A stretch of 32,053 nucleotides of DNA from Gammaproteobacteria bacterium (GTDB lineage: Bacteria > Pseudomonadota > Gammaproteobacteria > Arenicellales > JAJDZL01), in NCBI GenBank assembly GCA_022824665.1, contig JAJDZL010000022.1:1-32053 (forward strand), read 5' to 3'. The notes beneath the pieces were generated by a model. That model ran no database searches. It had not been told where the DNA came from and saw nothing but the letters and a program-made list of their open reading frames with translations. The translations under genes were made by a program, and so were the position numbers. Numbering within the stretch: the first letter of the stretch is position 1; each line of letters opens with the position of its first letter. Below, piece after piece: positions 1 through 32,053 of the stretch.

Positions 1-1273
1 TAAATCTGTCCCGGATTTGCTTTGTCGTTCGTTTTGGGTCTCGCCAGGCTAACGCCTTTTCCATGGTCTCGAAATTTGCACGTTTCGGACAGTTCTGATT
101 GTCAAGGTACTGTTTCATAAGATGCTTCCATTGCCCAACAATCGCAGGTTCGATCCAGGTTCCGTGCCGGCTGCAAGCATGCCAAAGGTCAGCAGAGATT
201 CCGACGTGACCAAAACTCGAAAGATAGGCTTTATCCAATTCAACATGAACCGGCCCATGGCCGTTCAGCAATTTTTTCGCCTGAAACACCGGTTCATTGC
301 CATCGATGTACGTTGTGTGCGTCATCGGCATATTGACCAGCGTAGAACAGATTTTTCGAAGCGCGCTGTGCAAAGTCTTCGAATCATCTTTGCTGAACTT
401 CATGCCGACACGAATATCGTGTGGCGAAAAATGCTTCAGTTTTTTGTAGATATCCTCATGCATAAATCCAAGACCAGCCACCCCGGATCTATTGCCTGGG
501 GACTGCGGCAAATTCTTGTCCAGTAAAGGCAGATAAACACGCAGCCAGAAAAGGGCAAATAGTCCGAGTGGAATAACGACCTTTTCATCACCTTCAAAGT
601 CAGCCAAACCACTCGCAGATTGAGTAATGTGCTGCAGTACCTTGAGTAAGCCCAATTTGTAGGTCGAGCTTTTTTTGTCGTTCAAGATGACCCCGCGCAA
701 AAGTGCCAGTGCGCCGGTTCCATCTCCGGGGGTTCGAAACAGCAGTCTGAACCTGTCATCGGCCCGCAGTCCTGCAAGCGCATCACGTCGAAACCCGCCG
801 ACCTGAATTAGTCCGAAGTCTCTTGCCAGCTCCTCTACGTTGATGTCTTTAGTAACCGAAGACCTTAAGTGAACTGGATTTTTTTCTTGACCATAACGAT
901 GCGTGATGTAAATCAAACCCGCCGGATTCAGCAGCCTGACAATTCGTCTGAAAGCAGCGGTACGGTTAGAACGCGCCAACTGCGGCCAAACGTCATTGAG
1001 AATAATCACGTCAAATCGGGAACCGGTGTCGCGCACGCGCCGTAATTTTGGCAAACTGTCTGTGATTCGACAAATATTTGCCTGCGGCTTCAGATCGGAA
1101 TCGTCTTTTTTTGCTTGATTGGACGACTCGACAACAAACACCGAGTGTCCCTTTTTCGCCAACCAGCTTACCGCGCGATCCCTTGCTGGACCGATGTACA
1201 GGATTAAACGTGGCTGCTTGGAAAGCTGCGCTGCGAACTCAGAATGAACCCGATCAAACTCAATTTCCATCAT
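1..1273 (-). CDS. Partial protein: methyltransferase-like N-terminus plus long C-terminal region, possibly HNH-nuclease type (C-terminus outside window)
   Basis: My own reading of the minus strand gives an open frame from a double ATG at 1273/1270 through the window edge, about 424 codons with no stop. AAGGA lies 11 bases before the first ATG. The first 130 residues resemble a class I SAM-dependent methyltransferase fold: a beta-strand followed by a degenerate glycine loop (LILYIGPARDR), an acidic end of the next strand (VFVVES), then FDVIILNDV and a late LNPAGLIYITHR strand. No DPPY-type motif of DNA adenine methylases is seen. From about residue 180 a different region begins (ILNDKKSSTYKLGLL, then LGLFALFWLRVYLPLL). 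I recall similar regions ahead of an HNH nuclease domain in fused proteins, but that domain would lie beyond base 1, so this is inference. Codon use and AT content suggest an accessory gene. It has no visible partner in the window. Confidence 0.6.
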   Translation of the reverse strand, partial: MMEIEFDRVHSEFAAQLSKQPRLILYIGPARDRAVSWLAKKGHSVFVVESSNQAKKDDSDLKPQANICRITDSLPKLRRVRDTGSRFDVIILNDVWPQLARSNRTAAFRRIVRLLNPAGLIYITHRYGQEKNPVHLRSSVTKDINVEELARDFGLIQVGGFRRDALAGLRADDRFRLLFRTPGDGTGALALLRGVILNDKKSSTYKLGLLKVLQHITQSASGLADFEGDEKVVIPLGLFALFWLRVYLPLLDKNLPQSPGNRSGVAGLGFMHEDIYKKLKHFSPHDIRVGMKFSKDDSKTLHSALRKICSTLVNMPMTHTTYIDGNEPVFQAKKLLNGHGPVHVELDKAYLSSFGHVGISADLWHACSRHGTWIEPAIVGQWKHLMKQYLDNQNCPKRANFETMEKALAWRDPKRTTKQIRDRF

Positions 1274-1501
1274 CGTCAAACAAATCCTTAAGAAATTCGA
1301 TTCATCGTGCTTGCCACCGGAAAACACTGACACAGAGAATCGGTTTTAGAAATCATGTCGAACAAAGTGCAACATTCAATCGAACAAAACCAGACCAACC
1401 GTTCGCTGTGAGGCGCCTTGATCAGTCGAGGAGCCGATGATATCGTACCGAAATCTCGTCATTAAAGCATACAAAATTAGCGAGCCGCGAAGCAGTCAGA
1501 A

Positions 1502-1852
1502 TTACGCTTTATTTTTCTGGTAAATTGCATCGTAATGGTTCCAGCACTTATTTGCCTGTTTCGCTAAGTGACTATGGGGCGGACCCTCATCGTAACCTGC
1601 ATCTGGATATACGTACCACCCTGTAGCAGCGAATTTCGCAGCCTTTTGCAGACAACCAGGTCCGCAAGACTGATACAAATTCCACAATTCATTCTCGGCA
1701 GCGGCTGTGGGTGTATTGTTTCCAACAACTCGATATGTATCGGAATCTATCTTGCAGGTCAACTGGTCGTACTCACAATCAGCGCTATTGGCTGCTTGTG
1801 TATTCCAATCAGTATAATTTCCGAGACTGATCGTATAAGTTCCAGGCGTCAC
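1502..1852 (-). CDS. Small cysteine-containing protein, probably secreted, N-terminus unclear (possible pseudogene)
   Basis: The open frame gives 116 residues from a GTG, with five cysteines including a CGPGC pair and aromatic-rich segments, and no recognised family. It reads like the mature part of an exported protein. Upstream in the same frame there is only a short stretch before a TGA near 1886, with no ATG and no ribosome binding site. A second minus-strand frame at about 1919-1860 encodes a basic-plus-hydrophobic stretch (KIFSIFVILLIFPAAKF) that looks like a signal peptide but is one base out of register and also lacks an ATG. An AAGGAG motif lies just upstream at about 1931-1936. A frameshift joining the two would explain both observations, so the gene may be broken or contain a sequencing error. 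Function unknown. Confidence 0.4.
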   Translation of the reverse strand: MTPGTYTISLGNYTDWNTQAANSADCEYDQLTCKIDSDTYRVVGNNTPTAAAENELWNLYQSCGPGCLQKAAKFAATGWYVYPDAGYDEGPPHSHLAKQANKCWNHYDAIYQKNKA

Positions 1853-2182
1853 AACATGCGTCGCAAAATTTCGCAGCTGGAAAGATCAGTAAAATTACAA
1901 ATATTGAGAATATTTTCGCTCCAGACTATCTCCTTTTCGACTAAAACAGGAAATATAGACAGGCCTTTAGCAGTCAATTGTACGGGTATTTTCACCTCTT
2001 TAGTCTATCGATAGCTATATGCGCTTGGAAACTGTCTGCCGCCTAATCCCTAATTCAACAATAACTTATTGAATAAACAACAAAACAAATACCAGCAAAT
2101 TATCTTTATATCCTCCTCTTACCGATTCTTTAATCTCATCCGCAGTACTATCAATTTACAAGTTTACTTTCTGGCAAACCCG
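1853..2182. other. AT-rich intergenic stretch with possible signal-peptide remnant
   Basis: This stretch between the small cysteine protein and the SIS gene is clearly AT-richer than the flanks. On the minus strand it holds the out-of-frame signal-peptide-like segment (about 1860-1919). On the plus strand the SIS reading frame is open from 2069, but that leader is rich in N, Q, F and I, unlike the family, and I take it as untranslated. No RNA gene or strong promoter pair was recognised. Confidence 0.4.
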
Positions 2183-2776
2183 ATGGAAATCTCCAAGCGA
2201 ATTCGACATGTACTTGATTCAGAGGCGCGTGCGATCCAGTCAATCGACGTCACACCCGCATTCGAGCAGGCGGTTAAACTGCTTCTTTCCTGTCGCAGCA
2301 AGGTTTTGACAACAGGCATGGGGAAGGCCGGACTCAGCGCAAAAAAATTTGCGGTAACCCTCTGTTCGACCGGGACGCCATCGGTCTATGTTCATCCTGG
2401 TGAGGCTGCGCATGGTGATCTAGGTGTAATATCTGAAGCTGACTGCCTGGTGGCGTTTTCGACCAGCGGGAAGACACGCGAGGTGATTGAAATGCTCAGT
2501 TTGGGACAGCACCTGGGATTGGGCACGGTAATCGGGGTCACCTCGCATGCCGACTCTGAACTTCGCAGTTTCTGCGACATTATTCTGGAGATGGGAGATA
2601 TCGAGGAGCCCTGCCCCCTCGGGTTGACGCCGTCTGCCAGCGTCGCAGTCATGAATGCCATCGCGGATGCGGTAACCCTTGCGCTGATGGAGCAAAAAGG
2701 CATCACCAAGAAGCAATACGGCCTTCGGCACCATGGCGGTTATCTCGGCCGTGTTGCCCGTCTCGACAACGAATAA
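2183..2776 (+). CDS. SIS-domain sugar-phosphate isomerase homologue (KdsD/GutQ-like, no CBS domains)
   Basis: The product (197 residues) matches the SIS domain of the KpsF/GutQ/KdsD family, which interconverts ribulose 5-phosphate and arabinose 5-phosphate for Kdo synthesis in the cytoplasm. Visible family hallmarks are TTGMGKAGLSAKK (residues 43-55), HPGEAAHGDLG (71-81), the phosphate-binding FSTSGKTREV (92-101) and LGLTPSASVAVMNAIADAV. Classical KdsD is about 320-330 residues with two C-terminal CBS domains; here the protein ends after the SIS domain at a QYGLRHHGGYLGR segment. I chose the ATG at 2183 because family similarity begins there; the frame is open to 2069, but the 38 upstream residues look non-coding. 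A terminator hairpin follows. It could be a real A5P isomerase or a related SIS enzyme acting on another phosphosugar. Confidence 0.8.
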   Translation: MEISKRIRHVLDSEARAIQSIDVTPAFEQAVKLLLSCRSKVLTTGMGKAGLSAKKFAVTLCSTGTPSVYVHPGEAAHGDLGVISEADCLVAFSTSGKTREVIEMLSLGQHLGLGTVIGVTSHADSELRSFCDIILEMGDIEEPCPLGLTPSASVAVMNAIADAVTLALMEQKGITKKQYGLRHHGGYLGRVARLDNE

Positions 2777-2789
2777 AGTCGTTTGGTAT

Positions 2790-2812
2790 GCCCGGTTAAC
2801 CGGGCTTTTTTT
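2790..2812 (+). terminator. Intrinsic terminator shared by convergent genes
   Basis: GCCCGG, loop TTAA and CCGGGC form a perfect 6-bp GC stem, followed directly by seven T on the plus strand. It sits 13 bases after the SIS gene stop. The TAA of the convergent dehydrogenase gene (2796-2798) lies inside the loop, so that gene is translated into the hairpin. Confidence 0.85.
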
Positions 2813-5105
2813 GGAGCAGTGTCCAGACTGCAAAAGGTGTAGCAGGCGGTTTGACGACGACGAAGTCGTCGCCGCGGGTCAGCATATCGGAAAGCGCATT
2901 GCCGATCGCACCCGGTGCACCTAGCGAGGCAGCTTCGCCAACGCCTTTCGCACCGAGTGCATTGGTTGTACACAATGTTGGCAGCTTGTCAAGCTTCAGA
3001 AACGGTAAATCGCGGGCTCGGGGGAGTTGGTAATCCATCAGTGAACCGCTTAGCACCTGACCGCGGTCTTCACTATCGAACTCAATCGATTCCATCAACG
3101 AGGTCCCCACAGACTGCGCCCATGAACCGTGCAGTTGTCCGTCAGCAAGGTCTGCAAAGAGTACTCGCCCGATATCGTCAACACCCACAAGCTGGATGAC
3201 TTGAATTTGTCCGGTTTCCGGGTCACATTCAAGTTCAGCCACGTAAGCACCTGAGGGATGGGTTGTGTTAATCCCTTCGAATTGCGCCTGGCCGAGGCAG
3301 CCAGGCTGGTCCTCCGGGATGCGATCCAACATGGCTGCAACCTCACTCAGGGTCAAATGCCGGTCGGTACCCGGAATGCTAAAGATGCCTTTATGGTAAG
3401 CAATATTGTCGACACTGACTTCGAGCAGCTCAGCAACGCTTTGCCTGGTATTTTGCAGCATGATTCGGGCTGCCCGTACGACTGTGTTGCCGGCGATCGC
3501 GACCAACGATGAGCCACCGGTACCACCACCGGTCGCAATTTTTTCGGTATTGCCCTGAATCACCCTGACCTTGACCGACTCGATTTCCAATTCGCCGGCG
3601 ACCAGTCCTGCCAAAGTGGTTGCATGCCCCTGCCCGCCAGTTTGGGTGCCTGTATAAACATCAACCTTACCCGACCTTGCAAGCCTGACCTCGGAGACTT
3701 CACTGATGGAACCGCCGGTCGAGTGCATATACATGCCAAGCCCGATACCGCGCAGAAAACCCCTTCGCTGTGCAGCCTTTCGACGTTCTGGAAAGTGGTG
3801 CCAATCGGAAAGTTCGGCAGCACGTTCGAGCAAAGCGGAGAAGTCGCCGCTGTCGATGGTCTGTCCGTTCAGCATCAGATACGGCAGCTCTTGAGACCGT
3901 ACGAGATTCTTTCGCCGAAGTTCGAGTCGGTCAACTCCGAGTTCGAATGCAGCCTTGTCCAGCAGCTGTTCAAGCGTGCAGACAGTTTCTGGTTTGCCCG
4001 CACCGCGAAACGCATCGGTTGGTGCTGCATTGGTAAAAAGACCGAGATTTCGAAAGTGCAGGCATGGGATCCTGTACGTATGACCGACGACGGTATAGGC
4101 ATAGACAGAAGCAATTGAAGGAGCCACGTAGCTGAGGTAGGCACCAAGGTCGGAGTGTGATTCGCTCTGGTAGGCAGTAATATTGTTGTTTTCGTCGAAT
4201 CCAATGCGCGCGTAATCTACCCGCGCCCGCCCGTGCGCGTCCGACAGGAAAGACTCCGTCCGGCTGGCGGTCCATTTGACCGCGTGAGCGATTTTTTGCG
4301 CGGCAATCAGTACCAGCGCATATTCGGGGTATGGAAAAATCTTCATGCCGAAGCTGCCGCCGACATCGCCCGTGATGACCTTAAGTTTTTCCGGCGCCAT
4401 GTGCAGTACATCTTCCGCCAGCACTTTGCGAATCATGTGGACGCCCTGGCTTTGCACCTCCAGTACCCATTGCCCGGCATCCGAATCGTAACGGGCACCA
4501 GCCGCGCGGGGTTCGATTGGTGTGATGGCCATCCTGGGGTGGTGCACCTTGATTGAGGTCACATGGCGAGACTTTTCGAGCAGCCGGTCAACGTCTTGCC
4601 TGTCTCCGCGGCTAAAGTCGTAGCACAGGTTGTGTTCGGCCTCGCGCCAGATCTGGGCACCGGTCGTTTGTGCTTTTTCGACATTACTGTTTGAAGCAAG
4701 CTCCCGGTAGTCGATATCGATGAGGTCGGCAGCCGCAGCCGCGTTTTCGGCACTGTCCGCGACGACAAAAACAACGGGTTCTCCAACGTGGCGCACGCGC
4801 TCTGTTGCCAGCACCGGCCGCAGGGGCTTGATAATTGGCGGGTCCTCAGCGCCTGGAAAGGACGAAACGCACGGCAGTGTTCCAAGTCCATCCGCCCGCA
4901 GGTCTTCAGCAGTGAGAATCAGTTTTACGCCCGGCGCGTTTTTTGCGGCCTCGACATCGATTTTTTCGATCAGCGCATGCGGATAAGGAGATCGGATGAC
5001 CAGGCCTGCGCAATATTGTTGCCAGGGCAAGTCATCAACAAACCTCCCGCGCCCGGTCAATAGGCGATCGTCTTCCTGTCTGACTGTGGGCTGTACCGGT
5101 TTCAT
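2796..5105 (-). CDS. Xanthine dehydrogenase/CO dehydrogenase-family molybdopterin-binding large subunit (orphan)
   Basis: The 769-residue product has the two parts of the molybdenum hydroxylase large subunit: an N-terminal Ald_Xan_dh_C-type domain (SPYPHALIEKIDVE near 39-52) and the molybdopterin-binding domains (GDVGGSFGMK near 247-255; DAFRGAGKPE near 364-373; KGVGEAASLGAP near 720-731 with the catalytic glutamate at about 724). The DAFRGAGKPE loop differs from the active-site cysteine loop of true form I CO dehydrogenase CoxL, so a hydroxylase for an aldehyde, purine or other N-heterocycle is more likely. The length is close to the usual 770-800. Such enzymes normally need an FAD subunit and a 2Fe-2S subunit, usually encoded next door; neither is in the window. 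No strong ribosome binding site precedes the ATG at 5105. Substrate unknown. Confidence 0.88.
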   Translation of the reverse strand: MKPVQPTVRQEDDRLLTGRGRFVDDLPWQQYCAGLVIRSPYPHALIEKIDVEAAKNAPGVKLILTAEDLRADGLGTLPCVSSFPGAEDPPIIKPLRPVLATERVRHVGEPVVFVVADSAENAAAAADLIDIDYRELASNSNVEKAQTTGAQIWREAEHNLCYDFSRGDRQDVDRLLEKSRHVTSIKVHHPRMAITPIEPRAAGARYDSDAGQWVLEVQSQGVHMIRKVLAEDVLHMAPEKLKVITGDVGGSFGMKIFPYPEYALVLIAAQKIAHAVKWTASRTESFLSDAHGRARVDYARIGFDENNNITAYQSESHSDLGAYLSYVAPSIASVYAYTVVGHTYRIPCLHFRNLGLFTNAAPTDAFRGAGKPETVCTLEQLLDKAAFELGVDRLELRRKNLVRSQELPYLMLNGQTIDSGDFSALLERAAELSDWHHFPERRKAAQRRGFLRGIGLGMYMHSTGGSISEVSEVRLARSGKVDVYTGTQTGGQGHATTLAGLVAGELEIESVKVRVIQGNTEKIATGGGTGGSSLVAIAGNTVVRAARIMLQNTRQSVAELLEVSVDNIAYHKGIFSIPGTDRHLTLSEVAAMLDRIPEDQPGCLGQAQFEGINTTHPSGAYVAELECDPETGQIQVIQLVGVDDIGRVLFADLADGQLHGSWAQSVGTSLMESIEFDSEDRGQVLSGSLMDYQLPRARDLPFLKLDKLPTLCTTNALGAKGVGEAASLGAPGAIGNALSDMLTRGDDFVVVKPPATPFAVWTLLQKKPG

Positions 5106-5214
5106 GGTGCTGCAAATGAATATTGAAGTTTGGTTGTTTTCGGCAGGTCAATATACAAGATGAGATTCATTTGTGGTGATTCCTGGTTTGCAGCGCTAAG
5201 GCCTGTGTAATCGA

Positions 5215-5243
5215 TTGAACGCTTATCGCCTGCGATGAATACT
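5215..5243 (+). promoter_or_regulatory. Possible promoter for bioB operon
   Basis: In the 249-bp gap between the divergent dehydrogenase and bioB, TTGAAC (5215-5220) and AATACT (5238-5243) are 17 bp apart, each matching 4 of 6 consensus bases. A TATATT lies further down at 5285 without a good -35. I saw no BirA-type operator (TTGTAAACC dyad) and no BioR-type TTATCTATAA box, so biotin control is not evident here. Confidence 0.25.
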
Positions 5244-5354
5244 GTTATCAATTTATGTGATCGAAGAGCAGCTGGTCAGTGGTGTATATTAATATTCAGT
5301 TAACCCTGCAAGCCTTTTGCAGCAAGCTAAACACCGACTTTCACAGATTCCAAA

Positions 5355-6368
5355 ATGGTTCAATCCAACAACACGAAAACCTGGTCAGACTCTCAAGTGC
5401 AGGCACTTTTCGAATTGCCGTTCGGGGAGCTGCTCTACCGGGCCCAAACAGTTCATCGTGACAATTTCGTGCCGAACCAGGTGCAGAAAAGCAGGCTTGT
5501 CAATATCAAGACTGGTGGCTGTCCTGAAGATTGCAAGTATTGCAGTCAGTCGATCCGCTATGCAACTGAAGTTGAGCCCGGCAAGCTGATGTCAATTGAC
5601 GAAGTCATCGCCGATGCAAAATCCGCCAGGTCTGATGGTGCCACCCGCTATTGCATGGGTGCCGCGTGGCGCGGCCCGAAATCAAGCCACATGGATAAAC
5701 TTTGCACGATGATCAGGGAAGTCAAAGCACTTGGTCTTGAAACCTGCATGACCCTGGGGCTGTTGAATCACGATCAGGCTCTTGAGCTGAAAGCAGCAGG
5801 ACTCGATTATTACAATCACAATGTTGACACCTCACCGGAGTACTACCAGGAAATCATTACCACCCGCACATTTGAAGATCGCATGCAAACGATTCAGTAT
5901 GTTCGCGATGCCGGAATGAAGGTGTGCTGCGGTGGCATTCTGGGTATGGGTGAAACTCGCCGTGACCGCGCCAGCATGCTGAAGGTGCTGGCCAACATGG
6001 ACGCGCCGCCGGAAAGTGTCCCGATCAATATGCTCGTTCCGATCCCCGGTACACCGCTGCAGGACGCGCGGCGCGTTGAGCCGCTTGAATTTGTTCGTAC
6101 CATAGCAGTGGCGCGGGTTATGCTGCCAAATTCGGTACTCAGGCTGTCTGCAGGACGGCGCACGATGTCCGAGGAATTGCAGGCGCTTTGTTTCTTTGCC
6201 GGAGCGAATTCCATTTTTGTGGGTGATCGCCTGTTGACGACTGACAATGTCGAATACGACCACGACAATGCGCTGTTCGACAAGCTGGGACTGGTGGAGA
6301 TGCCGCCGGTTGCATTCGATGAACCGTCGAGTGGGGCGAAAGATTTTGAAGACGCGGTATCGTTATGA
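5355..6368 (+). CDS. bioB: Biotin synthase
   Basis: This radical SAM enzyme inserts sulfur into dethiobiotin in the last step of biotin synthesis. The 337-residue product is of family length (E. coli about 346). The radical SAM cluster motif CPEDCKYC places ligand cysteines at 56, 60 and 63, preceded by the usual NIKTGG segment. [13 protein letters not shown] and the [14 protein letters not shown] segment are also BioB hallmarks, and RLSAGR supplies the conserved arginine near the auxiliary 2Fe-2S cluster. The start was set by the short N-terminal extension before the [13 protein letters not shown] family start. The stop overlaps the next gene by ATGA, so the two are translationally coupled. 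The other biotin genes lie 1.5-5 kb away on the opposite strand. Confidence 0.98.
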
Positions 6369-7066
6369 CCGAAATTCCGCGACTGATTGAGGAGTTCAAT
6401 CGCAGCAACGAGGACCTGCGTGACTGGACAGGACAGATATTTAGAGGCCTTTGCAGCGATGCCGAGCATCGGTGGCTGTTTTTCAATACGCTATCCTACA
6501 TGGAACACATTGGCAGCTACAAGATTATGGCAACGCAGTTAGCCAATGTGATCGATTACCCGACCCTCAAACATTTGAATGAAGAGACCGGGCATGCGGT
6601 GCTGTTCAAACGTCATGCAGAACGACTTAAAGGAGCTGGCGTGGATTACTCAGAGACCGTTTTGATTGCACCGGCATCTGCGCGTGCTTACTTCGGGCGG
6701 CTCGAAGCTGCCATGGTCGGGGAGTTCGGCCGGCACGCCAACTATCGCACGATTTATCTGTACATGTCGCTTATCGTGGAATTTCGGGCTGTGTGGGCTT
6801 ATCAGATTCTTGAGCGCTGCATTGCTGCGGAACAGTTGGGATTTTCGCTGGACAAATTGCTTGCTGAAGAACAGGGTCATTTAAACAGCATGGTTCGACG
6901 GCTGAATGACGATGAGCAGTTTTCCGAGATACGCGTCCATCAATTCTGGAGTCGGGAGAGAAAGTTATATGTTCGGCTGATGAATGCCATTGAAAAACAG
7001 TTAGGCTGCAAAGCGTATAAACGTGCATCGAATCATCCGGATTCCCTCGCTTACTCACCCGCGTGA
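6365..7066 (+). CDS. Ferritin-like diiron protein coupled to bioB (function unknown)
   Basis: The product has 233 residues, is largely helical and has no signal peptide. It shows the full ligand pattern of a ferritin-like four-helix diiron carboxylate protein: E47 (YMEH), E74-x-x-H77 (EETGH), E139 (LIVEF) and E169-x-x-H172 (EEQGH). The spacing E-27-ExxH-62-E-30-ExxH fits diiron oxidases, desaturases and hydroxylases. Its ATG overlaps the bioB TGA by four bases, so it should be made together with biotin synthase. I do not recognise it as any established biotin gene (bioC, bioH, bioI, bioW, bioZ and others). Possible roles, all inference, are oxidative production of the pimeloyl precursor from an acyl chain (a non-heme counterpart of BioI), iron or oxygen protection of BioB, or an unrelated hydroxylation. 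It ends in a short polar tail. Confidence 0.75.
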
Positions 7067-7230
7067 CTTGATACTCCTCATTCGATTCAGGTGTTTTTTG
7101 GCACTGGACTTGACCTTCAAGACAGAATTTTCACTGTCGTTAGTATTAGCACCCTTTCGCTGAAAGCATCCGCTTGCGAGCTCGGCGCGAAAGAATAATT
7201 TCGCCCGGAAGCGCTACTCCGATGGGCTGG

Positions 7231-7845
7231 TTAGTCTGCGTGATTTGACCAGTATTTTCGCTTGAGCAGTCTACCCCACTCCCGATCATAGGGATGAACC
7301 CTCGTCGCTTCATTTTCGCCGCGGTGAATCGGGCGGTTTTCGTTGGCCCACTTAAACAGCGACCCTTCTACGTTGAATACATTGGTGTAGCCACGCCGCG
7401 CGAGCTTGTTCGCAATGTTCGACGAGCGATAGCCTACTGAGCAGTAAACAACCACGAGTGCCTCCCGGTCTTTGTTCTTCAGTACATCGATAGCATCGCC
7501 TACATCACGGGCCAAAACCGCACCCTTGATATGGCTAACCTGATACTCCTCAGGTTCGCGTATATCCAGCAGTGACATATTGGCCTGTTGCTCAATCAAA
7601 TCGGCAAGTTCATCGGTTGAGATGTGTCGCACTCGCGGAAAGTCTTCGCGGACGAGATTCAGGGTTTCATCCCATCGCGCGTCGAACGATGATTCCGAAT
7701 GCGCGACCGTCACCGACACCGCACCGAACACGATGGTCAACAGTAGCTGACAAAGAAAGTTTGTGTAGATCGGTCGTTTCAAAGCTGGCCTCAATTGGAA
7801 ACTTCTGCAACTGTGCTCAGGAGCGCGTTTCGCGCGGATGAACAT
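7231..7845 (-). CDS. Exported rhodanese-domain protein
   Basis: The 204-residue product has basic residues followed by a hydrophobic segment (about 29-48, FLCQLLLTIVFGAVSVTVAHS), which looks like a signal peptide with likely cleavage near 48-50. A single rhodanese domain follows (about 74-170), with LLDIREPEEYQVSHIKGA and the active-site loop CSVGYRS carrying Cys135. The domain suggests persulfide or sulfur handling in the periplasm. The annotated ATG leaves a long n-region of about 25 residues; a later non-ATG start is possible. It lies 26 bp after bioA in the same direction and is the last gene of the bioF-bioD-bioA run, so it is probably cotranscribed. A link to the sulfur needs of biotin synthase is tempting, but export argues against a direct one. 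Confidence 0.82.
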   Translation of the reverse strand: MFIRAKRAPEHSCRSFQLRPALKRPIYTNFLCQLLLTIVFGAVSVTVAHSESSFDARWDETLNLVREDFPRVRHISTDELADLIEQQANMSLLDIREPEEYQVSHIKGAVLARDVGDAIDVLKNKDREALVVVYCSVGYRSSNIANKLARRGYTNVFNVEGSLFKWANENRPIHRGENEATRVHPYDREWGRLLKRKYWSNHAD

Positions 7846-7871
7846 AAAAGCAATTGTCCGGCATTGGCTCG

Positions 7872-9155
7872 TTATGAGAATTGGGTGCGTGTGAGATCAC
7901 TAATCGTTTCGGCAATGACATCGTAAACCCGGTCGAAATCTTCTTCAGACATACAATAAGGCGGCAGGACGTATATTGTGTTGCCAAGCGGACGCAATAA
8001 AATGCCGCTCTTTTGGAATTTGAGGTAAAGCTGTGTGCCAATTTCAGAGAGGTATCCGCGGTCTGGCACCTGAATGTCCATTGCGACGATGGTGCCGGTC
8101 TGCCGCACGTTTGTCACAGAATCAAGCGTCGCGATACGAGCGATTTTTTCACCCTGCATGCTGGCTGTTTTGCGCACCGCGTCGAGTGCCGCGTCTTCCT
8201 GCCACATCTCGAGATTGGCGGCTGCCACCGCACAGGCAATCGGATTGGCAGTATAGGAACTCGAATGAAAGAAAGTTTTGCTTCGGTCAGGTGAATAGTG
8301 CGCATCAAAAATACGCGTCGCGCACATGGTTACGGCAAGCGGCAGGAAGCCGCCGGTGATGCCTTTTGAGTAGCATGCAATATCCGGCACGATGTCCGCC
8401 TGGGAGCACGCGAACAAAGTGCCTGTCCTCCCCCACGCTGTCATGACTTCGTCAGCAATAAACAGCACCTCGTATCGTTCACAAATCAGTTTCATTTCCC
8501 GCAGCACTTTTGGGCTGTACATAAGCATCCCGCCTGCACCGAGTACCAGTGGTTCAACGATGAATGCCGCAACATCCGCTTTTTCTCGACACCTCGATTC
8601 CAGCGCATCCAGCGTGACCTGTTCATTCGACTCAGCCGGAAACGGAATCGCATCAACAGAAAACAGCAGCGGGTTATAGGGTTTGTTAAAGACACCGCGC
8701 TCGCCAACCGACATGGTGCCGATGGTATCGCCGTGATAGCTGTGCTCAAGAACGATTACACGGTCGCGTGCAATGCCCTGGTGGTGCCAGTATCCGAGTG
8801 CCATTTTCAGCCCGACCTCAACTGCAGTTGAACCGCTGTCAGAAAAGAATACATAATCCAGTCCATCCGCAGTCAGGTCAACCAGTGCGTTTGCGGTCCG
8901 TTCAGCCGGTTCGTGGGTATAGCCGGCGAAGATGACCTGATCCAATCGCTCAATCTGATCTCGCGCTGCCTGTTGCAGGCGCGGGTGGCAGTGGCCGTGT
9001 GTGATCACCCACCAGGAAGAAATCGCATCGATGATTCTCTGGCCCTCGGAGGTATACAGATAAACCCCTTCGGCGCGGTCAATTTCCAGAAAGTCCGGAA
9101 ATATGGCATGCTGTGTGAATGGATGCCAAACAGAAGATTGATTGCTTTGCGTCAT
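7872..9155 (-). CDS. bioA: Adenosylmethionine-8-amino-7-oxononanoate aminotransferase
   Basis: This PLP enzyme makes 7,8-diaminopelargonate from KAPA with SAM as amino donor, the third step of the ring-assembly pathway. The 427-residue length is typical. BioA features are WHPFTQH at the N-terminus, DAISSWWV with the paired tryptophans of the substrate pocket (48-49), SYHGDTIG (139-146), the aspartate of IADEVMTAWGRTG (D235) and the PLP lysine in YSKGITGGF (K264). The start is 6 bp after the bioD stop. The gene order on this strand is bioF, bioD, bioA, then the rhodanese gene. Confidence 0.97.
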   Translation of the reverse strand: MTQSNQSSVWHPFTQHAIFPDFLEIDRAEGVYLYTSEGQRIIDAISSWWVITHGHCHPRLQQAARDQIERLDQVIFAGYTHEPAERTANALVDLTADGLDYVFFSDSGSTAVEVGLKMALGYWHHQGIARDRVIVLEHSYHGDTIGTMSVGERGVFNKPYNPLLFSVDAIPFPAESNEQVTLDALESRCREKADVAAFIVEPLVLGAGGMLMYSPKVLREMKLICERYEVLFIADEVMTAWGRTGTLFACSQADIVPDIACYSKGITGGFLPLAVTMCATRIFDAHYSPDRSKTFFHSSSYTANPIACAVAAANLEMWQEDAALDAVRKTASMQGEKIARIATLDSVTNVRQTGTIVAMDIQVPDRGYLSEIGTQLYLKFQKSGILLRPLGNTIYVLPPYCMSEEDFDRVYDVIAETISDLTRTQFS

Positions 9156-9161
9156 GCTCGC

Positions 9162-9806
9162 TTATACGAAGTCTTCAAGTTTGAAGTTGGCTTCAAATGT
9201 TGCATTCAGTGTATCCGCATCAAGTGGATCCAGATACGGGACGCGCCCCAGGCGGCGAACCCCGCCAAGTCGCGGAATGATCGTTTCGTTTTCGTCATGG
9301 GCGTCGCCGATAAAAACCAATCCGTGAATCGGAATGCCTCGCGTACGCAGGGCTTGAACAGTCAGCAGGGTATGGTTGATGGTGCCAAGCGATGTGCGCG
9401 AACAGACGATTGCAGGTAGTTGCCAGTTTGCGAACACATCCAGAAAAAGGACAGACGGGGTCAAAGGGACCATGACACCTCCCGCGCCTTCGACGATCAG
9501 CGGGCGGGTTGCCGCGGGAATCTGCAATCGGTCGATGTCTATCTCGATTCCTTCCAGTGCCGCTGAAAGGTGTGGTGAAGCGGGTTCCTTCAGGCGGTAT
9601 ATTTCTCGAAAGAAACGCTCAGAAGGCAGGGCTGACAGCACTTGAACAGTTTCGGTATCGGTGGGTTCATCAAGACCTGCCTGGACCGGTTTGAAGTAGG
9701 CAGCGTCCAGCGCGCGGACCAGCATTGCGCTGACGATAGTTTTACCAATCCCGGTATCGGTCCCGGTAACCAAAAAGCCGCGCGGTATGTTTGTCGGTAC
9801 GTACAT
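9162..9806 (-). CDS. bioD: Dethiobiotin synthetase
   Basis: This ATP-dependent carboxylase closes the ureido ring of 7,8-diaminopelargonate to give dethiobiotin. The 214 residues include the P-loop GTDTGIGKT (15-23), the catalytic lysine region YFKPVQAG (K39), and VEGAGGVMVPL with E106. The length is close to that of E. coli BioD. The gene starts 11 bp after the bioF stop and ends 6 bp before bioA, so it is the middle gene of a tight three-gene run. Confidence 0.97.
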   Translation of the reverse strand: MYVPTNIPRGFLVTGTDTGIGKTIVSAMLVRALDAAYFKPVQAGLDEPTDTETVQVLSALPSERFFREIYRLKEPASPHLSAALEGIEIDIDRLQIPAATRPLIVEGAGGVMVPLTPSVLFLDVFANWQLPAIVCSRTSLGTINHTLLTVQALRTRGIPIHGLVFIGDAHDENETIIPRLGGVRRLGRVPYLDPLDADTLNATFEANFKLEDFV

Positions 9807-9817
9807 CAGGGCGAAGA

Positions 9818-10972
9818 TTATGAACGCTTGGGAGCGAGACTCTGCATGACATCGTACAGGGTACCCATAAAATTTGTGATGTGAAGTTCTAAAACGTTCA
9901 GGGTGATTGAAATTCTAAGCCGGGCGGTGCCATCGGGCACTGTTGGCGGACGAATCGCACGAATATCAAAACCGGCGCGCTGCATTTTTTTGGCTACTTT
10001 AAGCGCCAGAGCGTCATCACCGACGATAAACGGGATGATCTGGCTGCCGCTGCCTGGCATTTCGAACGTCTCTTCGAATTTCTGATTGGCAAATTCGATC
10101 AATTTGTGCAGCTTTTTACGTTGTCGGGTTCTGTTTCCAAGGCGCCGCAAAGCTGTGCTCACCGCCACCGCGTTAATGGGCGGCGGCGCGGTCGAAAAAA
10201 TGAATGACGGTGATTTATTGATCATGAAATCAACCAGTGTGCGCGGTCCGCAAACCAGGCCTCCCGAGGCAGCCAGAGCCTTGCCGCAGGTGTGAATTGC
10301 AATGATATTCTGGTGTCCTTCGAATTGCTCGGTCAGGCCATGTCCGCGTTTTCCCCAGACCCCTGTCGCGTGGGCCTCGTCAATCACCAGCATTGCATCA
10401 TATCGCACCGCGATATCGAGAAGCTCCTCAAGCGGTGCGAAATCGCCATCCATACTGTAAAGACTTTCCACTGCGATCCACGCCATTGCGTCTTTTGACC
10501 GGGAGCGATGCCACTTTGACAGCGCTCGTTCGATTGCATCGGCATCGTTGTGTGGTGTCTTGACAGATTTAGCAAAAGAAGCGGACACACCCTGTCGAAT
10601 GCTGGCATGCGACAGCGCGTCAAAAATAATCAGGTCATGTCGTTTGGGCAGTGTTGTCAGGACTGCAAAATTCGCTAAATAGCCATTGGCAAAAAAGAGT
10701 GCTCTTTCGCTGCGAAAGAGCCTTGCTGCCTGTTTCTCAAGTTTGAGATGAGCCGGATGATTGCCCCTGAGCAGCCGGGAGCCGCCCGAACCGAGCGGTA
10801 TGCCGGATCTTAGCGCGGCGATAATGGCTTTCCTGATTTCAACGGAGCCGGACAGTCCAAGAAAATCGTTTGATGTGAAATCAAACCCGACGATCGGCGA
10901 TAAGCTGCGTTTGCGGCTGGCACTGGAGAGTTTTTCAAGTTCACTTTCAAACCTTTCGAATTGATTGGCCAT
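9818..10972 (-). CDS. bioF: 8-amino-7-oxononanoate synthase
   Basis: This PLP-dependent alpha-oxoamine synthase condenses a pimeloyl thioester with L-alanine to form KAPA, the first committed ring-assembly step. The 384-residue product shows DFTSNDFLGL (31-40), GSGGSRLLRGNHPAH (61-75), the HASIRQG segment, IDEAHATGVWGKRGHG (197-212) and the PLP lysine in HTCGKALAASGG (K231). It is the first gene of the minus-strand biotin arm and faces the cytochrome c' gene across a 224-bp divergent gap. I saw no BirA dyad upstream. Neither bioC nor bioH follows it in this window, so the source of its pimeloyl substrate is not encoded here by a known gene. Confidence 0.97.
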   Translation of the reverse strand: MANQFERFESELEKLSSASRKRSLSPIVGFDFTSNDFLGLSGSVEIRKAIIAALRSGIPLGSGGSRLLRGNHPAHLKLEKQAARLFRSERALFFANGYLANFAVLTTLPKRHDLIIFDALSHASIRQGVSASFAKSVKTPHNDADAIERALSKWHRSRSKDAMAWIAVESLYSMDGDFAPLEELLDIAVRYDAMLVIDEAHATGVWGKRGHGLTEQFEGHQNIIAIHTCGKALAASGGLVCGPRTLVDFMINKSPSFIFSTAPPPINAVAVSTALRRLGNRTRQRKKLHKLIEFANQKFEETFEMPGSGSQIIPFIVGDDALALKVAKKMQRAGFDIRAIRPPTVPDGTARLRISITLNVLELHITNFMGTLYDVMQSLAPKRS

Positions 10973-11128
10973 GGATTTGAACTCAGGATGTTCTTTTGTT
11001 GTTAAGTGATGTTGGTTCGATTGAACAGCTAATACGGAGTAAATCTCTGAGTTGCCTGTTCCTGTTACCGGTTATCGGCCGGGCCGATCGTACAAGCGGC
11101 CGACAGGTCTCAGCTGTTCGGTGCAGTC

Positions 11129-11157
11129 TGGACAAATGGCCATCATTCTCGTATAGA
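11129..11157 (+). promoter_or_regulatory. Predicted sigma70 promoter for cytochrome c' gene
   Basis: TGGACA (11129-11134, 5 of 6) and TATAGA (11152-11157, 4 of 6) are separated by exactly 17 bp and lie 39 bp before the ATG at 11197. A TAGAAT overlaps the -10. The gene also has a strong GGGGAGAG ribosome binding site. Confidence 0.5.
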
Positions 11158-11196
11158 ATGTATATCACTAAATTTATGACGGGGAGAGTTTGAATT

Positions 11197-11694
11197 ATGC
11201 GTTTTATCAAATATTTCACCATTGGTTTGCTGATTCCGGCAGCTTTATCGGTTTCCGTGCTGCAAGCAGATTCCATGCCGGGCACGGTCGCGTCGGCCGA
11301 GGAAGCGGAAGCGGTTTATGCGAACCGCTCGGAATACATGAAAGGTCTTGGTTCCAAGATGAAGGCTTTTTCAAATTTTCTAAAGCGAGGCGATGGTGAG
11401 CCACTCGAATTGGCTGGCATGGCTGCCGAAATCGCCGATACTGCTGCACAAATTCCAGATCTTTTTCCAAAAGATACTGGTATGGTGCAAAATGAAGACA
11501 GTGAGGCCAAGCCCGATATCTGGGAAAACTGGTCGGATTTTGTTGCCGCTGCCGAAGCATTGGTCGAACCCGCAAAGGCGGTTGAAGCGGCATTCGATTC
11601 CGGTGACAGCGGTGCGATTGGTGGCGCTGTGAAAGCGCTTGGTGGCGACGGCTGCCGCGGCTGTCACAGTCAGTTTCGGCAGAAGAAAAACTAG
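11197..11694 (+). CDS. Periplasmic cytochrome c' (class II c-type cytochrome)
   Basis: The 165-residue product begins with a clear signal peptide (residues 1-24, cleavage likely after VLQA). The mature part is an alpha-helical bundle with a single haem-binding CRGCH near the C-terminus (Cys153, Cys156, His157), the arrangement of cytochrome c' and related class II cytochromes. The FSNFLKRGD and DIWENWSDFVAAAEALVEPA segments match the family. Such proteins bind NO and have been linked to nitrosative stress and electron transfer. The ATG at 11197 follows GGGGAGAG at 7-8 bp spacing. Its stop is 4 bp from the stop of the convergent b561-type gene, a frequent partner of class II cytochromes. Confidence 0.92.
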   Translation: MRFIKYFTIGLLIPAALSVSVLQADSMPGTVASAEEAEAVYANRSEYMKGLGSKMKAFSNFLKRGDGEPLELAGMAAEIADTAAQIPDLFPKDTGMVQNEDSEAKPDIWENWSDFVAAAEALVEPAKAVEAAFDSGDSGAIGGAVKALGGDGCRGCHSQFRQKKN

Positions 11695-11698
11695 CCAA

Positions 11699-12388
11699 TC
11701 AGCCGTATTGCACAAACACCCAGACCATTACCGCTGCGACAACTGCCGCTACAAGGGCACCTTTCCAGTTTGCAGCAAGTCGCGGGGCCTGGGGTGCGAG
11801 GTCTTGAGGAATGTCGCGTTCGCCGGTGATCATCGGTTTGATCAGGTTATCGCGTTTATAAATGTAGTAGAACAGATTTGCAGCAATGTGCAGCACAATC
11901 AGCGCAATGAGCCACCTGATGTGAGTGAGGTGTATGTCGCTTGCAAAACGGCTGGTTTCGTAGCTCACGTAGTAGGCAAAAGGACCCTCAATCAAACCGT
12001 CTACATCGGCGGCAAACAGCCCGGTGGTCAGTTGCGTTATGAGCGCAAGCAAAATTGCGATCACCGCAAGCGAGCCAATTGGACTGTGTGACACGGTATA
12101 GCCCGGTTTTCTTTCGGGCAGTTTTCTGATGTAGTCGAGGTAGTCGCGCGGCTTAAACACGAGTGCCGATAATCTTGCATTCGAGCTACCGAGCAACCCC
12201 CATACGATTCTCGAAATCAGCAGGATGACAATACACTTGCCGGTGGTGATGTGAAGGTCAAAGTTTTCCAGTTCGGCACTGACCAGCATGACGGCTGTCA
12301 GTGCGGCCAGCAGCCAGTGAAATATCCTTAACGGTAAATCCCAGACCCTGACGCGTGTCGTGTTGCCGCTGCTTGATTGTGTTGTCAT
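11699..12388 (-). CDS. Cytochrome b561-family membrane protein
   Basis: The 229-residue integral membrane protein has about four core transmembrane helices carrying candidate haem b histidines (H24 in RIFHW, H46 in LHITTGK, H153/H156 in IHLTHIRW, H167 in LHIAANLFYY) and an extra C-terminal helix (about 210-226) after a soluble proline-containing linker. The N-terminal RVWDLPLRIFHW is the usual opening of the bacterial cytochrome b/b561 group. It probably carries electrons between the quinol pool and a periplasmic c-type cytochrome. The convergent cytochrome c' gene, ending 4 bp away, is the obvious candidate partner, but this is inferred from position only. Confidence 0.9.
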   Translation of the reverse strand: MTTQSSSGNTTRVRVWDLPLRIFHWLLAALTAVMLVSAELENFDLHITTGKCIVILLISRIVWGLLGSSNARLSALVFKPRDYLDYIRKLPERKPGYTVSHSPIGSLAVIAILLALITQLTTGLFAADVDGLIEGPFAYYVSYETSRFASDIHLTHIRWLIALIVLHIAANLFYYIYKRDNLIKPMITGERDIPQDLAPQAPRLAANWKGALVAAVVAAVMVWVFVQYG

Positions 12389-12427
12389 TTGCGCAAAGAC
12401 AGAATTTGTGAATTTGTAAAATATTTA

Positions 12428-12455
12428 TTATCACATATATGAGTAGAGATATAAT
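12428..12455 (+). promoter_or_regulatory. Predicted promoter for rpoZ-spoT
   Basis: A perfect TATAAT (12450-12455) lies 71 bp before the rpoZ start, with TTATCA (12428-12433, 4 of 6) 16 bp upstream. The surrounding divergent gap is strongly AT-rich. Confidence 0.45.
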
Positions 12456-12526
12456 TTTGCATCCACCTGAATTTGCACATCGCTCCCATCGGTTTCGTGC
12501 AAACCGTTTCTTATTCCGAGGTAAAA

Positions 12527-12973
12527 ATGGCGAGAATTACAGTAGAAGATTGTCTGGAAAAAGTTGAAAATCGTTTTCAGTTGGTTCTCATTGCGACCAA
12601 ACGGGCACGACAGCTTGACAGTGGCGCGGAGCCGCTGGTTGACCGGGACAACGATAAAAATACCGTGATCGCGCTGCGCGAAATTGCCGAAGGCCTGGTT
12701 ACTGCCGATATTCTGGATGAAGACGATACGCTGATTGTAACCAATCCATTTGAATTAGCGTCGCTGGACGAAGAAGAGGCACACGAAGAAACAGAGCCCG
12801 AAGCCGGGAACAATGCCGATGCTGAATTAGGCAACGGTGTGCAGGCAGGTCTGGAAGCGCAAGCCGAGGCCGATGATGAAGCGCCGGGCGACGCACAGGC
12901 ACAGGCGGGTGTCGATGAGCCAATCGAGTCGGATGTCGATAGCGAGTCCTCTCAGCAAAACGTCCAAGAATAG
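12527..12973 (+). CDS. rpoZ: RNA polymerase omega subunit with long acidic tail
   Basis: The omega subunit helps fold and hold the beta' subunit in RNA polymerase and forms part of a ppGpp site. Residues 1-75 match the family start ([20 protein letters not shown], then RARQL and [13 protein letters not shown]). The ATG at 12527 follows GAGGTAAAA; an earlier in-frame ATG at 12473 adds 18 residues without similarity. Omega is usually 70-95 residues. This one has 148 because of a roughly 65-residue acidic, alanine/glutamate-rich low-complexity tail. Part of that tail is translated in overlap with the start region of spoT. The order rpoZ-spoT is typical of gammaproteobacteria. Confidence 0.95.
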
Positions 12974-15131
12974 CTTAGCAGGTCTGCGACGTCGTATTGG
13001 GATTCCTGAGCGAGAAGACGCTCAGTTCAAATCGCTCGTCAAATCGCTGGGCGGGTATTTGCAGGACAGCCAGATCAAGGAAGTTGAGAGGGCCTACAAC
13101 ATCGGTGCTGAAGCGCATGAAGGACAGCGCCGCCTCGAAGGTGAGAAGTACATCAACCATCCGCTGGCAGTTGCAAAGCTGCTGGCCGAGCTGAAACTCG
13201 ACAGTCGCACCATCATTGCGGCAATTCTGCACGACACCCTTGAGGACACCTATCTCACCAAGGAACGAATGGCCCGTGAGTTTGGGACTGATGTGAGTGA
13301 GCTGGTTGACAGCGTCAGTAAAGTAGATCGGCTGAAGTTTGAATCGCCGCAGCATGCTGAAGCGGAGAATCTGCGTCGTATGTTTCTGGCAACCGCAAGC
13401 GACCCCCGGGTGATCCTGATCAAGATGGCAGACCGACTGCACAACCTTGATTCGCTGCATGTACACCGAATGGAAAAGCGCCAGCGAATTGCCAACGAAA
13501 CTCGCGACATCTATATCCCGATTGCGCACCTGCTCGGCATGGGGAGCTGGAAGCGCAAGATGGAAGATCTGTGTTTCAAAGCGATCCATCCGGAACGCTA
13601 CAAGGTGATCCACAAGGCGGTCCGTGCAGACCTCAAGCAGGGTGTTGATCAGACGATCAAAAAACACATCGCGGTTCTCACCAAAATGCTGGAGGAAAAG
13701 CGCATTGTTGGTGAAGTAACCGGGCGCTTCAAAGAGACTTCAGCGATCCACGACAAGATGCGGAAGAAGGGTAATTCTCTCAGGATGGTGCCGGACCTTT
13801 TTGCGTTTAGAATTATCGTTAAAAGTGTTGATAACTGTTACCGGGTGCTTGGTTTGGTTCATAACAAGTACAAGCCTGTCTCGGGTGAGTTCAATGATTA
13901 CATTGCCATACCCAAAATGAATGGCTACCAGTCGCTGCACACAACTGTGCACGGCAATTTTGGCCGGGCTATTGAGGTGCAGATTCGTACGGACGAGATG
14001 CACAGGGTTGCAGAATCCGGGATTGCGTCGCATCTTTCCTACAAGGCCGGAAGCGCAGCCGCGGACGATGCCAATTTACCAGGCGTACGCTGGCTCAATG
14101 AGGTGATCAAGTCGCTCGAGGAACATGAGTCACCGGCTGAATATCTGGAAAACCTAAAACTGAACCTGTTTCCGGATTATGTTTATGTCTTTACACCCAA
14201 GGGCGAGATCAAGCGGCTTAAAAAAGGCGCAACCGTGATTGATTACGCCTATTCGATCCATACTGCGGTGGGCAATGGTGCCAAGTCAGCCAAAATTGAC
14301 GATCACCCGGTTGCCCTTCACACAATCCTCACAAACGGCGACCGGGTCGAAATAAACAAGAGCCGGTTTTCCAGACCGGATCCGGCCTGGCTTAATTTCG
14401 CGGTAACCGGTGATGCAAGAACCGCGATCCGCAAAGCACTCAAGGAGATGTCGAGTAAAGAGCTGGTCAAGATGGGCGAACGAATCTTCAAAGGTGTGCT
14501 GAAAAAATACAAGATCAAGCCAGCACAAGCAACTGACGAAATTAAACTGAAACTTGCCGAGCGTCTTGGAGTGGATTCATGGTCTGACATATTGCGTGAG
14601 ATTGGCACCGGGGAGCGGTACGCTGCTGCAGTGATCGGACAGATGTTTCCGTCAACATTTCTGAATACGGATTCGAAGTCCTCCGAGGTGATATCAATTC
14701 AAGGTACCGAGGGGCTTGGTGTTCAATATGCCAAGTGCTGCAACCCGATCCCTAAAGAGTCGATTGTGGGAGTCTTTAACCGGGGTAGGGGAATTGTGAT
14801 ACACACTCAGGATTGCCTTAATGTAAGGCAATCAAAACTGTCACCTGAGTTTTGGCAGAAACTGAACTGGGCAGACAACCCGAAAGGGCAGTACCGCGTG
14901 ACGCTTAAAGTGCACTGCATCAACGAAACCGGACTGCTGGCCAGTGTAACCGCCAGGATATCCGCCCATCGCGCCGACATTGCCCGGTGCGTGACCCGAA
15001 CTTCCAAAAACGAAGCGACGCTCGAATACGATATCGAGGTCAGCGACAGCGAACACCTTAATTCCATCACACAGAACATTCTGCGCCACAACCTGGTAAA
15101 CAGCGTAGAGCGGGTCAAACTGAACAAATAG
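12915..15131 (+). CDS. spoT: Bifunctional (p)ppGpp synthetase/hydrolase
   Basis: The stringent-response enzyme makes and degrades (p)ppGpp. From the ATG at 12915 it has 738 residues. In order these are the HD hydrolase domain (about 60-200, with HP at 82, HDTLEDT at 106-112 and ADRLHNL at 172-178), the synthetase domain (about 270-380; [36 protein letters not shown]), the TGS domain (about 422-485; [27 protein letters not shown], quoted in part), a zinc-finger-like CCNPIP region, and a C-terminal ACT domain. Both catalytic domains look intact. The start is uncertain: 12915 and 12933 are both possible and both lie inside the rpoZ frame, so translation is probably coupled. The frame is open to 12837, but that part is an rpoZ overlap. 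Confidence 0.96.
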
Positions 15132-15213
15132 TGCGAAGCAGCCAGGCGTCTGGACGAGCGGACAAGTTTATTTGCTGCGCGATGGCACTGAGCGCAAAGC
15201 AGGCAAGCGCAGG

Positions 15214-15219
15214 TATAAT
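15214..15219 (+). promoter_or_regulatory. Possible -10 element for ridA-recG-ubiA
   Basis: A perfect TATAAT lies in the 186-bp gap between spoT and ridA, about 100 bp before the ridA start. I found no convincing -35 at 15-19 bp spacing and no extended -10 TG, so the call is weak. Confidence 0.3.
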
Positions 15220-15317
15220 TTTTTTCAAACCGGATTTGGTGGCCGCTTGCTCGTGCATCGGTAGTTCGCCAAAGTGCTGGGCAGCGACACACACTTACAG
15301 ACTTTTACGGTGAAGTA

Positions 15318-15707
15318 ATGGTAGTTCGACAAACCATATCAACTGACAACGCACCTGCCGCTATTGGTGCCTATTCACAGGCGGTGAAGCATGCGGGTAC
15401 CCTGTATGTTTCCGGTCAGATTCCACTGGATCCTGCAACCCAGGATGTAGTTGCGGGTGATGCCAGGGCGCAAATTGTCCGGGTTTTTGACAACCTTGCA
15501 GCAATTGTTGAGGCCGCTGGTGCCGGCCTTGAGAACGTCGTCAAGTTAACAGTCTTTCTTGTCGACCTTGGTGATTTTCCCATTGTCAATGAAGTGATGG
15601 GAGAGTATTTTGAACAACCCTATCCCGCCCGCGCTGCAATCGGTGTTGCTGCGCTACCGAAAGGCGTTGGTGTGGAGGTGGAAGCAATCGTTGCACTGCA
15701 CGATTAG
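15318..15707 (+). CDS. ridA: RidA family enamine/imine deaminase
   Basis: The 129-residue product matches RidA (YjgF/YER057c/UK114) along its full length. RidA hydrolyses reactive 2-aminoacrylate and other imines released by PLP enzymes, as a trimer in the cytoplasm. Visible family segments are APAAIGAYSQAV near the start, GTLYVSGQIPLDP, VVKLTVFLVDLGDF, and YPARAAIGVAALPKG with the substrate-binding arginine, followed by VEVEAIVAL. GAAGT precedes the ATG at 15318. The recG GTG follows the RidA stop directly. The slot between spoT and recG holds trmH in E. coli, whereas a Rid protein here is, as I recall, common in pseudomonad-type genomes. Confidence 0.95.
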   Translation: MVVRQTISTDNAPAAIGAYSQAVKHAGTLYVSGQIPLDPATQDVVAGDARAQIVRVFDNLAAIVEAAGAGLENVVKLTVFLVDLGDFPIVNEVMGEYFEQPYPARAAIGVAALPKGVGVEVEAIVALHD

Positions 15708-17801
15708 GTGGAGACCGTCCTCAATTCCCATCCCGAAGAGAACCCCGTTACGGAACTTCCGCGTATCGGGCCCAAACTCGCATCGAACCTGGAAAAATTA
15801 GGAATTTTCCAGGTCAAGGACTTATTGTTTCATTTTCCCTATCGGTTCCAGGATAAAACCCGAACCGTTCCGATCGGCGCGCTGGTCAACGCACAGACCG
15901 TCATGGTTGCCGGTCGGATCGTATCAGTCAACGATAATATTCGCTACCGCCGTGCGTTGATCGTGCGTTTTGAAGATGACAGTGGTCGTATGAGCATGCG
16001 TCTTTTTCATTATTCCTACAAGCAAAAAACAGCCCTTGAACGCGGCAGCTGGATACGATGTTTTGGCGAGGTGAGGATTTCGCAGCACGGCTATGAAATG
16101 GTACACCCTGAGTATTCGGTTTTTCAGTATCCGCCGCCCGCACCGCAAAGTGACCGGTTGACTCCGGTTTATCGTTTGACGGAAGGTATTGGGCAGCCCA
16201 TGATGCGAAAAATTGTGAATGCCGCGTTTGATCATTGCACTCAGCGGCCCGTTGCAGAGTTGCTGCCGCTGGATGTGATCCGTCGATATGATCTTTGTAG
16301 CATAGGCAGTGCGCTTAAGGATATTCACTCACCGCTGGTCAGCGAGTCAGGACTGACAGCTGTGGATGCAGACCAGCCAGCGAAGCGGCGGCTGATCTTT
16401 GAAGAACTGGTTTCGTTCCAGATTGCGCGTCGTCAGCAAAAGCAGCTTCGTCAGAGCTCTGAAGCCGCCTGCATGCAGCCCGCGGGCGACTTGTCCCGAC
16501 GTCTCAAGGATTCACTCAAATTTACCCCCACTGATTCCCAGCGCACAGTTATCCGCGAAATTCTTGCTGACTTGAAGAAAGCTACCCCGATGCTGCGCCT
16601 GGTCCAGGGTGATGTAGGCTCCGGTAAAACGCTGGTGGCCGCGGCCGCGGCGGCCTGGGTGGTGGATTCCGGTTACCAGGTTGCCGTCATGGCACCGACT
16701 GAGCTTTTGGCAGAGCAGCATCTGAAAACATTTTACGATTGGTTTGCGCCGCTCGGAATCGAGGTTTTGCTGCTGACTGGCAGGATGTCAGCGAAGATAC
16801 GGCGGCAGGTAGAGCGGGGCATGAAAGGTGGGCAGACGCGGATCGTGATTGGTACTCATGCGCTGTTTCAGGAGGGGGTGGAATTCAAGCGGCTGGGGCT
16901 GATTATTGTCGATGAACAGCATCGCTTTGGTGTGGGTCAGCGCTTCGCACTGCGGGAAAAGGGTGTAGCTGACCAACAGGTGCCCCACCAGCTGGTGATG
17001 ACCGCGACACCCATACCGAGAACTTTGGCGATGGCATTTTATGCAGACCTTGATGTATCAAGCATTACTGAGCTTCCGCCGGGACGAATACCGGTTACCA
17101 CTGAAGTCTTCTCGACCGGCGGACGAGAACAGGCGATCCGGAAAATCGAATCACTGTGTGCCGCCGGTCAACAGGCTTACTGGGTGTGTCCGATTATCGA
17201 TAAGTCCGAAGTACTGGATGTCGAGTCTGCTGTTGAAGCACAGAAGTATGTCGAGCAATCTCTGCCCGCGCGGCGCGTCGCACTGATTCACGGCCGTTTA
17301 AAGAGCGATCAGAAAGATCGCATTATGAATTCGTTCAGAGCGGGGGAGATCGATGTATTGGTGGCAACGACGGTCATTGAAGTTGGCGTCGATGTACCGA
17401 ATGCGTCGTTGATGGTGATCGAGAGTGCCGAACGGATGGGGCTTTCGCAGCTGCACCAGTTGCGCGGCCGGGTCGGCCGCGGCGCGGCACAGGCAATGTG
17501 CGTGTTGCTGTACAGGGGAAAGCTGTCAGAGATGGCGCGCAAGCGTTTGCAGGTGATGCGGGAAACGACCGACGGCTTCAGGATTGCGGAACAGGACCTT
17601 AGGCTGCGCGGCGCAGGTGAGCTGTTGGGTACCCGGCAGACTGGTGCCCAGATGTTTCGCATCGCCGAGTTTCCGAGAGATCGGGAGCTTTTGGATGACG
17701 TGATTGAGGTTGCTGAGCTGTTGCTTAGTCAACAGCCAGAATTTGTCCAGCCTTTGATTCGGCGCTGGGCAATTCGCGAGGGTCAGTACAGTGCTGTTTA
17801 A
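15708..17801 (+). CDS. recG: ATP-dependent DNA helicase RecG
   Basis: RecG reverses stalled replication forks and branch-migrates Holliday junctions. The 697-residue product is close to E. coli RecG (693). The N-terminal wedge domain (about 1-150) includes GPKLASNLEKLGI and the PYRFQDKT strand. Helicase domain 1 has Walker A GDVGSGKT (301-308), DEQH (402-405) and TATPIPRTLAMAFYADLD. Helicase domain 2 has QLRGRVGRG and the RecG-specific C-terminal segment DLRLRGAGELLGTRQTG. The GTG at 15708 immediately follows the ridA stop TAG, with only a weak AGG before it; the similarity starts close enough to support it. The stop overlaps ubiA by 11 bases. Confidence 0.96.
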   Translation: METVLNSHPEENPVTELPRIGPKLASNLEKLGIFQVKDLLFHFPYRFQDKTRTVPIGALVNAQTVMVAGRIVSVNDNIRYRRALIVRFEDDSGRMSMRLFHYSYKQKTALERGSWIRCFGEVRISQHGYEMVHPEYSVFQYPPPAPQSDRLTPVYRLTEGIGQPMMRKIVNAAFDHCTQRPVAELLPLDVIRRYDLCSIGSALKDIHSPLVSESGLTAVDADQPAKRRLIFEELVSFQIARRQQKQLRQSSEAACMQPAGDLSRRLKDSLKFTPTDSQRTVIREILADLKKATPMLRLVQGDVGSGKTLVAAAAAAWVVDSGYQVAVMAPTELLAEQHLKTFYDWFAPLGIEVLLLTGRMSAKIRRQVERGMKGGQTRIVIGTHALFQEGVEFKRLGLIIVDEQHRFGVGQRFALREKGVADQQVPHQLVMTATPIPRTLAMAFYADLDVSSITELPPGRIPVTTEVFSTGGREQAIRKIESLCAAGQQAYWVCPIIDKSEVLDVESAVEAQKYVEQSLPARRVALIHGRLKSDQKDRIMNSFRAGEIDVLVATTVIEVGVDVPNASLMVIESAERMGLSQLHQLRGRVGRGAAQAMCVLLYRGKLSEMARKRLQVMRETTDGFRIAEQDLRLRGAGELLGTRQTGAQMFRIAEFPRDRELLDDVIEVAELLLSQQPEFVQPLIRRWAIREGQYSAV

Positions 17802-18645
17802 ACGCCTGGGAGCCTATGCCCGGCTGATGCGGCTCGACAAGCCAATCGGAAGCCTGCTGCTCTTGTGGCCAACTTTGTGGGCACTTTGGATTGCGGGTGA
17901 GGGTCAGCCGCAGGCATACATCGTTCTCGTCATGATTACCGGGGTGTTTGTGATGCGTTCGGCAGGTTGCGTGATCAACGACTTTGCTGACCGCGGTTTC
18001 GATGCGCACGTGGAACGAACCCGGGATCGTCCGCTGGCTACAGGGGAAGTATCGGTTCGCGAGGCGCTGGTTCTGTTTGGCTCGCTGAGCCTGATTGGTT
18101 TTGGTTTGGTTTTACTGCTGAACTGGCTGTCACTTGTGCTGGCGTTTGTGGGTTTGGTTCTTGCAGCTTCATACCCCTTTTTGAAAAGAATTACGGGGTT
18201 GCCGCAGTTTTACCTTGGCATTGCGTTTGGCTGGGGCATACCGATTGCATTTGCTGCACATCTCAATACGGTGCCGCTGACAGGCTGGCTGCTGCTCGCG
18301 GCAAACATTGCGTGGGCCGGCGCGTATGACACGTTCTATGCCATGGTTGACCGAAATGACGATGTTCGAATTGGCGTCAAGTCGCTGGCAACGCTAAGTG
18401 GCAAATATGACCGGCTGGTGATCGGTGCATGCCAACTGCTGACCCTGATCATTCTTTGTCTTGTGGGTTACCTGGAAAACCTTGATGGCTATTTCTATCT
18501 TGGAATTCTTGGGGCAGCACTGGTTGCGATTTGGCACCAGTATTCATGCCGTATAGAGAGCCGTGAGCGATTCTTTGCCGCGTTTTTGGGCAACAGCTGG
18601 TTCGGCGCAATGGTATTTGGCGGGATTATGCTGGCTTACCTTTAA
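17791..18645 (+). CDS. ubiA: 4-hydroxybenzoate polyprenyltransferase
   Basis: UbiA prenylates 4-hydroxybenzoate in ubiquinone synthesis at the inner membrane. The 284-residue product has seven to nine hydrophobic helices and both Asp-rich Mg-diphosphate motifs: NDFADRGFD (63-71, followed by HVERTRDRPLATG) and DTFYAMVDRNDD (180-191), followed by IGVKSLATL. The GTG start at 17791 lies inside the end of recG, so translation is likely coupled. No ubiC (chorismate lyase) gene is adjacent. Confidence 0.96.
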   Translation: MLFKRLGAYARLMRLDKPIGSLLLLWPTLWALWIAGEGQPQAYIVLVMITGVFVMRSAGCVINDFADRGFDAHVERTRDRPLATGEVSVREALVLFGSLSLIGFGLVLLLNWLSLVLAFVGLVLAASYPFLKRITGLPQFYLGIAFGWGIPIAFAAHLNTVPLTGWLLLAANIAWAGAYDTFYAMVDRNDDVRIGVKSLATLSGKYDRLVIGACQLLTLIILCLVGYLENLDGYFYLGILGAALVAIWHQYSCRIESRERFFAAFLGNSWFGAMVFGGIMLAYL

Positions 18646-18689
18646 ATGAAAGGCACGCCAGCAATGTCCACCGGCAAGATCTAATCAGC

Positions 18690-18977
18690 TCACAGATTTC
18701 TGTAACTGTTTCTCACTGCGTACAACCGCGTCGGTCCTCTCGCTTTTTTGCCGTTTCCCATCAGTACTCTTGCAAAGTGGTCAGGGTAATTGACATGGAA
18801 TCTAGTACGAAACCAGCGATTGACCGACATATTGTTTGGTGCAGGTCGAGTGTATTGATACTTAGGTATCCCGTGTAACCTAGAGTGTAAGCGTCGCTTG
18901 CTTTGTGGATGAATAAAGTGTACGTCGAATTGTTCAATTGCTTTGATTTGTGCCTCTCGTTCGCCAACCGTAGCCAT
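18690..18977 (-). CDS. Small basic hypothetical protein
   Basis: The 95-residue product is very basic and rich in arginine, histidine, tyrosine and asparagine, with no membrane segment or signal peptide. Its first 20 residues look like an amphipathic helix (MATVGEREAQIKAIEQ), and the rest is loop-rich and positively charged. Support that it is real: a textbook GGAGGT Shine-Dalgarno lies 5-10 bases before the ATG at 18977. The frame extends to 19013, but that upstream ATG lacks a site. It stands alone between ubiA and a membrane-protein gene and is convergent with ubiA. I recognise no family; a nucleic-acid-binding role would fit the charge but is only a guess. Confidence 0.5.
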   Translation of the reverse strand: MATVGEREAQIKAIEQFDVHFIHPQSKRRLHSRLHGIPKYQYTRPAPNNMSVNRWFRTRFHVNYPDHFARVLMGNGKKARGPTRLYAVRNSYRNL

Positions 18978-19178
18978 CGACAGACCTCCAAAAATTGGAA
19001 GATGAACGACCATATCCCTTGGTTGTTCTAGCTCATTTATTGACTTTTCCGAGATCCCTTCGAAAAAAATCCCCTCCTAACCTTTAAATTTTGCAACTAA
19101 ATCGCCGTTAAGTCAATAATTTTCTTGAATTTGGTGCCGGATTGATGTTGGGTGGCGGGATTTCGTCACTAATTTGTT

Positions 19179-19187
19179 TGGTATACT
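19179..19187 (+). promoter_or_regulatory. Extended -10 promoter for the DUF2306-like gene
   Basis: TGGTATACT matches an extended -10 (TGnTATAAT) and ends 24 bp before the ATG at 19212. No good -35 is seen, as is common for extended -10 promoters. The implied 5' leader is short. Confidence 0.4.
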
Positions 19188-19211
19188 AAGCCGATTTGGT
19201 AGATTACGGCC

Positions 19212-19583
19212 ATGTACGGGTTTATTGTCGGAACGCATATCTCTTTTGCACTGGGTTCAGTTGTACTAGGCAGCTTTGTGCTTGCAATGACAAAGGGTAC
19301 CAGGCGCCACAAATTGATGGGGCGCATTTGGGTTGGCATGATGACGCTTGTTGCGGTCGGTTCATTCGGTTTGCGCGACCTGAATGACGGACAGCTCAGC
19401 TGGATACATGCGTTGTCTGCATTTACCCTGCTTTCCATGCTTGTTGCAATCGTCATGATTCGCCAGGGCAATCGTCGAGCCCATTTTATGGCGATGATCG
19501 GGTGCTTTATCGGTGCGGTGATTGCTGGCGCGTTGACGCTTGCTCCCAATCGTCTGATTGGCGGGTTCTTATTCGGCACCTGA
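19212..19583 (+). CDS. DUF2306-like small membrane protein
   Basis: The 123-residue product has four predicted transmembrane helices (about 3-26, 38-54, 64-84 and 92-112) separated by short charged loops. The pattern HKLMGRIWVGMM, then WIHALSAFTLLSML, then RRAHFMAMIGCFIGAVIAGAL and a final LAPNRLIGG resembles the DUF2306 family of bacterial membrane proteins, whose function is unknown. It is a single gene with its own likely promoter. A weak 5-bp hairpin (CACCT/AGGTG, 19577-19589) spans its stop. Convergent with the aminotransferase gene. Confidence 0.7.
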   Translation: MYGFIVGTHISFALGSVVLGSFVLAMTKGTRRHKLMGRIWVGMMTLVAVGSFGLRDLNDGQLSWIHALSAFTLLSMLVAIVMIRQGNRRAHFMAMIGCFIGAVIAGALTLAPNRLIGGFLFGT

Positions 19584-19623
19584 AAGGTGTCGTATTCTGC
19601 CTGACGGCCGGGTTAGCGACCTG

Positions 19624-20928
19624 TTATTTGAGCGCTGCGAAGGAACGGTCCATCGCTTCTACAATTGTTGGCACATCACTTTGTGCCAGGCACATGGGTG
19701 GTACCAGCCTCAATACGCTTCTTTCGGGACCAGCCTTGCTGCTGACGAGCCCATGGTGACGATTTTGTTCAAAGACGATCGCAGTTTCCTCGGTTGCCGG
19801 GGCTTTACTCCCCCGATCCTTGACCAGTTCCACTGCAATCATTAAACCTCTGCCCCGAACATCCCCGATATTCGGGTGGTCGTCCATGAGGCCGCGCAGG
19901 CCGTCAACGAGTGCTTCGCCAACGGCCTTTGAGTTTTGCTGCAGCTGCTCCTCCGAGATGACGCGCAGTACTGCGCGTCCCGCAGCACAGCTCATGGGAT
20001 TGGCGCCATAGGTATGAAACAGGAACTTGTCTGCCATGGGTTCTGCTATGTGTTTTCGTGCAATGACCGCACCTAGGGGATAACCGTTGGCAATGCCCTT
20101 GGCCGCGACAACGATATCCGGGACGACGTTGTGTTGTTCGAAACTCCAAAACGAATCCCCGGTTCTGCCGAACCCCGCTTGAACCTCGTCAATGATCATG
20201 ACACCGCCTGCTGCGCGAATGCGTTCGGCTGCGCCTTCAATGTAGCCGATGGGCATTGGTACGATACCGACGTAGCCCTGTACAGGCTCGATGATCATGG
20301 CAGCCAGATTTCCCGTGCTGCCGAACCGGATGGTATTGTCCAGTGCGTTCAGGTAACGCTGGATGTCATCACCAAACTCGCCGCGGTACGGATTCGGCGA
20401 CATTGCAAACTGAACATTACCTGGCAGGCCGACATCGTGTCGAAAGCCTGATATTCCGGTGATCGACTGGGCACCGTAGGTGGGCCCGTGATAGCCGCCC
20501 TGCAAAGCGACAACATCGCGGTGCCCGGTAAATGTCCGCGCCATCATCAGGGCGAGATCAATTGCTTCAGCACCGCTATTGGTGAAATGCACCACCCAGT
20601 CATATCCAGCGGGCATGGTTGCCGCTAATTCCTCGGCGAAGTGTGCGGGCACCGGGTGATAGAACATCGTTGTACAGTGAGGCAGGGCAACCGCCTGTTC
20701 ACTGGCCGCCTGGACAACATCGGGATGCGCGTGGCCGACTGAAATACACACGTTCATCGCCAGAAGGTCGATGAGGCGATTGTCTTTTTCGTCCCAAAGA
20801 TATTGTCCCGCGCCGCGTTTTAGAATGAGCGGCTTTTGGTACGGCTGGAACTTACGCTGTGAGGCAGCATAGTATTTTTCGCGTCTTGCGATAACGGCCG
20901 AAGTTGACCAGTCTGTTGCAAATTTCAT
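19624..20928 (-). CDS. Class III aminotransferase (AGXT2-like)
   Basis: The 434-residue PLP enzyme resembles alanine-glyoxylate aminotransferase 2 and omega-amino-acid transaminases. Visible are the FTNSGAEAIDLALMMAR phosphate-binding region (115-131), GGYHG (144-148), IIEPVQGYVG (212-221), IDEVQAGFGRTG (246-257) with the PLP aspartate, and AAKGIANGYPLG with Lys277. Its ATG lies 9 bp after the stop of the upstream MttB-family gene, so the two form an operon. In that setting it may transaminate glyoxylate to glycine or process the amino-acid product of demethylation. The real substrate cannot be read from sequence. Confidence 0.9.
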   Translation of the reverse strand: MKFATDWSTSAVIARREKYYAASQRKFQPYQKPLILKRGAGQYLWDEKDNRLIDLLAMNVCISVGHAHPDVVQAASEQAVALPHCTTMFYHPVPAHFAEELAATMPAGYDWVVHFTNSGAEAIDLALMMARTFTGHRDVVALQGGYHGPTYGAQSITGISGFRHDVGLPGNVQFAMSPNPYRGEFGDDIQRYLNALDNTIRFGSTGNLAAMIIEPVQGYVGIVPMPIGYIEGAAERIRAAGGVMIIDEVQAGFGRTGDSFWSFEQHNVVPDIVVAAKGIANGYPLGAVIARKHIAEPMADKFLFHTYGANPMSCAAGRAVLRVISEEQLQQNSKAVGEALVDGLRGLMDDHPNIGDVRGRGLMIAVELVKDRGSKAPATEETAIVFEQNRHHGLVSSKAGPERSVLRLVPPMCLAQSDVPTIVEAMDRSFAALK

Positions 20929-20937
20929 GGGTGTACT

Positions 20938-22488
20938 CTATGGTTTTCGAATTTCATTGAGCCGGCGCGTAATGAACGCATCGAGTGCGTCAGCTTTGTC
21001 TTGTTCAATCGCGGGTGGCTGGTATTCCTTGAGGAGTTGTTTCCAGGTCTGATTGGCGCGCTGGTGCTGCCAGGTTGAGCCTTCTGCCTGCCATTGTTCA
21101 AACGACTTATTATCTGCGACCGATGATTGAAAAAAGGCAGATTCAAAGTTTCGCTGTGTGTGTTCCGCACCGAGAAAGTGCTGACCCGGTTCCACCTCCT
21201 GAAATGCATCCCAGGCTTGAGCTTCTTCGGAAAGATCCACTTTTTTGGAAAATGCTTCCAGCATCGCACAACGGTCGGCATCCATAATCACCTTTTCGTA
21301 GCCGACGGTCAGCAGGCTCTCGAGGCAGCCGGTGGCGTGAATGATAAAGTGGGTGCCGGCCATAAATGAACCCAACAGCTGCGTTGCACTTTCGTAGGCA
21401 GCCTGGGCATCGGGCACCTTGGAAGCGGTCAGCGCGCCAACCGAATGAAACGGAACACCGAGCCGGTCAGCCAGCGAGCGGGCACACATCTGAAATTGCA
21501 TCCCCTCTGGCGTACCGAAAGTGGTAGCCCCCGACTGCAGCGAGATCGGGCTGAAGAACGTTCCAAATACGGCGGGTGCTCCCGGGCGGATGAGTTGGAT
21601 CAGACACAGGCCTGCGAGTACCTCAGCGAGCACTTGGGCAAGTGTCGCGGCGACAGAAACCGGACTCATGGCGCCGCCCAGCACAAACGGAGAAACAACA
21701 ACCGCCTGATTGGCGCGGGCGTAGACTTTCAGGGCCTCAAGCATAGTGTCATCCAGCACCAGTGGCGCGTTGGTGTTCACAACGCTGTACAGACAGCAGT
21801 TCTCGTCGACAAATTTATCGCCGAACACAATCTTTACCATTTCAACTGTGTCCGCGGCGCGTTCCCGGGCGGTAACGGCACCCATGAAAGGTTTGTCATT
21901 GAGAGTAAGGTGAGTCTTTGCCATGAACAGGTGTCGTTCCGGCACCGGGAGATCAACCGGTTCACAGACCACACCACCGGAGTGATGGACACTGTCCAGC
22001 ATATAGTGAAGGCGGGTCAGGTTTTCAAAGTCGTCACAGGTCGAATAACGCCGGCCGCGGTCCATATCGTATGCAAATGGTGGGCCAAAACTTGGGCAGA
22101 AAAGAGAGTTGTTGCCTCCGATTACCACTGATTTGGCGGGGTTGCGGGCGTGTTGAGTAAACACACTGGGTGCAGACTTGCGGATGATGTCGCGACAAAA
22201 GCCAGGTTCAAAGCGAACCCTTTCTGCGCTAATCCGGCAGCCCGCCTGTCGAAAGATGTGCAGCGTTTCCGGGTCGTCGCGAAAATCCATACCGACTTCA
22301 TCAAGAATGCGATCCGCGTTTTTTTCGATCAGGGACAATCCGTCATCGTCAAGCAGCGAGAGTCTGCCGATATTGCGCTTGATGTAAGGACTGCCACTGC
22401 CTGGCATATTGATTCGACGGCGACGATCGCGCTTTGAGTGCCGACCACCGGAACGACGACGGGATGCAGTGTCAGTTGAGGAACTCAT
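20938..22488 (-). CDS. MttB-superfamily (trimethylamine methyltransferase-like) protein, non-pyrrolysine
   Basis: The 516-residue product belongs to the MttB superfamily of quaternary or tertiary amine:corrinoid methyltransferases. Segments typical of the family are ILDEVGMDFRDDPETL, SFGPPFAYDMDRG, DKPFMGAVTARERAAD, SPFVLGGAMSPVSVAATLAQ and the C-terminal LEPGQ-like EVEPGQHFLGAEHT. The frame is continuous: there is no in-frame TAG at the pyrrolysine position of archaeal MttB, so it belongs to the non-Pyl group, of which MtgB demethylates glycine betaine. The first 27 residues are Arg/Ser-rich, a feature I recall in proteobacterial members. Start at 22488 is without a clear Shine-Dalgarno. No corrinoid protein (MtgC/MttC) or methylcorrinoid:THF transferase is present nearby. 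It heads an operon with the aminotransferase and diverges from the dehydrogenase genes. Confidence 0.9.
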   Translation of the reverse strand: MSSSTDTASRRRSGGRHSKRDRRRRINMPGSGSPYIKRNIGRLSLLDDDGLSLIEKNADRILDEVGMDFRDDPETLHIFRQAGCRISAERVRFEPGFCRDIIRKSAPSVFTQHARNPAKSVVIGGNNSLFCPSFGPPFAYDMDRGRRYSTCDDFENLTRLHYMLDSVHHSGGVVCEPVDLPVPERHLFMAKTHLTLNDKPFMGAVTARERAADTVEMVKIVFGDKFVDENCCLYSVVNTNAPLVLDDTMLEALKVYARANQAVVVSPFVLGGAMSPVSVAATLAQVLAEVLAGLCLIQLIRPGAPAVFGTFFSPISLQSGATTFGTPEGMQFQMCARSLADRLGVPFHSVGALTASKVPDAQAAYESATQLLGSFMAGTHFIIHATGCLESLLTVGYEKVIMDADRCAMLEAFSKKVDLSEEAQAWDAFQEVEPGQHFLGAEHTQRNFESAFFQSSVADNKSFEQWQAEGSTWQHQRANQTWKQLLKEYQPPAIEQDKADALDAFITRRLNEIRKP

Positions 22489-22672
22489 CTGTGCAATTTT
22501 ATATGACCGACATCGCCTGTTTAGAAACGTAGCACGAAATCAGCAAGATCTTCGGTTATCTCTGGTTGGCAATCAGCGGGGTTTCGGAAAAAGAAAATGA
22601 CAGATCGGTTGAAGCAGTCAGTCAATTAAAATTTCGTTCTTTGCATCAGCGTAAATTCTAGGTCTCCAACTG

Positions 22673-25120
22673 TTGGAACGCAACGCAAACATCGTGATCA
22701 TCGGCGGCGGCGCAATCGGGCTTTCAGTCGCTTATCACCTGGGCTTGTCGGGCGGTTCGTCGGTACATCTGTATGAAGCCAACCGGATTGGCAGTGGCAC
22801 ATCCTGGCACGCCGCGGGAATTGTCGGACCACTTCGCGCATCGTTGAATCTGACCAGAATCGCGATGTATGCAACGACCCTGTTTCCTGAGCTTGAAATT
22901 GCGACCGGTCAGTCTACGGGTTACCGACAGACCGGCGGCTTGTGGCTGGCGCGTAATCATGAACGGCTGACAGAGCTTCGCAGAATCCACGGTATGGGCC
23001 AGCGAGTTGGTCTTGGGGTTGAAATGATCAGTCCCGCCGAAGTGCGGCAGGCAGCACCGCATCTCAAAGTTGATGACCTGGTGGGGGCGCTTTGGGTCGA
23101 TGAAGATGGCCAGGTTTCACCGGTGGATTTATGTGCTGCATATGCGGCTGGCGCGAAACGTGCGGGTGTGCAAATCAGCGAGAATCAGGCCGTACAGGAA
23201 ATTCGTACTAAAGGTGGCAGACTAAACGGCATAACCTTGCTGGGCGGTGAGCGTATCCGGTGCGATGCGGTGGTTTTGTGTGCCGGGCTATGGACGCGTG
23301 CACTGGCTGCCACCGCCGGTGTCAATGTCCCGCTGCAGGGGGTTGAACATATGTATGTTGTTACTCAGCCGATCGAAGGCCTTCCTCAAACTCAACCGAT
23401 CGTGCGCGATCTGGACTCGGGAGTGTACCTCAAAGAGGACACGGGCAAAATGGTCATCGGTGGATTTGAACGTGATGCAAGGATTTGGAATGCAGAGCAC
23501 CCGGTTCGCACTGATGGTGGTTTCCTGATGTTCAACGAAGACTGGGCGCACTTTGAGCCCTTCATGCTGGCCGGAATGCATCGCATGCCCTGCCTTGAGA
23601 CGGCGGGTATACAGATGTTTATGAACGGTCCGGAGAGTTTTACGCCGGATACCAAACCATTGATTGGTGAAACACCTGAGGTGGCGGGGCTTTATGTCGC
23701 GGCCGGTTTCAATTCTGTTGGCGTCATGTCGTCGGCCGGCGTTGGACGTGAATTGGCCGAGTGGATATTGTGCGCTCAGCCACGTTTTGATATGTGGGAA
23801 GTGGACATTACCCGCGCCAGTCCCCGGTGGAATAAACCAAAGGTTCTCAGACAGCGGATGCGCGACGCGGTACATAATCAGTTCGCCATGCACTGGCCGC
23901 TCAAACAGCCTGAATCCCGTGTCGGGTTGCGGCGCTCAGCCTTGTTTGGCCAGCTCGAAAGCGCGGGCGCAGTATTCGGCTGCATGTCGCACTGGGAAGT
24001 TCCACTATGGTATGCGGAAACTCATCAAGAGCGGGCAATTCAGCACACCTATGAAGCGCAGCCGTGGTGGGAACTTGCCGCTCGAGAAGCTCAGCGCATG
24101 GCCGGCGCGGTTGCACTGGTGGATTTATCTCAGTTTTCCAAGTTTGACATTTCGGGTGACGACGCACTTCAAGGGATGCAGTTCTTGTGTGCCGGGGATA
24201 TGGATATGCGGCAGGGACGGTCAAAGTACACTGTTATGTTAAATGAGCGCGGCGGGATTGAAGCGGATGTTACGGTTGCCCGCTTTGCCGCCGATCATTT
24301 CCGGGTCGTGAGCGGTGCAAACACCCGTTTTCGTGATCGTGCGAGAATGCGTCGGGTGCTTGAACGCTTTGGTGACATTTCGATCGCCGATCAAACCAAA
24401 GATGAATGTGTGTTGGGTGTGATGGGTCCGAGGTCGCGCGATGTATTGCAGCGTGTGTTTGCGCATGCGTGGAACACGGATGCGTTTCCATTTGGACACT
24501 TTCGGCGTGGTTCGATTGGAGGCTTGCCGGTGATTGCGTTGCGCCGAAGTTATGCAGGGGAGCTTGGATTTGAACTCTATATGCGCGCGGACGATGCACC
24601 GCAGGTTTATGACATCGTCAGCGGTGCCGGCCAGAGGTTTGGCATCTCTCATTTGGGTATGCTGGCCCTTGACGGGTGCCGGCTCGAAAAGGGTTTTGGA
24701 CACTGGAGCCATGAATGGGGGAGCGACGTTACTCCGGTTGAAGCCAATATTGAGTTTGCAGTATCGAAATCCAAAACCGGTTACCTGGGATTTGACGCGA
24801 TCAAAAAACAGCGCGCGGGTGGTGTTTCGCAAAGACTCCTGCTGTTGGAAATCCTGTTGCAGACGTCTGCGCGGCCGCTGATGCTGCACGATGAGTTGGT
24901 CATGTGCGGTGATGAAATTGTCGGGCTTACCACCTCCGGTGGAGTGGGCCCCAGGACCGGACGGGTGCTGTCGTTTGCGATTGTCAAATGTGACCCGACT
25001 GAGTCATGCGAGGTGGTTTGCAGCAAGGCTTACCAGGTGAATGTGGCTGGCGAGCTTTTTGAGACTAGAGTTCTGACGGACGCGCCGTATGATCCGGATG
25101 GCATGCGGATGCGGGTATAG
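22673..25120 (+). CDS. FAD-dependent sarcosine/dimethylglycine dehydrogenase-family protein with GcvT domain (copy 1)
   Basis: The 815-residue product is a fusion. The N-terminal DAO-type FAD domain (about 5-380) has the dinucleotide fold IVIIGGGAIGLSVAYHL (7-23) and SWHAAG, whose His46 aligns with the FAD-linking histidine of mammalian DMGDH. A linker (FAO_M type) and a C-terminal aminomethyltransferase GcvT/GcvT_C domain (about 430-815) follow, with GVMGPRSRDVLQRV, SYAGELGFELYM, and LDGCRLEKGF. The family oxidises N-methyl groups of glycine derivatives and transfers the formaldehyde-level carbon to tetrahydrofolate. The frame starts with TTG at 22673, after a weak AGG; the Rossmann motif begins at once, so the start must be near. 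Four bases separate it from the second copy. Substrate (sarcosine, dimethylglycine or another) not determined. Confidence 0.9.
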   Translation: MERNANIVIIGGGAIGLSVAYHLGLSGGSSVHLYEANRIGSGTSWHAAGIVGPLRASLNLTRIAMYATTLFPELEIATGQSTGYRQTGGLWLARNHERLTELRRIHGMGQRVGLGVEMISPAEVRQAAPHLKVDDLVGALWVDEDGQVSPVDLCAAYAAGAKRAGVQISENQAVQEIRTKGGRLNGITLLGGERIRCDAVVLCAGLWTRALAATAGVNVPLQGVEHMYVVTQPIEGLPQTQPIVRDLDSGVYLKEDTGKMVIGGFERDARIWNAEHPVRTDGGFLMFNEDWAHFEPFMLAGMHRMPCLETAGIQMFMNGPESFTPDTKPLIGETPEVAGLYVAAGFNSVGVMSSAGVGRELAEWILCAQPRFDMWEVDITRASPRWNKPKVLRQRMRDAVHNQFAMHWPLKQPESRVGLRRSALFGQLESAGAVFGCMSHWEVPLWYAETHQERAIQHTYEAQPWWELAAREAQRMAGAVALVDLSQFSKFDISGDDALQGMQFLCAGDMDMRQGRSKYTVMLNERGGIEADVTVARFAADHFRVVSGANTRFRDRARMRRVLERFGDISIADQTKDECVLGVMGPRSRDVLQRVFAHAWNTDAFPFGHFRRGSIGGLPVIALRRSYAGELGFELYMRADDAPQVYDIVSGAGQRFGISHLGMLALDGCRLEKGFGHWSHEWGSDVTPVEANIEFAVSKSKTGYLGFDAIKKQRAGGVSQRLLLLEILLQTSARPLMLHDELVMCGDEIVGLTTSGGVGPRTGRVLSFAIVKCDPTESCEVVCSKAYQVNVAGELFETRVLTDAPYDPDGMRMRV

Positions 25121-25124
25121 ACAC

Positions 25125-27548
25125 ATGGCGGACACTGCAAGGATTGTGATCATTGGCGGCGGTATCATGGGGGTATCAACGCTCTACCATTTAACCAAAC
25201 TCGGCTGGTGCGATGCGGTGCTGCTGGAAAAAAGCGATCTCACGCATGGCTCGACCTGGCACGCGGCGGGGCTTTGCACGCACTTTGCACACAATGCGAC
25301 CATCATGCAGATGCGGGCCGAGAGCATTCGACTTTACAAATCTGTTTTACCCGCAGAGTCCGGTATGGCGGTTGGATTTCGGCAGACCGGTGCGATGCGG
25401 GTGACCAGGCTTCACGACCGAATGGATGAGTTTCGGCATGTACAGGGATTGGGGCGATTTGTCGGACACGAGTTTCACATTGTTGATCCGGTGCAAATTG
25501 AGAAACTCTATCCACTTGCCAAAACAGATGGTTTGATTGGCGGGATTTACGAACCGAACGACGGTAATGTCGATCCGAGCCAGGCAACACAGGCGTTTGC
25601 AGCTGTGGCACGCGGGGCCGGCGCGAGAATATATCGAAATTGTCCTGTTGTGAAACTTGAGCGGACAACAGGTGGGCAGTGGCGTGTCATTACGCCGCAG
25701 CGTGAATTTGTTTGCGAGCACATAGTTAATGCCGCCGGCACGTGGTGCCGGGAAGTTGGCGACATGATGGGTGTTGACCTTCCTGTGGTACCGGTGCTGC
25801 ATCAGTATTTTGTTACTGAAGCGATTGACGGGGTCAGGGCGCGATCTGCACCTTTGCCGATTTACCGGGATCCGGAAGAGAGCTGGTACACCCGGCAGGA
25901 ACATGATGGGCTGATACTTGGGCCTTATGAGAAAGCTGCTGAGGCCTGGTCTATAGACGGGGTGCCGCAGGATTTTGGCGCAGACCTGTTGCCGCCGGCA
26001 CTTGACCGGGTCGAAGACATTGTAGAGCTCGCAATGAGAAGGATTCCGGCACTGGCCGAGGCTGGCATCAAAAGCAATGTAAACGGACCCATTACCTTTA
26101 CCCCCGATGCCAATCCTCTAATCGGACCGGCTTTCGGGCTTGAGAATGCGTGGCTAATTACCGGCTCTTCGATGGGTGTTATGGAAGGCGGTGGCGCGGG
26201 TCAGTTTCTTGCGCAGTGGATTGTTGGCGGTGAGCCGCCGATGGACCCACTCGCGATTGATTCCAGAAGGTTCGGAGATTATGCAGATCGGGAATATCGG
26301 GTCGCCAAGGCGGTAGAGAGCTTTGGGCACCAGTTTGGGATTCACTATCCAAAGGAGGAGCGCTCTGCGGGACGTCCAGCGCTGATCTCACCATTTTATG
26401 AATCACTCGGAGACGTGGGCGCGGTGTATGGTGCAGCATTCGGTTGGGAACGGCCAAATTGGTTTCAAACCGGTGGCAGCAGGGCGGCAACGGTGGACAG
26501 CTTCAGGCGGACGAACTGGTTTGATGCGGTGCGCGAGGAATGTCTTACTGTCCACGAAAGGGTCGGTCTTTTCGACATGTCGGCAATTGCGAAGTTTGAA
26601 GTATTTGGCGCTGATGCAGAGCAGTTTCTGGAGAGCCTTGGTTCCAATGTACCGCCGCGTAGAGTTGGCGGGATCACGCTGGTTCATGCACTGACTCATT
26701 CAGGCGGCGTGCTGTCTGAATTTATGCTGCATCGCCGTGCGGAAGACCGATATTACTTGACTTGTGCTGCTGCGGCAGAGCGCACTGATTTTGAATTGCT
26801 GAAAGCGCGGGCTGCAGGACTCAGGGTTGAAGTGAAGCCGGTGACCCGGGAACGGGCAGTGCTCAGTCTCGCTGGTCCATTTGCCAAACGGCTTCTCGAT
26901 GAGGTAACCGAACATGATCTCACGCAAGCCGGATTTCCCTGGCTGACGGGGGCAGACATTGTCATTGCGGGCGAGAGAACGCTTGTACTTCGTCTTTCGT
27001 ACACGGGTGAGTCTGGATTTGAGTTGCATGTACCGCGCTCGGCGGCGAGAAAGGTATTTGCAGAGCTAGTTGAGGCCGGACTTGAGTACGGGCTTGGATA
27101 TTTTGGTGCTTATGCAGTGGATGCAATGCGACTCGAGAAAGGGTTTCGAGCCTGGGGGATGGACCTTACGAGCGAACGTACGCCGCTTGAAGCGGGATTG
27201 CGTCATTTGGTGAAATCTGAAAACAGGAAGTTTATTGGGCGGGATGCTTTACTTCGCCGGCAGGAGGCTGCCGACAGATGGCACATGAAACTAATTGAGA
27301 TTGAATCTGGTGAGATTGACCCTTTCTATTTACATCCTGTTTATCAAGATGGGTACGTGGTTGGAATTGTGACATCTGGTGCTTATGGACATCGCACCGG
27401 GAAAGCACTTGCGCTTGCTTATCTGACACAGAAGTGGAGTATTGAAGATGGACAATTTGAGGTGGAAATGCTTGGCTCAAAATATCCGGCAAAGGTGATC
27501 AAGCAACCGCCTTACGATTCAACGAATATGCTCTTGCGAACGGATTAA
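25125..27548 (+). CDS. FAD-dependent sarcosine/dimethylglycine dehydrogenase-family protein with GcvT domain (copy 2)
   Basis: This paralogue of the preceding gene has 807 residues from the ATG at 25125; the frame is open to 25089, inside the previous gene. It shows IVIIGGGIMGVSTLYHL (7-23), TWHAAG with His46, an internal FTPDANPLIGPAFGL segment, and a GcvT domain with LSLAGPFAKRLL, SYTGESGFELHVP and VDAMRLEKGFRAWG. The two copies share domain layout but differ widely in sequence, which fits two successive N-demethylations on different substrates (for example dimethylglycine then sarcosine). They form a tight operon. A complete C-terminal YDSTNMLLR end is present. Confidence 0.92.
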   Translation: MADTARIVIIGGGIMGVSTLYHLTKLGWCDAVLLEKSDLTHGSTWHAAGLCTHFAHNATIMQMRAESIRLYKSVLPAESGMAVGFRQTGAMRVTRLHDRMDEFRHVQGLGRFVGHEFHIVDPVQIEKLYPLAKTDGLIGGIYEPNDGNVDPSQATQAFAAVARGAGARIYRNCPVVKLERTTGGQWRVITPQREFVCEHIVNAAGTWCREVGDMMGVDLPVVPVLHQYFVTEAIDGVRARSAPLPIYRDPEESWYTRQEHDGLILGPYEKAAEAWSIDGVPQDFGADLLPPALDRVEDIVELAMRRIPALAEAGIKSNVNGPITFTPDANPLIGPAFGLENAWLITGSSMGVMEGGGAGQFLAQWIVGGEPPMDPLAIDSRRFGDYADREYRVAKAVESFGHQFGIHYPKEERSAGRPALISPFYESLGDVGAVYGAAFGWERPNWFQTGGSRAATVDSFRRTNWFDAVREECLTVHERVGLFDMSAIAKFEVFGADAEQFLESLGSNVPPRRVGGITLVHALTHSGGVLSEFMLHRRAEDRYYLTCAAAAERTDFELLKARAAGLRVEVKPVTRERAVLSLAGPFAKRLLDEVTEHDLTQAGFPWLTGADIVIAGERTLVLRLSYTGESGFELHVPRSAARKVFAELVEAGLEYGLGYFGAYAVDAMRLEKGFRAWGMDLTSERTPLEAGLRHLVKSENRKFIGRDALLRRQEAADRWHMKLIEIESGEIDPFYLHPVYQDGYVVGIVTSGAYGHRTGKALALAYLTQKWSIEDGQFEVEMLGSKYPAKVIKQPPYDSTNMLLRTD

Positions 27549-27737
27549 TGGTGCCACTGTTGATTCTGAGAAAGTTCAATGAAACACAAGAAGGCTCGGT
27601 CTGTTAGGTACGCATTGAAGTAGAACGCGGAATTGAATGATTCAGGCGATAAGTGTCTACCAGAAGTGACGCTACGTCGATTCTCAGAGACTTCGTGGTA
27701 AAACCGAACTTAGTCAATTCAAGACAATTTGATTTGC

Positions 27738-28247
27738 ATGAACCCAAGGTCATTTTCCAAGCCACAGCCAGCTGAACCTCTTCCAGAGGAGGTGTGGTTA
27801 GAGCAAACAGATCGTTCTGACGCCGGCCGTGAACCGTTCTTTTACGGAAGGGATGCTGAGTATGATGTATTCCGATCTGCTGTTGAAAGTCTCGGATAAG
27901 GGATTGTCGGCGGCGGCACGATGATCTTCCAGGGTGCACCAGGTGCTGGAAAAACTGCATTCATGCTGGAATGTATGGAGGCAGTCAGAAGTCACTCCAC
28001 ACCAGATGATCCCTGGCTAGCAGTCTCCATTCGTCCGGAAACCCTGAAGTCTGCTTTACAGACGGTCAGCGTCATTGTGCAGGCAGCCAATACAGAGAGC
28101 GATTGTCGCGCTGCAGGTGGTCTAACGTCGGGGACAGGCTCATCACCGCTCGGCACTAACATTACGACTGGATCAATCAATCGGGGCTGGTCAAAAGCTC
28201 AAGTACGCCCGGTCCGTCGCCGCTCCCTTGAAAAGACCCTCGGCTAA
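27738..28247 (+). pseudogene. Broken P-loop (AAA-type) ATPase gene
   Basis: From an ATG at 27738 the frame reads a plausible ATPase N-terminus ending in FFYGRDAEYDVFRSAVESLG, then hits TAA at 27897-27899. It continues in the same frame with GIVGGGTMIFQGAPGAGKTAFMLECMEAV, quoted in two parts elsewhere: a glycine-rich lead and Walker A GAPGAGKT. Walker A follows the FYGRD-type opening of AAA/ORC-like ATPases at the usual distance, so the stop has split one gene. After about residue 125 the sequence (from NTESD onward) no longer resembles an ATPase; no Walker B is seen, suggesting a further frameshift or truncation. It ends 4 bases into the convergent Rieske gene. Likely a decayed accessory gene. 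Confidence 0.7.
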
Positions 28248-29425
28248 ATATCTTCAACCGGCAGCAATTCGCGGCCAAGTCCTAGCCTGTAGGCATTATG
28301 AATGTGATGCAATGAAGGTTCGTTCCGCCCAAACACAATCTCGGGGTGAGTTCCGCGCTCGGCGTTTACCTGGATGTCCTCCATCATCGGGTAGTCCTCT
28401 TGTGCGACGACATCCCTGACTCTCTCAAGTCCATGTTCATACGCCTTTGCAGAATCTGTGAAGTGTTTTTCGACGTTGGGATCAACGTACCACGTGTGAA
28501 TCGTCCGGCACTTTGAAGGTGAGCCTCCGAGAGGGAAAATTCGAAAAAAATCCACGCCCATCGCACCCACCGCCATGATGGCGTTCGGGTAAAGGAAATA
28601 GGTAGTGGAGGTTATCTGCTTGTAAGGCCAATGGGCCAGGTCCGGTATCATCATCCGCATCAGATTGAATCTCTGATTGGCGGCGACCATGCGCAGGTTC
28701 TTTCCGAAGCCGTCGAAGGTCTGTAAGTCCCCCATTACCTCCTGAGCGGCGGTTTCTGCGTGGATCACGTTGACGTGATAAAGCTCACCGAAGGTATCGA
28801 TGCCCAATTTCCAGTTCATCTGCGCATCGATGACTTGCGTGCCGGCATGAGGATGACTCGATAACTTCCAGTGAACCAGGTCGTCCTGAAGTCCTGCCAC
28901 AGACTCGTCCTCGTCAACTGGGTCGCCTTGAGTCGGCCGTACCCACAAGGTGCCGTACAGTTCAGCCGAAGGTAATGCGATCAGCGGCAGATCCATACTC
29001 GACTGGTTCGAAAATCGACCGCTCTTGTTGACCTTCAGCAATTTGCCGTCATTTCCATACGTCCATGCGTGGTAAGGACATGTAAATCGCTTTCTGGAAC
29101 CGCGTCCTTCGGGCACTACTTTGCCCCCGCGATGTCTGCAGACGTTCGCATATGCTCTAAATCGTCCTTCGCCATCACGAACCATAAGTATCGGGATGCC
29201 TGTTTCATTGTCCGACCAGTACGTGTTGGGCTCGGGCAGCTCGGACGAGAGACCCATGCACAAGGGTGTGTTCCGGAAAAACACATCCTGCTCTTGCGCC
29301 AAGAGTTGCGGGCACGCGAAATCCGACATCGGTACACGCATGACGCCGCCCGCATCGGCAGTCGTATCGTTGGCGATGTGCCCGGCGAGTTCATTTAATA
29401 TGCGAAGTCGTTCGGATTTGTCCAT
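28244..29425 (-). CDS. Rieske non-heme iron oxygenase alpha subunit
   Basis: The 393-residue product has an N-terminal Rieske 2Fe-2S domain with CRH (Cys96, His98) and CPYH (Cys116, His119), and a catalytic SRPBCC-type domain with the mononuclear iron signature NWKLGIDTFGELYHVNVIH (His217 and His222). The third ligand is probably the Asp in YPMMEDIQ near 350. The family includes ring-hydroxylating dioxygenases and the quaternary-amine oxygenases (carnitine monooxygenase CntA, stachydrine and betaine demethylases). The position beside methylamine-type dehydrogenases favours the latter group. A reductase is required; none lies in the window. The ATG at 29425 is followed upstream by a gene-poor stretch. 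Confidence 0.9.
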   Translation of the reverse strand: MDKSERLRILNELAGHIANDTTADAGGVMRVPMSDFACPQLLAQEQDVFFRNTPLCMGLSSELPEPNTYWSDNETGIPILMVRDGEGRFRAYANVCRHRGGKVVPEGRGSRKRFTCPYHAWTYGNDGKLLKVNKSGRFSNQSSMDLPLIALPSAELYGTLWVRPTQGDPVDEDESVAGLQDDLVHWKLSSHPHAGTQVIDAQMNWKLGIDTFGELYHVNVIHAETAAQEVMGDLQTFDGFGKNLRMVAANQRFNLMRMMIPDLAHWPYKQITSTTYFLYPNAIMAVGAMGVDFFRIFPLGGSPSKCRTIHTWYVDPNVEKHFTDSAKAYEHGLERVRDVVAQEDYPMMEDIQVNAERGTHPEIVFGRNEPSLHHIHNAYRLGLGRELLPVEDI

Positions 29426-29779
29426 GTATCCTGTTTCTGCAATGCAATGAATAAATTAGGTTAACCCAGATCTTGCACCATCGAGGTGTACATGGAGCGA
29501 AATGCGTAGTACAGGTATTGGAGTCAACGCCTCACCGAACAACACGAGACCGTCTCATGCAACCAGAGTGTATCCCGGCCTAGCTCGCATTTGAAAGGGG
29601 ATTATATACGAACGTGCCCATCCCCGGCCTATGACGGCAGGGCGATTTTTGTTCGTCTTATCGGAATGATATGAAATAAATATCAGCCAATACTGGACAT
29701 TTCCCATGTGTTTGTGTATAGCACGCTATTCAAGGTGAACTTACCGGTGCAATGTCTTGAACGATATAGCCGGTGAGAA
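29426..29779. other. Gene-free stretch upstream of the Rieske gene
   Basis: This gap lies between the divergent Rieske gene and the DruA-like fragment. I see no credible gene, RNA gene or long repeat in it. It must contain the Rieske promoter on the minus strand, but no convincing -35/-10 pair was picked out. It marks the change from the catabolic island to the AT-richer accessory region. Confidence 0.4.
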
Positions 29780-29968
29780 ATGAACCTGTCAGAGTTGGTC
29801 ATTGAAACCGTCAGGCGGGCAGACGAGGCGAGATTCCTTGCACTGATGCGCGAGCATCACTATCTTGGCGTACCGCACAAGATTGGCGAAAGCGCATTCT
29901 ATGCGGCTGTCTATGGGCGTAAAAAACATATGAACCATGGGCCAATTCAACTATTGCTAAAATTCTGA
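29780..29968 (+). pseudogene. Truncated DUF4338 (DruA-like) fragment
   Basis: The 62-residue frame starts with ATG after a GGTGAG ribosome binding site. Its first 48 residues match the opening of DUF4338 proteins as I recall them: RFLALMREHHYLG, then KIGESAFYAAVYG, where intact members continue with a WLALL-type strand. Here that continuation is replaced by RKKHMNHGPIQ and a stop, and no other frame resumes it. DUF4338 covers DruA of the Druantia defence system and many proteins linked to transposable elements. An intact member is several hundred residues long, so this is a remnant. The other Druantia genes are absent. Confidence 0.55.
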
Positions 29969-30201
29969 CGCACACCCCCATGCATATCTGAGATCTGGGA
30001 AGAAATATTGAAATAGTATTTGACCACTTTGAGAAAACCTGAGTAGTTTGTTGTCTGTCTGTATCACCTCAATTCTGTCTTTGAATTTTTCCTCATCTAT
30101 CGCTTTACTCAAATTATTGGAATTTCTCCTTTTGACTTGACAGCAAAATTGTTTGAAGAAGATCGTCAAAAAGGCAAAGAAATTAGCGCAGAAATTCAAA
30201 A

Positions 30202-30228
30202 TTTACATTCAATGAGTTGCAATATAAT
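30202..30228 (+). promoter_or_regulatory. Predicted promoter of the XRE/ImmA-PIN operon
   Basis: TTTACA (30202-30207, 5 of 6) and a perfect TATAAT (30223-30228) are 15 bp apart, slightly short. The -10 overlaps the left arm of a perfect inverted repeat, so a bound repressor would block RNA polymerase. Confidence 0.5.
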
Positions 30229-30255
30229 CTTGCAAATAGTAATTTGCAAGATTAT
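30224..30255. repeat. Perfect 14-bp inverted repeat, likely operator
   Basis: The arms ATAATCTTGCAAAT and ATTTGCAAGATTAT are exact reverse complements around a 4-base AGTA spacer. It lies 53 bp before the XRE-family gene and overlaps its -10 box. The symmetry and position fit the operator of an autoregulated XRE repressor. No T-run follows, so a terminator is unlikely. Confidence 0.65.
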
Positions 30256-30307
30256 TAATAATTGTCAGACCCGATAAAAGTGAATACCGTTCTGAGCGGA
30301 TAACGTT

Positions 30308-31417
30308 ATGGCTACTAACCAACTCATAGGAAAAAGATTCAAGGCGTGGCGAATGGAGCACGGACTGTCACAGGATAAACTTGCCCAGTTGCTTGGATTT
30401 AAGGACCGACAAACTGTATCGGCGATTGAGACTGGTCTGCGACGCGTGAGTGCCGAAGAACTGATACTTGCGGTTCAGAAGTTAAATGAGCCGCTTGAAT
30501 ATTTTACCGACCCATTTCGACTTGTTGGAGAAGGTGATTTTTCGTGGCGACAAACTGGTGTCAGGGACAGTCTGCTCAAGAAGTCTCAAAGTGAGGCGGG
30601 CCGTTGGATTGCTGCGTATCGCAGTTTAGCTCCAATGGCGGGGCTCGAGAAACAATACCTTCACCGACACCTGCGGCTGACTCGGAATTCTCGATATGAA
30701 GATGCAATTGCAGCTGGTGAGCGTTTTGTAACTGAGTTCGGTCTTGGCGAAACGCCAGCAACGTGTTTAGTTGATACTTTGGAAAACAAGTTGGGTATCT
30801 TGGTTTTGATGGTCGATTTTGATCATGGAATTTCTGGAGCGGCTTGTAGGCTTTGCGAGTTTGACGTGGTGTTGATTGCACGTCACGAGACAGAGGGTCG
30901 TCGCAATTTCAATCTCGCGCACGAATTGTTTCATATACTCACTTGGAAAACCATGCCACCGGCATATTCAGAAGAGGCACGAGGAACTGATGGGAATCGT
31001 GTAGAGCAACTAGCAGATAACTTTGCAGCTGCTGTGCTAATGCCTGCAGCGACTTTGCGTCGGTACGGTAATTGGTCAAATCTGTCTGAGAAAGACTTGA
31101 TATCGCGGCTCAACACAGTAGCAGATGACTTTCATGTGACATCTTCAGCACTTCGTTGGCGTTTGGTCGCACTGAAAGAATTGACACAGTCTGTGGCGCG
31201 TTCGCTACCTGAAGATGCTTTGCGCAATAACGGTTGGGAGAGAATCTCACACGAGAAACCCGCTTTGTTCTCAAAGTCCTTTATGCAAGTTCTGAGATTG
31301 GCAATCGAACAGGGGTTGGTTTCGACACGACACGTTGCGGGACTCCTTGGAGTAACTGTAGAAGATTTGGAAGACTTGTTCACAGCACACAGAATTGAAC
31401 CTCCCATACAATTATGA
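30308..31417 (+). CDS. XRE-family regulator with ImmA/IrrE-type metalloprotease domain
   Basis: The 369-residue product has an N-terminal helix-turn-helix (about 7-62; LSQDKLAQLLGFKDRQTVSAIETG), and an ImmA/IrrE peptidase domain (about 150-250) with the zinc motif HELFH (His205, Glu206, His209) followed by EQLADNFAAAVLMP carrying the likely third ligand. The C-terminal part (SFMQVLRLAIEQGLVSTRHVAGLLGVTVEDLEDLF) looks like a second helical segment found in such antitoxins. The ATG is preceded by GAGCGGA. It sits 6 bp before a PIN-domain gene, the layout of COG2856-type antitoxin with a toxin. It probably represses its own promoter through the inverted repeat at 30224-30255. Confidence 0.88.
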   Translation: MATNQLIGKRFKAWRMEHGLSQDKLAQLLGFKDRQTVSAIETGLRRVSAEELILAVQKLNEPLEYFTDPFRLVGEGDFSWRQTGVRDSLLKKSQSEAGRWIAAYRSLAPMAGLEKQYLHRHLRLTRNSRYEDAIAAGERFVTEFGLGETPATCLVDTLENKLGILVLMVDFDHGISGAACRLCEFDVVLIARHETEGRRNFNLAHELFHILTWKTMPPAYSEEARGTDGNRVEQLADNFAAAVLMPAATLRRYGNWSNLSEKDLISRLNTVADDFHVTSSALRWRLVALKELTQSVARSLPEDALRNNGWERISHEKPALFSKSFMQVLRLAIEQGLVSTRHVAGLLGVTVEDLEDLFTAHRIEPPIQL

Positions 31418-31423
31418 GTCGCT

Positions 31424-31936
31424 ATGATGCGACATCTTGGTCCTGTGCTAGTAGATACAAATGTAATCCTAGAATGTCATAGGGTAGGTTTATGGCGTGC
31501 ATTTGTTGGTGGATACCAAGTCGAAACGGTCGAGGAGTGTGTGACCGAAACTCAAACCGGGTTTCAAAGACGACGCGAGCATCAGCAGATTGACGAGCAG
31601 AAATTGCGCGCAAAGTTGACAGAGGTCCGTCCAGTAACGGAACAAGAGCGTGCTGAGTTGTCCGTGATGGTTCCCGACATTATCCTCGATAAAGGTGAGG
31701 TGTCGCTTTGGGCTCACGCAGCGAGTCGGGATGACGCTTGAATTTTGTGCGGACCAGATAAAGCAAGCATTCGATTTGGAATTCGGTTAGGATTTCAGGA
31801 ACGGTTGGTATCACTGGAACAGCTTCTAAGTGTAGTGGCTTATCGACGAAAGATAACGTTAAAGTCAGCATATACAACAAATTGGCATGAAATGACCGTT
31901 GGTCAGCTCCTCTTGGTTGAGGCAAATAACCGATAG
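31424..31936 (+). pseudogene. PIN-domain toxin with in-frame TGA
   Basis: The frame opens with MMRHLGPVLVDTNVILECHR (Asp11, first acidic residue of the PIN nuclease site), then has the VEECVTET glutamate and DKGEVSLWAHAASRDDA, which are the remaining acidic positions. A TGA at 31739-31741 (codon 106) then interrupts it. The same frame continues for 64 more sense codons with ILCGPDKASIRFGIRLGFQE and a C-terminal YTTNWHEMTVGQLLLVE, which fits the rest of the family. As I recall, relatives read DAW-LCGPD at this point, so TGA replaces a tryptophan codon TGG by one base change. A truncated 105-residue product would lack the end of the fold. Preceded at 6 bp by the XRE/ImmA gene, probably its antitoxin. 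A sequencing error is also possible. Confidence 0.8.
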
Positions 31937-31946
31937 CGATGTTCAG

Positions 31947-32012
31947 ATGCCGCTCTATTTTCTGATCAATAACGACCTGGTATGTGAAATAAACGCAGTA
32001 GCGAACCGATGA
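31947..32012 (+). CDS. Possible 21-residue ORF overlapping the next gene
   Basis: The frame reads MPLYFLINNDLVCEINAVANR and ends in TGA that overlaps the following ATG by ATGA. No good ribosome binding site was seen. It may be a leader for translational coupling or chance. Confidence 0.2.
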   Translation: MPLYFLINNDLVCEINAVANR

Positions 32013-32053
32013 GCGACCTTTTTGATTTCGCCCCGAAACGTCAGTTATACGCC
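32009..32053 (+). CDS. Start of an unidentified gene, cut by the window end
   Basis: The last 45 bases are open from ATG (MSDLFDFAPKRQLYA) and run off the window. The frame opening is the only evidence; the product cannot be named. Position downstream of the XRE/PIN pair suggests the accessory region continues to the right. Confidence 0.4.
   Translation, partial: MSDLFDFAPKRQLYA

What the first reader, a model, noticed from the sequence alone, without database searches (positions are those of the whole stretch)
19624..29425. Island for demethylation of an N-methylated compound, with unusual partner set
An MttB-family methyltransferase, an AGXT2-like aminotransferase, two FAD/GcvT dehydrogenases and a Rieske oxygenase lie together. 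This suggests stepwise removal of methyl groups from a betaine-type substrate: oxygenase or methyltransferase first, dehydrogenases next, aminotransferase last. Oxygen-dependent and corrinoid-dependent first steps are both present, which is unusual.
Basis: partly seen in the sequence, partly recalled or inferred. Interest (0 to 1): 0.65.

Follow-up and report, generated by a model that had tools for sequence, protein, structure and literature searches.

The report
Betaine demethylation cluster with altered methyltransferase
Four neighbouring genes form a conserved bacterial assembly line that probably strips all three methyl groups from a betaine other than the common glycine betaine and then removes its nitrogen, while the oxygen-using gene beside them is most likely an unrelated neighbour.

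Summary
All five genes exist at the stated coordinates. Four of them (class III aminotransferase AT3, MttB-type methyltransferase, and two dimethylglycine-dehydrogenase-like FAD/GcvT proteins) are a real conserved module. The same four genes recur in four congeners and in ten other loci, including alphaproteobacteria; several of these also carry a LysR regulator and a betaine-type ABC importer.

The MttB proteins of the module form one clade (SH-aLRT 99.9), sister to the glycine-betaine (MtgB) type. They carry a clade-wide Arg-to-His change (window H348) at the residue that published docking assigns to the glycine-betaine carboxylate: His in 15/15 module proteins, Arg in the 24/24 sister-clade proteins counted. 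The genome also encodes corrinoid protein, pterin methyltransferase and reductive activase, and has a separate MtgB-type gene.

Best reading: corrinoid-dependent first demethylation of a betaine other than glycine betaine, two folate-linked oxidative demethylations, then transamination of the primary amine. The substrate is inferred, not shown.

The Rieske gene does not belong: absent from all congeners searched, not next to the module elsewhere, convergent in orientation, beyond a broken ATPase remnant, and outside the CntA/YeaW group. The 'unusual' oxygenase-plus-corrinoid pairing is not supported as a pathway.

The parts
19624..20928 (-). AT3: class III aminotransferase, AGXT2-like; proposed last step (transamination of the fully demethylated primary amine)
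   Evidence: Pfam Aminotran_3 1.3e-84; best PDB match human ETNPPL, 282 bits; Arg at the position where both phospho-lyases have Lys, in 15/15 module-type aminotransferases of the alignment, and AKG rather than GKP around the PLP lysine
20938..22488 (-). MttB: quaternary amine:corrinoid methyltransferase, non-pyrrolysine, Arg-to-His subclade (H348); proposed first demethylation; 9 bp upstream of AT3, same strand
   Evidence: Pfam MTTB 7.5e-200; 4yyc 573 bits, MtgB 2qne/9yce about 365 bits, TMA MttB about 109 bits; clade and residues
22489..22672 (.). Intergenic region between the divergent AT3-MttB and dehydrogenase gene pairs; likely holds both promoters
   Evidence: Sequence read; not tested for function
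22673..25120 (+). DMGDH1: FAD/GcvT fusion dehydrogenase, proposed demethylation step linked to tetrahydrofolate
   Evidence: Pfam DAO, FAO_M, GCV_T, GCV_T_C; rat DMGDH 390 bits; covalent-FAD motif WHAAG and folate-domain acidic residue kept
25125..27548 (+). DMGDH2: second FAD/GcvT fusion dehydrogenase, closer to mitochondrial DMGDH (ORF opens at 25089)
   Evidence: Pfam; rat DMGDH 649 bits; motifs kept
27795..28103 (+). Broken ATPase remnant (one in-frame stop) between the module and the Rieske gene; not part of the module
   Evidence: tblastn 69% to an ATPase on contig C108 of the same genome
28244..29425 (-). Rieske oxygenase alpha subunit; judged a bystander, not part of the module
   Evidence: Pfam Rieske and Ring_hydroxyl_A; absent from congeners; tree

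Best explanation
Genes 19624-27548 encode a catabolic module for a trimethylammonium compound other than glycine betaine, most likely an omega-amino-acid betaine such as beta-alanine betaine, with gamma-butyrobetaine, taurine betaine or delta-valerobetaine as alternatives. Step 1: MttB transfers one methyl group to a corrinoid protein encoded elsewhere in the genome; a pterin methyltransferase passes it to tetrahydrofolate and a RACo-type protein re-reduces the cobalamin. Steps 2 and 3: the two FAD/GcvT proteins oxidatively remove the remaining two methyl groups, delivering methylene-tetrahydrofolate. Step 4: AT3 transaminates the resulting primary amine to a semialdehyde. Shown by sequence: the enzyme families, the conserved linkage, the distinct MttB clade with its fixed Arg-to-His change, and the presence of the corrinoid partners. 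Inferred: the substrate, the order of the two dehydrogenases, and that AT3 acts last as a transaminase.
For: Families. All four genes recur together in 14 further loci: four congeners (L062, L063, L064, L115), L065, L066, L109, L123, L140, L142 as a one-strand operon, L143-L145 and Mesorhizobium pB1-1-8, L152. A LysR regulator at 47-94% identity to the Mesorhizobium one lies in six of the other loci, and a betaine-type ABC importer in four of the 15. The 14 module MttBs of the tree are one side of one branch, SH-aLRT 99.9. H348 is in 15/15 module MttBs while Arg is in 24/24 of the sister clade counted (including 4yyc) and in D. hafniense MtgB; this is R309, which PMC6855144 proposes to position the carboxylate of glycine betaine; the cation-binding Tyr94 stays aromatic (Phe or Trp), and N199 and H345 are invariant. 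Named sister-clade members sit with MtgC, MtgD, MetF, RACo and bmt, or with betA and betB, so the sister clade is best read as the glycine-betaine type. The genome encodes two sets of corrinoid protein, pterin-binding protein and RACo and a separate sister-clade MttB on C230. Both dehydrogenases keep the flavin and folate motifs. AT3 carries the Arg of class III transaminases where phospho-lyases have Lys.
Against: No substrate evidence of any kind. The role of R309 comes from docking into an apo structure, not from mutagenesis. The corrinoid partners are on other contigs of a fragmented, 87% complete MAG. AT3's best solved relative is a phospho-lyase and similarity alone does not separate it from AGXT2; the AGXT2 sequence was recalled from memory. 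No semialdehyde dehydrogenase is conserved next to the module, and the window copy has no adjacent LysR gene or importer.
Confidence: 0.66

Rival explanations
1. An alternative glycine betaine pathway: MttB makes dimethylglycine, the two dehydrogenases make sarcosine and then glycine, and AT3 interconverts glycine and glyoxylate (AGXT2-like).
For: The tandem dehydrogenases match a dimethylglycine plus sarcosine dehydrogenase pair; DMGDH2 scores 649 bits to mitochondrial DMGDH; the adjacent importers in L066 and L152 are of the glycine betaine/choline type.
Against: The Arg proposed to position the carboxylate is replaced by His in the whole clade; the genome already has a sister-clade MtgB-type MttB on C230; glycine needs no aminotransferase to be used.
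Confidence: 0.15
2. A phosphocholine, choline-derived or phosphonate-like substrate: demethylation to phosphoethanolamine (or 2-aminoethylphosphonate), with AT3 acting as a phospho-lyase or ammonia-lyase.
For: Best PDB match of AT3 is ethanolamine-phosphate phospho-lyase, 282 bits; MttB relatives work in a choline demethylation pathway with a choline kinase (PMC12155760).
Against: AT3 and all its module-type orthologues carry Arg, not the Lys of both solved phospho-lyases, and an AKG, not GKP, motif at the PLP lysine; no kinase or phosphonate gene was seen beside the module in the loci annotated.
Confidence: 0.07
3. One reading: the Rieske oxygenase is part of the same pathway and gives an oxygen-dependent first demethylation beside the corrinoid-dependent one.
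For: Adjacency in the window; bridging Glu in place of Asp; weak similarity to CntA (74 bits).
Against: No hit at E <= 1e-50 in five congeners and no close homologue beside the module in the 14 other loci read; opposite strand to the dehydrogenases, beyond an ATPase remnant with a stop; lower codon-model score per codon than the other large genes; tree places it with SRPBCC-type proteins, apart from CntA/YeaW; the bridging Glu is in nearly all proteins compared and the ECYHC motif of CntA, YeaW and Stc2 is absent.
Confidence: 0.05

Closest known systems
MtgBCD glycine betaine demethylation of aerobic marine bacteria (Ruegeria pomeroyi; PMC12478193)
   Same: MttB-family methyltransferase in an aerobic proteobacterium; corrinoid protein, pterin methyltransferase and RACo-type activase in the same genome; dehydrogenases for later methyl groups
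   Different: The window MttB lies in a separate clade with Arg309 replaced by His; it is linked to an AGXT2-like aminotransferase and elsewhere to a LysR gene, not to mtgC/mtgD
Sinorhizobium meliloti MttB-family protein (PDB 4yyc; 100% identical to the pSymB protein of strain Ak57 over the stretch read)
   Same: Closest solved relative, about 52% identical, same family
   Different: Arg at the H348 position; its gene lies with corrinoid protein, pterin methyltransferase, MetF, RACo and bmt
Mitochondrial dimethylglycine dehydrogenase and related DAO+GcvT fusions
   Same: Full domain architecture, WHAAG covalent-FAD motif and folate-domain acidic residue kept in both proteins
   Different: Two divergent paralogues occur together in every module; their substrates are unknown
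AGXT2 / ethanolamine-phosphate phospho-lyase branch of class III aminotransferases
   Same: About 38% identity to each over most of the length
   Different: Arg at the transaminase position, unlike the phospho-lyases; found with MttB and two dehydrogenases at every locus read except L141
Eubacterium limosum MttB-superfamily demethylases (e.g. MtyB, gamma-butyrobetaine; PMC8604678)
   Same: Non-pyrrolysine MttB proteins acting on quaternary amines other than glycine betaine

Membership tests
MttB superfamily (PF06253) | Full-length MTTB domain | tested here: met
   E 7.5e-200, positions 1-499 of 500
MttB superfamily (PF06253) | Transfers a methyl group from a quaternary amine to a corrinoid protein | not testable with these tools
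   Partners present in the genome; activity not measurable here
Trimethylamine methyltransferase (pyrrolysine MttB) | In-frame amber codon read as pyrrolysine | tested here: not met
   Continuous ORF without internal stop; about 109 bits to TMA MttB against about 365 to MtgB
Glycine betaine:corrinoid methyltransferase (MtgB) | Proposed glycine-betaine pocket Y94, N199, R309, H345 (PMC6855144, docking) | tested here: not met
   F134, N238, H348, H384; the Arg is replaced by His in 15/15 clade members
Glycine betaine:corrinoid methyltransferase (MtgB) | Groups with characterised or context-supported MtgB proteins | tested here: not met
   Sister clade, SH-aLRT 99.9 for the module clade
MtgBCD-type system (works like) | Corrinoid protein, pterin-binding methyltransferase and RACo-type activase in the genome | tested here: met
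   Contigs C240 and C108
DAO-GcvT demethylating dehydrogenases (DMGDH-like) | DAO + FAO_M + GCV_T + GCV_T_C architecture, WHAAG motif, folate-domain acid | tested here: met
Class III phospho-lyase (ETNPPL, 5g4i) | Lys in place of the transaminase Arg, GKPMGNG around the PLP lysine | tested here: not met
   Arg and AKGIANG in AT3; Arg in all 15 module-type aminotransferases
AGXT2-like aminotransferase | Transaminase activity on omega- or beta-amino acids | not testable with these tools
   Only sequence similarity; the AGXT2 sequence was recalled from memory
Quaternary-ammonium Rieske oxygenases (CntA/YeaW, Stc2) | Groups with CntA/YeaW or Stc2 and carries ECYHC | tested here: not met
   Different clade, 100/98 support; ELYHV in place of ECYHC; the place of Stc2 itself is unsure (long branch)

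The most novel reading that the evidence does not exclude
A distinct MttB subfamily, marked by His in place of the Arg proposed to hold the glycine betaine carboxylate, starts an aerobic corrinoid- and folate-dependent pathway that fully demethylates and deaminates a betaine for which no complete bacterial demethylation route is known to me, encoded in some bacteria as one portable module of an importer, a LysR regulator, MttB, two dehydrogenases and an aminotransferase.
Probability: 0.5. Interest if true: 0.65.

Novelty: new variant of a known kind. Interest (0 to 1): 0.5.

Why it matters
Most non-pyrrolysine MttB proteins have no assigned substrate. A clade with a fixed pocket change, tied to a constant set of partner enzymes, makes the substrate question directly testable and would extend corrinoid-dependent demethylation in aerobic bacteria beyond glycine betaine. 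Ten near-complete MttB copies in one MAG suggest that such specialisation matters in this group.

Tried and rejected
Rieske as a CntA- or stachydrine-type oxygenase: rejected on tree, motif and linkage. Bridging Glu of the Rieske as evidence for quaternary amines: rejected, nearly all Rieske proteins compared have it. NCBIfam GbcA score as a guide to Rieske type: uninformative, every Rieske protein with a complete domain hits it best or nearly so, far below the cut-off. AT3 as phospho-lyase: considered because of the best PDB hit, set aside on the Arg/Lys position. Neighbour c11 in congeners as a pathway gene: it is an ordinary aroE. Aldehyde dehydrogenases near L142 and L145 as substrate clues: not conserved between loci. 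Paper searches for this gene set found none in the held library, which is no proof of absence. No structure prediction was run: homology was not in doubt and pocket geometry could not be read from the output.

Full report
What is there. AT3 and MttB lie on the minus strand 9 bp apart; the two FAD/GcvT genes lie divergently on the plus strand and overlap as ORFs (25089 to 25120), though the likelier start of the second is 25125. The window is contig C46 of a 2.6 Mb MAG, 87% complete, in 263 contigs; named relatives of the locus are gammaproteobacterial and Arenicellales MAGs.

A conserved four-gene module. Orthologues of the window MttB in four congeners (L062, L063, L064, L115) show the same arrangement of all four genes. 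A fifth congener, G047, has only a 54% MttB match. The same four genes lie together in L065 and L066 (records titled Alphaproteobacteria and Rhodobacteraceae), in L109 and L123 from other families of the order, and in loci found through the aminotransferase. That search covered samples of 369 class and 398 phylum genomes and gave six genomes besides our own; in five of the six (L140, L142, L143, L144, L145) MttB and both dehydrogenases are beside it, in L142 as a one-strand operon; in L141, a contig of 11.5 kb, the aminotransferase stands without them. Mesorhizobium sp. B1-1-8 plasmid pB1-1-8 carries the four genes with a LysR regulator and a three-gene betaine ABC importer. The LysR protein has relatives of 47-94% identity in L142, L143, L144, L145, L065 and L066; an importer of this type is next to the module in L066, L143, L144 and L152. 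Each module has one dehydrogenase of each of two types.

The MttB clade. In a tree of 48 MttB proteins, built by the quick method, the 14 module proteins form one side of a branch with SH-aLRT 99.9, next to a group with S. meliloti 4yyc and the second MttB of this genome on C230. PMC6855144 docked glycine betaine into the D. hafniense MtgB structure and proposed Y94, N199, R309 and H345 as contacts, with R309 positioning the carboxylate. With a numbering offset that reproduces all the named letters, R309 is Arg in 24/24 sister-clade proteins counted, including 4yyc, and His (window H348) in 14/14 module proteins; the Mesorhizobium protein makes it 15/15, and the named Paracoccus, S. meliloti and Azoarcus proteins have Arg. 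The Gly two positions on is Val. Y94 becomes Phe or Trp; N199 and H345 are kept. Among the nine other full-length MttB paralogues of this genome, seven have Arg here and the two most divergent have Trp or Gly; none has His. The S. meliloti Ak57 pSymB protein is 100% identical to the 4yyc sequence read here, and its gene sits with corrinoid protein, pterin methyltransferase, MetF, DUF1638, RACo and bmt; two Paracoccus loci are similar and the Azoarcus gene lies near betA and betB. That context, with PMC12478193, supports the sister clade as glycine-betaine type. The role of R309 itself is a docking result, not a mutagenesis result.

Partners. MttB needs a corrinoid protein. The genome has three proteins with a B12-binding_2 match; two lie with a pterin-binding protein and a RACo-type activase, on C240 and C108. 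None is in the window. Both dehydrogenases keep the covalent-FAD motif and the acidic residue of the folate domain in all eight modules aligned.

The aminotransferase. AT3 is 38% identical to ETNPPL and to a recalled AGXT2 sequence (the recalled sequence is a lead only). At the position where both solved phospho-lyases have Lys, AT3 and the other 14 module-type orthologues aligned have Arg, which in class III transaminases of known structure binds the substrate carboxylate (established knowledge, not tested here), and the PLP-lysine motif is AKG rather than GKP. I take it as a transaminase for a terminal amine. If the end product were glycine, a transaminase would not be needed; this, with the His at the R309 position, is why I favour a longer betaine. 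The choice among beta-alanine betaine, gamma-butyrobetaine, taurine betaine and delta-valerobetaine is not decided by any evidence here.

The Rieske gene. At E <= 1e-50 none of five congeners has it; six other genomes of the order have matches of 31-35%. At E <= 1e-70 a 398-genome phylum sample gave two more, both at 36%. In the 14 other module loci read, no close homologue lies beside the module; L109 has a Rieske gene of another type (26% identity) about 7 kb away. It is on the opposite strand to the dehydrogenases and beyond an ATPase remnant with a stop (27795-28103, 69% identical to an ATPase on C108). In congeners the gene after DMGDH2 is aroE, so the flank is rearranged here. Its codon-model score is about 0.10 bits per codon, against 0.20-0.26 for the four module genes and about 0.22-0.26 for bioA and ubiA (from; MttB and the two dehydrogenases were in the training set, AT3, bioA and ubiA were not); base composition is not unusual. 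A 23-protein tree puts it in a clade (100/98) with order relatives, an alphaproteobacterial-group protein and three Novosphingobium SRPBCC-type proteins, while CntA, YeaW and this genome's own C113 Rieske group elsewhere (98/97); the place of Stc2 is unsure because of its long branch. CntA, YeaW and Stc2 share ECYHC; the window protein has ELYHV. What it acts on is unknown.

Verdict. The novel element is the MttB subclade with its fixed Arg-to-His change inside a constant module: a new variant of the known MtgB-type demethylation systems. Confidence is 0.66 for the mechanism as stated; the exact substrate is open.

Noticed in passing
own genome, contigs C230, C3, C241, C46, C150, C20, C43, C176 (two), C145: Ten near-complete MttB genes plus one fragment in one MAG of 2.6 Mb; five of them, besides the window's, lie next to a DAO/GcvT dehydrogenase gene.
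   Followed up: partly
L050 (G000:C230:1-7133) and L110, L111, L116, L117: A second MttB locus: an aminotransferase of another type without the conserved Arg, MttB of the sister clade, an AceK-like gene and a dehydrogenase; in several relatives ETF beta and alpha genes follow.
   Followed up: partly
L116:5540-7330 and L117:15939-17750: Rieske oxygenase genes whose ORF carries an N-terminal stretch that reads like a TetR regulator, a few kilobases from the second type of MttB locus; a truncated relative lies on own contig C163.
   Followed up: no
L055:473-1618 (G000:C113): A CntA/YeaW-side Rieske oxygenase elsewhere in this genome: 38-42% to CntA and YeaW, about 59% to Roseobacter-group proteins, one of them next to betC.
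   Followed up: partly
L118:9100-12003: MttB immediately followed by a Rieske gene of another type, with a RACo gene just upstream.
   Followed up: no
window 30308-31741: An HTH + IrrE-type protein (Peptidase_M78) followed by a short ORF that starts like a PIN-type nuclease; resembles a toxin-antitoxin or phage-repressor pair.
   Followed up: no
window 29780-29970: A short stretch that reads like part of a broken transposase-type gene; with the ATPase remnant it suggests a rearranged flank.
   Followed up: no
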